DNA of 64,000 nucleotides from Leisingera sp. SS27 (GTDB taxonomy: Bacteria > Pseudomonadota > Alphaproteobacteria > Rhodobacterales > Rhodobacteraceae), in assembly GCF_028368855.1 (NCBI RefSeq), contig NZ_JAQNCY010000001.1:372001-436000 (forward strand). Reading direction: 5' to 3'. Below are positions 1 through 64,000 of the stretch, in pieces. A model generated the notes under the pieces. That model worked only from the letters and a program-made list of their open reading frames with translations. It was not told where the DNA came from and ran no database searches. A program made the position numbers and the translations under genes. How positions within the stretch are numbered: position 1 is the stretch's first letter; every line of letters starts with the position of its first letter.

Positions 1-2676
<2,676 letters not shown>

Positions 2677-2708
2677 GCCCCTTACGCCCCATCCCATTGG
2701 AAACATTA

Positions 2709-2743
2709 AACGCCGTCCCGTTGCCGGGGCGGCGTTCGCTTTG
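2709..2743 (+). terminator. Rho-independent-like terminator of gyrA
   Basis: Twelve-pair stem with one G-U pair (2709-2720 with 2725-2736, loop TTGC), followed by a short T-containing tail. It lies 33 bases after the gyrA stop. Confidence 0.7.
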
Positions 2744-2813
2744 TTAACGGCCCCCTAACAGATCTTGGATATTGTTGCGGCAAGTTCTGATTTCTCATGA
2801 AGGGATTGCCCCA

Positions 2814-3164
2814 ATGAACTTGTACCACTGCTCCATCGACCTGCAGCATGAGGCTAAGGCGCTGAGTTTTGCCAGTGCGGTCGATCAATGGATGGGATAC
2901 TTGCAGGAACGCGGCGTGGTCCAAAGCTGGCGCCTGCTGCGGCGCAAACTGGACATGGCCAGCGACAATTGCCGCGACTTCCTCCTGGAGATCGAATTCC
3001 GGGACATGACCCAGTTGGATCAGGCCTTCCGGGTGCTGGGTGAGCATGACGAGGAGGTTGAGAAGCTCTATTCCCACGTCAGGGCTTTGATCGCCACCGC
3101 CGACATCGGTCTCTACCGGCCCTTCCCGGATCCGGAACGGGCGGAGCGGATGGCGCTGATCTGA
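2814..3164 (+). CDS. conserved small cytoplasmic protein (possibly DUF6614)
   Basis: Protein of 116 residues without signal peptide or membrane segment. I chose ATG 2814 because AAGGGA lies about 9 bases upstream; an in-frame ATG-less extension back to 2772 has no such site. The sequence is rich in charged residues and looks like a compact alpha/beta fold: MNLYHCSIDL at the start, a WRLLRRKL segment near residue 45, and DIGLYRPFPDPERAER at the end. It resembles a small family common in Roseobacter genomes that I remember as DUF6614; that name is from memory. Function is unknown. It stands alone between gyrA and the oppositely oriented carboxypeptidase. Confidence 0.75.
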   Translation: MNLYHCSIDLQHEAKALSFASAVDQWMGYLQERGVVQSWRLLRRKLDMASDNCRDFLLEIEFRDMTQLDQAFRVLGEHDEEVEKLYSHVRALIATADIGLYRPFPDPERAERMALI

Positions 3165-3176
3165 CGGGCAGATGCC

Positions 3177-3239
3177 TCAGACCAGGGTGGCTCCCAGCAC
3201 ATAACTGGCAAAGATCAGGTAGGCGACGGCTGTATGCAT
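3177..3239 (-). CDS. possible 20-residue membrane peptide
   Basis: Tiny open frame (MHTAVAYLIFASYVLGATLV) with an ATG at 3239 and a TGA stop at 3177. It is almost wholly hydrophobic, enough for one membrane span. AAGAGAG lies 7-9 bases upstream of the ATG as a weak ribosome site. It sits alone in the gap between two larger genes. Chance cannot be excluded for so short a frame; the support is composition plus ribosome site only. Confidence 0.3.
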   Translation of the reverse strand: MHTAVAYLIFASYVLGATLV

Positions 3240-3358
3240 CAGATTACTCTCTTACTCACACCCCCAAGGATTAAGAGAATACTGTTAAAATGCGGCATTT
3301 TCGGGGCAGCGGGATTTCCGCTGCCGCCAGAGGGCCTTAGCGGTAGTTCAAACCCGAT

Positions 3359-4828
3359 TCAGAGATCGTAGAGCAGGCTGAACTTCTCTTCGAGGTAGGC
3401 CAGCAGCGGCGCGTGGCCGGGCTCCATGCCGGAGGCGTGCCTGATGGTTTCGCGCGGGCTGCGCAGGCCGCCGTGCTGCTGCAGGTTTTCCTTCAGCCAA
3501 TTGGTTGCGCCTTCGGTGTTGCCTTCCGCCAGCTCTGCATCCAGCCCCGGCACATCCCGCCGCAGCGCCTGATACAGGCAGCCGGCATAGACATTGCCCA
3601 GCGTGTAGGTCGGGAAATACCCGAACAGGCCCACCGACCAGTGCACATCCTGCAAACAGCCGTTGGACGGTTTGTCCACGGCATAACCGAAGTCCGCCTC
3701 GAACCGGTCGTTCCAGGCCGTTTCCAGATCCTTCACCGCCAGATCGCCGCTCATCAGCGCGCGCTCCAGGCCGAACCGCATCATGATATGGAGGTTGTAT
3801 TGCAGTTCATCCGCTTCTGTCCGGATATAGCCCTTGTGCACCGTGTTCACGGCGGCATAGAAAGCATCCGCATCGGCAACACCAAAGTCGCCAAAGGCGT
3901 CCTTCATCTCACCGAACAGCCAGCCGGTAAAGGCGCGGCTGCGGCCGATCTGGTTCTCATAGATCCGGCTCTGGCTTTCATGCACCCCCATGGACACGCC
4001 GCTGCCCAGCGGGGTCAGCAGGTAATCGCGGCTGATGTTCTGCTCATAGGCGGCATGGCCGACCTCATGAATGGTGGAATAAAAGCAGTTGAACGGATCG
4101 CTTTCGCTGGTCCGCGTGGTGATCCGCACGTCCAGCCCCGCGCCGGAGCAGAACGGATGCACTGCCTTGTCGACCCGGCCGTGGGACATGTCATAGCCGA
4201 ACTGCCTGGCGAGCTTTCGGGTCAGCTTCATCTGCACGGCTTCGTCAAATGTGCCGGTCAGCCCCTTTGGCGCGGGTTTTTCCAGCACCTTGGCACGCAA
4301 TTCCACCAGTCCGGGGCGCATGGCATCAAAGATCTCCGCGATCGCAGCCCCTGTCATGCCATGCTCATAGTCCTCGACCATGGCGTCATAGACATCACCG
4401 CCCGCCGCCAGCGCCAGTCCCTCCTCGCGCTTCAGCGCAACGACTTCCTCCAGCACCGGGACAAAACCCGCCACGTCCTCATCCGCCCGCGCCGCGGCCC
4501 ATTGGCCCTGCGCGACAGAAGTAACCTGAGCGATCTTCTTGGCCAGATCGGCGGGCACCTTGACGGTGCGCTCATAGCTGCGGCGGATTTCGCGCAGCTG
4601 CGCCTCACCTGCCTCATTGGGGGCAACCGCTTGCTCCAGCCACTCCGCCACCCGCGGGTCGCTGCGGCGGGCGTGCAGCACCGCCTCCATCGCGGCCATC
4701 TCCTCACCCCGCTGCGGCGCCGCCCCGCGCGGCATCATGGTTTCCTGATCCCAGCCCAGACGGCCCGCAATCTGCCCCAGCGCCTGGGTTTCGCGCTGGA
4801 AGGCCATCAATTCGACAAATGCGCTCAT
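3359..4828 (-). CDS. M32 family metallocarboxypeptidase (Taq type)
   Basis: Zinc carboxypeptidase that removes C-terminal residues from peptides in the cytoplasm. Length is 489 residues, normal for M32. The zinc motif HEVGH is at residues 254-258 (STIHEVGHAAYEQN), with the family's downstream H-E-SQSR segment (GVHESQSRIYEN) near 285. No signal peptide. It starts 3 bases after the stop of ctaA, so the two are probably cotranscribed, although the functions are unrelated. Family assignment is secure; the physiological substrate is not known. Confidence 0.95.
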   Translation of the reverse strand: MSAFVELMAFQRETQALGQIAGRLGWDQETMMPRGAAPQRGEEMAAMEAVLHARRSDPRVAEWLEQAVAPNEAGEAQLREIRRSYERTVKVPADLAKKIAQVTSVAQGQWAAARADEDVAGFVPVLEEVVALKREEGLALAAGGDVYDAMVEDYEHGMTGAAIAEIFDAMRPGLVELRAKVLEKPAPKGLTGTFDEAVQMKLTRKLARQFGYDMSHGRVDKAVHPFCSGAGLDVRITTRTSESDPFNCFYSTIHEVGHAAYEQNISRDYLLTPLGSGVSMGVHESQSRIYENQIGRSRAFTGWLFGEMKDAFGDFGVADADAFYAAVNTVHKGYIRTEADELQYNLHIMMRFGLERALMSGDLAVKDLETAWNDRFEADFGYAVDKPSNGCLQDVHWSVGLFGYFPTYTLGNVYAGCLYQALRRDVPGLDAELAEGNTEGATNWLKENLQQHGGLRSPRETIRHASGMEPGHAPLLAYLEEKFSLLYDL

Positions 4829-4831
4829 AAT

Positions 4832-5977
4832 TCATTGATCCTTGATCGAGGTTGCAATGGGATAGGCAGACAGGAAGCGGGCGCGCAGGATCAGTACCCA
4901 TACGCCCACAGCCACCAGCTGGTGGGTAATCGCGGCGTGCAGCGGCGCAGCATAAACCACGGTGATGATCCCCAGCAAAACTTGCACGGAGAGCGCCGCA
5001 AAAACGGCATTGAACGCGAAACGGGTGCGCGCGTGGGCCGAGTTGCGTCCCCGCAGCCAGGCGACCACAGCAAAGGCAAACAGCAGATAGCCTGCCACCC
5101 GGTGAATGAACTGCACCAGACCGGGGTTTTCGAAGAAGTTCTTCCACACCGGGTCGATCATGAAGGGGTTCGGAGGGATCACCTGCCCGCCCATCAGCGG
5201 CCAGTCGGTATAGGAGCGGCCCGCGTCAATCCCTGCGACCAGCGCGCCCAGCAAAATCTGCAGGAAGGCAAAATGCATCAGGCCCGTAGACAGGCTGAAC
5301 AGCTTGGCTTCCTTGGCGCGGCGCGCCTGCATCAGCTCGCGCTCTTCGCGGCCCAGCATCAGCACATACCAGGCAATGAAGCCAAGGATCACGAACGCCA
5401 GCCCCAGATGCACCGCCAGCCGGTAGGAGGCCACCGCAGTCATCCCCTCGCCCTGGGTGACGCCAGAGGCCACCATCCACCAGCCGATGGCGCCCTGCAC
5501 GCCGCCCAGAAGGCCAGGCAGCAGCAGTCGGCCGGTCCAGCCCGCCGGGATCTTGCGGGCCGCAAAGAAGCCAAGGAAGCCGAGCGCCCAGACTACGCCA
5601 ATGAAACGTCCCAGCTGGCGGTGGCCCCATTCCCACCAGTAGATCTCTTTGAAATCAGACAGTTCCATCCACTGGTTCTGGATGCGCCACTGGTCGATTT
5701 CCTTGTACTTGTCGAATTCAGCCTGCCATTCCGTTTCGGACATCGGCGGGATGGCTCCGGTCACGGGGCGCCATTCTGTGATCGACAGGCCAGAGTCTGT
5801 GAGCCGCGTCAGACCGCCCACCACGATCATTGCAATCACAAGCGCAAACAGCACCATCAGCCAGGCGCGGATCGCCTTGCGGGCGCCGCCGCGGCCGCGG
5901 TCGATCAGCCCCGGCTGGCCTGCGGGCGCGTCCTTTTTCTCGCCCTCAACCTCTTCGAAAATGCTGCGCTTGCTCAT
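4832..5977 (-). CDS. ctaA: heme A synthase (COX15/CtaA)
   Basis: Integral membrane enzyme that oxidises the C8 methyl of heme O to a formyl group to make heme A for aa3-type cytochrome oxidase. The 381 residues have a hydrophilic N-terminal tail, then about eight membrane segments. Heme-ligand histidines are visible in EWGHRQLGR (near residue 118) and FIHRVAGYLL (near 290), with AAITHQLVAVG near the end. The long first loop containing ITEWRPVTGAIPP is typical of the alphaproteobacterial/mitochondrial COX15 type rather than the Bacillus type. No other oxidase assembly gene is adjacent. Confidence 0.96.
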   Translation of the reverse strand: MSKRSIFEEVEGEKKDAPAGQPGLIDRGRGGARKAIRAWLMVLFALVIAMIVVGGLTRLTDSGLSITEWRPVTGAIPPMSETEWQAEFDKYKEIDQWRIQNQWMELSDFKEIYWWEWGHRQLGRFIGVVWALGFLGFFAARKIPAGWTGRLLLPGLLGGVQGAIGWWMVASGVTQGEGMTAVASYRLAVHLGLAFVILGFIAWYVLMLGREERELMQARRAKEAKLFSLSTGLMHFAFLQILLGALVAGIDAGRSYTDWPLMGGQVIPPNPFMIDPVWKNFFENPGLVQFIHRVAGYLLFAFAVVAWLRGRNSAHARTRFAFNAVFAALSVQVLLGIITVVYAAPLHAAITHQLVAVGVWVLILRARFLSAYPIATSIKDQ

Positions 5978-6037
5978 GCTTGCCTCTTTGTCTGTGGTGC
6001 CAAGCTAGGGGCGGGTTATTCAAAGGTCCAGAGCGGC

Positions 6038-6790
6038 TTACTCGCCGCCACGCTCTTTCCAGCGGACCATCTGCCGCATGATCCCGTGCAGCATCTGCAC
6101 ATCCGAGCGGGTCATCCGCATCCGGGACCACAGGTTGCGCAGGTTGGTCTTCATGCCTTCGGCCTTTTCCGGCGGGAAGAAGAAGCCCGCCTCGTCCAGC
6201 CGGTCCTCGTAATGCTCCACCAGTTTTTCAACCTCAACACCGGTGGCCCACTCGCCCTTGCGGCCAAGGTCGGTGGTTTCTTGCAGCACTTCGCCGGATT
6301 GGCGCATCCATTCATAGCCCGTGAGCAGCACGCACTGGCCCAGGTTCAGCGAGGCATAGAGCGGGTTCACCGGCACCGAGATGATGGCGTTCGCCTTGGC
6401 GATATCCTCGTTTTCCAGCCCGGCACGTTCCGGGCCGAACATCACCGCGACCTTTTCGCCCGCTGCGATCTTCTCAGCCGCGATCTGCATGGCGCGTTCA
6501 GGGCTGTAGACAGGTTTGGTCAGGCCGCGCTGGCGGGCGGTGGTGGCGAACACATAAGTACAGTCGCCCAGCGCCTCCGGCACATCCGCACAAAGCTGCG
6601 CCTCGTCCAGCAGCCGTCCCGCACCCGAAGACATCGCCACCGCCTTGGGGTTCGGCCAGCCGTCGCGCGGCGCCACGATGCGCATCCGGTCGAGGCCGAA
6701 GTTCCACATCGCCCGCGCCGCGGCACCGATATTCTCGCCCATCTGCGGGCGGACAAGGACAAAGGCGGGCTGGGGCGTATCGGTGGGCAT
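6038..6790 (-). CDS. trmJ: tRNA (cytidine/uridine-32-2'-O)-methyltransferase TrmJ
   Basis: SpoU-class SAM-dependent RNA methyltransferase with a trefoil knot, predicted to 2'-O-methylate position 32 of the tRNA anticodon loop. The three SPOUT motifs are visible: NIGAAARAMWNFG near residue 20, VMFGPERAGLENEDI near 117, and ASLNLGQCVLLTGYE near 147. I placed the start at ATG 6790 (MPTDTPQPAFVLV); an upstream in-frame Met at 6844 would add 18 unlikely residues. Length is 250 residues. It lies upstream of ctaA on the same strand, with a 60-base gap. Confidence 0.93.
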   Translation of the reverse strand: MPTDTPQPAFVLVRPQMGENIGAAARAMWNFGLDRMRIVAPRDGWPNPKAVAMSSGAGRLLDEAQLCADVPEALGDCTYVFATTARQRGLTKPVYSPERAMQIAAEKIAAGEKVAVMFGPERAGLENEDIAKANAIISVPVNPLYASLNLGQCVLLTGYEWMRQSGEVLQETTDLGRKGEWATGVEVEKLVEHYEDRLDEAGFFFPPEKAEGMKTNLRNLWSRMRMTRSDVQMLHGIMRQMVRWKERGGE

Positions 6791-6956
6791 CGTATTCTCC
6801 GGCAAAATCGGCACTGCTGTACTGCCCGCGCGGCTGCGGGGCAAGGTCCAGCGCGGGTTTGGGCTTAATTTACCGGGGCTTCACCACCGCAAATCCTTGC
6901 GTCCTGCAAGAAATCGGCTAAACACCGTCAAACCGCCTGAACAATGGAGCACCGCC

Positions 6957-7589
6957 ATGGGAAGCCCTGCTGACGCACCGGAGCAGCCGCAGATCTATCT
7001 GATTTCCCCGCCGAGTTTCGAGCTGGGCAAATTCCCCGGCCAGCTGGCGCGGGTGCTGGATGAGGTCGACGTGGCCTGTGTGCGCCTGGACATGGCGAGC
7101 CGCGATCAGGACACCCTCAGCCGCGCTGGCGATGCGCTGCGCGAAGTGACCATGGCGCGCGATGTGGCGCTGGTGATCTCCGACCATCAGATCCTGGCGG
7201 AACGGCTGGGCCTGGACGGCGTGCATCTGACCGATGCGTCCAAATCCATCCGCACCGCGCGCAAGGCGCTGGGGCCGGATGCGATTGTCGGCTGTTTCTG
7301 CGGCGCCTCGCAGCATGACGGCATGGTGGCCGGTGAGGCAGGCGCGGATTACGTGAGCTTTGGCCCGGTGGGCACCTCCGGCCTGGGCGATGGCGCGCAG
7401 GCAGAAGCAGACCTGTTTGAATGGTGGTCCAAGATGATCGAGGTGCCGGTTGTGGCCGAGGGCGGCCTGACTGAGGATCTGGTGCGCGGCATCGCGCCCT
7501 ATACAGACTTCTTTGGCATTGGTGATGAGATCTGGCACACGGAAGACCCGTTGGCTGCGCTCAAGGTGCTGCTGCGGGCGATGGGCTGA
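6957..7589 (+). CDS. degenerate thiamine-phosphate synthase-like (ThiE/TenI fold) protein
   Basis: A 210-residue TIM-barrel protein of the ThiE/TenI superfamily. ATG 6957 follows GGAG by about 8 bases. Family landmarks survive: LGLDGVHLTDAS near residue 84, AGADYVSFGPVGTSG near 128 and VVAEGGLTEDLV near 165. In true ThiE the first is usually DGVHLGQ and the second GPVFPTxTK, which bind the pyrophosphate substrate. Here the Gln and the TxTK run are absent, so thiamine phosphate synthesis is doubtful. No other thiamine gene and no THI-box leader are nearby. It is divergent from trmJ. Confidence 0.75.
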   Translation: MGSPADAPEQPQIYLISPPSFELGKFPGQLARVLDEVDVACVRLDMASRDQDTLSRAGDALREVTMARDVALVISDHQILAERLGLDGVHLTDASKSIRTARKALGPDAIVGCFCGASQHDGMVAGEAGADYVSFGPVGTSGLGDGAQAEADLFEWWSKMIEVPVVAEGGLTEDLVRGIAPYTDFFGIGDEIWHTEDPLAALKVLLRAMG

Positions 7590-7604
7590 CGTTCTGCAGG
7601 GTGT

Positions 7605-8756
7605 TTACAGGAACACCCGCTCCACAAACCAGTAACCGCCGATCATCGCGATGGTGACAGAGGCCGGGATCGCCACCCGGCCGCGGTACTTCGGATGCCG
7701 CCCGAACCACAGACGCACCCCGAGGTAAGCGACGGCAATCACCGCCAGCTGGCCGAATTCCACCCCCACGTTGAATCCAATGAGCGCGGGCAGGAACTGA
7801 TTTTCAGGCAAACCGAACTCCCCCAGCACAGAGGCAAAGCCGAGCCCGTGCAACAGCCCGAATCCAAAGATCACGAAACTGCGCCATGTGTGCAGCTTGC
7901 GGGCGAAGATGTTCTCGACCGCAACAAACACGATCGACAAGGCAATCAGCGGTTCGACAATGGCGGGGTTCACATTGACTATGCCCAGCGCGCCCAGCGC
8001 CAGCGTGATGGTATGCGCCACCGTAAACAGGCTCACCTGCAACAGCAGCGGCTTCACCCGCGGGCTAAGGAAGAACAGCCCAAGCACAAACAGGATATGA
8101 TCCAGCCCCTTGGGCAGGATGTGGGTAAAGCCGACAGGAATGTACTCCATGAAGGCCTCAACCGGCGTCTTGGCCGCGCCGCCTCCCAATGGGATCGGCG
8201 GTGAGGTCTCTCCGCCTTGCAGGTATCCCGTATACGGCTCATCCACCCCGTTCTGCCGCAGAACCACCCCGCCAGACCCCTTGGGCCAAGTGATACGCAG
8301 GCTGCCTGTGCCCGGAGGAATGCCCCCGGCCAGTTCCAGGAAGGACGCCCGCGGCAGGCTGGCGTCGCCGACCTCCGGTATGGTGATCCGTGTGACATCC
8401 AGATCAACAGGCTCCGCTGCACGAATGGAGACCGTCTCCAGCCATTCCTCCGCAAAGAGCTTGACCATTGGGGTCAGCTCTTCCGGCGTCAGCGCCCGCA
8501 GTTCATCGTAGTCAGCGGCCTGTGCGGTCTGGTTGGTATCTGAGAGCCCATCGAGGTTTATGCCCGCAACAAAGGCCTCCACGTTCAGACGCAGTTCCAG
8601 CGTGATCTGCCCGTCCTTCACCGTAAAATCTGCAATCGCGGGCGTGACCTCATGCGCGCGGGCTGGGGACGCAGCTATTGCAACCACACAGAACAGCAGC
8701 GCAAATAGGCTCTGCAGCCAAATGATGCCGCGTCTGACAGCCAAGGACATTTCCAT
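7605..8756 (-). CDS. HupE/UreJ family membrane protein
   Basis: Membrane protein of 383 residues. A signal peptide ends near residue 34 (SPARAHEV), then about 150 residues of periplasmic domain, then a C-terminal domain with about six membrane segments. The metal-transporter motif of HupE/UreJ proteins appears as FTHILPKGLDHILF near residue 205 (H-x6-D-H). Some family members import nickel or cobalt; the metal here is not known. The start at 8756 has AGGCGG 6 bases upstream; an alternative ATG lies at 8750. Its start codon shares CATG 8754-8757 with the divergent DUF4198 gene. Confidence 0.85.
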   Translation of the reverse strand: MEMSLAVRRGIIWLQSLFALLFCVVAIAASPARAHEVTPAIADFTVKDGQITLELRLNVEAFVAGINLDGLSDTNQTAQAADYDELRALTPEELTPMVKLFAEEWLETVSIRAAEPVDLDVTRITIPEVGDASLPRASFLELAGGIPPGTGSLRITWPKGSGGVVLRQNGVDEPYTGYLQGGETSPPIPLGGGAAKTPVEAFMEYIPVGFTHILPKGLDHILFVLGLFFLSPRVKPLLLQVSLFTVAHTITLALGALGIVNVNPAIVEPLIALSIVFVAVENIFARKLHTWRSFVIFGFGLLHGLGFASVLGEFGLPENQFLPALIGFNVGVEFGQLAVIAVAYLGVRLWFGRHPKYRGRVAIPASVTIAMIGGYWFVERVFL

Positions 8757-9564
8757 GCAATACCGCCTGTTCTGCTCAATTCTTTGTGCCGGGCTGACCC
8801 TTGGGGCCTCGCCAGTGTTATCCCACGAGTTTTGGATTGAGCCGCAGAAATATCAAGTGAATTCCGGGGAGCCGGTGGTGGCTAAACTGCGCAACGGACA
8901 GGAGTTCAACGGGGCGGAGCAGCCCTATTTGGATCACCGCATCGCCCGGTTCGAGGTTTTTCAGGGCGGAACCGCCGTGCCCTACCTTGGCCGCATGGGG
9001 GATATGCCCGCCTTTGCCGCCAGCACCTTGCAGGACGGGCTAGCCGTGATGATCCACCAGACCCGGCCGCAGACCATTACCTATGACAGCTGGAAAGAGT
9101 TCCAAGCGTTCATTGATCACAAGGCTTTTGGCGATATCCGCACACAGCACCAGGCGCGCGGTCTGCCGGACGCGGGATTCGTTGAGCAGTACACCCGCTA
9201 TGCCAAGGCGCTGGTTGCCATTGGCGATGGCAAAGGAGCGGACAAAGCCACCGGGCTGGAGACCGAGATCGTGGCCCTGGCCAATCCCTATACGGACAAC
9301 CTGGCAGACGGGCTTCGGGTCCGGGTACTGTATCAGGGTGCTCCGAGGGCAGACGCGCAGGTTGAGGTGTTTGCCCAGGCCCCGGATGGCACAGTCTCCA
9401 TCACGACCCAGCCAACGGACGTGAGGGGGGAGACCATCGTCCAGGTTGCTCCCGGACACAGCTATCTGCTGGACGCCGTGGTTCTGCGCCCTGCCCCCGA
9501 TGGCAAGGATTACGTTTGGGAAAGCCTTTGGGCGGCCCTGACATTCGCGGTGCCCGCCCGGTGA
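8755..9564 (+). CDS. DUF4198 periplasmic protein, metal-uptake associated
   Basis: Exported protein of 269 residues with a clear signal peptide (cleavage near residue 23, VLS|HEFWIEP). The mature start HEFWIEPxxY is the hallmark of DUF4198, a beta-rich periplasmic family often found beside nickel/cobalt uptake genes. ATG 8755 has AAGGA about 8 bases upstream. The divergent neighbour is a HupE/UreJ protein, which supports a shared role in metal acquisition. That role is inferred from context; no metal-binding site is evident beyond the N-terminal His-Glu. Confidence 0.85.
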   Translation: MQYRLFCSILCAGLTLGASPVLSHEFWIEPQKYQVNSGEPVVAKLRNGQEFNGAEQPYLDHRIARFEVFQGGTAVPYLGRMGDMPAFAASTLQDGLAVMIHQTRPQTITYDSWKEFQAFIDHKAFGDIRTQHQARGLPDAGFVEQYTRYAKALVAIGDGKGADKATGLETEIVALANPYTDNLADGLRVRVLYQGAPRADAQVEVFAQAPDGTVSITTQPTDVRGETIVQVAPGHSYLLDAVVLRPAPDGKDYVWESLWAALTFAVPAR

Positions 9565-9605
9565 AGCGGCTTGCAGAGGCCTGCCAAAGGCGGCAATAGG
9601 TCAAT

Positions 9606-10514
9606 ATGACACAAGCCCCAAACTCTCAGACACCCGCCATCCTGTGCATCGGGTCGGTCCTGTGGGACATCATCGGCCGCTGCACCAGTGAAATGCAGCG
9701 CGGATCGGACATGCCCGGGCGCATCACCCGGCTGCCCGGCGGCGTTGCCATGAACATCGCCATGACCCTGTCGCGCTTTGGTGTGAAGCCTGCATTGCTG
9801 ACCGCCGTGGGCCGCGACCCCGAAGGTGACGAGCTGATCCATGCCTGCGGCCACTTCGGCCTGATCACCGATCACATCTACCGCTCCGAGGACCTGCCCA
9901 CCGACCGCTACATGGCTGTCGAGGGCGCCAACGGGCTGATTGCCGCCATTGCCGACGCGCATTCGCTGGAGGCTGCAGGCGACAAGATCCTGCGGCCGCT
10001 GTCCGATGGCTCGCTGGGCACAGAGGCCGCACCCTATGAGGGCCAGGTGGCGCTGGATGGCAACCTGACCCTGTCGCTCTTGGATGACATCGTCGCCAGC
10101 CCGGCCTTTGCCAAGGCCGACCTGCGCGTGGCGCCTGCTTCGCCGGGCAAGGCGGAACGGCTGCGCCCCTTCCTGACCCGCACCCGCGGCACGCTCTATG
10201 TGAACCTGGAAGAGGCCGGCATCCTGTGCCAGGCGGAGTTCACCGACAGCGAAACTGCCGCCACAGCGATGCTGGACCGTGGTGCCGCGCGGGTGCTGGT
10301 CACCGATGGCGGCGCCTCTGCCACCGTGGCCGATACCGAGGGCACCATCACCCTGCACCCGCCCCGCGTCACCGTTGCCCGCGTGACCGGCGCAGGCGAT
10401 ACCTTCATGGCCGCCCATATCGTTGCCGAGGCACGGGGCGAAGACCGCAAGACCGCTTTGGCCTCAGCCCTCAAGGCTGCGGCGACCTACGTTTCAGGAG
10501 AACCCCCGCTTTGA
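9606..10514 (+). CDS. psuK: pseudouridine kinase (PfkB family)
   Basis: Ribokinase-fold sugar kinase of 302 residues. It is predicted to phosphorylate pseudouridine to pseudouridine 5'-phosphate in nucleoside salvage. The N-terminal PfkB signature is RLPGGVAMNIAMTLSRFG (residues 42-59). The C-terminal one is RVTGAGDTFMAAHI near 258-271, with the catalytic Asp in GAGD. Assignment to pseudouridine rather than another nucleoside rests on the next gene, psuG, which overlaps it by 4 bases. The two form a complete pseudouridine degradation pathway to uracil and ribose 5-phosphate. Confidence 0.92.
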   Translation: MTQAPNSQTPAILCIGSVLWDIIGRCTSEMQRGSDMPGRITRLPGGVAMNIAMTLSRFGVKPALLTAVGRDPEGDELIHACGHFGLITDHIYRSEDLPTDRYMAVEGANGLIAAIADAHSLEAAGDKILRPLSDGSLGTEAAPYEGQVALDGNLTLSLLDDIVASPAFAKADLRVAPASPGKAERLRPFLTRTRGTLYVNLEEAGILCQAEFTDSETAATAMLDRGAARVLVTDGGASATVADTEGTITLHPPRVTVARVTGAGDTFMAAHIVAEARGEDRKTALASALKAAATYVSGEPPL

Positions 10515-11425
10515 TCGACATTCAGTATTCGTCAGAGGTTCAGGCCGCCAAGGCCGAGAACCGCGCTATTGTTGCGCTGGAAAGCACCATCATCACCCAC
10601 GGCATGCCGTACCCGCAGAATGTCGAGGTCGCAGCACAAGTGGAGCAGGACATCCGCGATGCCGGCGCCGTGCCGGCCACCATGGCAGTGATTGATGGCG
10701 TGCTGCATGTAGGTCTGGAACCCGATCAGCTGCAGGCGCTGGGTCAGGCCAAGGGCGTTGCCAAGATCTCCCGCGCGGACATGCCTGCCTGTATCGCCAC
10801 TGGCGGCACAGGCGCGACCACCGTGGCAGCAACCATGATTGCGGCACGGCTGGCCGGCATCTCCGTCTTTGCCACCGGCGGCATCGGCGGTGTCCACAAG
10901 GGGGCTGAAACCACATTCGACATCTCCGCCGACCTGCTGGAGCTGGCGCAGACCCCGGTGACGGTGGTAGCCGCAGGCGCCAAGGCAATCCTTGACCTGC
11001 CGAAAACGCTGGAAGTGCTGGAAACCCAGGGCGTGCCGGTGATTGCCTACGGGCAGGACAGCTTTCCCGCCTTCTGGTCCGCCCAGTCAGACCTGAATGC
11101 GCCGCTGCGCATGGACGCGCCCGCTGAAATCGCCCGCGCCCATGCCACCCGCCAGGCCATGGGCCTGCCCGGCGGCCAGCTGATTGCCAACCCGATCCCG
11201 GCAGACGCCCAGATCGCGGCAGAGGAACTGGCACCGGTGATTGCCCAGGCCCAGTCCGAAGCAGATGCCCAAGGCGTCGCAGGCAAAGATGTGACCCCCT
11301 TCCTGCTGTCCCGCATCTTCGAGCTGACCGAAGGCCGCTCGCTTACTGCGAACATCGCACTGGTGCGCAACAATGCGCGGCTGGCGGCAAAGATCGCACA
11401 GGAACTCAACAATCTCGCACAATGA
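10511..11425 (+). CDS. psuG: pseudouridine-5'-phosphate glycosidase
   Basis: Cleaves the C-C glycosidic bond of pseudouridine 5'-phosphate to uracil and ribose 5-phosphate, a Mn-dependent reaction. The 304-residue protein has the family blocks IVALESTIITHGMPYPQN near residue 18, TGGTGATTVAATM near 97, and FATGGIGGVHKGAETTFD near 118. I chose the TTG at 10511: AGGAG lies 10 bases upstream, and TTGA overlaps the psuK stop, which signals translational coupling. An ATG further upstream in the same frame would run deep through psuK and is not credible. A hairpin follows. Confidence 0.94.
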   Translation: MIDIQYSSEVQAAKAENRAIVALESTIITHGMPYPQNVEVAAQVEQDIRDAGAVPATMAVIDGVLHVGLEPDQLQALGQAKGVAKISRADMPACIATGGTGATTVAATMIAARLAGISVFATGGIGGVHKGAETTFDISADLLELAQTPVTVVAAGAKAILDLPKTLEVLETQGVPVIAYGQDSFPAFWSAQSDLNAPLRMDAPAEIARAHATRQAMGLPGGQLIANPIPADAQIAAEELAPVIAQAQSEADAQGVAGKDVTPFLLSRIFELTEGRSLTANIALVRNNARLAAKIAQELNNLAQ

Positions 11426-11431
11426 GTTGAT

Positions 11432-11464
11432 TTTTGGGGCGGAAACCATTGCTCCGCCCCAAAA
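11432..11464. other. perfect intergenic hairpin after psuG
   Basis: Twelve-base inverted repeat (11432-11443 with 11453-11464, loop AACCATTGC). The T-run precedes and the A-run follows the GC stem on the plus strand, so it is not a canonical U-tailed terminator in either direction. It may stabilise or partly terminate the psuKG message. Confidence 0.6.
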
Positions 11465-11505
11465 CAGTGCCTAGGTTCCACGCGGAATTCCTGGAAAACT
11501 GATCT

Positions 11506-12222
11506 ATGACCACGCCATTCGACGAAGAACCCCAACGCCGCCGCGGCCTGTTCGCCAGCCTGCGCGCCTCCTTCTTTACGGGCATCGTCGTGATCGCGCC
11601 GGTGGGGCTTACCATCTGGCTCTTGTGGTCTGTCATGGGCTGGATCGACAGCGTGGTGCTGCCGCTGGTGCCGCACACGTTCCGGCCTGAGCAGTATATC
11701 GGCATCAACCTGCGCGGCGTCGGGCTGATCATCTTCCTGCTGTTCACCATCATCGTCGGCTGGATCGCCAAGGGCATCATCGGCCGCTCGCTTATCACCT
11801 TTGCCGAAAGCCTGGTGGACCGGATGCCGGTCGTGCGCACGGTCTATTCCGGCATCAAGCAGATCTCCGAGACCGTCTTTGCCCAGTCCGAGCGCAGCTT
11901 TGAAAAGGCCTGCCTGGTGCAATACCCGCGCAAGGGCATCTGGGCCATCGGCTTCATCTCCACCCATGCCAAAGGTGAGATTGCCAAGCGCGCGGAAACC
12001 AGCGGCGGGCTGGTCAGCGTCTTTCTCCCAACCACGCCGAACCCCACATCCGGCTTCCTGCTGTTTGTACCGGAGGAGGACGTGATCGAACTGGACATGA
12101 CGGTGGAGGACTCGGCAAAACTGGTGATCTCGGCAGGCCTCGTCTACCCGAACCCCAAGGACCCCACCAAACCAGTGGAGAACGGCAAGAAGCCGAAGGC
12201 CCTGGAAAAAGAAGACGCCTAG
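11506..12222 (+). CDS. DUF502 family membrane protein
   Basis: Protein of 238 residues with two N-terminal membrane segments (about 18-42 and 62-84) and a soluble C-terminal domain. DUF502 features include VRTVYSGIKQISETVF, the block PNPTSGFLLFVPEEDVIELDM near residue 180, and VISAGLVYP near 208. Plants and bacteria share the family (COV-like); its biochemical role is not established. The gene stands alone. Its TAG stop overlaps the stop of the convergent patatin gene (CTAG at 12219-12222). Confidence 0.85.
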   Translation: MTTPFDEEPQRRRGLFASLRASFFTGIVVIAPVGLTIWLLWSVMGWIDSVVLPLVPHTFRPEQYIGINLRGVGLIIFLLFTIIVGWIAKGIIGRSLITFAESLVDRMPVVRTVYSGIKQISETVFAQSERSFEKACLVQYPRKGIWAIGFISTHAKGEIAKRAETSGGLVSVFLPTTPNPTSGFLLFVPEEDVIELDMTVEDSAKLVISAGLVYPNPKDPTKPVENGKKPKALEKEDA

Positions 12223-13247
12223 CCGAACATTGCCGGCAGATCAGCCGACGAACGCACCCCAAGGTTTTCCCGGTTCTGGGTCAGAAACCCCTCTGCCGCA
12301 TCCCGTCCTGCCTGCTTCAGCCGTGCCAGGATCTGCGGCACAGGGAACAGCTTGGTGGTGACCGACAGCTGCGTCATCAGATCGTCATCCGCGATCATAT
12401 GCACCCGCACCTCTTTCATCCGCCCCTGCTGAATGGTGCCATCGGCCAGCAGCCGCTGCACGAAGTTGATCGCCCTGAGCTCCCGCAGCAGCGAGGAGTT
12501 GAAGCTGATCTCGTTCACCCGGTTGCGGATCTGCTGCGGGGTCTTGGGGACCTCCTCCCGCTCCAGCGGGTTGATGTTCACAATCACCACATCCCCCGGC
12601 AGCGCGTCGTGGAACAGCGGAAACAGCGCCGGATTGCCGGTATAGCCGCCGTCCCAATAGGCTTCCATCCTGCCGGTTTCAGGGTCCTCGATCTCCACCG
12701 CCTGGAACAGGTCCGGCAGGCAGGCGGACGCCAGGATGGCATCGGTGCTGATCTCCTCCGCCTCGAAGATGCGGATCTTGCCGGTCCGCACGCAGGTTGC
12801 ACAGATGAACAGCTCCGGCCCTTCGCCTGCACAGACCTCGGCAAAATTGAACGTCTCAACCACCTCGCGCAGCGGGTTCTTGTAGAACGGACCGTAATGA
12901 TAAGGAGAGATCACCTGGCTGAGGCTTTCCAGCGGCGAAAACGGCATCGCCGCCTCCAGCGCGCCAGCCCAGGCCACCGCGTCGAACCGCGTCAGCCAAT
13001 GATTGAACCGCATGTCGCCGACCGCGCCCATCCGCGCCCAGAGCCCGTCCAGCGCAGCCTTGGCACCCGCGCGCCCATCCTGCACCATCCCGGCCTTGAA
13101 CGCAGCGCCGTTCAGCGCGCCGGCTGACGTTCCGGTGATGCCCGCAACCTCGATCTCTTCCTCTTCCAGCAGCCGGTCTAGCACGCCCCAGGTAAAGGCC
13201 CCATGCGCCCCGCCGCCCTGCAGGGCCAGATTAATCCGTGTCACCAC
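12219..13247 (-). CDS. patatin-like phospholipase/acyl hydrolase
   Basis: Serine lipid acyl hydrolase of 342 residues. The catalytic Ser-Asp dyad is present: GTSAG with Ser41 and DGG with Asp199 (EAYWDGGYTGN). The oxyanion loop is GGGAHGAFTWG at 11-21. No signal peptide, so a cytoplasmic or inner-face role is likely. It follows bdhA on the same strand after a 99-base gap with a strong hairpin. That pairing is frequent in Rhodobacteraceae and may connect it to 3-hydroxybutyrate or polyhydroxybutyrate metabolism; this link is inferred from context only. Confidence 0.9.
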   Translation of the reverse strand: MVTRINLALQGGGAHGAFTWGVLDRLLEEEEIEVAGITGTSAGALNGAAFKAGMVQDGRAGAKAALDGLWARMGAVGDMRFNHWLTRFDAVAWAGALEAAMPFSPLESLSQVISPYHYGPFYKNPLREVVETFNFAEVCAGEGPELFICATCVRTGKIRIFEAEEISTDAILASACLPDLFQAVEIEDPETGRMEAYWDGGYTGNPALFPLFHDALPGDVVIVNINPLEREEVPKTPQQIRNRVNEISFNSSLLRELRAINFVQRLLADGTIQQGRMKEVRVHMIADDDLMTQLSVTTKLFPVPQILARLKQAGRDAAEGFLTQNRENLGVRSSADLPAMFG

Positions 13248-13309
13248 ATGCCACCTGCCAGTTTCACCTTTGTGAAAATACTCCGGGGGTGAATTGCCCC
13301 AAAGGGCAA

Positions 13310-13327
13310 GAGGGGGCCGGCCCCCTC
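13310..13327. repeat. 18-bp perfect palindrome between bdhA and patatin gene
   Basis: GAGGGGGCCGGCCCCCTC is a perfect palindrome. A second small inverted repeat (TTGCCC/GGGCAA) lies just to its left at 13294-13309. Together they could stabilise or partly terminate the bdhA message before the downstream lipase gene. Confidence 0.6.
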
Positions 13328-13346
13328 CCGCCGTTTCCCCGAAAGC

Positions 13347-14120
13347 CTACAGCGCGGTCCAGCCGCCGTCGACGCTGATGGTGGTGCCGGTAATCTGCGC
13401 CGCCGCGTCCGAACACAGGAACACGGCAGTGCCGCCCAGCTGCTCCACCGTTGCGAACTCGCGGCTCGGCTGGCGCTCCAGCATCACCTTCTTGATCACC
13501 TCTTCCCGGCCCATGCCGTATTTCTCCATGGTGTCGGGGATCTGCGCCTCCACCAGCGGTGTCAGCACATAGCCCGGGCAGATCGCATTGCAGGTGATCG
13601 GCTCCTCAGCGGTTTCCAGCGCCACTGTCTTGGTCATGCCGACCACGCCGTGCTTGGCGGCCACATAGGCGGCTTTGTAGGGCGAGGCGGTCAGCCCATG
13701 CGCTGACGCAATATTTACGATCCTTCCCCAGCCTGCTGCGCGCATCTTCGGCAGCGCCGCCGCCATGGTGTGGAAGTTCGAATTCATGTTGATGGCGATG
13801 ATGGCATCCCACTTTTCCTGCGGAAACGAGTCGATTGGCGACACATGCTGGATGCCGGCATTATTGATCAGGATATCGCAGGCCCCGGCCTTTTCGATCA
13901 GCGCCCGGCAGTCGGCGCCCTTGGACATATCGGCCTGCACGTACTGGGCCTTGACGCTGAACTCACGGGCGAGTTCAGCTGCCAGCGCGTGATCCTCCTC
14001 CCGGTCGGTAAAGGAGTTGAGCACCACATTGGCCCCTGCGCGTGCCAGCTCTCGGGCCACCCCCAGGCCAATCCCTGAATTCGATCCGGTGATAACGGCG
14101 GTCTTGCCTTGCAATGTCAT
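13347..14120 (-). CDS. bdhA: 3-hydroxybutyrate dehydrogenase
   Basis: Short-chain dehydrogenase that interconverts 3-hydroxybutyrate and acetoacetate with NAD, the last step of polyhydroxybutyrate breakdown. Length is 257 residues. The cofactor motif TGSNSGIG is at 11-18, NNAG at 86-89, and the catalytic Ser139, Tyr152 and Lys156 are in NIASAHG and YVAAK. The C-terminal QITGTTISVDGGWTAL is the usual BdhA ending. The message may start near 14360 and pass a conditional terminator, or start within 14121-14256, where a PhaR-like site lies. Confidence 0.93.
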   Translation of the reverse strand: MTLQGKTAVITGSNSGIGLGVARELARAGANVVLNSFTDREEDHALAAELAREFSVKAQYVQADMSKGADCRALIEKAGACDILINNAGIQHVSPIDSFPQEKWDAIIAINMNSNFHTMAAALPKMRAAGWGRIVNIASAHGLTASPYKAAYVAAKHGVVGMTKTVALETAEEPITCNAICPGYVLTPLVEAQIPDTMEKYGMGREEVIKKVMLERQPSREFATVEQLGGTAVFLCSDAAAQITGTTISVDGGWTAL

Positions 14121-14166
14121 CGCACCCTGCCCCTTGGCTGATTGAAACTGCCGCTACTGTGCCATG

Positions 14167-14178
14167 CTGCAAATGCAA
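14167..14178. promoter_or_regulatory. candidate PhaR-like operator upstream of bdhA
   Basis: CTGC-AAAT-GCAA lies about 47 bases upstream of the bdhA start. It matches the CTGC-N3/4-GCAG pattern described for the polyhydroxybutyrate repressor PhaR in related genera at 7 of 8 defined bases. The match is short, so the call is tentative. Confidence 0.3.
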
Positions 14179-14256
14179 AAGAAACGCGTAAGACTACGGA
14201 TGCCGCAAAGGTCATTCCTGCTATTTTCACCGCTCGCAAATGAGAGAAACGGGCAG

Positions 14257-14330
14257 AAAAAAACGCCCGCACAAGGCGGGCGTTAGTTATTGAGGCAGGT
14301 TTCATACAGGCAAGAAACCTATCGAGCAGT
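14257..14330 (-). ncRNA. candidate small RNA (or bdhA leader attenuator)
   Basis: A compact RNA unit with no protein gene. Reading the minus strand, a near-consensus sigma-70 promoter is followed by about 74 bases. These contain a first hairpin (AGGTTTC/GAAACCT, 14301-14324 region) and then a terminator with a 9-pair stem (14262-14270 with 14276-14284, loop of 5) and seven Ts (14257-14263). The next minus-strand gene, bdhA, begins 137 bases later. The element is therefore either a stand-alone small RNA or a terminated leader of bdhA. It does not match a family I can name. The rest of the 319-base gap (14121-14439) holds a PhaR-like site and a hairpin at 14392-14406; I see nothing else. Confidence 0.6.
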
Positions 14331-14336
14331 GATCCC

Positions 14337-14365
14337 TTTATAAGCAATTTCCGGCTTTCGTCCAA
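14337..14365 (-). promoter_or_regulatory. sigma-70-type promoter for the candidate small RNA
   Basis: TTGGAC (14365-14360), a 17-base spacer, then TATAAA (14342-14337) on the minus strand. This is the best-looking housekeeping promoter in the window. Transcription would begin near 14330. Confidence 0.6.
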
Positions 14366-14439
14366 GCTAAAAGTTTGAAAAGACGAAAAAGCGCACGTAG
14401 CGTGCGGAGGCAAGAAAATAAGGGCAGAGCGGGATTGTT

Positions 14440-16263
14440 GTGAATCAGCGAAAAGAAAATTTCCGGACTCTTCGCGCGGCACTGGCTGGAATCACCCTGG
14501 CAGTTACCGCGAATTATGCGCTGGCAGAATCGGCCCATGGCATAGCTATGTACGGCGACCCCGCACTGCCACCGGATTTTGTGTCTTTACCCTATGCGAA
14601 CCCGGACGCGCCGAAAGGCGGCAAAGTTGTGTTCGGCAACACCGGAGGCTTTGACAGCCTCAACCCGTTCACCCTCAAGGGGACCACTCCGTGGCAGCTG
14701 AGGTTCTGGGGATACGAGAGCCTGATGGGCCGTTCCTGGGACGAACCGTTCACCCTTTACGGTCTTCTGGCCGAATCGATTGAGGTGCCGGAGGACCGGT
14801 CCTGGGTCGAATTCACCCTGCGGCAGGAGGCCCGATTCTCGGACGGAAGCCCGGTGACCGTCGACGATGTGATCTGGTCCTACGAGACATTGGGCACCAA
14901 AGGCCATCCGCGTTACCGCGGATTTTGGACCAAGGTGGAGACCATCGAACAGACCGGGCCGCGCAGCCTGCGGCTGACCTTCAACGTCGAGGACCGCGAG
15001 CTGGCGCTGATCGCCGGCTTGCGCCCGATCCTTCAGAAGGCGCAGTGGGAGGGACTGGAATTCAACTCCGATGAAATCAATGGCGCACCCGTTGGGACTG
15101 GAGCTTATGTGGTCAATGCCTATGAGCCCGGCCGCTTTGTCACCCTCACCCGCAACCCGGACTATTGGGGCAAGGACCTGCCCCTGCGCCTCGGCACCCA
15201 GAACTTTGATGAGCTGCGCATCGACTTCTTCGGCGATGAAACCGTGCTGTTCGAGGCCTTCAAGGCGGGCGAGCTGAGCGCGGTGCGCGAGTTCAATGCC
15301 GACAAATGGGACAGTGTTTACAGATTCCCGGCGATCAACCGCGGCGACGTTGTCAAAAGCGAGATCCCGCATCAGCGCCCTTCCGGCATGACCGGGCTGG
15401 TGATGAACACCCGCCGCGCACCGCTGGACGACTGGCGCGTGCGCGAGGCACTGCTGCTGGCCTTTAACTTCGAGTACATCAACGGCACGGTGACCGGCGG
15501 CACCCAACAGCGTATCTCCTCTTATTTCTCCGGCTCGGTTCTGGGCATGCGCCCCGGCCCGGCAAAGAGCAAGGTGCGGTCTTTGCTGGATCCCTTTGCG
15601 GACGGCCTGCTGCCCGGCACGCTGGAGGGTTACACCCTACCCCAGGGCGACGGCAGCAAACGCAACAGAGGCAACCTGCGCAAGGCGATGAAACTGCTGG
15701 CTGACGCCGGCTGGACCGTGACCGATGGGGTGCTGCGCAATGGGGAGGGTACCGCGCTGGACCTCAGCGTGCTGATCCGCCAGGGCGACGGCGAGATGAA
15801 GACGGTCACAGAAATTTACGCCCGCGCGCTGGAGCGGCTGGGCATCACCCTGACGGCTGAGACCGTGGACAACGCGCAATATGCCGAACGGGAGAACGCC
15901 TATGACTTTGATCTCACCCGGTTCCGCCGGGAACTATCGCTGAGCCCCGGCAACGAGCAGCGGTACTACTGGGGCAGCGACGGCGTGGATCAGCCCGGCA
16001 GCCGCAACCTGATGGGCATGGACAGTCCGGCGGCGGAGGCGATGATTGACGCCATGCTGACCGCTACGGAGCCTGAGGATTTCACGGCCGCGGTTCGGGC
16101 GCTGGACCGGGTGCTGACCGCCGGGCGCTATGTCATTCCATTCTGGAGCTTTGACACCGGCCGCATCGCCCACATCAAGGAGATGCGCTTCCCGGAGAAC
16201 CTGCCGATTTATGGCGACCGCACCGGGTTCATGCCGGACGTTTGGTGGTATCAGCAAGACTGA
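14440..16263 (+). CDS. ABC transporter substrate-binding protein, family 5 (YejA-like)
   Basis: Periplasmic solute-binding protein of 607 residues for peptide-type ABC importers. A signal peptide of about 29 residues ends near NYALAES. HGIAMYGDPALPPDF and YANPDAPKGGKVVFGNTG are typical of the YejA/microcin C subgroup, which binds oligopeptides. The start is GTG 14440; a stop at 14419 leaves no other good choice, and the ribosome site is weak. No permease or ATPase gene is adjacent, so it is an orphan binding protein that must use a transporter encoded elsewhere. A hairpin at 14392-14406 lies in its leader. Confidence 0.93.
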   Translation: MNQRKENFRTLRAALAGITLAVTANYALAESAHGIAMYGDPALPPDFVSLPYANPDAPKGGKVVFGNTGGFDSLNPFTLKGTTPWQLRFWGYESLMGRSWDEPFTLYGLLAESIEVPEDRSWVEFTLRQEARFSDGSPVTVDDVIWSYETLGTKGHPRYRGFWTKVETIEQTGPRSLRLTFNVEDRELALIAGLRPILQKAQWEGLEFNSDEINGAPVGTGAYVVNAYEPGRFVTLTRNPDYWGKDLPLRLGTQNFDELRIDFFGDETVLFEAFKAGELSAVREFNADKWDSVYRFPAINRGDVVKSEIPHQRPSGMTGLVMNTRRAPLDDWRVREALLLAFNFEYINGTVTGGTQQRISSYFSGSVLGMRPGPAKSKVRSLLDPFADGLLPGTLEGYTLPQGDGSKRNRGNLRKAMKLLADAGWTVTDGVLRNGEGTALDLSVLIRQGDGEMKTVTEIYARALERLGITLTAETVDNAQYAERENAYDFDLTRFRRELSLSPGNEQRYYWGSDGVDQPGSRNLMGMDSPAAEAMIDAMLTATEPEDFTAAVRALDRVLTAGRYVIPFWSFDTGRIAHIKEMRFPENLPIYGDRTGFMPDVWWYQQD

Positions 16264-16299
16264 CTGCGCAGGAAGGTTCTGCGCGCAACACCAAGTCTG

Positions 16300-16345
16300 T
16301 TGACAGCCGCAGACTATTTCCATATTTCACGAAATATGGAAATAG
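16300..16345 (+). promoter_or_regulatory. ars promoter with 14-4-14 palindromic operator over the start codon
   Basis: TTGACA (16300-16305) is followed after 17 bases by TATTTC (16323-16328). A palindrome with two perfect 14-base arms (16314-16327 and 16332-16345, spacer CACG) covers the -10 region, the expected start site near 16335 and the ATG at 16336. It fits an ArsR/SmtB-type operator. It also implies a leaderless message, since no ribosome site precedes the ATG. Confidence 0.75.
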
Positions 16346-17169
16346 AACTATCGGAAAAACTCGCCGCTTTGGCGCACCCGAACCGGCTGGCACTGTTCCG
16401 GCTGCTGATGCGGCGCTACCCGGATGGCGTGCCGGCAGGCGAGATTGCGCAAGCGCTGGAGTTCAAGGCCAATACCGCGTCTTCCTATCTGTCAGCCCTG
16501 AAAAACGCTGGCCTGATCACCCAACAGCGCTGCGGCACCTCTTTGATTTATGCTGCGGACCTGCCTGGCCTGCGAGGCATGTTCGACGGCCTGCTATCCG
16601 GCTGCTGCCGAAACAGGCCCGATATCTGCGCCTCTGTCACCGGGGTAGAAAAGATTTTGCCGACAACCGAACGTCCGTTTGATGTCCTGTTCGTCTGCAC
16701 TGGCAACTCTGCCCGGTCCCTGTTGGCCGAAGCCATACTGAACCAGGAAGGCGGCGGCAGGTTTCGCGCTTTCTCTGCAGGAACCCGGCCCTCGACAGGG
16801 CCTCACCCGGAGGTGATATTGCTGCTGCAGGCCAAGGGTATTGATACCGGCAGCCTGCGTTCCAAGGACCTGGAACAGTTTTCCGTGCAGGACGCGCCGC
16901 AGATGGATTTCATCTTCACCGTCTGCGACCACGCCGCCAATGAGGAATGCCCGGCCTGGCCCGGCCAGCCGATGAGCGCCCACTGGGGCCTCGCCGATCC
17001 GGTCAAAGCCGAAGGTACCGACGCCGAACGCCGCCTTGCCTTCCAGCAGGCCTATGGTCTGCTCAGAAACCGGATCAAGGCGTTTGCATCACTGCCTTTT
17101 GAAACCCTCGACCGCATGTCGCTGCAGCACCGGCTTGACGGCATCGGCCAACTGAATTCATCCGACTGA
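16336..17169 (+). CDS. ArsR repressor fused to thioredoxin-type arsenate reductase
   Basis: Two-domain protein of 277 residues from ATG 16336. Residues 1-100 are an ArsR winged helix (LAALAHPNRLALFRLL, then the recognition-helix region NTASSYLSALKNAGLI). They end in Cys90, Cys91 and Cys98, plausible arsenite ligands. Residues 115-277 are a low-molecular-weight-phosphatase arsenate reductase with P-loop CTGNSARS (Cys121 to Ser128) and a second Cys pair in VCDHAANEEC. A TTG at 16300 would add 12 residues, but it is the promoter's -35 box. It probably represses its own operon until arsenite binds, while its other domain makes arsenite. Confidence 0.88.
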   Translation: MEIELSEKLAALAHPNRLALFRLLMRRYPDGVPAGEIAQALEFKANTASSYLSALKNAGLITQQRCGTSLIYAADLPGLRGMFDGLLSGCCRNRPDICASVTGVEKILPTTERPFDVLFVCTGNSARSLLAEAILNQEGGGRFRAFSAGTRPSTGPHPEVILLLQAKGIDTGSLRSKDLEQFSVQDAPQMDFIFTVCDHAANEECPAWPGQPMSAHWGLADPVKAEGTDAERRLAFQQAYGLLRNRIKAFASLPFETLDRMSLQHRLDGIGQLNSSD

Positions 17170-17191
17170 AACGAAAGCACGGACATACAAA

Positions 17192-17668
17192 ATGAACATT
17201 CTGGTCCTCTGCACCGGCAATTCCGCGCGCTCCATCCTGCTGGAGTCGATTTTCAACACTCTGGGCGCAGGCCGCACCCGCGCCTTTTCGGCGGGCTCAA
17301 GCCCTACCGGAAAGGTGCATCCGCAGTCGCTGACGCTGCTGGGGGAATTGGGCCATGACACCGTCGGCGCGCGCTCCAAGAGCTGGGACGAATTTGCAGG
17401 CGCCGATGCGCCGGAGATGGATATGGTGATTACCGTCTGCGACTCCGCCGCCGGTGAAACCTGCCCGGTCTGGCCCGGCGCTCCGGTGCGCGCCCATTGG
17501 GGAGTTGAAGATCCGGCGGCAGCAGATCAACCGGAGTGGGACAAGGCATTCCGCACAGCCTATTTCACGCTGGAAAAGCGCGCCAAGGCGCTGCTTGAAC
17601 TGCCGATTGAAACCATGTCCTCCACCGATCTCTCTCAGCAGCTCAAGCGGATCGGAGAGATCGCATGA
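17192..17668 (+). CDS. arsC: arsenate reductase, low-molecular-weight phosphatase type
   Basis: Reduces arsenate to arsenite using a Cys cascade regenerated by thioredoxin. The 158-residue single-domain protein has the P-loop LCTGNSARS starting at Cys7, FSAGSSP near residue 32, and the redox Cys pair in VCDSAAGETC near 80-88. The Asp-Pro loop is HWGVEDP. It is clearly diverged from the ArsC domain of the upstream fusion, so the operon has two intact reductases. It starts 22 bases after the fusion gene, and its stop overlaps the aquaporin start by 4 bases. Confidence 0.93.
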   Translation: MNILVLCTGNSARSILLESIFNTLGAGRTRAFSAGSSPTGKVHPQSLTLLGELGHDTVGARSKSWDEFAGADAPEMDMVITVCDSAAGETCPVWPGAPVRAHWGVEDPAAADQPEWDKAFRTAYFTLEKRAKALLELPIETMSSTDLSQQLKRIGEIA

Positions 17669-18321
17669 CCGCGCAAAAACTGCTGGCTGAAGGGCTGGGC
17701 ACCGCCATGCTGCTGATCGGCGTCGTCGGTTCCGGCATCATGGCCGAGACGCTGGCGGCTGGAAACGTGGCCCTGGCGCTCTTGGCCAATGCGGTTGCCA
17801 CCGGCTGTATGCTCTATGCCATCATCACCACCCTTGGCCCCGTATCCGGCGCCCATTTCAATCCGGCTGTGACGCTGGCCTTTGCCCTACGCGGCGAGCA
17901 TGCCTGGAGCGCTGTCACCCCTTATGTCCTGGTTCAGATCGGCGGCGGCATCCTCGGCGTCTGGGCCTGCCATGTGATGTTCGACCTTGCAATCCTGCAA
18001 AGCTCGGCCACGATGCACCGCAGCGGCACCGCGCAGTGGTTTTCCGAGATCCTGGCCACATTCGGCCTCTTGTTCGTGATCTTCGGCGGCTTGCGCTCAA
18101 GACCCGAAGCAGTGCCTGCACTGGTCGGGCTCTATATCACGGGCGCCTATTGGTTTACCTCCTCGACCAGCTTCGCCAACCCCGCCGTTACCATCGCCCG
18201 CGGCTTCAGCGACACCTTTGCAGGCATCTACCCCGGCCACATACCAATGTTCATCCTGATGCAGCTGATCGCGGTTGGAATTGGCCACCTCGTGCTGCCA
18301 AGGCTGTTTGCACCACGCTGA
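17665..18321 (+). CDS. aqpS: aquaglyceroporin, probable arsenite exit channel (AqpS-like)
   Basis: MIP-family channel of 218 residues with six membrane segments and both asparagine motifs: GAHFNPAVTLAF near residue 53 and FANPAVTIARG near 170. The selectivity-filter Arg follows the second motif. Its place directly after two arsenate reductases, with a 4-base overlap, matches the Sinorhizobium-type route in which arsenite leaves through an aquaglyceroporin down its gradient. There is no arsB or acr3 pump gene here. The name by analogy is confident for family and moderate for substrate. Confidence 0.88.
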   Translation: MTAQKLLAEGLGTAMLLIGVVGSGIMAETLAAGNVALALLANAVATGCMLYAIITTLGPVSGAHFNPAVTLAFALRGEHAWSAVTPYVLVQIGGGILGVWACHVMFDLAILQSSATMHRSGTAQWFSEILATFGLLFVIFGGLRSRPEAVPALVGLYITGAYWFTSSTSFANPAVTIARGFSDTFAGIYPGHIPMFILMQLIAVGIGHLVLPRLFAPR

Positions 18322-18348
18322 CAACCAGCAAAGAACCGCTTACAGATA

Positions 18349-18375
18349 CCGCCCCAGGCCGGCACCTTGGGGCGG
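18349..18375 (+). other. hairpin after the ars operon
   Basis: Eight-pair perfect stem (CCGCCCCA/TGGGGCGG, 18349-18356 with 18368-18375). It lies 27 bases after the aqpS stop and has no T-run, so termination is uncertain. Confidence 0.5.
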
Positions 18376-18451
18376 ACGTTACAAAATCTCACAAAAAGTG
18401 TTAGGATGGGGGTCCGAAAACCATAATCCGTTTGTCAGGGAGTGCCCCCCA

Positions 18452-18682
18452 ATGCCTGTACAAGCAGCAGCTGCCAGCTGGATTGACAGGATGCCCCGCA
18501 TCAAACAGCGCTTTCCTCATCTGAAAGCCAGTAACGCGCCGTCCATACTGGACGACAGGGACAAATTCGTCGCCTATTTGGCACGGACCCATCACCTTAC
18601 CATGAACGAAGCCAAGGAAGAGGTGGACGATTTCCTGTATATCGAAAGCCTGCTGAGAGAGCTGGACGGGCGCAAGCACTAG
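18452..18682 (+). CDS. small uncharacterised acidic-basic helical protein
   Basis: Protein of 76 residues starting at ATG 18452, with AGGGAG about 10 bases upstream. No signal or membrane segment. Short motifs are MPRIKQRFPHLK, DDRDKFVAYLARTHHLT and EAKEEVDDFLYIESLLREL; the last looks like an amphipathic helix. I do not recognise the family. It lies between the arsenic operon and the convergent XRE-cupin regulator, apparently as a single-gene unit. Confidence 0.65.
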   Translation: MPVQAAAASWIDRMPRIKQRFPHLKASNAPSILDDRDKFVAYLARTHHLTMNEAKEEVDDFLYIESLLRELDGRKH

Positions 18683-18691
18683 CCCGGAGCA

Positions 18692-19315
18692 TCAGGCCAG
18701 AGATGTCACCCAGAGGATTGTTGCGTCCTCGGGGCTGACGGAAATCACATTGTGTCCCATTGCCGCGTCATAATAGGCGCTGTCACCGCGGCGCATTTCC
18801 ACCGGTTCATAGAATTCCGTGTAGAGCTTGACCACGCCGGTCAGCACATAGAGGAATTCCTCGCCGTCGTGGCGCACCCACCCATCAAATTCTTCCATCG
18901 ATCGCGCCCGCACCCGTGCACGGTACGGCAGCATCTGCTTGCGCGTCAGCCCGTCAGCCAGCAGTTCGTGTTCATATGTGGCGGTGGCGTGCGCTGAGCC
19001 ATCACCGGATTTGGTGACTGTCATGCGGCCGTTCACCTGGTCCCGCTGCGGCGGTGTGAACAACTGCGGGATCGAAATCTCGAGCCCCTCGGCCAGCTTC
19101 TTCAAAGCCTCGTAAGTCGGTGACATCTGGCCGTTTTCGATCTTGGACAGGGTCGAGCGTGCCAGCCCGGCCTGATTGGCCGCATGTTCCAGCGTCCACT
19201 CCCGCGCTTTTCGCAACTCGCGCACGCGGGCGCCCAGGTCCAGGGGTTCGGCTTGATCGTCGCCGCCGTTCGCGCGGGCGATGGTGATCAGGGATTTCGG
19301 ATCGCGGCTTTTCAT
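18692..19315 (-). CDS. XRE-family regulator with C-terminal cupin domain
   Basis: Transcription factor of 207 residues. Residues 27-83 form a lambda-repressor-type helix-turn-helix (RVRELRKAREWTLEHAANQA, LARSTLSKIENGQMSPTYEAL). Residues about 125-200 form a cupin barrel (HDGEEFLYVLTGVVKLYTEF, then GDSAYYDAAMGHNV) likely to sense a small ligand. Such proteins often control amine, acid or polyamine catabolism. It is divergent from an acyl-CoA ligase gene 64 bases away, the likely target. Its own promoter would give a leaderless message. Confidence 0.92.
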   Translation of the reverse strand: MKSRDPKSLITIARANGGDDQAEPLDLGARVRELRKAREWTLEHAANQAGLARSTLSKIENGQMSPTYEALKKLAEGLEISIPQLFTPPQRDQVNGRMTVTKSGDGSAHATATYEHELLADGLTRKQMLPYRARVRARSMEEFDGWVRHDGEEFLYVLTGVVKLYTEFYEPVEMRRGDSAYYDAAMGHNVISVSPEDATILWVTSLA

Positions 19316-19321
19316 GGGGAC

Positions 19322-19350
19322 TCTATAAGCCGCACCCGCGCGCCTTGCAA
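19322..19350 (-). promoter_or_regulatory. promoter giving a leaderless XRE-cupin message
   Basis: TTGCAA (19350-19345), a 17-base spacer, then TATAGA (19327-19322) on the minus strand. The expected start falls at about 19315, the A of the start codon. Confidence 0.5.
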
Positions 19351-19379
19351 CGCAGGACAGTGCAGGCTAGCCATTTGCC

Positions 19380-20885
19380 ATGCTGTCGGTTTTTGATCAG
19401 GGACCTTGTGCGCCCTGCCCCTCACCCTTCAATCTTGCGGCCCATGTGCTGCGCCATGCCGTGCGGCTGGCGGACAAGACTGCGCTGTCCGTACTTGACG
19501 GCGCGCACTGCGACAATTGGAGCTATGCCCGGCTGGAGGCCGCTGTGCGCGGCACCGGCACCGGGCTGCTGCGGGCCGGCCTGGTGCCGGGTGACATAGT
19601 CCTGATGCGGCTGGGGAACACTGTCGAGTTTCCCATCGCCTATCTGGGTGCTATCGCTGCCGGTCTGGTCCCGGTGCCGACCTCATCGCAGCTGACGGTG
19701 GCGGAAACCGAACGTATGATAGCAGATCTTCAGCCCGCGGCCGTGCTGCGCGATCCGGCTGTGGCCTGCGCGAGTCACCCGAAGCAGTTTACGACTGCCA
19801 AGCTGCTTGAGATGCACGATCTGCCTCCTTGTGAGTACGCCTTTGGCAGCCCGGAGCGACTGGCCTATGTGGTCTACACCTCCGGCACCAGCGGAAATCC
19901 GCGTGCGGTGGCGCACGCCCACCGGGCAGTCTGGGCGCGGCAGATGATGGTCGACGGCTGGTACGGGCTGACAGAGAAAGACCGGCTGCTTCATGCCGGT
20001 GCCTTCAATTGGACCTATACCCTCGGCACCGGCCTTATGGACCCCTGGGCGGCGGGTGCCACTGCGCTGATCCCTGCCCCTGACACGCCCCCGGAAGAGC
20101 TGCCCGCTCTGTTGCACCGCCACCGCGCCACAATCTTTGCCGCGGCCCCCGGCGTCTACAGGAAATTCCTGCGCGGCGGCGTTTTGGACCTGCCGGATCT
20201 GCGGCACGGGCTTTGCGCAGGTGAAAAGCTCTCACGCCATGTTTACGAGGCCTGGGAAGCCGCAACCGGCTGCTGCCTCTATGAGGCTTTCGGGATGTCG
20301 GAGTGCTCGACCTTCATCTCCTCCTCGCCCGCGCACCCGGCACAGGGCGGCGCCTTGGGACAGCCGCAGCCGGGCCGCAAAGTGGCGGTTGTTGGCACGG
20401 ACGGGCCGGTCCCCGTGGATCAAGAAGGCACCATCGCCATCCACCGGTCCGACCCCGGCCTGATGCTGGGCTATCTGAACGCGCCGGAGGAAACCGCCGC
20501 CCGTTATCAGGGCGACTGGTTCCTGACCGGCGATCTGGGGGCAATGTCTGCGAACGGCCAGGTCCGCTATCTGGGCCGCAGTGACGACATGATGAATGCA
20601 GGCGGCTACCGGGTGTCGCCAATTGAAGTTGAAACCGCTCTGGCGGCCCACCCTGGCATCACCCATGCCGGCGCCGCCGCGGTGGAGGTGAAGGAAGACA
20701 CTTACATTATTGCAGCCTTCTACACCGGTCCCGAAGAGTTGAAGACAGAAGACCTGCAGGCCTTTGCATCCGAGCGCCTGGCCCGTTACAAGCAGCCCCG
20801 CGCATACGTCCATCTGGACGCGCTGCCCAGCGGCGCCAACGGAAAACTGTTGCGCCGCGCCCTGCCTGCCCTGTTCAAAGGATGA
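19380..20885 (+). CDS. AMP-forming acyl-CoA ligase
   Basis: Adenylate-forming enzyme of 501 residues that activates a carboxylic acid to acyl-AMP and then acyl-CoA. The P-loop is YTSGTSGNPRAVAHAH near residue 163. YEAFGMSECS near 300 is the A5 motif, FLTGDLGA near 381 the A7 motif, and GRSDDMMNAGGYRVSPIEVE near 399 the hinge. The catalytic Lys is in GANGKLLRRA near the end. Layout resembles benzoate-type ligases, but the substrate cannot be read from the sequence. It overlaps the DsbA-like gene by 4 bases and is divergent from the XRE-cupin regulator. Confidence 0.9.
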   Translation: MLSVFDQGPCAPCPSPFNLAAHVLRHAVRLADKTALSVLDGAHCDNWSYARLEAAVRGTGTGLLRAGLVPGDIVLMRLGNTVEFPIAYLGAIAAGLVPVPTSSQLTVAETERMIADLQPAAVLRDPAVACASHPKQFTTAKLLEMHDLPPCEYAFGSPERLAYVVYTSGTSGNPRAVAHAHRAVWARQMMVDGWYGLTEKDRLLHAGAFNWTYTLGTGLMDPWAAGATALIPAPDTPPEELPALLHRHRATIFAAAPGVYRKFLRGGVLDLPDLRHGLCAGEKLSRHVYEAWEAATGCCLYEAFGMSECSTFISSSPAHPAQGGALGQPQPGRKVAVVGTDGPVPVDQEGTIAIHRSDPGLMLGYLNAPEETAARYQGDWFLTGDLGAMSANGQVRYLGRSDDMMNAGGYRVSPIEVETALAAHPGITHAGAAAVEVKEDTYIIAAFYTGPEELKTEDLQAFASERLARYKQPRAYVHLDALPSGANGKLLRRALPALFKG

Positions 20886-21547
20886 CCCAAATGCCCGCCG
20901 TCAAGCTCGACATCCTGTCCGACCCGATCTGCCCCTGGTGCTATATCGGCAAGACCCATCTGGACAAGGCGCTGGCGGAGGTGCCGGACCATCCGTTCGT
21001 CATCGAATGGCACCCGTTCCAGCTGAACCCTGACATGCCGCGCGAAGGCATGGACCGGCGCGAATACCTGGAGCGCAAATTCGGCGGCAAGGAGGGTGCG
21101 GTCAAAGCCTATGCCCCGGTGGTAGAGCACGCGGAAAAGGCCGGGCTGACGATCAATTTCGAAGCCATGCAGCGCACCCCCAACACCCTGGACGCGCACC
21201 GTTTGATCCACTGGGCCGGGGTCGAAGGCAAGCAAACGCAGGTCGTCGACGCCCTGTTCAAGGCCTACTTCGTCGACGCCAGGGATATCGGCGACCACGC
21301 GGTGCTGGCGGACGTGGCGCAGGAGGCAGGCATGGAGGCGAATGTTGCCGCCCGCCTGCTGGAAGGCGACAGCGATGTGCAAGCCATCCGTGACCGCGAC
21401 GCGCATTCCCGCAAAATGGGCGTGAGTTCGGTGCCGACTTTCATCGTTGCAAATCAGCACGCGGTGCCGGGCGCCCAGCCGCCGGAACTGTGGAAGCAGG
21501 TGATCGAAGATATCCTGCAGCAGTTGAAAGCAGCCGGGACTGAGTAA
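20882..21547 (+). CDS. DsbA-family oxidoreductase (FrnE/HCCA isomerase-like)
   Basis: Thioredoxin-fold protein of 221 residues with an inserted helical domain. The active site CPWC is at residues 17-20 in DILSDPICPWCYIGK, and the cis-Pro loop is SSVPTFIV near 180. No signal peptide, which points to the cytoplasmic FrnE-like branch rather than periplasmic DsbA. ATGA overlap with the upstream acyl-CoA ligase indicates cotranscription, and a joint role in breakdown of an aromatic or other acid is possible but unproven. Confidence 0.9.
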   Translation: MTQMPAVKLDILSDPICPWCYIGKTHLDKALAEVPDHPFVIEWHPFQLNPDMPREGMDRREYLERKFGGKEGAVKAYAPVVEHAEKAGLTINFEAMQRTPNTLDAHRLIHWAGVEGKQTQVVDALFKAYFVDARDIGDHAVLADVAQEAGMEANVAARLLEGDSDVQAIRDRDAHSRKMGVSSVPTFIVANQHAVPGAQPPELWKQVIEDILQQLKAAGTE

Positions 21548-21565
21548 ACCACTACCAATTGCTTA

Positions 21566-21614
21566 GCATCGCAACGATGCACAGATTCCTGTGCAGCCGG
21601 GCGCTGGCCCGGCT
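21566..21614. other. three back-to-back hairpins
   Basis: Three perfect stems in 49 bases: GCATCG/CGATGC (21566-21580), GCACAG/CTGTGC (21579-21594, sharing two bases with the first) and AGCCGGGC/GCCCGGCT (21595-21614). They follow the ligase-DsbA operon and precede the exporter gene by 85 bases. They could be a compound terminator or an exporter leader. Confidence 0.55.
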
Positions 21615-21698
21615 GGCGGGTTTGTGATAGCGGATGCGGACGGCTCCCAGACCGGCCTCATTCCCCGGATCCATCTGAAGAGCTGTTAGAGGTTTCAG

Positions 21699-22934
21699 AT
21701 GTCCCAACCCCAGGCTCAAAACCCGGCCCATGGCATGGCCAAGGCTGAATTCATTGCCCTGATTGCAATGATGTTTGCCACCATTGCGCTGTCGATCGAC
21801 GCCATGCTGCCTGCCCTGCCGGAAATCGGCCAGACGCTGAGTCCCGGCAACGTCAACCGGGCGCAGCTGGTGCTGACGTCCTTTGTCCTGGGCATGGGGC
21901 TTGGCACATTCTTCACCGGCCCGCTGTCGGATGCCTTTGGCCGCAAGCCCGTGGTGGCCACGGGCTGCGCCCTTTATGTCCTGGCCGCGCTGACCGCCTG
22001 GCTGTCGCCCTCGCTGGAGGTCTTGCTGATCTCCCGCGTGCTGATGGGCATTGGGGCCGCCGGTCCGCGGATCGTAGGCGTTGCCGTTGTCCGCGACCTT
22101 TACTCTGGCCGCGAAATGGCCCGTCTCATGTCCATCGCCATGATGATCTTCATGATTGTTCCGGCCATTGCCCCCTTGATGGGCGCAGGAATCATAGCGC
22201 TGTCCGGCTGGCGCACCATCTTCCTGCTGTTCGCGCTGTTTGCCGCCGTCATTGTCCTGTGGACCAGCGTCCGCCTGCCGGAGACGCTGGCACGTGAAGA
22301 CCGCCGTGCCTTTCGCGCGCCGTTGCTGATGGCTGCGGTCAAGGAGATGCTCACCCACCCCACAGTCCGCCTGTCGATCATGGTGCAGACGCTCTGCCTG
22401 GGCATGCTGTTCACCATGCTGACCATGGTGCAGCCGGTCTATGACATCATCTTTGACCGTGCAGACAGCTTCCCCTTGTGGTTCGGGCTGGTTGCGGTGA
22501 TCTCCGGCACCGCCAGCCTGCTGAATGCCGCCATCGTTGTGCGGATCGGCATGCGCCGCATCGTTACCGTTTCGCTGGCTGCACAGATCCTGATCACCGG
22601 TACGATGCTGCTGATCAGCGGCTGGAGCCTGCCGGACCCTTGGATGTTCGGCCTGTTTGTGGCCTGGCAGGCCAGCGTGTTCTTTATGGTCGGAACCACA
22701 GTCGGCAACCTGAATGCCATGGCGATGGAACCGATGGGCCATATCGCCGGCATGGCGGCCTCGGTGATCGGAGCGATCTCAACCGTTCTGGCCGCCGCCG
22801 TCGCCGCGCCTGTCGGGCTGCTGTTTGACGGCTCGCTGGTGCCGCTGGCGGCAGGTCTCCTGATCATGGCCTGCATCGCCTTCTTGCTGATGCTGCAAAT
22901 GGCCAAAGCCGAGGCGCGCTTGCCCGCAGAATAA
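21699..22934 (+). CDS. Bcr/CflA-type drug:proton antiporter (MFS)
   Basis: Major facilitator of 411 residues with 12 membrane segments. Motif A is GPLSDAFGRKPVV near residue 72, and the segment RVLMGIGAAGPRIVGVAVVRDL near 114 matches the Bcr/CflA antiporter signature (MFS DHA1). It should export hydrophobic drugs or metabolites across the inner membrane in exchange for protons. It stands as a single gene after a hairpin cluster; the true substrate is unknown. Confidence 0.92.
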   Translation: MSQPQAQNPAHGMAKAEFIALIAMMFATIALSIDAMLPALPEIGQTLSPGNVNRAQLVLTSFVLGMGLGTFFTGPLSDAFGRKPVVATGCALYVLAALTAWLSPSLEVLLISRVLMGIGAAGPRIVGVAVVRDLYSGREMARLMSIAMMIFMIVPAIAPLMGAGIIALSGWRTIFLLFALFAAVIVLWTSVRLPETLAREDRRAFRAPLLMAAVKEMLTHPTVRLSIMVQTLCLGMLFTMLTMVQPVYDIIFDRADSFPLWFGLVAVISGTASLLNAAIVVRIGMRRIVTVSLAAQILITGTMLLISGWSLPDPWMFGLFVAWQASVFFMVGTTVGNLNAMAMEPMGHIAGMAASVIGAISTVLAAAVAAPVGLLFDGSLVPLAAGLLIMACIAFLLMLQMAKAEARLPAE

Positions 22935-22993
22935 GCGCCTTGCCCGTGCCCTGGCCGCTCCCTAACCTTCCCATGTGAAGGGGGAGGTTTTTC

Positions 22994-24667
22994 ATGGGCT
23001 ATGATTACGATCTCGGCAGCTATTCCTGCCCGGTGACCACAACGTCGCCTGAGGCGCAGCGCTGGTTCGACCGGGGACTGGTCTGGACCTATGGCTACAA
23101 TCACGAGGAGGCCATCGCCTGCTTCCGCCGCGCGCTGGAACACGACCCGGAATGTGCCATGGCCCATTGGGGCGCCGCCTATGCCGCTGGGCCGAACTAC
23201 AACCTGCCGTGGGACCTGCGCGACGCCAAAAGCCGTGCCGAAGCGCTGACTGAGGCCTATGACGCAGCACAGTCCGCACTGGCGTTTATCAAAGGCTGTA
23301 CTGAGCCTGAACAGCGGCTGATCCGTGCCATTCAAACCCGTTACCCCCAACGCGAACCGGGGGAAGACATGCACGCCTGGGACTATGAGTTCGCTGAGGC
23401 GATGCGCGCGGCCTTTGCTGCCTGCCCGGATCATCTGGATCTGCGCACGGTATACGCTGAGAGCCTCTTGAACCTCACCCCGTGGAAAATGTGGGATCTG
23501 AAGACCGGTTTGCCCGCAGAAGGTGCCGCGACGCTGGAGGCGCAGGAGGTGCTGGAACAGGCGATGGAGACTGCCCCGGGGGCCATGCAGCACCCTGGCC
23601 TGCTGCATCTCTACGTGCATCTGATGGAGATGTCGCCCACGCCCGAAAAGGCGCTGAAAGCCGCGGATGTGCTGCGCACGCTGGTGCCGGATGCGGGACA
23701 CCTGGTGCATATGCCCACCCACATCGATGTGCTCTGCGGCGACTACCACAGTGCCGTGCACTGGAACCAGAAGGCGATCGAGGCGGACCTGAAATTCTAC
23801 CAGCGCGAAGGCGCATTCAACATCTATACCGGCTACCGCCAGCACAATTACCACTTCGTCATCTACGGCGCGATGTTCCTGGGCCAGCTTGAACCGGCGC
23901 TGGCGGCCAATCAGGGCATTCTGGACACCACCCCGCCGGAAATGCTGAAGGTCGAAAGCCCGCCCATCGCGGATTTCTTTGAAAGCTACCTGGCAATGCA
24001 CCCGCATATCCTGGTCCGCTTCGGACGCTGGGAGGAGGCGATGGCGCTGGAGCTCCCGGAGGATCGGGACCTCTTCTGCACGCTGACCGCGAACACCCAT
24101 TACGCCCGCGCCATTGCCTATGCCGCAACTGGACGCGTGGCGGAAGCTGAAGCAGAGGAACAGCATTTCCTGACCGCCAAAGCACGGGTGCCAACGGCCC
24201 GCCGCCTGCACAACAACAAAGTCAGTGATCTGCTTGAAATCGCAACCGAAATGCTGCGCGGAGAAATCGAGTACCGCAAAGGTAACTACGACGCGGCTTT
24301 CACCCATTTGCGCCGCTCGGCTGAGCTGGACGACAACTTGCCTTACGATGAGCCTTGGGGCTGGATGCAGCCCACCCGCCACGCGCTGGGGGCGCTGCTG
24401 TTTGAACAGGGCCATATTGAGGAAGCCGAAGCCGTCTACCGCGCCGACCTCGGGCTGGACTGCACCCTGTCGCGCGCCTCCGTGCATCCCGGCAATATCT
24501 GGAGTCTGAAGGGGCTTCACGACTGCCTGAAGGCGCGCGGTGAAACTGTTGAAATCCAGCACATACAACAGCAGTTGGACCTGGCACTGGCGCGGGCTGA
24601 CCGGGCCGTGGGCGCATCCTGTTTCTGCGCTCAGGCGGCGATGACGCCCAACTCTTGCTGCGGCTGA
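22994..24667 (+). CDS. tetratricopeptide repeat protein
   Basis: Soluble protein of 557 residues without a signal peptide. TPR-like helices are clear at the start (WFDRGLVWTYGYNHEEAIAC, then FRRALEHDPECAMAHWGAAY) and recur near residue 415 (GEIEYRKGNYDAAFTHLRRS). The C-terminus is Cys-rich (SCFCAQAAMTPNSCCG). ATG 22994 has GGGAGG 8 bases upstream. The family is widespread but its function is not known; TPR domains usually hold protein partners. It ends 54 bases before the convergent mfd gene, across two palindromes. Confidence 0.85.
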   Translation: MGYDYDLGSYSCPVTTTSPEAQRWFDRGLVWTYGYNHEEAIACFRRALEHDPECAMAHWGAAYAAGPNYNLPWDLRDAKSRAEALTEAYDAAQSALAFIKGCTEPEQRLIRAIQTRYPQREPGEDMHAWDYEFAEAMRAAFAACPDHLDLRTVYAESLLNLTPWKMWDLKTGLPAEGAATLEAQEVLEQAMETAPGAMQHPGLLHLYVHLMEMSPTPEKALKAADVLRTLVPDAGHLVHMPTHIDVLCGDYHSAVHWNQKAIEADLKFYQREGAFNIYTGYRQHNYHFVIYGAMFLGQLEPALAANQGILDTTPPEMLKVESPPIADFFESYLAMHPHILVRFGRWEEAMALELPEDRDLFCTLTANTHYARAIAYAATGRVAEAEAEEQHFLTAKARVPTARRLHNNKVSDLLEIATEMLRGEIEYRKGNYDAAFTHLRRSAELDDNLPYDEPWGWMQPTRHALGALLFEQGHIEEAEAVYRADLGLDCTLSRASVHPGNIWSLKGLHDCLKARGETVEIQHIQQQLDLALARADRAVGASCFCAQAAMTPNSCCG

Positions 24668-24669
24668 CC

Positions 24670-24716
24670 AAATTTCTTGCGAAGAAATTTGCCAAGGAAA
24701 TTTGAATTTCCTTGGC
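24670..24716. repeat. two adjacent AT-rich perfect palindromes
   Basis: The first is AAATTTCTT-GCG-AAGAAATTT (24670-24690). The second has 12-base arms, GCCAAGGAAATT and AATTTCCTTGGC, around TG (24691-24716). They fill the gap between two convergent stops and end in GTATTTTA. They could be a bidirectional terminator or one copy of a dispersed intergenic repeat. Confidence 0.65.
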
Positions 24717-24721
24717 GTATT

Positions 24722-27700
24722 TTACCCCGCCTTCGCCTTCTTCTTCTCGGCAACGACCTTCTCTGCCAGATCGCGGGCGATGGCAAAGGCGCCCTTGATC
24801 TTGTCGGCGTCCTTCTTCCAGTCACGGCGCACGACGATCTTGTTGTCCTTCACCTTGGCCAGACCGTTCTGGCCTTGGATGAACTCCACCAGCCCCTGCG
24901 GCGATGCGAATTTGTCGTTGTGGAACTGGATCGTTGCCCCCTTGGGGCCGCCATCCATCTTGGCGATGCCTGCGCGTTTGCACATCGCCTTGATCCGCAC
25001 CACCAGCATCAGCGTGTTCACTTCCTTCGGAAGTTTGCCGAAACGGTCGATCAGCTCAGCCGCGAAACCTTCCAGCTCCACCTTGGTCGACAGTGACGAC
25101 AGGCGGCGGTAAAGACCCAGGCGCACATCGAGGTCCGGCACGTAATCCTCGGGGATGAGCACCGGAACGCCCAGGTTGATCTGCGGCGCCCATTGATCGT
25201 CGGCGTCCGACAGCCCCTCCATCTCGCCCGCCTTGATCTTGGCAATCGCCTCCTCCAGCATCGACTGGTACAGCTCATAGCCGACATCGCGCATCTGGCC
25301 GGATTGTTCCTCGCCCAAAAGGTTGCCGGCGCCCCTGATATCAAGGTCTTGCGAGGCGAGAGTAAAGCCTGCGCCCAGCGTATCGAGAGAACCCAGCACC
25401 CGCAGGCGCTTCTCTGCCGCAGGGGTCAGCCGCTGGCGCGGCTTGGTGGTGAGATAGGCATAGGCGCGGGTTTTGGAGCGCCCGACCCGGCCGCGGATCT
25501 GATAGAGCTGCGACAGGCCGAACATATCGGCGCGATGCACAACCATGGTGTTGGCGGTTGGGATGTCGAGGCCGCTTTCCACAATCGTGGTGGCCAGCAG
25601 CACATCGTATTTGCCGTCATAGAAGGCGTTCATCCGGTCATCGAGTTCGCCTGCCGCCATCTGGCCGTGTGCCACAACGTAAGTCAGCTCCGGAAGCTGC
25701 GCCTTCAGGAACTCTTCCACGTGCGGCAGGTCTGTAATCCGCGGCACCACATAAAAGCTCTGGCCGCCACGGTAATGCTCGCGCAGCAGCGCCTCGCGGA
25801 TGGTGACGCTGTCAAATTCGCTGACATAGGTGCGGATCGCCAGACGGTCGACCGGGGGCGTGCCGATGATCGACAGATCGCGCACACCAGTCAGGGACAG
25901 CTGCAGGGTTCGCGGGATCGGCGTCGCAGTCAGTGTCAGCACGTGAATGTCGCTGCGCAATTGCTTCAGCCTCTCCTTGTGACCAACGCCGAAGTGCTGT
26001 TCCTCGTCGATGATCAAGAGGCCGAGGTTCTGGAATTTGATGTTCTTTGCCAGCACCGCGTGGGTGCCGACCACGATGTCGACGGTTCCCTTGGACAATC
26101 CTTCGCGGGTCTGGCTGGCTTCCTTGGTGCTAACAAAGCGCGACAACTGCCTGACCTGCAGGGGAAAACCACGGAACCGCTCCGCAAAGGAGGCAGCGTG
26201 CTGGCGGGCCAGCAGTGTCGTGGGCGCCACCACCGCCACCTGCAGCCCCGACATCGCGGCAACAAAGGCCGCACGCATCGCCACCTCGGTCTTACCAAAG
26301 CCGACGTCGCCGCAGATGAGGCGGTCCATCGGCTGGCCGGAGTGCAGATCCTCCATCACATCTTCGATGGCGCGCAGCTGGTCGTCGGTCTCCTGATAGG
26401 GGAAACGGGCAGAGAACTCCTCCCACGCATGCGGCGGTGGATCCATCACCGGCGCCTTCCGCAACGCGCGCTCGGCAGCGATGCGGATCAGCTTGTCCGC
26501 CATCTCGCGGATCCGTTCCTTGAGCTTGGCCTTCTTAGCCTGCCAGGCTCCGCCGCCAAGACGGTCCAACAGGCCCTCGTCATGGCCGTATTTGGACAAA
26601 AGCTCGATGTTTTCGACCGGCAAGTACAGCTTGGACTGTTCGGCATATTCCAGCAGGATGCATTCATGCGCCGCACCTGCGGCGGTGACGACCTCCAGCC
26701 CCTTGAAGCGGCCGATGCCATGGTCCACATGCACCACCAGATCGCCGGGGCTGAGCGATTGGGTTTCAGTCAGGAAATTCTCTGCCTTGCGGCGTTTTTT
26801 CGGTGCCCGGATCAGCCTGTCGCCCAGCACGTCCTGCTCCGCGATCACCGTCATATCCGGCGCCTCAAACCCGTGCTCCAGCGCCCAGACCGCCAAATGC
26901 AAACCGGATTTTCCGATACGGGTGCCATCCATCACCGGGATGGCCTCGGCCAGACCTTCGTCCTCGATCAGCCCAGTCAGCCGCTCCCTCGCACCTTCGG
27001 AGTAAGAGGCGATGAGGACCGGACCCTCTCGCATCCGCACCTTTATGTGCGCCGCCAAGGCTCCGAAAAGGCTGATGTTTTCCTGCTGGCGCTCCGGTGC
27101 AAAATTGCGCCCGATGCGGCCGCCCGCATCCGCCACGCCAGGGCCGGAGGCCTGCGGCAGCGGATGGAACTGCACCACCCGCATATCCGCAACCGCCGCC
27201 TCCCAAGCCGCATCATCGAGGTACAGCAAACCCGGCGGCGTCGGTTTATAGACGGTGTCGATCCGCCCCTTCTGCTCCAGCGCGTGTTTGCGGGTGCCGT
27301 ACTGGTCCTCGATGCTGTCCCAACGCGCCAGCCGGGCCGGTGTCAGCTGGTCGTCCAGCGTGACGGTCGCCTGCGGCAGGTAGTCGAACAGCGTTTCCAG
27401 CTTCTCATGGAAAAACGGCAGCCAATGCTCGATCCCCTGATGCTTTCGGCCTGCGCTGACGGCCTCATAGAGCGGGTCATCAGTGCCTGCCGCGCCGAAT
27501 TCGATCCGGTAATTCTGGCGGAACCGGGTGATGGCTGCCTCGTCCAGGATCACCTCGGAGACCGGCGCCAGTTCCACCACCTCCAGCTTTTCGGTGGTGC
27601 GCTGGGTCGCCGGATCGAAGCGGCGGGCGCCGTCCAGCACATCGCCGAACAGGTCCAGCCGCACGGGGCCGCTTTCGCCCGGCGGGAAGATGTCGATGAT

Positions 27701-28177
27701 GCCGCCGCGAATGGCATAATCACCCGGCTCCATCACCGTCGGACTTTGAGAAAAACCCATGCGGACCAAGAAGTTGCGAAGCGCTTCTTCATCCACTCTT
27801 TGATTGACACGGGCAGTGAAGGCGGCCTCGCGCAGCACCTCCCGCGCAGGTACCCGCTGGCTCGCGGCATTGAGCGTGGTCAGCAGCACGAACTGCTTGG
27901 GCATCTGGTGCACCAGCGCCGCCAGCGCAGCCATCCGCGCCGCGGAGATATCCGCATTCGGCGATACCCGGTCATAAGGCAAGCAATCCCAGCCTGGAAA
28001 CACGAACACCGGCATGTCAGGCGCAAAGAAGGCCAAGGCCGCCCGCATTGCCTCCATCCGCTTGTCATCTCGCGCCACATGCAGCACCGGCGCGCCGGAT
28101 TTCTGCACTTCTTTCAGGATCAGCCGGGCATCATACCCCTCAGGAGCGCCGCCCATGGTGATTGCACGCTGTGCCAT
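24722..28177 (-). CDS. mfd: transcription-repair coupling factor
   Basis: Large ATP-dependent translocase of 1151 residues that removes RNA polymerase stalled at DNA lesions and recruits UvrA. Order seen: N-terminal UvrB-homology module; the RNA-polymerase-interacting region ([20 protein letters not shown] near residue 500); Walker [17 protein letters not shown] near 635; DEEQ box near 735; then the TRG motif and C-terminal domain. I placed the start at ATG 28177 ([10 protein letters not shown]), because upstream in-frame residues run into the adjacent gene. It ends in a lysine-rich tail. Length is normal for the family. Confidence 0.97.
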
Positions 28178-28214
28178 GCAGTTTCCTTTCCGGGTTCGCC
28201 TGGAACCCTGCCCC

Positions 28215-28751
28215 TCAGCCCAAGGCGCCGATCGAGAGGTTCTGATACATGCCCCAGAAGGCGGTGACCAGAATTGAGATTGCCCCAACGAACTGGATGC
28301 AGAGCCGGCACAAGGCCAGCCGCTTGCACAGGTCCTCGCCCGAAGCCCCATCCCGTGCAATCCGGCGCGCCGTGAAATAGCTGATGACACCAACGAAGGA
28401 CATCGGGAAAGCGAGCAGGAACACAGCCTGGGCGAATTCCATCAGGAAAACAAAGCCAAGCGTCGCCAGGGCGGACAGCAAAAAACAAGCCAGCGCCACC
28501 AGCCAGGGCCCGGACACTTCGGCAATGTAGAGGAGCCGGTTCACGTTGACACGGACCATGTCCTCCAGGTCCTGTTCGGCCTGCCCTGCGCGGCGGCGTG
28601 CGCGCTGGACCATGTCGAACGGAACCCCCAGTACCCTGTGACTGGCAGAAGACCACATCACCGCCAGCGCGATCCAGTACCAGAGGTTGGAAAACGACCG
28701 AAGGTCAATCATCTCATAGAGGATTTGAAACAGATCCACTCCAGCCCCCAT
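28215..28751 (-). CDS. conserved four-segment membrane protein
   Basis: Protein of 178 residues with about four membrane segments: NLWYWIALAVMWS near residue 22, VSGPWLVALACFLLSALATL near 79, FAQAVFLLAFPMSFVGVIS near 105 and LCIQFVGAISILVTAFWGM near 150. A charged amphipathic stretch (DMVQRARRRAGQAEQDLEDM) lies between the first two. I recall homologues beside mfd in Roseobacter genomes under the label component of SufBCD complex. I see no iron-sulfur feature that would support that. Function unknown. It lies 37 bases upstream of mfd, so the two may share a transcript. Confidence 0.75.
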   Translation of the reverse strand: MGAGVDLFQILYEMIDLRSFSNLWYWIALAVMWSSASHRVLGVPFDMVQRARRRAGQAEQDLEDMVRVNVNRLLYIAEVSGPWLVALACFLLSALATLGFVFLMEFAQAVFLLAFPMSFVGVISYFTARRIARDGASGEDLCKRLALCRLCIQFVGAISILVTAFWGMYQNLSIGALG

Positions 28752-28923
28752 CTTGCCGCTGCCGGCCCTTGGGGCCTGTTTTATGTAACTGGCCCTATAT
28801 CAACCGGGAAACGCGCGCAGGCAAGCCCGCAGAGCGCACAAGTTCCCAAGCGCGGCGAATGTGCCTCTTGTTCCCGGGGCGGCTTCCATGCCACCCATGG
28901 GCCAGCCAAAACGAGAGACCGCC

Positions 28924-29922
28924 ATGAAGCCCACCGTCGCGCCCTTTCCCGCCGCCCGCCTGCGCCGCACACGTGCCAGCCAGGCGATCCGCAATCTGGT
29001 GCAGGAAAACACCCTGACCCCGTCCGATTTCATCTGGCCTGTATTTGTCCGCGACGGTGAAGGCGTGGAGGAGGCTATTGCCTCAATGCCAGGCGTGATG
29101 CGCCGCTCGGTGGACAAGATCACCGAAGCCGCGGTTGAAGCCCAGGCGCTGGGTATTCCGGCGATTTGCCTGTTTCCCTACACCGATGCCTCGCTCAAGA
29201 CCGAGGACTGCGCCGAGGCCTGGAACCCTGACAACCTGACCAACCGTGCCATCCGCGCCATCAAGGACGCGGCACCTGATATCGCTGTGATGACCGATGT
29301 GGCGCTGGATCCCTATAATATCACCGGCCACGATGGCTATGTGGTGGATGGCGAGATCGTCAATGACGCCACGGTTGAGGCGCTGGTCAAGATGACGCTG
29401 GCCCAAGCCGACGCCGGCGCCGACATCATCGGCCCTTCCGACATGATGGACGGCCGCGTTGGCGCCATGCGGACGGCCTTGGAACAGGCAGGCCACCACA
29501 ATGTGGCGATCCTGTCTTACTCGGCCAAATACGCCTCAGCCTACTACGGGCCGTTCCGCGATGCGGTTGGGGCATCCGGCGCGCTGAAGGGCGACAAGAA
29601 AACCTATCAGATGGACCCGGCCAACAGCGACGAGGCTCTGCGGCTGATCGAACGTGATCTGATGGAAGGCGCCGACATGGTAATGGTCAAACCCGGCATC
29701 GCCTATCTGGATATCTGCCAGCGGGTGAAATCCGCCTTTGGCGTGCCGACTTACGCCTATCAGGTCTCCGGCGAATACGCGATGATCCAGGCCGCGGCCC
29801 AGAACGGCTGGGTCGACGGTGAGAAGGTGATGATGGAAAGCCTGATGGCCTTCAAGCGCGCAGGCTGCAACGGCATCCTCACGTATTTTGCTCCCGCCGC
29901 GGCGCGCTTGCTGAACGGCTGA
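28924..29922 (+). CDS. hemB: delta-aminolevulinic acid dehydratase (porphobilinogen synthase)
   Basis: Condenses two aminolevulinate molecules to porphobilinogen in heme and bacteriochlorophyll synthesis. Length is 332 residues from ATG 28924. The Schiff-base lysines are in LSYSAKYAS (near 201) and VMVKPGIAYLD (near 254). The segment TDVALDPYNITGHDGYV (near 121) lacks the three cysteines that hold catalytic zinc in the E. coli and animal enzymes, so this is the zinc-independent type found in Rhodobacter and Pseudomonas. It is divergent from the membrane gene at 28751. Confidence 0.96.
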   Translation: MKPTVAPFPAARLRRTRASQAIRNLVQENTLTPSDFIWPVFVRDGEGVEEAIASMPGVMRRSVDKITEAAVEAQALGIPAICLFPYTDASLKTEDCAEAWNPDNLTNRAIRAIKDAAPDIAVMTDVALDPYNITGHDGYVVDGEIVNDATVEALVKMTLAQADAGADIIGPSDMMDGRVGAMRTALEQAGHHNVAILSYSAKYASAYYGPFRDAVGASGALKGDKKTYQMDPANSDEALRLIERDLMEGADMVMVKPGIAYLDICQRVKSAFGVPTYAYQVSGEYAMIQAAAQNGWVDGEKVMMESLMAFKRAGCNGILTYFAPAAARLLNG

Positions 29923-30072
29923 CGCTGCACTGCGGGCCGCCCCGGATCACTTCAGCGGGAAGCCGCCAATATCCGCACCGCAGCGGATGACAGGCAGCGG
30001 TTTTCCGCGTATACACGGCCCCAGAGCCGGATCGAACCGGCCTTGGAGCAAATCATTACAGGCACCTGAAAA

Positions 30073-30648
30073 ATGAGCGATAATTCCTCTACCCGCATGA
30101 CCCGCCGCGGTTTCGCCCTGACCGCTTTGGCCGGCGCAGGCGTCACTGCCGCCTGCGGCAATGGCGTTGGCAACAGCAATGCCGCCACCATCGACGCCCG
30201 TGTCGATGCCACGCTGAACTATATGTACAACCAGTACCCGAACACCCGCACCCTGGCGGACAAGGCTGCCGGCATGCTGGTGATGCCGCTGGTCACAGAG
30301 GCGGGCTTTGTCTTTGGCGGCGCATATGGCCGCGGCGCGCTGCGGATCAATGATGTGACCGTCGATTACTACGCCACCTACAAGGGCAACGCCGGGCTTC
30401 AGATAGGCGCTCAGCAATACGCCCACGTGCTGTTTTTCATGACCCAAGACGCACTGGCAGACTTCCGGCGCTCGCAGGGCTGGGCGGCTGGCGCCGATGC
30501 CGAGTTCGTCATCATGAACGAAGGCGAATCTCTGAGAGCCGACACCAACACCCTGACATCACCGGTGCTGGCCGTGGTCTTTGCCCAGGCGGGCCTGCGT
30601 GTTGGCGCCACCCTGGAAGGCACCAAATACACTCGCATCATTCCCTAA
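30073..30648 (+). CDS. SYLF-domain (YSC84-type) lipoprotein
   Basis: Exported protein of 191 residues. The signal has a twin-arginine-like start (TRRGFALTALAGAG) followed by lipobox TAAC with Cys28, so the mature protein is probably a lipid-anchored, possibly Tat-exported, lipoprotein. The rest is a SYLF/Ysc84 domain (DKAAGMLVMPLVTEAGFVFG, then GRGALRI), a fold that binds lipid in eukaryotes; its bacterial role is unclear. It is a single gene between hemB and tandem terminators. Confidence 0.87.
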   Translation: MSDNSSTRMTRRGFALTALAGAGVTAACGNGVGNSNAATIDARVDATLNYMYNQYPNTRTLADKAAGMLVMPLVTEAGFVFGGAYGRGALRINDVTVDYYATYKGNAGLQIGAQQYAHVLFFMTQDALADFRRSQGWAAGADAEFVIMNEGESLRADTNTLTSPVLAVVFAQAGLRVGATLEGTKYTRIIP

Positions 30649-30661
30649 GACCACGGGACGG

Positions 30662-30742
30662 AGGCGGCAGGATCCGCCTTTTAATCTGGCTGGAAATATC
30701 CCCGCCGGAGGCATGGCCTTTCCAATTGGAAAGGCCATTTTC
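30662..30742 (+). terminator. tandem terminators after the SYLF gene
   Basis: First hairpin AGGCGG/CCGCCT (30662-30679) with TTT. The second is a perfect 11-base stem (30713-30723 with 30728-30738, loop AATT) followed by TTTTCTTT. Both point forward from the SYLF gene. Confidence 0.75.
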
Positions 30743-30749
30743 TTTGGTC

Positions 30750-31625
30750 TCAACCGTCCAGCTTGCGCAGCCGCTTGAACAGCGACGAGGTATCCCAGCG
30801 CCCGCCGCCCATTTTCTGCACCTCCTTGTAGAACTGATCAACCAGCGCCGTCACCGGCAGGCTGGCGCCGGTTTCATCGGCCGCATCCAGACAGATCCCC
30901 AGGTCTTTACGCATCCAATCCACCGCAAAACCGTGTTCGAAATGATCATCCAGCATGGTCTCGTACCGGTTGGCCATCTGCCAGCTGCCCGCCGCGCCCT
31001 GGCTGATCACCTCAACCACCGCGCGTCCGTCCAGCCCTGCCTTTTCAGCAAAGTGGAGCGCCTCGCTGAGGCCCTGCACCAGACCTGCAATGGCGATCTG
31101 GTTGCACATCTTGGTCATCTGGCCCGCGCCGCTCTCTCCGATGCGGCGGCAGATGCGGGCATAGGCATCAATCACTGGCTCTGCACGCGCATAGGCGTCT
31201 TCATCACCGCCGCACATTACTGACAGCACCCCGTTCTCCGCTCCCGCCTGGCCGCCTGAGATCGGCGCATCGACAAAGGCAATCCCCTGCTCCGCCGCAG
31301 CACCATAAAGCTCGCGCGTGACCTTGGCCGACACCGTGGTGTGATCGGTAAAGACAGTGCCCTTGGCCATGCCTGCAAAGGCCCCGTCCGCACCCAGGCA
31401 GACCGAGCGCAAGTCGTCATCATTGCCAACGCAAGCCATCACGAACTCCGCGCCCGAGGCTGCTGCCCGCGGGGTTGCCGCAAAATGGCCGCCATGCTCC
31501 TTGACCCAGGCCTTGGCCTTGGCTTCGGTGCGGTTATAGACGGTGACCTCATGGCCCGCGGCCTGCAGGTGCCCGGCCATCGGATAGCCCATGACTCCAA
31601 GCCCCAGAAACGCGATTTTTGCCAT
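30750..31625 (-). CDS. NAD(P)-dependent beta-hydroxyacid dehydrogenase (HIBADH-like)
   Basis: Dehydrogenase of 291 residues in the 3-hydroxyisobutyrate / tartronate-semialdehyde reductase family. The Rossmann start is FLGLGVMGYPMAGHL (residues 6-20), the substrate loop DAPISGGQAGAENG (119-132), and the catalytic Lys172 is in GQMTKMCNQ. The start at 31625 has AGGGGA 7 bases upstream. The open frame continues far upstream antisense to the acylase gene; those residues are not part of this protein. Substrate is uncertain among 3-hydroxyisobutyrate, tartronate semialdehyde and related acids. Confidence 0.88.
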   Translation of the reverse strand: MAKIAFLGLGVMGYPMAGHLQAAGHEVTVYNRTEAKAKAWVKEHGGHFAATPRAAASGAEFVMACVGNDDDLRSVCLGADGAFAGMAKGTVFTDHTTVSAKVTRELYGAAAEQGIAFVDAPISGGQAGAENGVLSVMCGGDEDAYARAEPVIDAYARICRRIGESGAGQMTKMCNQIAIAGLVQGLSEALHFAEKAGLDGRAVVEVISQGAAGSWQMANRYETMLDDHFEHGFAVDWMRKDLGICLDAADETGASLPVTALVDQFYKEVQKMGGGRWDTSSLFKRLRKLDG

Positions 31626-31742
31626 CTGCTTTTCCCCTGATCTGACTTCGCATATGTTGGCGCCAACCCTAACACCGCCGCCGCGGGGCGCAATCTGCCA
31701 TGCGGCTGGAAATGACAAAAACCCAAGGGAAAACAACCGCTG

Positions 31743-34220
31743 ATGGGACTTCTTTTCCGCTGGCTCATGCGCCTTGCTGCGGGCCTGATTCTGCTGAGCC
31801 TTCTGGCTGCCGCGCTGGTTTATTACCTCGCCTCGCAATCGCTGCCTGAATACGACAAGGACCTGGCCCTTCCCGGCCTCTCCTCGCCTGTTGAAATCGT
31901 GCGCGATAACGCCAATGTGCCGCATATCTTCGGCAGCTTCGGCGCCAGCGATGAAGACGTGTATTTCGGCCTCGGCTATGCCCATGCCCAGGACCGCCTG
32001 TGGCAGATGGCGGTGATGCGGCGCACAGCCCAAGGCCGCCTGTCGGAAATCTTCGGTACCCGCACGGTGGAGACCGACACCTACTTGCGCCGCCTCGACC
32101 TCTACAATCTGGCGCGGCAGTCGGTAGAAGTGCAATCGCCTGAGGCGATGGCCGCGCTCAAGGCCTATGCTGATGGCGTCAATGCCCGGCTGCTGGAAAT
32201 CAACGAGGACGCGCTTGGCCGCGGCGCGCCGGAAATGTTCCTGTTTCAGATGCCGCTCGCCCCCTGGCAGCCCGCCGACAGCATTGCGATCATGAAGCTG
32301 ATGGCGCTGCAGCTCTCCGGCCACATGAAGGAAGAAATCCTGCGCGCCCGCACCTCGCTGGCGCTGAACGATGCGGAGCGCATCCGGGACATCCTGCCGG
32401 ACGCGCCGGGCAAAGGTGTCACCGCCCTGCCCGAATACGCGGAACTGGTGCCCGGCGCCCGGCAGTTTGCCTCTGCCACACCCATTGAGGAAAACAGCCT
32501 GCTGTTCCCGGTTGCTCCACGCGGTCTCGCTGGCGCCTCCAACGCCTGGGCCGCCGCTCCCAGCCGCTCTGCAGCAGGCGGCACGCTTCTGGCCAATGAC
32601 CCGCATCTGGGCCTCAGTGCCCCGGGCGTCTGGTATCTGGCCCGGCTGGAACTGGCGACCGGCGGCGTGATCGGCGGCACCATCCCCGGTATCCCCGCGG
32701 TGATCACCGGCCGGTCCGATGCTTTGGGCTGGGGGGTCACTTCCTCTTACATGGACGACCAGGACCTGTTTATCGAACGGCTGAACCCGGAAAACCCGCA
32801 GGAATACCTGAGCGTTGACGGCTACAAGAAATTCGTCACCCGCCCCTCGATCATCAAGATCAAGGACGAGGCGCCCGTCACCCTAACCCTGCGCTGGACC
32901 GACAACGGCCCGGTTCTGCCCGGCTCCATGTTCAACCTGGCGGACATTACCCCGCCCGGCCACGTGGTTTCCCTCGGCTGGACCGTTCTCAGCCCCAAGG
33001 ACACCTCAATGAGTGCCACCATCGGCCTGATGCGCAGCGCCTCGGTGCAGGAGGCGATCACGGCAGGCGAGGATTTCGTTGCCCCGGCGCAGAACCTGAC
33101 ACTGGCTGACAAGGACACCATCGCGCTGAAAACCGTTGGCGCTTTTCCGCTGCGTGATGCAAACCATCAAAGCAAAGGCCGGATGCCCAGCCAGGGCTGG
33201 CGCCCGGAAAACCGCTGGCAAGGCCAGGCGCCGTACGGGGAAAACCCGGAGTTTGTTGCGCCTGCCGGCGGCATCTTGGGCAACACAAACAACAAGATCC
33301 TCGACCGCCCGTTCCCCAAGCATGTCTCCTTTGACTGGGGCGACACCCAGCGCATCCACCGCTGGGAAAAGCTGATGCAGAACCGCGAGGTGCATACCCG
33401 CGACAGCTTCATTGAGGCGCAGCTGGACACGGTCTCCTACACCGCGCGCACCCTGTTGCCGCTCATTGGCGCAAACCTGTGGTTCACCGGTGAGGCCGCC
33501 CCTGCCGGCACCCGCGAGCGGCAGCGCCAGATCGCCCTCACCCTGCTGTCGGAGTGGAACGGCGAGATGAACGAGCACCTGCCGGAACCGCTGATCTATG
33601 CTGCCTGGCTGCGCGCGCTGCAGACCCGCCTGATCACCGACGAACTGGGTCCGGTCGCAAAATCCTACCGCCACGTGGAGCCGTTGTTTATCGAGCGTGT
33701 TTTCCGCAACGTCGACGGTGCCTCGGCCTGGTGCGACGTGCGCCAAAGCGCGCCTGAGGAGAGCTGCACCGACATGGCCCGTCTGGCGCTGGATGATGCG
33801 CTGATCTGGATTGAAGAACGCTATGGAGATGCGCTGGAATCGCTGCGCTGGGGCGACGCGCATCAGGCGGTGCAGGACCATGCCGTTCTGGGCGACATGC
33901 CGCTGCTGCGCTATTTCGTGAACATCCGCCAGTCCACCAGCGGCGGCGACAACACCCTGCAGCGCGGCAAAAGCTCCGGCAAGGACCCTGAGCCGTTCCA
34001 GAACATCCACGCCGCGGGCTACCGCGGGGTCTATGACTTTGCCGACCCGGACAGTTCCGTCTTTATCACTGCCACCGGGCAGTCCGGCCACCCGCTGTCC
34101 CGCTACTATGACGACATGGCCCAGCTGTGGCGCCGCGGCGAATACATTCCAATGTCGCTGGACGAAGAACTGGCCCGTGCTGCGGCTGTCGGCATAACCC
34201 GGATTGCACCGAGGCAATAA
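31743..34220 (+). CDS. penicillin/AHL acylase-family N-terminal nucleophile hydrolase
   Basis: Amide hydrolase precursor of 825 residues. An uncleaved signal anchor spans about 9-30. The alpha chain begins near residue 45, and the autocatalytic site with nucleophile Ser266 is in GLAGASNAWAAAP; HIFGSFGASDEDVYFGLGYA (61-80) is the family's other landmark. After self-cleavage the chains should act in the periplasm on an amide such as a penicillin, a cyclic lipopeptide or an acyl-homoserine lactone. Which one cannot be told by eye. Its stop codon lies inside the bidirectional terminator. Confidence 0.92.
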   Translation: MGLLFRWLMRLAAGLILLSLLAAALVYYLASQSLPEYDKDLALPGLSSPVEIVRDNANVPHIFGSFGASDEDVYFGLGYAHAQDRLWQMAVMRRTAQGRLSEIFGTRTVETDTYLRRLDLYNLARQSVEVQSPEAMAALKAYADGVNARLLEINEDALGRGAPEMFLFQMPLAPWQPADSIAIMKLMALQLSGHMKEEILRARTSLALNDAERIRDILPDAPGKGVTALPEYAELVPGARQFASATPIEENSLLFPVAPRGLAGASNAWAAAPSRSAAGGTLLANDPHLGLSAPGVWYLARLELATGGVIGGTIPGIPAVITGRSDALGWGVTSSYMDDQDLFIERLNPENPQEYLSVDGYKKFVTRPSIIKIKDEAPVTLTLRWTDNGPVLPGSMFNLADITPPGHVVSLGWTVLSPKDTSMSATIGLMRSASVQEAITAGEDFVAPAQNLTLADKDTIALKTVGAFPLRDANHQSKGRMPSQGWRPENRWQGQAPYGENPEFVAPAGGILGNTNNKILDRPFPKHVSFDWGDTQRIHRWEKLMQNREVHTRDSFIEAQLDTVSYTARTLLPLIGANLWFTGEAAPAGTRERQRQIALTLLSEWNGEMNEHLPEPLIYAAWLRALQTRLITDELGPVAKSYRHVEPLFIERVFRNVDGASAWCDVRQSAPEESCTDMARLALDDALIWIEERYGDALESLRWGDAHQAVQDHAVLGDMPLLRYFVNIRQSTSGGDNTLQRGKSSGKDPEPFQNIHAAGYRGVYDFADPDSSVFITATGQSGHPLSRYYDDMAQLWRRGEYIPMSLDEELARAAAVGITRIAPRQ

Positions 34221-34252
34221 AAAACGGGCGCATCAGCGCCCGTTTTTTATTG
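34215..34252. terminator. bidirectional terminator, 17-pair stem
   Basis: CAATAAAAAACGGGCGC pairs perfectly with GCGCCCGTTTTTTATTG (loop ATCA). It has T-runs in both directions and separates the convergent acylase and hflX genes. The acylase TAA (34218-34220) lies inside the stem. Confidence 0.95.
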
Positions 34253-34268
34253 TAAGCAATATGGAAGT

Positions 34269-35543
34269 TCACAGCCTCTCGAACTTGGCCTTCTGCCGGT
34301 CTGTCCACAGCACGGTGATATCGAAACCGCTCTCGGTCTGCTCCTCGCGCTGCACCAGGTCTTCCTTGAACAGCCAAGCCCGCTGCTTGCCTTGCGCAAA
34401 GGTCAGCTGCAGCAGTTCCTCGTGCCGCACGCCCTGCAATTGCTCCGCGATATCCGCCAGCAGACCTTCCAGCCCCTCGCCGGTCAGGGCAGAGATCGCA
34501 TGGATGCCTTCCTCGCGCGCCGCACGCTGCCGCCGGGCTTCGGCTTCTTCTTCAGACAACTGGTCCAGCTTGTTCCAGACCTCAATCCGGGCGCGGTTTT
34601 CGTCCACACCCAGCGACGTCAGGATCGCCTCCACATCCTCTGCCTGCTCCTCGCTCTGGTCATGGCTGATGTCACGCACATGCAGGATGACATCCGCCGC
34701 CAGCACCTCTTCCAGAGTGGCGCGGAAAGCGGCAACCAGTTCCGTCGGCAGGTCCGAGATGAAACCGACGGTGTCGGACAGGATCACCTCCGGCCCGTCG
34801 GGGATCTGCACCCGGCGCATGGTCGGGTCCAAGGTCGCGAACAGCATGTCCTTGGCCATCACCTCAGCGCCCGTCAGCCGGTTGAACAGCGTCGACTTGC
34901 CAGCGTTGGTATAACCCACCAGCGCCACGATCGGATAGGGCACCTTGGCGCGCGAGGCGCGGTGCAGCGTCCGGGTCTTTACCACCTTGTCCAGCTGCCG
35001 GCGCAGCCGCACCAGCTGGTCGTCGATGGCCCGCCGGTCGGCCTCGATCTGGGTTTCGCCGGGTCCGCCGACAAAGCCCAGTCCACCGCGCTGGCGCTCC
35101 AGGTGGGTCCAGGCCCTGACCAGCCGCGTCCGCTGATAGCTGAGCGCCGCCATTTCGACCTGCAGCACGCCTTCACGCGTCGCCGCCCGGTCCGAGAAGA
35201 TCTCCAGGATCAGCCCGGTCCGGTCCAGGATCTTGACCTTCCAGGCCTTCTCCAGGTTGCGCTGCTGAACGGGGGAAACCGGCCCGTCAATCAGGACCAG
35301 TTCAATGTCATTCGCCTTCAGGATGCCTGCCAGCTCTTCGATTTTGCCGGAGCCGAACAGCATCCCCGGATGCGCCTTGGGCAGGCGCACCACGTTTGAT
35401 CCGATCACATCAAGATCGGGCAAGGCCGCTGCAAGCGCAACGGCCTCCTCAAGCGCGGGAGCAGCCTCGCGGCGTCCCATGTCAGATTTGATTTCCGGAT
35501 GCAGGACCCAGGCACGGGTCTGCTTCCTGTCATGCTCCATCAA
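34269..35543 (-). CDS. hflX: ribosome-associated GTPase HflX
   Basis: GTPase of 424 residues that splits stalled 70S ribosomes, notably after heat stress. The N-terminal HflX domain contains [14 protein letters not shown] and the glycine-rich linker [14 protein letters not shown] (152-164). The GTPase domain has G1 GYTNAGKS (210-217), DTVGF and NKLD. The start overlaps the hfq stop by 4 bases, the arrangement seen in many alphaproteobacteria, so the two are translationally coupled. Confidence 0.97.
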
Positions 35544-35779
35544 TTGGAGTCTTCACCCTCATAGAGACTGATCGGCTGGGCCGGCATGATGGTCGAGATC
35601 GCGTGTTTGTAAACAAGCTGCGACTGTCCGTCGCGGCGCAGCAGCACGCAGAAATTATCGAACCAGGTGATCACACCCTGCAGTTTGACCCCGTTGATCA
35701 GAAAGATTGTAACCGGAACCTTGGTTTTGCGAACGTGATTCAGGAAGGCATCCTGAAGATTCTGTCTGTCCGAAGCCAT
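35540..35779 (-). CDS. hfq: RNA chaperone Hfq
   Basis: Hexameric Sm-like protein that pairs small RNAs with mRNAs. At 79 residues it is the short alphaproteobacterial form without the long C-terminal tail of E. coli Hfq. Sm1 covers [20 protein letters not shown] and Sm2 has LVYKHAIST. Its presence means Hfq-dependent small RNAs, possibly the one at 14257, could act in this organism. The promoter should lie in the 121-base gap upstream. Confidence 0.98.
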
Positions 35780-35900
35780 TTTTTATTATCTCGCCTTTGT
35801 TCTTGCCGCGCGCTGCGGACCAGCACGCACGTTAAAATTCAGTATGAACAAAGAAAATATAAGTTTCCACCCGAAAAACACTTTTCACCCGCGGGAAGAG

Positions 35901-37436
35901 TCAGCTGCGCCAGAGGTTCGGGGACAAGAGCGCGATAAAGGCCAGTGTTTCCAGCCGGCCCAGCACCATGGCGATGCACAGGATCAGCTTGGCCGGGTCG
36001 GTCAGCAGGTTCAGCACGATCGGCGCACTGCTGGCGCTCTCGGTCAGCGGGCCGGTGGTCGAGAGCGCGGCAATCGCCAGCACCAGAGACTGTTCAAAGC
36101 TGGAACCAACCGCTGCCAGCGCGGTGCTGACCAGCGCCAGCGACAGGGCAAACAGCATGAAGAAAATCCAGGCGACAAAGGCACCGTTCTTTTGCAGCCG
36201 CTTGGTCCGGTCGCCTTCGCCGCTGACCGAACTTGGGTGGACCAGCCGCTCCATTTCCCGAAGACCGTTCAGGTAGAGCGCATAAACCCGCAGCAGTTTG
36301 ACCCCGCCCGCGGTGGTGGCAACACCGCCGCCGAAGACGGCCAGCCCCAAAAGGATCATTCCCGGCGTTTCCAGTCCGGACCAAGTCCGCGCGGCCTCCC
36401 AGTGCAGGCTTTCGAAACCGGTCGTGGACAGGAAAGACATCACCGTGAACAGCGTGCCCCAGAACGCCCGCAGCGCCTGCAGCAGATCCTCACCTGCATC
36501 CACCTCGAAGGCGGCAAACCAATGGCGCAGGAACAGGAGCAGCGGCACACCGAAGACAATCAGCAGCCCCGTGCGGAACTCCGGGTCCTTGTCCAGCCGC
36601 CCCTGCCCCGCAGTCACCGTATCACTGGAAAAGGTCAGACGTGACAGCGCGAAGAACATGAACAGGAACATCACCATCTCGCCGGCGATCCCGCTGCCGG
36701 CGTTCTCCACACCGCCGGTGGCGGAGATGCCCGAGGTTGCCATCACCGACATCGCATGGCTGAGCCCGGTCAGCGCCTGTTCGCCGGTGATCATCAGCAA
36801 GAGCCACAAAACCATGGTTAGCCCGGCATAGACCGGCGCCAGAGTCCGAGTGACGAGCAGCAACTGGCGGCGCGGATCCGCGCGCTCCATATGGCCCGGC
36901 CCGGCAATGCCGCCGCCCGGCTCGCCCTTGGCGGTGACTTCGAAGCCGCCCAGCGACATCGGCGCCAGCACGGCTGAGGCGGCCACCCACATCAACAGCC
37001 CGCCCAGCCAGCCGACCATCGCCCGCCACAGATGCACGCTGGGCGGCAGGCGGCCGGGATCGGCCCAGATATCGGCGCCGGTGGTGGTAATGGCGCTGAC
37101 CATATCGAAATAGGCGTTCAGGTAGCGGGTGCTGACCAGCGCGTCCTGCACCGGCACCGCCAGGAACAGCGGCAGCACGGTGAAAGTTGCCAGCAGCGAC
37201 AAGAGCTGCCCGGGCATCCCGTAGCGCGGCACCCGGTTGCCCATCGACAGCGCAATCAGAACCACCAGGATCAGCCCCGCCAGTCCGGAATAGAAAAAGC
37301 TCTGCGATGTGTGATGGTCATCCAGCACCACCGCATGGATGGCCGGCAGCCACATTGCCAAAGACGCAATGCCCCAGATCAGCAGGAACAGCGGCAGGCG
37401 CAACACGCCAATAGGGGCTTTGACCACACGGCGCAT
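35901..37436 (-). CDS. trkH: Trk-type potassium uptake channel subunit
   Basis: Membrane subunit of the Trk potassium uptake system, 511 residues from ATG 37436. It has about ten membrane segments and four pore-loop repeats, visible around SAITTTGADIW, AMSVMATSGISATGG, VMSFLSTTGFES and AIAALSTTGP. The upstream residues in frame belong to the end of trkA. The start is 1 base after the trkA stop, so TrkA and TrkH are made from one message. Confidence 0.93.
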   Translation of the reverse strand: MRRVVKAPIGVLRLPLFLLIWGIASLAMWLPAIHAVVLDDHHTSQSFFYSGLAGLILVVLIALSMGNRVPRYGMPGQLLSLLATFTVLPLFLAVPVQDALVSTRYLNAYFDMVSAITTTGADIWADPGRLPPSVHLWRAMVGWLGGLLMWVAASAVLAPMSLGGFEVTAKGEPGGGIAGPGHMERADPRRQLLLVTRTLAPVYAGLTMVLWLLLMITGEQALTGLSHAMSVMATSGISATGGVENAGSGIAGEMVMFLFMFFALSRLTFSSDTVTAGQGRLDKDPEFRTGLLIVFGVPLLLFLRHWFAAFEVDAGEDLLQALRAFWGTLFTVMSFLSTTGFESLHWEAARTWSGLETPGMILLGLAVFGGGVATTAGGVKLLRVYALYLNGLREMERLVHPSSVSGEGDRTKRLQKNGAFVAWIFFMLFALSLALVSTALAAVGSSFEQSLVLAIAALSTTGPLTESASSAPIVLNLLTDPAKLILCIAMVLGRLETLAFIALLSPNLWRS

Positions 37437-37437
37437 G

Positions 37438-38814
37438 CTAGAAGTAGTCGATCGACACCTGCAGGAGCCGCTCCACCTCGGGCACGTCATCGGCCATTGC
37501 AAACAGCGCGATCACGTCGCCTTCCTCGATCCGGGTCTCACCTGACGGGCGCAGCATCTCGCCGTTCTTCAGGATGCCGCCAACCAGCACGCCCTCGGGA
37601 AAGTCCGTCTCGCGGATCATCTGCCCGGCAATCGGCGAGGTCGACAGCACCTCAGCCTCAATCATCTCTGCCTCAGCGTCGCCCAGCGAGTAGACCTGCC
37701 GCACCCGGCCATAGCGGATGTGGCGCAGGATCGAGCTGACAGTGGTAGACCGCGGGTTGATATAGGCGTCGATGCCCAGGTGCGGCAGCAGCGGCACCAG
37801 GGTCGGATCGTTGATCAGCGCAATCGCCAGCGGGCAGCCCTCTGCCTTGGCCCGCACCGCAGCCAGCATGTTGACCTTGTCGTCATCGGTCACGGCCAGC
37901 ATTGCATCCGCCTTGTCGATGCCAGCCTCGATCATCAGGGAACGGTCCAGCCCGTCGCCGTTCAGCACGATGGTGCGCTCCAGCTCCTCGGCAGCGCGTT
38001 CGGCGCAGCGGCGGTCCCTCTCGATCACCTTGGCACGGATACGGGACGTGCTGCTCTCCAATGCCTTGGCCACTTCCAGCCCGACGTTGCCGCCGCCGAC
38101 CACCACAACCCGGTCCTGGCGTTTTTCTTTCTTGCCAAAGACTTCGATGGTGCGCGGCACATCGTCCGCATGGGAAAACACATAACAGCTGTCACCGACA
38201 AACAGCTGGTCGCCCGGCTCTGGCGCAAACAGGGTGCCATCGCGGCGGACCCCCACGACGATCGCACGCAGGGTGGAGAACAAATCGGTCAGCTGGCGCA
38301 GCGGCGTGTTCACCACCGGGCACTCGGCGTCGATCTGGATCCCCAAGAGCTGCGCCTTGCCGCCCATGAAGGTCTCGGTGTCAAAGGCCGCCGGCGCTGA
38401 CAGCCGCTGCATCGCGGCCGCGGCCACTTCGCGCTCCGGGCTGATCACAACATCGATTGGAAGATGCTCGCGCTGATAAAGGTCGGAATAGATTGCGGTG
38501 AGGTAGCTTTTGGCCCGCAAGCGCGCGATCTTTCGCTGGATCTTGAACACGGAATGCGCCACCTGGCAGGTCACCATGTTGACCTCGTCCGAGTGGGTGG
38601 CGGCGATGATCATATCCGCGTCCCGCGCCCCGGCCCGGTCCAAAACGTCCGGGTAGGAGGCAAAGCCATGGATGCCCTGCACGTCCAGCGTATCGGTCGC
38701 GCGCCGCACCAGTTCCGGATTGCTGTCGACCACCGTGACATCATTGTGCTCACCGGACAGGTGCCGGGCGATCTGCCAGCCGACCTGGCCCGCGCCGCAG
38801 ATAATGACCTTCAT
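37438..38814 (-). CDS. trkA: Trk potassium transporter NAD-binding regulator
   Basis: Cytoplasmic gating subunit of TrkH, 458 residues. It has two RCK units: first Rossmann site VIICGAGQVGWQIARHL (residues 3-19) and second VVVVGGGNVGLEVAKAL (near 232), each followed by a TrkA-C domain. The Asp after each strand (TVVDSN and VIERD) is the NAD(H) contact. In related genomes trkA follows ntrX directly; here a three-gene plus-strand segment lies between them. Confidence 0.95.
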   Translation of the reverse strand: MKVIICGAGQVGWQIARHLSGEHNDVTVVDSNPELVRRATDTLDVQGIHGFASYPDVLDRAGARDADMIIAATHSDEVNMVTCQVAHSVFKIQRKIARLRAKSYLTAIYSDLYQREHLPIDVVISPEREVAAAAMQRLSAPAAFDTETFMGGKAQLLGIQIDAECPVVNTPLRQLTDLFSTLRAIVVGVRRDGTLFAPEPGDQLFVGDSCYVFSHADDVPRTIEVFGKKEKRQDRVVVVGGGNVGLEVAKALESSTSRIRAKVIERDRRCAERAAEELERTIVLNGDGLDRSLMIEAGIDKADAMLAVTDDDKVNMLAAVRAKAEGCPLAIALINDPTLVPLLPHLGIDAYINPRSTTVSSILRHIRYGRVRQVYSLGDAEAEMIEAEVLSTSPIAGQMIRETDFPEGVLVGGILKNGEMLRPSGETRIEEGDVIALFAMADDVPEVERLLQVSIDYF

Positions 38815-38927
38815 TTACATGTCCCTTGGCGGAGTTTCGGGCAGAGATTTGCCTGACGTGAATGACAGATGCCGCATTCACGGTCAAATTAATTGTAACT
38901 TCCTCAGTTTGCGGCCATTCTTTCGGT

Positions 38928-39395
38928 ATGCAACGCATTTTCACCGCTACCTCAGGCGCTGTTTTTCTGGCCTTTACAACGGCCTGCGGGCCCCTGCCCG
39001 TCTATTACAAGCAAGGGGCAGAGGTGTCGCGCCTGCAAAGTGACGAACTGGCCTGCGCGACCCAGGCTCTGAAAGACGCCCCGGTCGCCAATCAAATCCG
39101 CCAGCATCCGCCGGTTTTCCACCCCGGTCGGCAGGTCTGCCACAACGGCAATTGCCACTATTACCCTGGATACTGGTCCGAAGGCAGCATCTACACCGTT
39201 GATGTCAACAGACCACTGCGCCAGCGGCTGGAAAAATCCTGCATGGCCTCAAAGGGCTACCAGCAGATTGCGCTGAAACGCTGCACCCGCAGCAGTGCCG
39301 GCACCCCGATTGGGCCACGGCTGGCACCGCTGAGCGAAGCATCCTGCGCGCAGCGTAACCGCGACGGCAGCACCGTCATCCGCAGCGGCGGCTGA
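38928..39395 (+). CDS. small cysteine-containing lipoprotein, unknown
   Basis: Exported protein of 155 residues. The signal peptide ends in an atypical lipobox FTTAC (Cys20). The mature part has the striking stretch VCHNGNCHYYPGYWSEGSIY near residue 75, then VDVNRPLRQRLEKSCMASKGY and a further Cys. Four or more cysteines suggest disulfides in the periplasm. I do not recognise the family. It starts the plus-strand trio set inside the ntr-trk block; a 116-base gap follows. Confidence 0.7.
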   Translation: MQRIFTATSGAVFLAFTTACGPLPVYYKQGAEVSRLQSDELACATQALKDAPVANQIRQHPPVFHPGRQVCHNGNCHYYPGYWSEGSIYTVDVNRPLRQRLEKSCMASKGYQQIALKRCTRSSAGTPIGPRLAPLSEASCAQRNRDGSTVIRSGG

Positions 39396-39511
39396 ACCTC
39401 CGGCTGTGATCAGCCGCTCCGCGGCAGGACATTTTTGATTTGCGGCCTAAGTTCAAGTAAGCTGAACGCCAATTGTTTTTGACCAGTATTCTCAAAAGAG
39501 AAAGGTACCCG

Positions 39512-39814
39512 ATGCGGATACATTTCCTGTTTGCCGCGCTGCCTGTGGCAGCTGTTGCCGCAGCCTGTGAACCGGTGGCTCCGATTGCTCCACCACCGGC
39601 GGCGGCACCTGCACCGGCGGCAGCACCTGCCAGCTACAGCACCCAGGCATCGCGCCCGGCGCCCGCACCGGCCCCCGCTTCCACAGCCCCGGCCAGCACA
39701 ACAACCGCTCCTGCAGCAACAACCATCGGCCCGCCGGGCGGCGGTGGCGCCGGTTCAGGCGGCGGCGGTGGCGGCGGTGCTGGAGGCGGCGGCGGCGGTG
39801 GCGGCTGGGGCTGA
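39512..39814 (+). CDS. small proline/alanine-rich, glycine-tailed lipoprotein
   Basis: Predicted lipoprotein of 100 residues with low complexity throughout. The signal MRIHFLFAALPVAAVAAAC gives lipid Cys19, followed by Glu. The first half is Ala-Pro repeats; the last 26 residues or so are almost all Gly and end in GWG. ATG 39512 has AGAAAGG about 9 bases upstream. The tail could be a flexible spacer or ligand. Its stop is 15 bases before the caspase-like gene, so the two are cotranscribed. Function unknown. Confidence 0.7.
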   Translation: MRIHFLFAALPVAAVAAACEPVAPIAPPPAAAPAPAAAPASYSTQASRPAPAPAPASTAPASTTTAPAATTIGPPGGGGAGSGGGGGGGAGGGGGGGGWG

Positions 39815-39828
39815 ACCCGAACAAAACC

Positions 39829-42171
39829 ATGACAGCCCATTCCCCCATCCCTTCCGCGCTTGCGGCTCTGACCCTTTCCTGTGCAGGGATGCTGCCTGCG
39901 GCGGCGCAGGCAGCCTATGAAACCCGCGAAGGCAGTGCCGCCCCCGAAACCGCCATCGTGATCGGCATACAGGACTACGACCACGTCAGCGATCTGACCA
40001 ACACCCGCAAGGACGCCGAGGCGATGGCAGAGATGCTCAAGACCTTCGGCTATACCGTCTATGAAGGCTACGATCTGGACAAGCGCGGGTTCGAGGCGTT
40101 GCTCCGGCAGGCAGCGCTCAACATCCGCGAAGGCAGCCAGGTGTTTTTCTACTACGCGGGCCACGGCATTCAGCTGGGACGGCGCAATTATCTGCTGACC
40201 AGCGATGCCGAGCTTACGGGGATCCACGACCTGCCGTTCCAGTCAGTCACACTTGACCGGGTATCCGCCATTCTGGGCGGCAAGGCCGGCAGCCAGATCC
40301 TGATGCTGGATTCCTGCCGCGACAATCCTGTGCCGCAGGCCAAGCTCAATGCCGAGGTCGGTGCCCAGCTTTATGAGGCGCGCGAAGGTTTTGATGTGTT
40401 CCGCCCGCCGCTGAACACGCTGGTGGCCTTCTCCACCTCCCCCGGCGCCACCGCGCTGGATGGGGAGCCCGGCAGCAACAGCCCTTATACCGCTTCCGTT
40501 GTGCGGCACTTCCCGGACAACCCGGACGAGGACGCAATGACCGTCCTGGCAGCCATCCGCAGCGATGTCTACAGCGCTACCGGCAATACGCAGGTGCCCT
40601 GGGAGAGCTCCACCCTGATGCAGAAGATCTACCTGCGCCCTGCGGAGCGGTCCCTGAATGTTGCCTCGGCCAGTACGGACACCGCATCTGGGACCGTGGC
40701 CGCCAGCCTTGATCAGATCCCGGCGGAACTGTCTGTCAAAGTGCCGCTGGGCCGGGCGCTGGAGCTGGCGCCTGAAATCAGCCCTTATGTTCAAGCGGGC
40801 ACAACGGTTTCGATTGTTGAAAATTCGTCTTCCGGCGTCACATCGCTGCAATCCGGTGACGGCCGTGCGCTCAGCGTCAGCTATGCGCCCAAGCTCACTG
40901 AGCTGCCCGCCCGCAAGGACGGCGGCCAGGTCCGCAGGGACCGGATGGTACTGCGGCTGGCACAGGCAGATGCGGTGCGCGATGTCACCGTGAACCTCGA
41001 GATGATCGCCCGCCAGTGCGACCTGGAAGCCGGCGATTTGCTTGACCTGCAAGGTGTTGGCCTGTTCCGTTTCCCCAATGAAATCGACCTCAAGGCGGCT
41101 GAGACCGCCTGCCGGGAGGCTGTTGAGGCCGCGCCGGATCTTGGCCGTCTGCACTACCAGCTTGGACGTGCGCTGCAGGGCCAGGGGCGGCTGATGGACG
41201 CCTACGAAGCCTTTGAAAAGGCGTTGGAACTGGGCCACATCCGCGCCTATAACGCGGTGGCCTATCTGCATGTCACGCCAAATGTGGACCGCGAAACGGT
41301 GCCGATCCCCTATGACCCTGACAAGGCCTTTGCGCTTTGGGACAAGGGCATTGAGGCCGGCGACCCCTTCTCGATGCATGCACGCGGCAAACGGCTCCTG
41401 CGCAAAAGCAGCACGCCTGAGGAAAAACAGCGCGGCTACGACCTGCTGAGCCGTGCTGTCGAGCTTGGCCATACCTACTCGATGAACGAGCTTGGCTATT
41501 TTTTCTTGTGGAGCGGCGATGAACTGGCGCAGCCGGAGCGCGGGCTGACATATCTGGAGGCCTCCGCCGGGCGCGGCGACATCTATGGGACAGCCAATCT
41601 GGGCTACGTCTACCGCGACGGCGGTGCCGGCAAACCGGTGGACAAGGAAAAGGCCCGCGCGCTGTTTGCGGAGGCCGCCCAGCTGGGCCACCCGCATGCC
41701 CCGGGTGAGATTGGCCGCATGATCATGAACGGCGACCTGCCCGGCAGCGACGCTGCGGAAGCTCTGGAATGGTATGACATGGGCCTTGCCCGCGGCGATG
41801 CCTGGGGCGGTGCGAACGGCGCCTGGGTGGCACTGAACCGCTTGTCTGACCGTGTCCCGGCCCATGCCGCCGCGGCCCGGGCCGGCAAGGCGATGGCCCT
41901 GAATGACCCGGACGCAAGGGCCGCGGCACGGGAGCTGCTGGCCGGAATGACCAAGGCAGACATCGCCGCTGCCACCCAGTCTGTGCTGCGCGGGCTCGGG
42001 TCTGGCATTGCCGTTGACGGCCAATTCGGCCCGGCCTCACGCCGGGAACTGGCAGATTGGGCCCGCAAGGCAGGGCTGCCCGCAACCGTGCCCGGGGACG
42101 CCGTCGATCAATTGCGGCTGGCAGCGCAGGTTCATTTCGCGCTGAACCCGATCCGCCAGGACCTGTTCTGA
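39829..42171 (+). CDS. exported caspase-like protease with Sel1 repeats
   Basis: Protein of 780 residues. A signal peptide ends near residue 29 (AAAQAAYET). Residues 38-235 are a caspase-like (C14) domain with the catalytic pair His112 in YYAGHGIQ and Cys163 in LDSCRDNP, both intact. A beta-rich linker follows, then TPR/Sel1-type repeats from about 425 to 690 (LHYQLGRALQGQGRLMDAYE, YSMNELGYFFLWSG, TANLGYVYRDGGAG). The end (LGSGIAVDGQFGPASRREL) resembles a peptidoglycan-binding repeat. It is predicted to be a periplasmic or surface protease or scaffold; its target is unknown. Confidence 0.85.
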   Translation: MTAHSPIPSALAALTLSCAGMLPAAAQAAYETREGSAAPETAIVIGIQDYDHVSDLTNTRKDAEAMAEMLKTFGYTVYEGYDLDKRGFEALLRQAALNIREGSQVFFYYAGHGIQLGRRNYLLTSDAELTGIHDLPFQSVTLDRVSAILGGKAGSQILMLDSCRDNPVPQAKLNAEVGAQLYEAREGFDVFRPPLNTLVAFSTSPGATALDGEPGSNSPYTASVVRHFPDNPDEDAMTVLAAIRSDVYSATGNTQVPWESSTLMQKIYLRPAERSLNVASASTDTASGTVAASLDQIPAELSVKVPLGRALELAPEISPYVQAGTTVSIVENSSSGVTSLQSGDGRALSVSYAPKLTELPARKDGGQVRRDRMVLRLAQADAVRDVTVNLEMIARQCDLEAGDLLDLQGVGLFRFPNEIDLKAAETACREAVEAAPDLGRLHYQLGRALQGQGRLMDAYEAFEKALELGHIRAYNAVAYLHVTPNVDRETVPIPYDPDKAFALWDKGIEAGDPFSMHARGKRLLRKSSTPEEKQRGYDLLSRAVELGHTYSMNELGYFFLWSGDELAQPERGLTYLEASAGRGDIYGTANLGYVYRDGGAGKPVDKEKARALFAEAAQLGHPHAPGEIGRMIMNGDLPGSDAAEALEWYDMGLARGDAWGGANGAWVALNRLSDRVPAHAAAARAGKAMALNDPDARAAARELLAGMTKADIAAATQSVLRGLGSGIAVDGQFGPASRRELADWARKAGLPATVPGDAVDQLRLAAQVHFALNPIRQDLF

Positions 42172-42175
42172 CCGC

Positions 42176-42201
42176 AAAAGCGCCCGGCTGAAACCGGGCG
42201 C
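42176..42201 (-). terminator. terminator of the ntrYX transcript
   Basis: Perfect 8-pair stem GCGCCCGG/CCGGGCGC (42180-42187 with 42194-42201), followed on the minus strand by TTTT. It also marks the end of the caspase gene on the other strand. Confidence 0.75.
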
Positions 42202-42211
42202 ACGCAGCTTT

Positions 42212-43621
42212 TCAGGCCTCTTCTTCCTCGTTCTCCACATGCGCCACCCGGGCGCCTGCCTTGTTGGACGTCACCACCCCCAGCGACTTCAGCTTGCGGT
42301 GCAGCGCCGAACGCTCCATGCCGACAAAGGACGCCGTCCGGCTGATATTGCCGCCAAAGCGGTTGATTTGGGTCAGCAGGTATTCACGCTCGAACGCCTC
42401 CCGCGCCTCGCGCAGCGGCAGTGTCGCCAGCGCGCCGGACAGCACCACCCGGCCCTCTTCCTGCGGCTTTTCCTCCTCGCGCGGCAGATCCTTGGCCTCG
42501 ATCGGGCCGCTGCCGTCGCCCAGGATCAGCACCCGCTCCACCAGGTTCTTCAGCTGCCGCACGTTGCCTGGCCACAGCATGGTCTGCATCAGCGCCACCG
42601 CCTCATCCGTCAGCTCGCGCAGCGGCAGGCCCTGGGCTTCGTTGAATTGAGCAATGAAGTGGCCTGCCAGCAGCGGAATATCCTCGCGCCGGTCCGCCAG
42701 CGACGGCACAGCCACCGGCACCACATTCAGGCGGTGATACAGCTCCTGACGGAAGGTGCCGGCCTCGATCTCGGCGTCCAGGTCCTTGTTGGTTGAAGAA
42801 ACAACCCGCAGATCCACCTTGACCTTGTCCGATCCGCCAACCCGCTGGAACTGCTGGTCCACCAGCACCCGCAGGATCTTGGACTGGGTGCCCAGCGGCA
42901 TGTCGGCGACCTCATCAAAGAACACCACGCCGCCATGCGCCTGCTCCAGCAGCCCCGGTTCCACGCCGCGCTCAGAGGATTCGCGCCCGAACAGAACTTC
43001 CTCCATCCGGTCGGGCTCAATGCTGGCGCAATTCACGGTGATAAACGGCGCAGAGGCGCGGTTCGAATTGGCGTGGATATAGCGCGCCGCGATTTCCTTG
43101 CCGCTGCCCGCTGGGCCGGTCAGCATCACCCGGCCATTGGATTTGGTCACCTTGTCGAGCTGGCCGGTCAGGGTTCGGAACGCCGCAGAGGTGCCGATCA
43201 TCTCTGCCGGGCCGGTGTCCTTGCGCTTCAGGTCCGTATTCTCCCGGCGCAGGCGCGAGGTTTCCATCGCACGCCGGATCACCACCATCAGCTGGTCGAT
43301 GTTGAAGGGCTTCTCGATGAAGTCATAAGCGCCCTGCTTGATCGCAGCGACCGCGATTTCGATATTGCCGTGGCCTGAGATGATCACCACCGGAACATCC
43401 GGGGTGTCCCGCTTCACCGCCTTCAGAATGTCGATCCCATCCATCTGACTGTCCTTCAGCCAGATGTCCAGGATCATCAAAGCCGGCTGAGCCGCCTCCA
43501 GCTGAGCCATGCATTCGTCGGAATTGCCGGCCTTGCGGGTGGCATAACCCTCGTCCTCCAGAATATCCGAGACCAGTTCACGGATGTCGCGCTCATCATC
43601 TACAATCAGAATGTCACTCAT
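42212..43621 (-). CDS. ntrX: response regulator NtrX, GAFTGA-less
   Basis: Regulator of 469 residues: receiver domain (phospho-acceptor Asp52 in LMILDIWLKD), AAA+ domain with Walker A TGPAGSGKE near 168, DNA-binding Fis-type helix at the end (GGNISRTASFVGMERSALHR). In place of the GAFTGA loop it has LFGRESSERGVEPGLLEQ, so it should not drive sigma-54 polymerase. Partner of NtrY, whose stop overlaps its start by 4 bases. In Rhodobacteraceae NtrYX affects redox and nitrogen responses. Confidence 0.95.
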   Translation of the reverse strand: MSDILIVDDERDIRELVSDILEDEGYATRKAGNSDECMAQLEAAQPALMILDIWLKDSQMDGIDILKAVKRDTPDVPVVIISGHGNIEIAVAAIKQGAYDFIEKPFNIDQLMVVIRRAMETSRLRRENTDLKRKDTGPAEMIGTSAAFRTLTGQLDKVTKSNGRVMLTGPAGSGKEIAARYIHANSNRASAPFITVNCASIEPDRMEEVLFGRESSERGVEPGLLEQAHGGVVFFDEVADMPLGTQSKILRVLVDQQFQRVGGSDKVKVDLRVVSSTNKDLDAEIEAGTFRQELYHRLNVVPVAVPSLADRREDIPLLAGHFIAQFNEAQGLPLRELTDEAVALMQTMLWPGNVRQLKNLVERVLILGDGSGPIEAKDLPREEEKPQEEGRVVLSGALATLPLREAREAFEREYLLTQINRFGGNISRTASFVGMERSALHRKLKSLGVVTSNKAGARVAHVENEEEEA

Positions 43622-45900
43622 GTCAGACCTGCTTTCACTGTGCTCTTGTTAGGCGCCGCCGCTTTCTGGGCTGCGGCGGGCAGGCGGATCACCGCCATTG
43701 CGCCGTTATGCGCGTGTCCCTCGAACACCGGGGCATCTTCCAGCGTCAGCGTGCCCCCGTGCTCCTCGATGATTTTCTTGACGATCGGCAGCCCCAGCCC
43801 GGTGCCCGCATCCCGCGTGGTCACATAAGGCTCAAACAGCCGCGCCCGGTCCTCCGGCAGACCGATGCCATTGTCAGCAATCCGGACCTCATAGGCATTG
43901 CCTGCCTGCTGGGCGGACACCCGGATTTCCGGCACGAGGCCTTCCGGAGCGCCTTTTTGCTGCAGGCTTTCGATAGCTTCGCCTGCGTTCTTAATCAGAT
44001 TGGTCAACGCCTGGCCAATCATCGTTGCGTCCAGATCCGAGGGCATCTCTGCCTTGGGCAGATCCGCCGTGATCAGGACGTCCGGCTGGCCCTGCTGCTG
44101 CAGGATCACCGCGTCCCGCACCAGTTTGACCAGATCCTCCTCGCGCCGCTCCGGTTCCGGCATGCGGGCGAATTTGGAGAACTCATCGACGATCCTGCGC
44201 AGGTCATTGGTCTGGCGCACGATCACGTCAGTCATGGATTGCAGCTGGTCGCTGTTCTCCTCGCCCAGCTTGGGCGCAAACTTGCGTTTGATGCGCTCCG
44301 CGCTCAGCTGGATCGGGGTCAGCGGGTTCTTGATCTCATGCGCGATGCGGCGGGCCACATCGCCCCAGGCCGCCATCCGCTGGGCGCTGACCAGATCGGT
44401 CACGTCGTCAAAGGCCACCACATAGCCTTCCAGCCCGCCTTCCTCTGAACGGCGCGGCGACATCCGGACCAGCAAGTTTTCCAGCTGCCCCTGGCGGGTT
44501 ACCTTGATTTCTTCCTGCACAACCTCGGCACCGGTTTCAATCAGCTCTGCGAAGAGCGGCCCGAACTCCGGCACCGACACGGCCAGTGCCAGCGATTGCT
44601 GGTCTTCCTGCCAGTCCAGCAGCCGTTCAGCTGAGCGGTTGACGAAGGTCACCCGCCCGTCCGCATCCAGACCTACAACTCCGGAGGTCACGGAGGACAG
44701 CACCGAGTCAAACAACCGCCGCCGCCGCTCGATCTGGCGGGTGTTGTCGATCAACCGGCCGTGCTGCGCCTTCAGTTCCCGGGTCATCTGGTTGAAGTAG
44801 TCTCCCAGCTGAGCGATTTCGTCACCGTCCCGCTCGACCGGAACCTGCACGTCCAGATTGCCGGCTCCGACCCGCTGCGCCGCGACAGTCAGGCGTCCCA
44901 CCGGACGCGACAGCCGCTCTGCAAACCACATTCCCAGCCACATCGCTGCCAGGATCAGGATTACTGCAAAGCCAATATACAAGAGCGCAAATTCAAACAG
45001 CACCCGTCCGCGCTCACTCTCGAGCTGCTGATACAGATGGGCAGTTTCCTGGGTGTCATCCAGCAGGTTCAGCAGTTCGCCGTCCACATCGCGGCTGATG
45101 TACAGGAACCGGTCAACAAAGGCGTCCAGCCTCACCAGCGCACGGAATTCGCTGTTGTTCCAATCCTCGATCAGCAGCAGGCCGTCCTCGCGGGCGGTGC
45201 TGATCTGGCGGTCATTGGGCTTTTCAAAATCGAATTCATAAGACCGCTCGCCGCGTGCGCGGATCAGGCCTGCGCTGTCGACAATATAGGCTTCGCGCAG
45301 CCCCCGCTGAACCTGAAGCTGCCCCTGCGCCAGCACCAGCCGCAATTCAGCATCATTGATGAAGAAACTGCGCGACCGGCTGCTGTCGAGATACCGCGCC
45401 AACGCACGGGCATCCTCTGTCAGATCGCCCTTCTGCTGAGCCTGATACGCCTCCGCTGCCTCCAGTGAACTGCCGATCACCTGCCGCACCCGCTGCGAAA
45501 ACCAGCCCTCAAGACCCACGTTGACCGTCAGCACCGCAAAGACCGCGACAATGACAGTGGGAATCAGCGCCAGAAACCCGAAAGCCCCGATCAGCCGCAA
45601 ATGCAGCCGGGAGCCGGCCGACTTGGAACGCCGCGCCGCAAACAGCCGAAGGATCTGGGCCATCACCAGGGCGGCGATGGTCAGGATGTATACCAGGTCA
45701 GCCAGCAGGATCAGCCGCAGCGATCGCGAAGAAGCGCCCTGCCCGAAGGGACCGATAATGAGGAAGGTTGCCAATGCAAGGACGGGGCCCAGCAGAACCA
45801 GGCCAATGGTGCCGATATTGCGCGCCCGGCGGGTTCTCCGCCACCGGTCCAAGGCCGCAAACGGCCCGTACGCCGCCCTCAGATGTGACTTATGCGCCAC
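43618..45900 (-). CDS. ntrY: sensor histidine kinase NtrY
   Basis: Membrane histidine kinase of 760 residues. Three membrane segments lie near the N-terminus (about 28-125), a periplasmic sensing region follows, and a fourth segment is near 310. A HAMP domain, a PAS domain (SSVTSGVVGLDADGRVTFV), and the dimerisation domain with the phosphorylated His near residue 520 (AHEIKNPLTPIQLSAERIKR) come next, then HATPase (VRIADNGIGLPEDRA, GTGLGLPIVKKIIEEHGG). Phosphorylates NtrX. Confidence 0.96.
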   Translation of the reverse strand: MAHKSHLRAAYGPFAALDRWRRTRRARNIGTIGLVLLGPVLALATFLIIGPFGQGASSRSLRLILLADLVYILTIAALVMAQILRLFAARRSKSAGSRLHLRLIGAFGFLALIPTVIVAVFAVLTVNVGLEGWFSQRVRQVIGSSLEAAEAYQAQQKGDLTEDARALARYLDSSRSRSFFINDAELRLVLAQGQLQVQRGLREAYIVDSAGLIRARGERSYEFDFEKPNDRQISTAREDGLLLIEDWNNSEFRALVRLDAFVDRFLYISRDVDGELLNLLDDTQETAHLYQQLESERGRVLFEFALLYIGFAVILILAAMWLGMWFAERLSRPVGRLTVAAQRVGAGNLDVQVPVERDGDEIAQLGDYFNQMTRELKAQHGRLIDNTRQIERRRRLFDSVLSSVTSGVVGLDADGRVTFVNRSAERLLDWQEDQQSLALAVSVPEFGPLFAELIETGAEVVQEEIKVTRQGQLENLLVRMSPRRSEEGGLEGYVVAFDDVTDLVSAQRMAAWGDVARRIAHEIKNPLTPIQLSAERIKRKFAPKLGEENSDQLQSMTDVIVRQTNDLRRIVDEFSKFARMPEPERREEDLVKLVRDAVILQQQGQPDVLITADLPKAEMPSDLDATMIGQALTNLIKNAGEAIESLQQKGAPEGLVPEIRVSAQQAGNAYEVRIADNGIGLPEDRARLFEPYVTTRDAGTGLGLPIVKKIIEEHGGTLTLEDAPVFEGHAHNGAMAVIRLPAAAQKAAAPNKSTVKAGLT

Positions 45901-46000
45901 TTACTGCCCTCATCCTGATGTGCGACTCTTTGCGAGTCACCGCCATATCTCGTGGCCCTGCCTAGGAAATTCACAACAAGGCCACATTTCTGTGGCGATA

Positions 46001-47365
46001 TTACATCAGTTTGCGGCGGCGTGTCACCTCAATATCCAGATCGGTGATCTTCTTACGCAGGGTATTCCGGTTGATCCCCAGTAAATCCGCGCATTTTGCC
46101 TGGTTGCCACCGGTTGCGGCCAGGGCAATTTCAATCAGCGGTGCCTCCACCTCGCGCAGCAGACGCATGTAAAGGCCCGGCGGCGGCAGTATGTCCCCGT
46201 GCAGGTCAAAATACCGCTGCAAATGGCGGCCCACTGCCTCTGACAGCTTCTCATCGGAAAATCCCGCCGCAGCTGGCTGCGGGCCGGCTTGCGGTCCCAG
46301 TACAGCCTCGGCATCCGCCTGGGTAATTTCTTCGCTGCGTGATGTCAGCGCCAGCCGGCGGACGGTATTTTCCAGCTGCCGGACATTGCCGGGCCAGGAG
46401 AACCGGCGCAAAACCTCGCGTGCAGCTTCGCTCAGTTCCCGGTGCGGTGACCCGTCGTTTTCAGCGGTGATCAGGAAATGCTCTGCCAGCAGCGGTATGT
46501 CCTCCACCCGTTCCCTCAGCGCCGGAACATGCAGTTCCGATCCGCAGATCCGGTAATAGAGATCCTGGCGCAGATCGCCGCTTTCCATCGCCTTGGACAG
46601 ATCCTTCTGGCTGGAGGCAATGAACCGCGGCGCGTGATCCCCCGGAACATCCATCATCCGGACCAGCCGCGCCTGCGCCTCCTCCGGCAGGTCTGCCAGC
46701 TCGTCAATGACCAGCGTGCCGCCCTTCACTTGCGCCAGCAGCCGCGACGGGCCTTCCAGCGCGATCAGATCCGCAGCATCCGCATGCACAAACGGCAATG
46801 TGCGCCGGTCCGAAAAATCATGAATTGCCTGCACGATCAGCGACTTGCCGGTACCGCTTTCACCCGTAACCAGCAGCGGCAGATCGGTGTTCATAACCCG
46901 GGCGATAAGCCGGTACAGTGTCTGCATCACTTCGCTGCGGCCAATCAGGGGCAGTTCTTCGGGGCGTTCCTTTGCATCGGCGCGCGGCACTGGCGCGACC
47001 CGTTTGGCCGCCAGCGCCTTGGCGGTGCGTTTCATCAATTCCGGCAGGTCAAAGGGCTTGGGCAGATAGTCATAAGCCTCCGCCTCCTCTGCCTTGATCG
47101 CCGTCATGATGGTGTTCTGCGCCGAGATCACGATCACCGGCAGCCCCGGCCGGTCCGCCTGGATCTTGGGCAGCATTTCCAGCCCGTTCCCGTCCGGCAT
47201 CATCACGTCCGATATCACCACATCGCCCTTGCCCTCGCCGACCCAGCGCATCAGCGTCGTCAGTGAAGAGGTCGCATGCACCTTGCAGCCCGCGCGGGTC
47301 AGCGCCTGGGTCAGTACAGTGCGGATGGTGCGGTCGTCGTCAGCGACCAGAACGGTGCCGTCCAT
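46001..47365 (-). CDS. ntrC: nitrogen regulator NtrC, GAFTGA-less
   Basis: Nitrogen-limitation response regulator of 454 residues: receiver with Asp53 ([11 protein letters not shown]), AAA+ domain with Walker [10 protein letters not shown] near 167, and Fis-type helix ([20 protein letters not shown]) at the end. The central domain is short: only about 15 residues separate HADAADLI from [13 protein letters not shown], and the GAFTGA loop is gone. This matches Rhodobacter capsulatus NtrC, which activates the housekeeping polymerase rather than sigma-54. It starts 3 bases after ntrB. Confidence 0.95.
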
Positions 47366-47368
47366 GGA

Positions 47369-48448
47369 TCAGCTCTCCTGCGGTTTTGCGTCACGCGGCA
47401 CGCGCGACAGCGACAGCCGGAACACCGTGCGCCCGGGAACCGAGCTTACGGAAATCCAGCCATTGTGCTCCGAGACGATCTTGCTCACCAAAGCAAGGCC
47501 CAGCCCGGTGCCGTTTTCCCTGCCTGAAACAAACGGGTCGAAAATATCGTCCTTGATCTTGTCCGGCAGCCCCGGCCCGTCATCGGTGATCTCGATCTGA
47601 AGGGGCAGCAGCTTGCCCGTCCCATCGCTGCGGCGCAGCCGGAAGGAATGCTCATAGAAGGTGCGGATATGAATGCTTCCGCCTTTTGAATCAGCCGCTT
47701 CCGAGGCGTTCTTCAATAGATTCAGCACGACCTGCAGCAGCTGGTCCGCATCGCCCCAGGCCATCGGCAGCGAGGGGTCGTACTGTTCGGTTATGGTCAT
47801 ATGGGCGCCAAATCCCAGCAGCGCCGACCGACGCGCCCGGTCCAGCACATCGTGCAGGTTCACCGGCTGGAATGCGGGCTCAGTCAGGTTGCCGAACTGC
47901 TCCACCTGCTCCAGCAGTTTCACGATGCGGCGGCTTTCGCTGACGATCAGGTCAGTCAGCTCCAGGTCTTCCGGCCCCAGCCCCATACTCAGCAGCTGCG
48001 CAGCTCCGGTGATGCCCGCCAGCGGATTCTTGATCTCGTGCGCCAGCATTTCCGCCATGCCGATGGCAGAGGCGGCGGCGGATTTGGCGGAATGGGTCTG
48101 TGTCATCCGCCCGGCCAATTCCCGCGGGGTGACCATCAGCAGCATCACGCCTTCCTGCCCTTGCATGGGGGCAATCTGCACCCCGCATTGCAGCGGTGCC
48201 CGACTGCCGGAGCCGACATCGATGTCATTCACAAACAGCGGCGTGCTCTGCACCCGGGCGCGGGCAAAGGCCTCCTCGATCGGGGCGTCGATGGCCAATG
48301 TGTCCCAGACCGGCTGCCCCAGCAGCGCCTTGCGCGAGGTGTTGAGGAACCCCTCGCCGGCCGCATTCACATCAGAGATCTTGTCCCAGGCGTCGATCAG
48401 AAAGGCCGGCACCGGCATAGAGGCCCACAGAGCAGTGCTTTCCATCAT
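47369..48448 (-). CDS. ntrB: nitrogen sensor kinase NtrB
   Basis: Soluble histidine kinase/phosphatase of 359 residues that phosphorylates NtrC when nitrogen is scarce; PII protein sets its activity. A PAS-like N-terminal domain (ASMPVPAFLIDAWDKISDVN) precedes the phospho-accepting His137 in MLAHEIKNPLAGITGAAQLL and the HATPase boxes (LLKNASEAAD, ITDDGPGLPDKIK, GTGLGLALVSKIV). No membrane segment. Start overlaps the dusB stop by 4 bases. Confidence 0.96.
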   Translation of the reverse strand: MMESTALWASMPVPAFLIDAWDKISDVNAAGEGFLNTSRKALLGQPVWDTLAIDAPIEEAFARARVQSTPLFVNDIDVGSGSRAPLQCGVQIAPMQGQEGVMLLMVTPRELAGRMTQTHSAKSAAASAIGMAEMLAHEIKNPLAGITGAAQLLSMGLGPEDLELTDLIVSESRRIVKLLEQVEQFGNLTEPAFQPVNLHDVLDRARRSALLGFGAHMTITEQYDPSLPMAWGDADQLLQVVLNLLKNASEAADSKGGSIHIRTFYEHSFRLRRSDGTGKLLPLQIEITDDGPGLPDKIKDDIFDPFVSGRENGTGLGLALVSKIVSEHNGWISVSSVPGRTVFRLSLSRVPRDAKPQES

Positions 48449-49431
48449 GCGGCGGCCTCCGAGTTTTGTGCGCTCAGCGCCTCCGGCAGCAGGGCCAGCA
48501 CCTCTTGCGGGTTCTTCTCCGTCAGCACTGCGCGGCGCATGGTGGGGCCGGCTCCGGCCTCATCCATGTACCAGCCCAGATGCTTGCGCGCGACGCGCAC
48601 CCCCAGGTCCTGTCCGTAGAAGTCGAGCATCGCCCGGTAATGATCTGAAACCATTTGAATAAATGCATCCCCTTCCGGGATTTCCGGCGCTGGAGTTCCC
48701 CACAGATGATGGGTCACCTCCGCCAGCAGCCAGGGCTTTCCTTCGGCCCCGCGCCCGATCATCACGCCATCGGCGCCGGACTGCTCCAGCGCCTGCCGGG
48801 CAGTGGCAGTATCAACGATGTCACCATTGGCCAGCAGCGGCACAGTCACCGCTTTCTTGACGTCCCGGATCGCCGCCCAGTCAGCGAAGCCCTTGTAGAA
48901 CTGGCAGCGGGTGCGGCCGTGGATCGTCACCATCTGCACCCCGGCCTCACAGGCCCGGCGCGCCACATCCGGTGCGTTCAGGCAATTGTCGTCCCAGCCC
49001 AGCCGGGTCTTCAGCGTGACCGGCACATCCACGGCGCCGACAACGGCCTCGATCAGCTTCAGCGCATGGTCCGGCGTTTTCAGCAGGGCTGAGCCGGAAT
49101 AGCCGTTTGTCACCTTCTTGGCGGGGCAGCCCATGTTGATGTCGATGATCCGTGCGCCCTGCCCGGCAACCTGTTTCGCCGCCTCGGCAATCCAGTATTC
49201 GTCCCGCCCCGCCAGCTGCACCGCGGTGTTCTCTACATCCGCGCTCAGCTCGGCCCGCTCGCGCACGCCCGGCTTGGCCTGCACCATCTCCTGGCTTGCC
49301 ACCATCTCGCTCACCATCAGTCCCACACCAAAGGAGCGGACCAGATCCCGGAACGGCCGGTCGGTGATTCCCGCCATCGGCGCCAAGGCGATGGGCGGGG
49401 ACATGGAGGTGGTTCCAAGCGTGAAGGACAA
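48445..49431 (-). CDS. dusB: tRNA-dihydrouridine synthase B
   Basis: FMN enzyme of 328 residues that reduces specific uridines in the tRNA D-loop. The TIM barrel has APMAGITDRPFR near residue 17, the catalytic Cys102 in DINMGCPAKKV, LKTRLGWDD near 140 and THGRTR-type IHGRTRCQFYKG near 175. Historically called nifR3 because it heads the ntrBC operon, as here. Its promoter lies in the 182-base gap shared with divergent ispDF. Confidence 0.95.
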   Translation of the reverse strand: MSFTLGTTSMSPPIALAPMAGITDRPFRDLVRSFGVGLMVSEMVASQEMVQAKPGVRERAELSADVENTAVQLAGRDEYWIAEAAKQVAGQGARIIDINMGCPAKKVTNGYSGSALLKTPDHALKLIEAVVGAVDVPVTLKTRLGWDDNCLNAPDVARRACEAGVQMVTIHGRTRCQFYKGFADWAAIRDVKKAVTVPLLANGDIVDTATARQALEQSGADGVMIGRGAEGKPWLLAEVTHHLWGTPAPEIPEGDAFIQMVSDHYRAMLDFYGQDLGVRVARKHLGWYMDEAGAGPTMRRAVLTEKNPQEVLALLPEALSAQNSEAAA

Positions 49432-49613
49432 CTGCCTAATCCTTGTGCAACTGAGAGGTTTTTACCCGAAGCCTCTGCTATGCAGCAATGAAATGCGCCT
49501 CCGCAAGCCGCTCCCGGACATCATTTGCCTATTTTTTAATCACATTCCGCCGGGTGATTGCCACTTCCTGCGCCACCTCATAAACAATGCGGGAACTTCC
49601 GCATGAGGACCGC

Positions 49614-50750
49614 ATGACCACAGCCGCCCTGATCGTCGCCGCCGGCCGCGGCACCCGCGCAGGCGGCGGCACGCCCAAACAGTGGCGCCCGCTGAAGGGC
49701 CGCCGGGTGATCGACTGGACGCTGGAATCCTTTGAAAGGGCGGGTGTTGGCCTCACGGTTCTGGTGCTATCACCGGATGACACCGCCGCTTGGGAGGAAT
49801 TCTCCGGCAAACCCGGCCTGATCCTGGCTGAAGGCGGCGCAGAACGTGCAGCCTCCGTTCTGAACGGCCTCAAAGCGCTGGAACCGCACGGCGTGGGCAA
49901 GGTGCTGATCCACGACGCCGCCCGGCCCTGCGTCAGCCCTGCCTTAATCCACAGTATTCTCAACGCCTTGGACGAAACACCTGCTGCAGCCCCGGCGCTT
50001 GCCGTGACTGATGCGCTGTGGACTGGAGCAGACGGCACCGTCACCGGCACCCAGGACCGCAATGGCCTGTTTGCCGCGCAGACGCCCCAGGGTTTCAGGT
50101 TCCAGGACATTCTGTCGGCACATCTTGCCCACCCCGGCGGAGCCGCAGATGATGTCGAGGTTGCACGCGCTGCAGGGCATGACGTCCGCATCATTCCGGG
50201 CGAGCCGGACAACATCAAAATCACCCGCCCCGAGGATTTCGCCCGGGCAGAACGCATTCTGGGAGCAGACATGGATATCAGGCTTGGCAACGGCTACGAC
50301 GTGCACCGGTTCGGCCCCGGCGACAGCGTGATCCTTTGCGGGGTGGAAATTCCGCATGAGAAAACCCTGCAAGGCCACTCCGACGCCGATGTCGGCATGC
50401 ACGCCGTCACCGACGCCATCTATGGCGCGCTGGCGCAGGGCGACATCGGCCAGCACTTCCCACCCTCGGACCCGCAGTGGAAAGGCGCCTCCAGCGAGAT
50501 TTTCCTGCGCCACGCCGCCAATCTGGCGCGCGAGATGGGCTTCACCCTGTCGAACGTCGACTGCACGCTGGTCTGCGAATACCCCAAGGTTGGCCCGCAC
50601 GCCGCCAGAATGCGTGCTGTGATGGCTGAGATCCTGGGCATCGGCGCAGACCGCGTGTCGATCAAGGCCACCACGTCGGAGCGCCTCGGCTTCACCGGCC
50701 GCGGCGAGGGCATCGCCGCCATCGCCACCGCAGCACTGGTGAAACTATGA
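49614..50750 (+). CDS. ispDF: bifunctional IspD/IspF isoprenoid enzyme
   Basis: Fusion of two non-mevalonate pathway enzymes, 378 residues. Residues 1-220 are MEP cytidylyltransferase (Isp[20 protein letters not shown], then [13 protein letters not shown]). Residues 222-378 are ME-cPP synthase (Isp[17 protein letters not shown] with metal Asp/His, [36 protein letters not shown]). The enzyme skips IspE, which acts between them. ATG 49614 chosen. Translationally coupled to pgpA by a 4-base overlap. Confidence 0.97.
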
Positions 50751-51253
50751 AGAGATCGCGTCTGGCCTTCCTGATCGGCACTGTGGGCGGCATCGGCTAT
50801 TTGCGTCCGGCCCCCGGCACCTGGGGCTCGCTTGCAGCCCTGCCCATGGCCTATGCGCTGCACCAGCTGGGCGGGTTCCTGCTGCTGGCGCTGGCGACCG
50901 TAATCTGCATGGTCGTGGGTGTCTGGGCGGCGGAAGCGATGACACGCAACCGCGAAAACATGGACCCTTCGGAATTTGTCCTGGACGAGGTCGCAGGGCA
51001 GTTCACCGCGCTTTGGGCGGTGTCCTACCCGGCCTGGGCGCATGACATCGAGATCACCGCGCTTTGGCCGGGCTGGATCGCGGCCTTTGTGCTGTTCCGC
51101 CTGTTCGATATCCTGAAGCCCGGCCCCGTCGGCTGGGCCGACCGGCAGAAGGGCGCAACCGGCGTGATGATGGATGACATCATCGCGGGCATTCTGGCCG
51201 CCATCTGCGTCGCTGCGCTTGCCTTCCTGTCGCACGGCGTATTGGGGATGTAA
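50747..51253 (+). CDS. pgpA: phosphatidylglycerophosphatase A
   Basis: Membrane phosphatase of 168 residues that removes phosphate from phosphatidylglycerol phosphate to give phosphatidylglycerol. PgpA features are [13 protein letters not shown] near residue 18, [16 protein letters not shown] near 76 with the conserved acidic pair, and [15 protein letters not shown] near 122. Three or four membrane segments. Overlaps ispDF by 4 bases; the pncC gene follows after 2 bases. Confidence 0.95.
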
Positions 51254-51255
51254 CC

Positions 51256-51747
51256 ATGAGCACGGATGAGCTGATCAGGCGCGCAACGGCTGCCGGCATC
51301 ACCATCGCCACGGCTGAGAGCTGCACCGGCGGTATGATTGCCGCCGCGCTGACGGACATCCCGGGCTCCTCCGCCGTGGTTGACCGTGGCTTTGTCACCT
51401 ATTCCAACGCCGCCAAGATGCAGATGCTGGGGGTGCGCCCCGAAACGCTGGAGGCCGTGGGCGCCGTCAGCGAGGAAGTTGCCGCGGAAATGGCCGAAGG
51501 TGCGGTGCGGAACGCAGGCGTCACCCTGTCCGTCTCCGTCACCGGCATCGCCGGACCCGGCGGGTCAGAGTTCAAACCCGAGGGCCGCGTCTGCTTTGGC
51601 CTGGCCCGCGCTGGCCGGCCGGCCATGACGGAAACCGTGGAATTCGGCGCCATCGGCCGCGCCAAAGTCCGCGCAGCCACCCGTGACCACGCGCTGGAGC
51701 TGCTGGCGCGGGCCGTTTCCCAAATCGAACGCGAAACGGGCAGCTGA
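51256..51747 (+). CDS. pncC: CinA C-terminal family nicotinamide-nucleotide amidase
   Basis: Single-domain CinA-type protein of 163 residues. It deamidates nicotinamide mononucleotide for NAD salvage. The signature TIATAESCTGGMIAAALTDI near residue 15 contains the active Ser/Cys segment, followed by SVTGIAGPGG near 95. The N-terminal molybdopterin-like domain of full CinA is absent, as in E. coli PncC. Last gene of the ispDF-pgpA-pncC group. Confidence 0.9.
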   Translation: MSTDELIRRATAAGITIATAESCTGGMIAAALTDIPGSSAVVDRGFVTYSNAAKMQMLGVRPETLEAVGAVSEEVAAEMAEGAVRNAGVTLSVSVTGIAGPGGSEFKPEGRVCFGLARAGRPAMTETVEFGAIGRAKVRAATRDHALELLARAVSQIERETGS

Positions 51748-51886
51748 CCGGCAGCGGCGCTCAATTTTTCAGCACTTGCAAAAAAGCCCCGTTTTTGTGC
51801 GCCTCCCGCACCCCTGCCGCTTTTTTCTGCGCACGGTCTGCGCTTTCTCCTGACCTCACCGGTTTTTGAGGGGAAGGAACAATCGG

Positions 51887-53068
51887 ATGAACGGAGCGGA
51901 TACCGCATGGATCATAGTGGCCACGGCCCTGGTCCTCTTCATGACACTGCCAGGGCTGGCCCTGTTTTACGGCGGCCTTGTGCGCGCCCGCAATGTGCTC
52001 AGCGTCTTCATGCATTGCTACGCAATTGCCTGTTTGATGAGCGTTCTGTGGCTGGCCTTCGGTTACACCATTGCCTTTGGAAGCGGCACCTCTGGCATCT
52101 GGGGCGGTCTGGACAAGATGTTCCTGAACGGCGTCACCGCCGACAGCCTGTCGGGCACCCTGCCTGAGGTTCTGTTCTTTGCCTTCCAGATGACATTTGC
52201 CATCATCACACCGGCGCTGATCGTTGGCGCCTATGTGGAGCGCGTGGGCTTTGGCTTCGTCCTCGTGTTCTCAGGCCTCTGGATGCTCTTGTGCTATGCG
52301 CCCGTGGTGCACTGGATCTGGGGCGGCGGTTTCCTGGCGGACGGCGGCATCTTCGGCGACGTGGGCGTCAAGGACTTTGCCGGCGGCATTGTGGTGCATG
52401 AAACCGCAGGCCTTGCTGCACTCATCATCGCCTTCTTCCTGGGCCCGCGCAAAAACCGCACCATCCCGCCGCATAACCCCGGCTATGTGATGATCGGCGC
52501 CGCGATGCTCTGGGTCGGCTGGTTCGGCTTCAACGGCGGCTCGCAGCTGGCGGCGGACGGCGGCGCGGCGATGGCACTGACCGTGACCCATATCTCCGCC
52601 GCTACCGCCTCGCTCACCTGGGCGCTGTGGGAAAAGATCAAATACGGCAAGGCTTCCCTTGTGGGCCTGGTCACCGGCACCATTGCGGGCCTCGCCTCAA
52701 TCACCCCGGCCTCCGGCTTTGTCGGCCCAGTGGAAGCACTGATCATCGGTGCCGTCGCCGGCGTGCTGTGCCAGGAGATGGTCAACCTGGTGCGCAACAA
52801 GATGCAGATCGACGACACCCTGGATGTCTTTGCCGTGCACGGCGTCGGCGGCATCTTCGGCACCATCATGATCGCTGTCTTCGGCGCCGGTGCCTGGGCT
52901 GCACAGCTGGGCGCGCTGGTGATCGTCGGCATCTTCACCGCGGTTGTAACCATCGCGCTGGTGAAGATCTCCGCTTTGATCACATCCCTGCGCGTGGATC
53001 TTGAAAGCGAAACCAACGGCCTCGATCTCTCTGTTCACGGTGAGCGCGCATACGACATGAACAGCTGA
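51887..53068 (+). CDS. amt: ammonium transporter Amt
   Basis: Ammonium channel of 393 residues with 11 membrane segments. The twin pore histidines are in GGIVVHETAGLAAL near 169 and VFAVHGVGGIFG near 320. The aromatic gate and GWFGFNGGS near 213 are also present. ATG 51887 has AAGGA 10 bases upstream. There is no cleavable signal. Unlike most amt genes it has no glnK partner beside it, so PII control must come from a distant gene. A UUCG-loop terminator follows. Confidence 0.95.
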   Translation: MNGADTAWIIVATALVLFMTLPGLALFYGGLVRARNVLSVFMHCYAIACLMSVLWLAFGYTIAFGSGTSGIWGGLDKMFLNGVTADSLSGTLPEVLFFAFQMTFAIITPALIVGAYVERVGFGFVLVFSGLWMLLCYAPVVHWIWGGGFLADGGIFGDVGVKDFAGGIVVHETAGLAALIIAFFLGPRKNRTIPPHNPGYVMIGAAMLWVGWFGFNGGSQLAADGGAAMALTVTHISAATASLTWALWEKIKYGKASLVGLVTGTIAGLASITPASGFVGPVEALIIGAVAGVLCQEMVNLVRNKMQIDDTLDVFAVHGVGGIFGTIMIAVFGAGAWAAQLGALVIVGIFTAVVTIALVKISALITSLRVDLESETNGLDLSVHGERAYDMNS

Positions 53069-53122
53069 CCCCGGCCATGACGGATGCCACCACTCACGGC
53101 AGACGGTGCCAATTTGCACCGG

Positions 53123-53147
53123 ACGGGTCCCTTCGGGGACCCGTTTT
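53123..53147 (+). terminator. terminator of amt
   Basis: Nine-pair stem ACGGGTCCC/GGGACCCGT closed by a TTCG tetraloop (53123-53144) with T-rich tail, 54 bases after the amt stop. Confidence 0.9.
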
Positions 53148-53152
53148 CTGTT

Positions 53153-53794
53153 TCAGACCAAGGGAGTTAACAGCCAGGCCTGTTCCAGCGCGCTGCAGCG
53201 TTCGCCGATACGTCCGTCGGCGGCGCGCTCCTCGATCAGACGGATTTCATGACTGACCTGGTAAAGCGCATGCACCGCTGAACCGGGCACCGAAAACGGC
53301 GGCCCGTCCATCAGGGACTGATCATAGTCAAAGCCGATCAGCAGCTGCCTGGCAGTGCCGGTGATCCGGTTCAGATGCGCTGCATAGGCCTGCCGGTCCT
53401 CCGGTGTCACCGCAACCAGCGCTGCCCGGTCATAGACTGCATCGACCTGCCCGATATGCACTGGGGAAAGGTCAAAGAAGTCGCCTGTGTAAAGGGTCAG
53501 TTCGCCTGACTGATAGCGGATTAGCCCATCTGCCTGGCAGACCTCCGGCACCAGCCCCAGCCGGGCAAAGACCGCCTCCACCGCGCCCTGATTGAACTCC
53601 ACACCGGTCACACGCAATCCCTTGGAAAGCCGCCAATCCAGGTCCAGTGCCTTGCCGCAAAGCGGCACAAAGACGGATTGGCCTGCCTCCAGTGCAAGCT
53701 GGGAAAAATGCTTGGTCAGCAAAGAGTTGGGCGCGGCCTCGTGAAACCCTATGCGGTTCTCGCGCCAGCGCGCCTGCCAGAATTCCTGCTCCAT
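53153..53794 (-). CDS. tpm: thiopurine S-methyltransferase
   Basis: SAM-dependent methyltransferase of 213 residues. It can methylate thiopurines, and in some bacteria selenium or tellurium compounds. The start MEQEFWQARWREN at 53794 has AGGA 10 bases upstream; an upstream Met at 53818 lacks a ribosome site. Motifs are FVPLCGKALDLDWL-like (VFVPLCGKALDLDWRLS near 42), GVEFNQGAVEAVF near 65 and VDAVYDRAALVA near 120. Convergent with amt. Confidence 0.92.
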   Translation of the reverse strand: MEQEFWQARWRENRIGFHEAAPNSLLTKHFSQLALEAGQSVFVPLCGKALDLDWRLSKGLRVTGVEFNQGAVEAVFARLGLVPEVCQADGLIRYQSGELTLYTGDFFDLSPVHIGQVDAVYDRAALVAVTPEDRQAYAAHLNRITGTARQLLIGFDYDQSLMDGPPFSVPGSAVHALYQVSHEIRLIEERAADGRIGERCSALEQAWLLTPLV

Positions 53795-53888
53795 TGCGGG
53801 GTGTTCCTTCCATGCCAAATGACAATTCCAGCCGGTGATACGACTTCAGGCCCGCTTGAGGTCAACAGCTATCTCGCGCGGCAGTGCC

Positions 53889-54335
53889 TCAGCTGTAAAG
53901 CTCCGCAGCGCGGCGCTCAAACGCGCGCACGATGCGCTGCATCGCCTCGTTGAAAACCACGCCGATGATGCCCTGCAGCACCGCGTTCTTGAATTCGAAA
54001 TCAACAAAGAAGTCGACGTCGCATGTACCATCCTCGCGCGGGGTGAAAATCCAGTGGGATTTCATGTAGCGGAACGGGCCGTCCAGATACTCTGTGTCGA
54101 TTTTTCTCTCGCCGGGATAAAGAGTTACCCGGCTGCCGAAGCGTTCGCGGAACACCTTGAAGGAGATCACCAGATCCGCCTCCATCACCTCCGCTTCACC
54201 CATCGGCGCACGGCTGCGGATGCGGGCTGCGGCGCACCAGGGCAGGAATTTGGGGTACTGCGCGACATCGGCCACCAGATCGTACATCTGCTGCGCCGAA
54301 TAGGGCATCTGGCGGGTTTCCGAGTGTGTGGGCAT
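53889..54335 (-). CDS. COQ10/RatA-type START-domain protein
   Basis: Single START-like domain of 148 residues. MPYSAQQMYDLVADVAQYPK at 10-29, FLPWC and FRYMKSHWIFTP near 88 are typical of the COQ10/RatA group. Mitochondrial COQ10 binds ubiquinone; the bacterial toxin name RatA rests on limited data, and I prefer the ubiquinone-chaperone reading in an alphaproteobacterium. No antitoxin-like gene is adjacent. It is divergent from hpt and has a 74-base gap. Confidence 0.85.
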   Translation of the reverse strand: MPTHSETRQMPYSAQQMYDLVADVAQYPKFLPWCAAARIRSRAPMGEAEVMEADLVISFKVFRERFGSRVTLYPGERKIDTEYLDGPFRYMKSHWIFTPREDGTCDVDFFVDFEFKNAVLQGIIGVVFNEAMQRIVRAFERRAAELYS

Positions 54336-54409
54336 CTGTCCGCTGATTTTCTGCTACAATTACCGGGCGTGATGTCCTATGTACGCGCGGGAAATTCAAG
54401 GGGGCAGCC

Positions 54410-54955
54410 ATGACACAGCGTCCATATGTCATTGATGTGATGATCTCGGCCAAGGCAATCGCCGCGCGGATCGAGGAGCTTTGCGAGGAAATCCAGAAGG
54501 AATTCGGCAATACCGACAAGCTGGTCGTGGTTGGCCTCTTGCGCGGCAGTTTCGTGTTCATCGCCGATCTGGTGCGGGAACTGGACCTGCCGATTGAGGT
54601 CGATTTCCTGGAGGCGTCCTCTTATGGCGATGCGATGGAGAGCAGCCGGGAAGTCCGTATTCTCAAGGACTTGCGCGGCGCCATTGAAGGGCGTGACGTG
54701 CTGGTTGTGGAGGATATCGTCGACACCGGCCACACGCTGAACCACGTCACTCACCTGCTGCAAAGCCGCAATCCGGCGCGGCTGAAATCCATTGCACTGC
54801 TGGACAAGCCGTCGCGGCGCGAGGTGGAATTCCGCTCTGACTGGGTGGGTTTTGAGATCCCCGACGAATTTGTTGTCGGCTATGGCATCGACTATGCGCA
54901 GCGCAACCGGAACCTGCCGCATATCGGCAAAGTGCGGTTCACCGACGAGGGCTGA
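54410..54955 (+). CDS. hpt: hypoxanthine phosphoribosyltransferase
   Basis: Purine salvage enzyme of 181 residues that makes IMP or GMP from hypoxanthine or guanine and PRPP. The PRPP motif is [16 protein letters not shown] near residue 98, with [16 protein letters not shown] near 41 and KPSRREVEF near 130. AGGGGGC lies about 6 bases upstream of ATG 54410, and a TACAAT box at 54355-54360 may be the -10 region. Confidence 0.95.
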
Positions 54956-54980
54956 ACCGGCCAAGGACCGGGGGTGACAT

Positions 54981-55024
54981 GCGTGCACCCCCTGTACACC
55001 GCCTGTGCACCGCCTGTGCACCGG
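54981..55024. repeat. four tandem 11-bp repeats
   Basis: Four 11-base units, GCGTGCACCCC, CTGTACACCGC, CTGTGCACCGC and CTGTGCACCGG, lie end to end just after hpt. The unit equals about one DNA turn. No spacers are present, so it is not a CRISPR. The rest of the gap to 55210 shows nothing else I can name. Confidence 0.7.
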
Positions 55025-55210
55025 TCAGACACCCTGCCCCGGGGTCTTGTGCAAAACTGCCACAAACAGCGATAAATACAGCGCAATCGGGAACCGGCGA
55101 CCCTCCGCCGGTTTCGGGGCAAGGGCGGCGTATTCCGGCGCAACGGATTTGCCTTTCCCCACCGCCTGCCCCATGTGATTGGCAAACGCAGCGATCACAG
55201 GAGATCCGCC

Positions 55211-55573
55211 ATGCAAAAGTTTCTGACTGCCGCCGCAGCCGCGGCCATGACTCTGACCCTTGCCCCCGCAGCCACCCATGCGGGGCCGCCGAAATGGGCG
55301 CCGGGCCACAGCAACAGCGCCGCCCATTATGCGCCGGGCCAGGTGAAAAAACGCCATCACCGCAAGCACAGCCATGGTCACGATCACGACCATTACGACG
55401 GCCGTATTCGCGGGGACGACTGGGTCTACATTGACGACTACGGCCGCTGGGGGCTGAACCCGCCGCGTGACGGGCACCGCTATGTGCGCCAGGGCGACAA
55501 GATCTTTGAGGTCGTCAAGGACACGCTGGCCATTATCGGCGCAGTGGCCGTTGTTGACGCGCTGGTGAACTGA
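55211..55573 (+). CDS. RcnB-like histidine-rich periplasmic protein
   Basis: Exported protein of 120 residues. Signal peptide cleaved near THA|G (residue 24). Residues 49-61 form a His-rich patch (HHRKHSHGHDHDH), a likely metal site. The conserved end DDYGRWGLNPPRDGHRYVRQ then GDKIFEVVKD matches the RcnB family of periplasmic nickel/cobalt homeostasis proteins. AGGAG lies 8 bases before ATG 55211. A role in metal binding is likely; the metal is not known. Single gene. Confidence 0.85.
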   Translation: MQKFLTAAAAAAMTLTLAPAATHAGPPKWAPGHSNSAAHYAPGQVKKRHHRKHSHGHDHDHYDGRIRGDDWVYIDDYGRWGLNPPRDGHRYVRQGDKIFEVVKDTLAIIGAVAVVDALVN

Positions 55574-55576
55574 CGT

Positions 55577-56719
55577 TCAGCCCAGCAGATTTCTGACGGC
55601 TTGCAGAAAGATCCCGGCTCCGGCCGGGATTGCTGCGTCCGGGAAATCGAAATCCGGGTTGTGCAGCTGCGGCTGCGCCTCCCCGGAGCCCAGCCAGAAC
55701 ATCGCCGCTTTGGCGCATTTGCCGAACTGCCCGAAATCCTCTGACCAGCGCTGGGGATAGTCCCTCATCTGCGCCGGGTTGCCTGCGGCTGTACAGGCGG
55801 CCTGCAACATCTCCACCGCCTCCGGGTGGTTTGTGCAGGCGTCAAACACATCGTCAAATTCGATGGAGAACCCCAGCCCCTCCGCTGCGCAGACCTGCTC
55901 CACCAATGCAGTGGCATCTGCAACGAGCTGATCCATCCGGGGATCCGTCACTGTGCGCAATGTGGCCCAGACCTCGCCCTCGCCGGGGGCGATGCCAAAG
56001 GTCGCTTCACCCAGCCGTGCATGGGTCAGGGTGACCAGCGCGAACTCCGGCCCCAAATCACCGCCGCTGCCCAGGGCAACCAGCCCCGGCAGCAGCCGGG
56101 ACATCGCACCGGCAGGCGACACCCCGTCCTGCGGCGCGGCTGCGTGAGAGGTCTTGCCAACCAGCCTGATGCGCATTCCGCGCGACGCGCAGTTGGCAGC
56201 ACCGGAACACAAGGCCACCTGCCCCACCGGCAACCCCGGCAGGTTGTGCAAAGAAAAGGCATAGTCCGGTGCGATCTGCCCGAAATCCGGATCGGCGATC
56301 ACTGCCGCGGCTCCCTTGCCGGTTTCCTCAGCAGGCTGGAACAGCAGCACGGCGCGGCCCCGCGCGGGGCGTTGTGCTGCCAGATCCTGGGTCAGCGCCG
56401 CCACCATCGTCATGTGGCCGTCGTGGCCGCACAGGTGGCCGCGGCCCGCATGGGTGGAGCGGTAGGGCTGATCCGACAGTTCCTCAATCGGCAGCCCGTC
56501 CAGCTCGCAGCGGATCAGGACCGTGGGGCCGTCTTCCCTGCCCTCATAAACCGCCGCAACACCGTGGCCGCCGAGGCCGGTCAGCAGCTGGTCGGCGGCG
56601 TGCCCGCGCAGATAGTCTGCCACCATGGCCGCGGTCTTTTCCTCGGCGCCGGAGACTTCGGGGATCTGGTGCAGGGCTTGGCGAAAGGCGCTGAGCTGCG
56701 CCAGACGCTCAGGCGTCAT
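55577..56719 (-). CDS. M20-family amidohydrolase (hippurate hydrolase-like)
   Basis: Dinuclear metallo-amidohydrolase of 380 residues that removes acyl groups from N-acyl amino acids. The metal-binding segment [15 protein letters not shown] is near residue 97. [14 protein letters not shown] near 128 holds the catalytic Glu, and [15 protein letters not shown] near 190 is the lid-domain histidine region. Natural substrate uncertain; hippurate or an indole conjugate is a guess. Its start overlaps the lipA stop by 4 bases, so it is expressed with lipA. Confidence 0.9.
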
Positions 56720-57669
56720 GCCAGGCCCAGCTTCTTGTTGCGGGCCTCACGCAGGCGGGCGAAATCGTCGCCGGCATGGTAGGAGGACCGGGTGAGCGGG
56801 GTTGCCGAGACCATCAGGAAGCCCTTGCCATAGGCGGCTTTTTCATAGGTCTTGAACTCCTCGGGCGTCACAAAGCGGTCGACCGCGTGGTGCTTGGGCG
56901 TCGGCTGCAGATACTGGCCGATGGTCAGGAAATCGATGTCGGCGGCGCGCATGTCATCCATCACCTGCTTCACCGCCTGCGCATCCTCGCCCAGGCCGAC
57001 CATGATGCCGGATTTGGTGAACATCGACGGATCCAGCTCCTTGACCCGCTGCAACAGGCGCAGGGAGTGGAAATAGCGCGCGCCGGCACGCACTTCGGGG
57101 TAAAGGCCCGGCACGGTTTCCAGGTTGTGGTTGAAGACATCTGGCCGCGCCTCGACCACGGTTTCCAGCACCGAGGGATCGCATTTCAGGAAGTCCGGGG
57201 TGAGGATTTCAATGGTGGTATTCGGCGAGCGGTGGCGCACCGCGCGGATGGTCTGGGCAAAATGCTCTGCTCCGCCGTCCTCGATATCGTCGCGGTCAAC
57301 AGAGGTGATCACCACGTGGTTGAGACCCAGTTTTTCAACCGCATGGGCGACGCGGCCCGGCTCAAACGCATCCAGCGCCTCGGGCGGCTTGCCGGTGGCG
57401 ATGTTGCAGAAGGAACAGGCGCGGGTGCAGACCTCACCCATGATCATCATGGTGGCGTGGCCCTGGCTCCAGCATTCGCCGACGTTGGGGCAGCCCGCTT
57501 CCTCGCAGACCGTGGTCAGCTTGTTGTCGCGCATAATCTTGTGGGTTTCGGCATAGCCTTTGCCGCCCGGCGCCTTGACCCGGATCCAGCTTGGCTTCTT
57601 GGGCTGAGCATTGTCGGGACGATGCGCCTTTTCGGGGTGGCGCTGCTCCGGGATCTTAAGGTCTCTCAC
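56716..57669 (-). CDS. lipA: lipoyl synthase
   Basis: Radical-SAM enzyme that inserts two sulfurs into the octanoyl chain on lipoate-dependent enzymes. The auxiliary cluster is [12 protein letters not shown] near residue 55, the radical-SAM cluster CTRACSFC near 82, and the terminal [10 protein letters not shown] is the conserved RSSY end. I chose the GTG at 57669, giving 317 residues (MRDLKIPEQ): GGAAGGG sits 8 bases upstream, and related proteins begin at this point. An ATG at 57738 is possible but has a weaker site. Confidence 0.95.
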
Positions 57670-57677
57670 GTGGGTTT

Positions 57678-57684
57678 CCCTTCC
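57678..57684 (-). promoter_or_regulatory. ribosome site that decides the lipA GTG start
   Basis: GGAAGGG on the minus strand, 8 bases before GTG 57669. It is stronger than the site before the alternative ATG at 57738. Confidence 0.6.
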
Positions 57685-57876
57685 GGCCTTTGGCTTTGTG
57701 AGCGGTTTAACATAGCTGATCTGGCTTGGCACGGTCATATCGTCAACCCTGCCCTGCCTCCTTGTCATGGCTCAAACTCCGCAAATGTGCCGTTTTCCTT
57801 TGCCAAAGCGGCGCAGCGGGACACATAATTCCCGCAAGCAAGCACGTTTCAACGGAGATCATTCAGGGAGGGACGC

Positions 57877-58791
57877 ATGGCCAAGGAACTGGAGAAATTC
57901 AAGGCAGAGGCCAAGAAGCTGGCCGCTGGCACCAAGAAATTCACCACCGCAGAAGGCGACAAGCTGAAGAAGCGGATCGGGATTTCGCTGGGCAACGCCT
58001 GGGAGGGCGAGGATTATTTCCGCGAGAGCCTGGCCAAGGCGCGCAAGGACGGGGTGAAATCGGAGAAGCTGGCCGATTTCCAGAAGAACAAGCATTTCAA
58101 GGACGGGCTGGTCACCTGGAACAAGGCGGTGGATATCCACCAGGAGGAAGTCGGCGCGATGAAGGGGTTCTGCGCCGATGCCAGGGCGCATATGGCCAAG
58201 CAGCAGGCGCTCTTGAAGGACATCGAGAAGGACCTGAAGAAACGCGGCAAGTCCTCCGCCTCGAAGAAGGACATCGAGGCGCTTCAAAGCGATCTGGAGA
58301 AGGAGATTGCCGCGGTCAGGAAGGCGTCCGAGTATGAGGGCAAGCTGAACGCGGCGCAGAAGCTCTATGGGGCGAATTTCCAGAAGACGGTCGACAAGAT
58401 CCTCAAGGAAAAGGCAGAGGGCCATGACAAGAAGAAGGACGCAACAGAGCTGCCGCAGCTCTTGGTGGACCGGAACCTGAAGAAGTACACAAACCAGGTC
58501 GGCGCGCTGGTGAAGGCAATCAACACCCATTGCGTGACAGCCATCGACAAGGCGGGCGAGGATCTGAAGGCCGCCGCGCCGGAGCTGAAGGCGGCAGCGG
58601 CGAAATACAAGGATCTGAAGAAGATCAACGACCAGTACCAGACCGCCAAAAAGAAGTTCCCGGGCGCCATCGAGGATTCCAAGGACAAGAAGAAGCTGTT
58701 GGCGACGCTCAAGAAGTTCAATGACCTGACAGCGGCCGCTGAACGCAAGATCCGCGGCACCACGGTCACGATCAAGAAGGCTGCGGCGTAA
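57877..58791 (+). CDS. uncharacterised lysine-rich coiled-coil protein
   Basis: Protein of 304 residues; about one in five is lysine. No signal, no membrane segment, and no enzyme motif that I can see. Long helical stretches look like coiled coils (ALLKDIEKDLKKRGKSSASK at about 110-130, DIEALQSDLEKEIAAVRKAS at 132-152). The lysines are spaced along helices, which suggests binding to an acidic partner such as nucleic acid or lipid. Strong ribosome site AGGGAGG before ATG 57877. It is divergent from lipA and precedes a peroxiredoxin gene by 174 bases. Function unknown. Confidence 0.75.
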   Translation: MAKELEKFKAEAKKLAAGTKKFTTAEGDKLKKRIGISLGNAWEGEDYFRESLAKARKDGVKSEKLADFQKNKHFKDGLVTWNKAVDIHQEEVGAMKGFCADARAHMAKQQALLKDIEKDLKKRGKSSASKKDIEALQSDLEKEIAAVRKASEYEGKLNAAQKLYGANFQKTVDKILKEKAEGHDKKKDATELPQLLVDRNLKKYTNQVGALVKAINTHCVTAIDKAGEDLKAAAPELKAAAAKYKDLKKINDQYQTAKKKFPGAIEDSKDKKKLLATLKKFNDLTAAAERKIRGTTVTIKKAAA

Positions 58792-58965
58792 CGTCCCGCA
58801 AGGGGCCGAAGATGCCGTTTTCGCAAGATTTTCCGGCGCCGGACCGCTGCCTGCGCGGACTGGCGCAGGAAACCTGCACGCAATTCACAGGGATGTGTTG
58901 AAGCCAGCTTAGAATCATTTTAAGCCTGCCCGCCGAATGAAATCCTCAATCAGGAGCAAGCTGAG

Positions 58966-59514
58966 ATGAAAGCTGGCGTTAAGCTGCCCGACGTGACCTT
59001 CCACACCCGTGTCCGTGACGAAGCGATCGAGGGCCCGAACCCGTTCCGCTGGGAAGACAAGACCACCGCTGACTACTTTGCAGGCAAGCGCGTTGTGCTG
59101 TTCTCGCTGCCGGGCGCCTTCACCCCGACCTGCTCCACCTACCAGCTGCCGGGCTTTGAAAAAGGCTTTGCCGATTTCCAGGCCGAGGGCATCGACGCGA
59201 TCTACTGCATGTCCGTGAACGACAGCTTCGTGATGAACGCCTGGGCGCGCGCGCAGGAGCTGGAAAACGTGGAAGTGATCCCGGACGGCTCCGGTGAGTT
59301 CACCCGCAAGATGGGCATGCTGGTCGCCAAGGACAACCTGGGCTTCGGCAACCGCTCCTGGCGCTATGCGGCCATCGTCAACAACGGTGTGGTCGAAGCA
59401 TGGTTCGAAGAGCCGGGCCTGTCCGACAACCACGGCGAAGACCCCTATGGCGTGTCCTCCCCGGAGACCGTGCTGAAGCACCTGAAAGACGCCAAGGCAG
59501 AAGTGGCAGCCTGA
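58966..59514 (+). CDS. peroxiredoxin (Prx5 type)
   Basis: Thiol peroxidase of 182 residues that reduces hydrogen peroxide and organic hydroperoxides with glutathione or glutaredoxin. The peroxidatic Cys56 is in GAFTPTCSTYQLPGF. The Prx5-type segment CMSVNDSFVMNAWAR follows near 94. ATG 58966 has AGGAG about 9 bases upstream, and TAGAAT at about 58911-58916 could be a promoter -10. A strong terminator follows, so it is expressed alone. Confidence 0.95.
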   Translation: MKAGVKLPDVTFHTRVRDEAIEGPNPFRWEDKTTADYFAGKRVVLFSLPGAFTPTCSTYQLPGFEKGFADFQAEGIDAIYCMSVNDSFVMNAWARAQELENVEVIPDGSGEFTRKMGMLVAKDNLGFGNRSWRYAAIVNNGVVEAWFEEPGLSDNHGEDPYGVSSPETVLKHLKDAKAEVAA

Positions 59515-59540
59515 TCCCGCCCGCAGCTGCACCAAGTTCA

Positions 59541-59564
59541 AGGCCCGCCCCGGCGGGCCTTTTT
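59541..59564 (+). terminator. terminator of the peroxiredoxin gene
   Basis: AGGCCCGC/GCGGGCCT stem (59541-59560, loop CCCG), followed by TTTTCTG. Confidence 0.9.
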
Positions 59565-59667
59565 CTGTTCATGGACCTGCCCGGCGGCCCCATTTGACCG
59601 CTAACTGTTCGTTCTTCTAGGATCGCAGACGGAGGTCCGGCTGGTGCCGACCCGCAGGGGGAACAGC

Positions 59668-60963
59668 ATGCAGAACGTCGAAAAGCGCCTGTCGGGCATG
59701 ATTGCCGATCTTCAGGCTTTGATCACAAACATGACCCAGCTCGGTGCCGCATTGGCAGAGGCCAAGGCACGGGCAGCAGCACCGGTGCTTTCGGATGAGG
59801 CGGCCCAAGCGGTCAAGCAACAACTGGCACAGACGCTGGCAGCAGTGCAACAACAGCAGGGCCGCCCTGCGACTCTGGTTGAGGCTCAGCGCATCGAGGC
59901 CAATCTAACCGGCAATGCACAAAGTCAAATCAGGGCTGATGCGCAAGAACAGTCAGTTCAGATCGAGGAAATGTTCCGCCATGTCATCAGCCAGCTGAAA
60001 CCGATGTGGTCCAACATCCGCGGCTATAAGCATGAAGCCGACATACTGCTGCGCCAGTATCAGAAAGGGCGGCTGCTCATTCCCGGCCTTCCGGGCCTGA
60101 AAAAGGGCGATGTCGGTGTGAAAAAGCGGCCCTCTGATAAGGTTAAGGAGGTGATCCGGCAGCAGGCCGTAGGAACGGACGGACAGCCCCAGTTTCAGCC
60201 GGTGCTCGACGAGCAAGGGCAGCCGGTCATTGATCCGGCAACCGGCCAGCAGATGTTCGAGCCGGTCATTGCGGAAACCCTCGGGAAAAATCAGAAGGAC
60301 GAAGCAGGCAAGAACTTGAAATTCGATCCGACGGAAGGGATAGGCGAACCGGTCGACAAGATCTTTCAGGCCAAGTCATTTTCGGCGTCTGACAATTCCG
60401 ACCTGCGGACGATGATCAAGGAAGCCTGCAGGCAGCTGTTCGGCTATGCGCATTCCGAAATCCCTGACGCGAACTCGATCCTGGTCGCCGACATCGATAT
60501 TCATTCTGGAAAATGCTTCTTTCCCTTCACCAAAACCAAATATGCATCTGGCAATTACCCCGGAACAACCAAAGCAGCCATGAAGACGCTGTTGCTGGAA
60601 GATGTGCAAAAACAAGCTGCGAAGGGGCTGCAGGAAGCTGCGGCAAATTGGCTGAGGCATCCGGTTGTCAAAGGACAGAAGCCCAAACCCGGAACCGCGC
60701 CTGAACCAGCTGAAAATCTTGCAGCCCGCGCTGCGGCTTACAGCCAGCAGCGCCTGCAGGCGATTGCTTCTTCCACCATTGAGGTTCGGTTGAACTTCAA
60801 AAAGCAGCTGAAGGCGGAAACCGGCCTGGGTCCAGGTGGCGCAGATGCGTATTTCCCCCGCTCCGTTGAAGGCAGCATCCGCCGTCTCAAGGTTTTTTTA
60901 CAGGCGGATGCCACCGGCAATATCGTGGCACTGAAGTCTAAAGCCAAATTCGATATGGGATAG
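59668..60963 (+). CDS. uncharacterised glutamine-rich coiled-coil protein
   Basis: Protein of 431 residues from ATG 59668 (GGGGGA 5 bases upstream; a GTG at 59644 is less likely). The first 110 residues are helical and Gln/Ala-rich (AVKQQLAQTLAAVQQQQGRP), a coiled coil. The middle has a Pro/Gln-rich linker with imperfect repeats (QFQPVLDEQGQPVIDPATGQ). The C-terminal half looks globular (ADIDIHSGKCFFPFTKTKYA near 272; IASSTIEVRLNFKKQLKAET near 365). No signal or membrane span. Codons such as CAA and GCA seem commoner than in neighbours, a hint of transfer judged by eye. I do not recognise the family. Confidence 0.7.
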   Translation: MQNVEKRLSGMIADLQALITNMTQLGAALAEAKARAAAPVLSDEAAQAVKQQLAQTLAAVQQQQGRPATLVEAQRIEANLTGNAQSQIRADAQEQSVQIEEMFRHVISQLKPMWSNIRGYKHEADILLRQYQKGRLLIPGLPGLKKGDVGVKKRPSDKVKEVIRQQAVGTDGQPQFQPVLDEQGQPVIDPATGQQMFEPVIAETLGKNQKDEAGKNLKFDPTEGIGEPVDKIFQAKSFSASDNSDLRTMIKEACRQLFGYAHSEIPDANSILVADIDIHSGKCFFPFTKTKYASGNYPGTTKAAMKTLLLEDVQKQAAKGLQEAAANWLRHPVVKGQKPKPGTAPEPAENLAARAAAYSQQRLQAIASSTIEVRLNFKKQLKAETGLGPGGADAYFPRSVEGSIRRLKVFLQADATGNIVALKSKAKFDMG

Positions 60964-60997
60964 AGCGGTTCCGGCCGGCAGGGTACCGGCGGCGGCT

Positions 60998-62071
60998 TCA
61001 GCCGATCATCTCCTCCTGCTGCGGGCAGGTCTCGCCATAGAATTCCGCAAGATGCTGCAGGGCGATGCGCAGCACCACCTTGCCGGATCTGGCGGGCCAG
61101 CCGAGATTGCGTTCCGCCGTTTCCAGCCCCTCCAGATGGCAGCAGCAGCGCAGGGCGATGTCGCTGAGACCGGCCCCGAGCTTCTGCAACGCACCGGTCA
61201 TCCGCTGATAGGCTGCCGCCGCTGCCTGATGGCTGGTGCTGCGCATCGGGTGGCTGCCTTGGGCGAAATACAGTTCTTCCTGCATCAGGTGGCTGCTGAT
61301 CTGCGCCAGTTCGAAATCCTCGCGCAGCCGCCGCCCGGCCCGCACCATCGGCTGGGTCAGGAAGGACTTGCCGTCCTTGTCCAGCAGCCGGGCCAGCATT
61401 TCCAGCGGCGTTTCAGCCCCGCTGTAACGGGATTTTCGGCCCAATCCCCCGGCCTCGCCCGCCTCAGGCGCCTCAAACGGTGCCTGTGCTTCGGCAAAGC
61501 CGCCCTCCAGCCGGGCGCGGGCACGGTTTTCCTGATCTGCAATGATCCGGTTCAGTGCCGCGCGGCCGCCTGCTGTGATCGAATAGCGGCTGATCCGGCC
61601 CTTGCGGGAACAGGCAATCCAGCCGGTCAGCGCCAGCGCCCCGGCCAAGGGCCGCGACACCGCGACCTTGTGCCCGTCGGCCTCCTGGCCTTCGCGCACG
61701 ACAACGGCCATTTCCATGCCTTCTGCTGCGGCCAGGACCGCACCGCCGCGGCTGAGAAGGGTCAGCACGCTGGCCGCCTCCCGCTCGAACCCCGACCGCA
61801 GGCTGCGGCTTGCGGCGGAGGGCTTGTCTTCCTGGCGCGGTTTTGCCGTTGCCGACTTATAGCGCCCGGCCAGATAGGTCAGCACCTCATCGATCAGCGG
61901 ATCGTCCCGCAGGACCTCTACCCGCCGGACCTGGCGCAGGATGGTGGATGGATGGCATCCTGCCTTGCGGGCCAGCTGGCGGATCGGGCGACCCGCCTCG
62001 GTGTGCTGAAGGTAGCGGCATGTTTCCAGCGGCACCCAGCCTGGAAAGGGTGCCTGAGTCATATTTTGCAT
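60998..62071 (-). CDS. DUF6456-type helix-turn-helix protein
   Basis: Protein of 357 residues. An N-terminal helix-turn-helix (PIRQLARKAGCHPSTILRQV near residue 29) suggests DNA binding. A middle region with AAEGMEMAVVVREG and a winged-helix-like stretch (GWIACSRKGRISRYSITAGG) follows. The C-terminal block (ETPLEMLARLLDKDGKSFLT, then VRAGRRLREDFELAQ) matches my memory of DUF6456, seen in Rhodobacteraceae. I placed the start at ATG 62071, with GGGGG 6 bases upstream. Role unknown; probably a regulator. Confidence 0.75.
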   Translation of the reverse strand: MQNMTQAPFPGWVPLETCRYLQHTEAGRPIRQLARKAGCHPSTILRQVRRVEVLRDDPLIDEVLTYLAGRYKSATAKPRQEDKPSAASRSLRSGFEREAASVLTLLSRGGAVLAAAEGMEMAVVVREGQEADGHKVAVSRPLAGALALTGWIACSRKGRISRYSITAGGRAALNRIIADQENRARARLEGGFAEAQAPFEAPEAGEAGGLGRKSRYSGAETPLEMLARLLDKDGKSFLTQPMVRAGRRLREDFELAQISSHLMQEELYFAQGSHPMRSTSHQAAAAAYQRMTGALQKLGAGLSDIALRCCCHLEGLETAERNLGWPARSGKVVLRIALQHLAEFYGETCPQQEEMIG

Positions 62072-62302
62072 TCGTAACCCCCGGTCGTGAGCCAGGCTGC
62101 CGGGCCAGCCGCACTCAAAGGTGCCTGCGGCTTGTCCCATTACGCCCGGCTGAAGTTGGACAAAAGCGCGGATCGGACATCATTGTTTCCAGAAAAAAAT
62201 AATCATCACAAAACGGACCGTTCACCGGTCGCCCCCTTTCCGCAACACCACCTGAGGTTGTGTTATAGCAGAGCCAGATCAGAGATAGGAAAGGAGACGG
62301 TC

Positions 62303-62653
62303 ATGCAGGATGTACTCAGCCGCGTTTCGTTGCTGCGGCGCCCGAGGATTCTGGCGCGGGCGGCCCGGTTAGGTGCCTGTAATTACTGCCGCAAACGCGA
62401 CCTGCGCCGCATTCTGGGCTACGGCGAGGTGCCCAAGCCTGCCGCCGCAGTAATGCTGCTGCTGGAACTTGAGGATGGCTTGAACAAGGCTCGCAAGACT
62501 GGCGAAGCCGGGTATTCAATGATCCGCCATGTAGATGTGCTGATTGCGCTGGCGGGCGAAGCCGCCTGTCTGACGGCACGGTCAAAAGTAAAAACGGCGG
62601 CCCAAAGGGACCGCCGTTTTCCTGCGGCAGAGGGTGCGGCCCCCTGCCCCTGA
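62303..62653 (+). CDS. DUF6477-type small protein with run-on C-terminus
   Basis: Protein of 116 residues from ATG 62303, with AAGGAGA 6 bases upstream. LRRPRILARAARLG, RILGYGEVPKP and RHVDVLIALAGEA match my memory of DUF6477, a Roseobacter family of unknown function. Those proteins usually end soon after the GEA block near residue 90. Here the frame continues about 25 residues straight through a strong terminator hairpin to the stop at 62653. A one-base change late in the gene could explain this. Divergent from the DUF6456 gene. Confidence 0.7.
   Translation: MQDVLSRVSLLRRPRILARAARLGACNYCRKRDLRRILGYGEVPKPAAAVMLLLELEDGLNKARKTGEAGYSMIRHVDVLIALAGEAACLTARSKVKTAAQRDRRFPAAEGAAPCP
62590..62620. 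terminator. bidirectional terminator inside the DUF6477 frame
   Basis: Perfect 10-pair stem AAAACGGCGG/CCGCCGTTTT (62591-62600 with 62611-62620). On the minus strand it ends in TTTTT, 49 bases after the mttB-like stop. On the plus strand it falls inside the DUF6477 coding frame. Confidence 0.85.
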
Positions 62654-62668
62654 TATTCAGGCCCGCGC

Positions 62669-64000
62669 TTACATGAAGGCGTCGGGCATGGAGGCCTTCT
62701 TCTCGGCCACATATTCGTCCAGCGCCATCTTGATGGACGGATCGAGCGCAGGCTGCTCGTAGGTGGCCAGCAGCTTCTCGACCCGGCTTTCGGCCAGCGC
62801 ATAGGTGTCGCGCGCGCCTTCTTCTTCCCACTGTTCGAACGGCTTGTAATCAAGCACTTCGGATTTCCAGAACGCCGACTTGAAGTTCGCCTGAGTGTGG
62901 GCGCAGCCGAGGTAGTGGCCGCCGGGGCCGACTTCGCGGATGGCGTCCATCGCCTGGCCGTTCTCGTCCACGGAAATACCCTTGGCGAGGCCGTGCAGCG
63001 TGCCCAGCTGGTCGGCGTCCATCACGAACTTCTCGAAGTCGGCAACCAGGCCGCCTTCAAGCCAGCCGCAAGAGTGCAGCATGAAGTTCACACCGGACAT
63101 CAGACCCATGTTGAGCGAGTTGGCGGTTTCATAAGCCGCCTGCGCATCCGGCAGCTTGGAGCCGCAGAAGGAGCCGGCCGAGCGGAACGGCACGCCGAGG
63201 CGGCGGGCCAGCTGGCCTGCGCCATAGGTGACCAGCGACGCTTCGGGGGTGCCGAAGGTCGGGGCGCCGGAGTTCATGTCGATCGACGACACGAAGGCGC
63301 CGAAGATCGCAGGCGCGCCGGCGCGGCACAGCTGGTTGTAGGCGATGCCGGCCAGAACCTCTGCCAGAACCTGCGTGAGGGTGCCAGCCACCGACACCGG
63401 CGCCATGGCACCGCCGACGATGAACGGCGAGATGATGCAGGCCTGCATGTTCTGGGCGTAGACTTCCAGCGAGCCCATCATCACGTCGTCGAAGGTCATC
63501 GGCGAGTTGATGTTGGTCAGCGAGGTCATCACGGTGTTGTTCTGCACGAACTCCTTGCCGAACAGGATGCCCGCCATGTCGACGGAGTCCTGCGCGCGGC
63601 TGGGTTCGGTGACGGAGCCCATGAACGGCTTGTCGCTGAGGGTCATATGCGCCATCAGCATGTCCAGGTGGCGCTTGTTCACCGGGATGTCGGTGGGTTC
63701 GCAAACGGTGCCGCCGGAGTGGTGCAGCCACTTGGACATATAGGCCAGTTTCACGAACTTGTTGAAATCGTCCATGGTCGCATAGCGGCGGCCGCCGCTG
63801 CGGGTGCGAACGAACGGCGGTCCATAGACCGGAGCCAGAACCAGGTTCTTGCCGCCGATGACCACCGATTTCTCGGGGTTGCGGGCGTGCTGGGTGAATT
63901 CCGCAGGAGCAGTGGAGCACAGCTTGCGGGCCAGGCCGCGGGGGATGCGCACGCGCTCGCCCTGGACATCGGCGCCGGCCTCGCGCCAGCGCTGCAGCGC
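62669..64000 (-). CDS. MttB-like trimethylamine methyltransferase family protein, 5' end cut by window
   Basis: Corrinoid-dependent methyltransferase of the MttB superfamily; 443 residues visible, and the frame is open to base 64000. Family landmarks include GSVTEPSRAQDSVDMAGILF, TSLTNINSPMTFDDVMMGSL, YGAGQLARRLGVPFRSAG and MSGVNFMLHSCGWLEGGLV. There is no in-frame TAG, so it lacks the pyrrolysine of methanogen MttB. Non-pyrrolysine members demethylate quaternary amines such as glycine betaine and pass the methyl to a corrinoid protein. The substrate here is not known; the partner genes probably lie outside the window. Confidence 0.93.
   Translation of the reverse strand, partial: ALQRWREAGADVQGERVRIPRGLARKLCSTAPAEFTQHARNPEKSVVIGGKNLVLAPVYGPPFVRTRSGGRRYATMDDFNKFVKLAYMSKWLHHSGGTVCEPTDIPVNKRHLDMLMAHMTLSDKPFMGSVTEPSRAQDSVDMAGILFGKEFVQNNTVMTSLTNINSPMTFDDVMMGSLEVYAQNMQACIISPFIVGGAMAPVSVAGTLTQVLAEVLAGIAYNQLCRAGAPAIFGAFVSSIDMNSGAPTFGTPEASLVTYGAGQLARRLGVPFRSAGSFCGSKLPDAQAAYETANSLNMGLMSGVNFMLHSCGWLEGGLVADFEKFVMDADQLGTLHGLAKGISVDENGQAMDAIREVGPGGHYLGCAHTQANFKSAFWKSEVLDYKPFEQWEEEGARDTYALAESRVEKLLATYEQPALDPSIKMALDEYVAEKKASMPDAFM

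Follow-up and report, generated by a model that had tools for sequence, protein, structure and literature searches.

What an intrinsic terminator is doing in a gap where no protein gene ends is the question raised by the minus strand of Leisingera sp. SS27 between a bdhA-like gene and an ABC transporter gene, both of which start outward from the gap. A sequence-only reading of the window (the whole stretch of 64,000 nt that was analyzed) had proposed either a free small RNA in an hfq-bearing organism or a conditional leader of bdhA. The observation that neither flanking gene ends at the locus was borne out, and the stated 137 bases to bdhA agree with the coordinates 14257 and 14120. A minus-strand frame at about 35695 carries the Hfq-like motif NGVKLQG, so that the window probably contains hfq as well. 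The name bdhA follows the Paracoccus counterpart, whose product is given as '3-hydroxybutyrate dehydrogenase'.

Anatomy and conservation of the predicted small RNA

The features of the locus, in the order in which the minus strand is read and followed by the two neighbouring genes, are as follows.

14366..14381, minus strand, AT-rich conserved block TTTTCAAACTTTTAGC directly upstream of the -35-like hexamer, a possible UP element or regulator site
14360..14365, minus strand, -35-like hexamer TTGGAC, with its CTTGG part conserved
14337..14342, minus strand, -10-like hexamer TATAAA, separated by a 17-base spacer from the -35-like hexamer
14257..14331, minus strand, predicted small RNA of 75 nt, with the transcription start placed at about 14331 from the start of the conserved block, and with its end at the T run
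14290..14329, minus strand, 40-nt core CTGCTCGATAGGTTTCTTGCCTGTATGAAACCTGCCTCAA, identical in 187 of 199 loci (as a sequence word, CTGCTCGATAGG)
14314..14320, minus strand, 5' arm of the first hairpin, AGGTTTC, forming 7 pairs plus one U-G pair
14304..14313, minus strand, 10-nt loop of the first hairpin, TTGCCTGTAT, the putative first contact in pairing
14297..14303, minus strand, 3' arm of the first hairpin, GAAACCT
14295..14311, minus strand, segment that is antisense to element GCAGGTTTCATACAGGC of the UpsM/dcw leader
14262..14284, minus strand, intrinsic terminator hairpin of 9 pairs, followed by 7 T to 14257
13347..14120, minus strand, bdhA-like short-chain dehydrogenase gene (Pfam), the downstream neighbour
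14440..16263, plus strand, ABC transporter substrate-binding gene SBP_bac_5 (Pfam), the divergent neighbour

The arrangement TTGGAC-17-TATAAA was found where it had been read, at 14365-14360 and 14342-14337, and the conserved block of the small RNA begins with C/T-ACTG, 5 nt past the -10 box. The description of this promoter as near-consensus is too strong for the -35 box: TTGGAC shares no more than three of its six bases with TTGACA (hand count) and was not listed by a consensus promoter scan with a cut-off of 4/6. The case for a promoter is therefore its conservation and not its closeness to the consensus. Most positions of the AT-rich block (14366..14381) are kept in at least 90% of the 136 distinct loci, and the combined TTTTCAAACTTTTA-CTTGG block is conserved in most of these loci and absent in the divergent L165-L168. 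The TTTTCAAACTTTTA block itself (14366-14381, minus strand) is so strongly conserved that it exceeds the needs of a plain promoter. Further upstream, at 14392-14406 on the minus strand, a second short hairpin with a T run (CGCACGCTACGTGCG CTTTTT) was observed within the 5' region of the substrate-binding gene.

Both secondary structures that had been read, a 7-pair hairpin and a 9-pair terminator with seven Ts, were recovered, with the terminator ending at 14257. Seven of the nine terminator pairs are G-C, and a scan of 19 kb listed this site first among 21 that resemble terminators, against an average of 14.5 in shuffled sequences. The fold of 14331-14257 has an energy of -25.0 kcal/mol (z = -4.34), which none of 200 shuffles reached, and the loop of the first hairpin shows unpaired probabilities of 0.76-0.98. 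Judged by its sequence, the locus is an intergenic unit with its own promoter and intrinsic terminator.

Substantial constancy of the core was observed across the 199 loci, with one change in 11 of the loci that differ and six changes in the remaining one (G049); these loci represent 179 distinct stretches, some genomes having been retrieved twice, and all were found by similarity to the small RNA or via its neighbours. The promoter and both stems are kept in relatives. Compensatory changes, for which the sequence-only reading had proposed checking both stems, were detected in the terminator stem and not in the first hairpin, because the latter hardly varies. Six of seven counted terminator pairs show such changes, with 47 cells changed on both sides against 10.7 expected and a covariation score of 0.164 against 0.037 in shuffles, in a set of 62 diverse sequences picked by hand out of 109 whose tails differ. 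In the first hairpin only one cell deviates, which neither supports nor opposes its structure. The terminator stem is in this respect conserved as RNA, and the promoter-like block, the core, the terminator covariation and the family-wide presence described below strongly support the earlier proposal of a free small RNA; the locus is very probably a real one.

Distribution, gene neighbourhood and adjacent genes as targets

Rhodobacteraceae is a large family of chiefly marine and soil bacteria. The small RNA was found in 60 of the 61 Rhodobacteraceae genomes in a search of 101 genomes, in 384 of 394 genomes of the family in a wider set, and in 345 of 347 good ones (≥90% complete, ≤5% contaminated). 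Among 40 genomes from outside the family, 7 gave matches, all weak (E 0.0035 to 0.08): five cover the terminator, another the promoter region, and that in G072 covers 23 core bases; since these matches fall within open reading frames, they are probably due to chance. A single weak match, over the terminator, was obtained from phages.

Of 151 loci, 148 have the substrate-binding gene divergently beside the small RNA. A bdhA gene follows shortly downstream in 133 of them and is located elsewhere in 7, while the stretches of the other 11 yielded none. These bdhA counts carry a bias because 80 of the 151 loci were retrieved through the bdhA protein itself, all 80 of which (named loci) carry the small RNA, and some stretches are short. 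The nearest of these 80 are from Leisingera, in keeping with a window from that genus or close to it. In Paracoccus (L180, L181, L182), the same gene order occurs on replicons filed as plasmids, and the replicons with the locus measure 1.46-2.24 Mb (four records).

If the RNA were an attenuator or conditional leader of bdhA, the two should stay together. The gene shares the strand of the small RNA in 140 of the 151 loci, a count subject to the same retrieval through bdhA in 80 of them, which is what such a leader would show. However, the small RNA is unchanged where bdhA is not adjacent: in L094 and L106 the gene lies 1.5 and 1.0 kb downstream, and the small RNA is also kept in L165, L167 and L168, where no bdhA was found in the stretch. 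The invariance of the core is atypical of an attenuator, and pairing with the region around the bdhA start is energetically unremarkable, 22 of 300 shuffles doing as well. The bdhA leader proposed earlier is on these grounds very improbable.

The other neighbour invites a comparison with AbcR1 and AbcR2, which are alphaproteobacterial small RNAs acting on ABC transporter mRNAs and whose type is represented by families in Rfam. Like them, the predicted RNA would be a small Hfq-type RNA of Alphaproteobacteria, and it adjoins an ABC transporter gene; an AbcR-like silencer of ABC transporter mRNAs, including that of the divergent substrate-binding gene, would accord with the 148 adjacent loci and with a 10-nt complement, AGGCAAGAAA, in the leader of that gene in the window, where the duplex energy is matched by only 6 of 300 shuffles. 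Unlike them, it has no Rfam match and no conserved complement in the adjacent gene. Of 136 regions upstream of that gene, no more than 14 contain the 9-nt complement GGCAAGAAA (the reversed word is in 0 of 136), so the gene was rejected as a conserved target, and its silencing is unsupported as a conserved trait. The parallel with ABC-silencing small RNAs of Rhizobiales, drawn by the sequence-only reading, likewise gained nothing from Rfam: a scan of the window with Rfam 15 returned no family at gathering score. The 13 weak matches (RyhB, Trp leader, Hrs13 and others), all far below the cut-offs and most over the terminator, were taken as chance. We regard AbcR-like silencing as improbable.

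Complementarity to the dcw/mraZ leader

In R. sphaeroides, the dcw leader is reported to be 268 nt long and to be mostly terminated internally, yielding the Hfq-bound UpsM of 206 nt (PMC5089854). UpsM is described as a point at which cell division is controlled and as the most abundant small RNA, accounting for ~60% of Hfq-bound sRNA, with read-through past it of about 1 in 100 (PMC5089854; PMC8307010), and the long, terminator-bearing dcw leader as exclusive to Rhodobacteraceae (PMC5089854). The sequence GCAGGTTTCATACAGGC in this leader is the exact reverse complement of the loop and 3' arm of the predicted small RNA. In the window's genome, the element is located at C1:971047-971063, about 0.58 Mb from the small RNA gene (C1:386 kb against C1:971 kb). 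It corresponds to UpsM nt 53-70, in region R1, which Weber et al. describe as hardly conserved, and it is common to the dcw mRNA and its prematurely terminated product. UpsM is thus derived in cis from the mraZ leader, whereas the small RNA would be a separately encoded partner.

The 16-mer CAGGTTTCATACAGGC was searched with ≤1 mismatch and matched in 223 of 228 family genomes, with at least two copies in 155, one in 68 and none in 5 (hand count), where one match per genome is expected from the small RNA gene itself; the reversed 16-mer gave 1 match across the 228 genomes. Among 41 inspected sites outside the small RNA, 37 belong to the dcw leader, 29 of them recognized by an MraZ-like motif that follows and 8 by an UpsM context judged by eye, and 4 lie elsewhere. 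Leaders were also chosen through the MraZ protein, found in 57 of 61 family genomes, a choice independent of the element, which had already been seen beforehand in 11 of the 57. Two loci were left unparsed, and in the 55 leaders scored, one per genome, the element was exact in 26, with one mismatch in 14, two in 2, three in 4 and four to six in 9 (≤1 mismatch in 40 and ≤3 in 46), while the reversed and reverse-complement controls always had at least 5 mismatches.

The element stands out as an island, with a mean column identity of 0.96 against 0.50 and 0.51 in its flanks (ungapped), measured on 47 leaders with ≤3 mismatches, a selection that favours the element. Its most conserved part is the complement of the small RNA loop. 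It is A-flanked or A-rich and predicted to be largely single-stranded (mean unpaired 0.59), and no partner longer than 4-5 nt was found for it within 45 nt in the 47 leaders. The duplex between small RNA and leader in Leisingera has a computed energy of -46.5, matched by 0 of 1000 shuffles; in R. sphaeroides one A-C mismatch weakens it, and 16 of 1000 shuffled leaders were as good. The complementarity to this distant RNA is beyond chance, and pairing of the loop and 3' arm with the dcw/UpsM leader element is well supported by these comparisons.

Twelve further genomes, mostly divergent, were also analyzed, and MraZ was found in 10 of them. The leader of G449 has the usual element and that of G037 runs off its contig. 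Complements in a shifted register, to the 3' side of the small RNA core, were found in G426 (ATTGAGGCAGGTTTCA, 16 nt), G114 (TGAGGCAGGTTTC, 13 nt) and G447 (TGAGGCAGGTTT, 12 nt), with 0 of 200 shuffles as long in each case. Shorter runs are present in G373 (ATTGAGGCAG with ACAGGCA, 10 nt; 1 of 200 shuffles), G162 (TGAGGCAGG, 9 nt; matched by 11 of 200) and G034 (ATACAGGCA, 9 nt; matched by 6 of 200), and the leaders of G028 and G119 show no noteworthy stretch of complement, with duplex energies that beat 200 of 200 shuffles. For duplex energy, G114 and G449 were matched by 0 of 200 shuffles and the remaining divergent leaders by 2 to 7 of 200. Complementarity to a frozen RNA that is retained while the leader changes register would be difficult to account for if the two did not pair.

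The shared complementarity might instead be accidental, or kept by a common protein with no RNA-RNA pairing. No compensatory exchange between the small RNA and the dcw leader was found when looked for, as such an explanation would have it, and a protein constraint could freeze both RNAs; the lack of exchange is also accounted for by a core that hardly varies. Against it, dozens of genera share a reverse-complement identity of 16-18 nt at one and the same position, the control being close to zero, and the complement reappears in shifted register in divergent genera, which makes accident or a common protein improbable. G049, the genome with six core changes, has lost the leader element, and its leader pairs less strongly with its own core than with the common one, so compensatory evolution is unsupported there; the core changes and element loss read as joint decay.

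Other candidate targets were considered. A motB-like gene in G052 (L141:1000-1020, minus strand) has a 20-nt exact complement at its ribosome-binding site, and motB was rejected as a conserved target since no run in the 30 other motB loci inspected exceeds 8 nt. In G040, 22 of the 25 bases before the start of a small coiled-coil gene are complementary to the small RNA (hand count), and G022 has a similar site; homologues of the gene were found in only 9 of 61 genomes. These two sites (L154 CATACAGGCAACAAAGGTATCGAG and L155 TCATACAGGCAACAAAGGTATCGAG, ~1001-1026) lie directly before the start codon of a small protein gene with no Pfam match and are largely complementary to the 5' half and loop. 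Several Leisingera (L142, L143, L144 and L179 = G000:C25:72305) harbor a 16-19 nt complement, TATTGAGGCAGGTTTC, past the stop of a small frame and near the end of a convergent gene; these sites are possibly lineage-specific or due to chance.

Taken together, the locus is likely, on this comparative evidence, to be the Leisingera copy of a family-wide, trans-acting small RNA that pairs with the dcw/UpsM leader. Its transcription, its pairing in the cell and the outcome of that pairing are what we infer from the comparisons; it is probably Hfq-dependent, Hfq binding being deduced likewise.

Known partners of UpsM and possible outcomes of pairing

The closest known RNA in action is StsR, previously called RSs0827, from Rhodobacter sphaeroides. 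It binds UpsM and the dcw leader and promotes cleavage by RNase E, and UpsM cleavage in this species is already credited to it (PMC8307010; PMC8625941); no other RNA partner of UpsM was seen reported. Both RNAs are ~72-75 nt and pair with the UpsM/dcw leader, as reported for StsR and as computed for the small RNA. The suspicion raised by this shared partner, that the two are the same RNA, was rejected because sequence and locus differ: the published StsR probe (PMC11354728) maps to C4:858073 in G111, and the small RNA to C4:1443997-1444072 on the minus strand. G111 is taken to be R. sphaeroides from the exact probe match and from the coordinates of the RNase E cut and the element. With ≤2 mismatches, the probe was found in 4 of 394 genomes, one of which (L160) looks unrelated, a count that misses more divergent copies. 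The sites also differ, with StsR at about UpsM nt 13-23 (by eye) against nt 53-70, and the promoters seem to differ as well, StsR being reported under RpoHI/RpoHII and the -10 box TATAA(A) of the small RNA looking housekeeping.

The gene itself may have been seen before by others. Two RNAs of Paracoccus denitrificans with lengths of 80 and 84 nt, Intergenic 60 and Intergenic 134, from a set of 16 sRNAs confirmed by RT-PCR, are reported as expressed and conserved across Rhodobacteraceae (PMC5107571), and their size and family conservation suggest that one of them may be the small RNA. The literature also lists 79 R. sphaeroides sRNAs, which may include it under another name; guessed RSs/RSP numbers for the locus gave none in the literature listings, and six stretches of its sequence gave 0 matches in published papers. 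No report of its pairing with UpsM was found in the literature searched, though the 2021 NAR paper on StsR and UpsM may mention it. What is new here is the antisense match between the small RNA and the dcw/mraZ leader element.

The small RNA probably helps to control the cell-division genes, or else the leader holds the small RNA in check. In the first case, it would be made from its own promoter and end at its intrinsic terminator, and with Hfq its 10-nt loop would first touch the A-rich, open leader element, from which the duplex would spread into the 3' arm of the hairpin. Pairing together with Hfq would then mark UpsM and the dcw leader for an RNase E cut just downstream, and the cut would lower or tune dcw expression. 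An RNase E cut in UpsM is reported at genome position 694,720 (PMC6238624), and the element in G111 ends at 694,705, which places the cut ~15 nt downstream of the element, or ~6 nt if the distance is taken from 206 minus 130, with the two assemblies possibly slightly offset. In silico, occupying the element opened the cut region by >0.1 in only 7 of 47 leaders and closed it in none, so that the structural route reported for StsR was not reproduced. Removal of UpsM and the dcw leader coupled to RNase E is nearly an even call as the outcome. The position of the mapped cut, immediately 3' of the duplex, slightly favours it over the main alternative, a decoy role for UpsM.

In such a decoy role, the small RNA would regulate other mRNAs via its core while UpsM, produced in large excess at every firing of the dcw promoter, sponges it, and cleavage of UpsM in stress or stationary phase would free it. 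The abundance of UpsM and its rare read-through cited above (PMC5089854; PMC8307010) would suit a sponge. The 5' half of the core is as invariant as the rest, yet it is unaccounted for by pairing with UpsM/dcw; a whole core that is constant with half of it unused in this pairing points to further partners and speaks for the decoy. The core also stays constant while the leader site changes register, as if the leader tracked a hub RNA; the 130-nt UpsM product should lack the element, judged by position; and lineage-specific complements occur at ribosome-binding sites (L141, L154, L155). However, no family-wide second target was found among the candidates checked (motB and the small coiled-coil gene), and a decoy outcome is possible, though we lean against it.

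A broader reading, which we hold tentatively from the sequence comparisons, is that of a hub sRNA frozen over 40 nt across the family and wired to cell division, with mutual titration between it and dcw output. Every firing of the dcw promoter would free UpsM, which would either trap the hub RNA or be cut as a consequence of it. If this is true, StsR in Rhodobacter would be a lineage-limited stress input placed atop an older, universal circuit. Pairing with the small RNA would explain why an island of 16 nt is kept in the hardly conserved region R1 of UpsM, and a second, far more widely conserved partner of UpsM, with its gene next to one for 3-hydroxybutyrate dehydrogenase, could tie division to metabolism or to growth state throughout Rhodobacteraceae.
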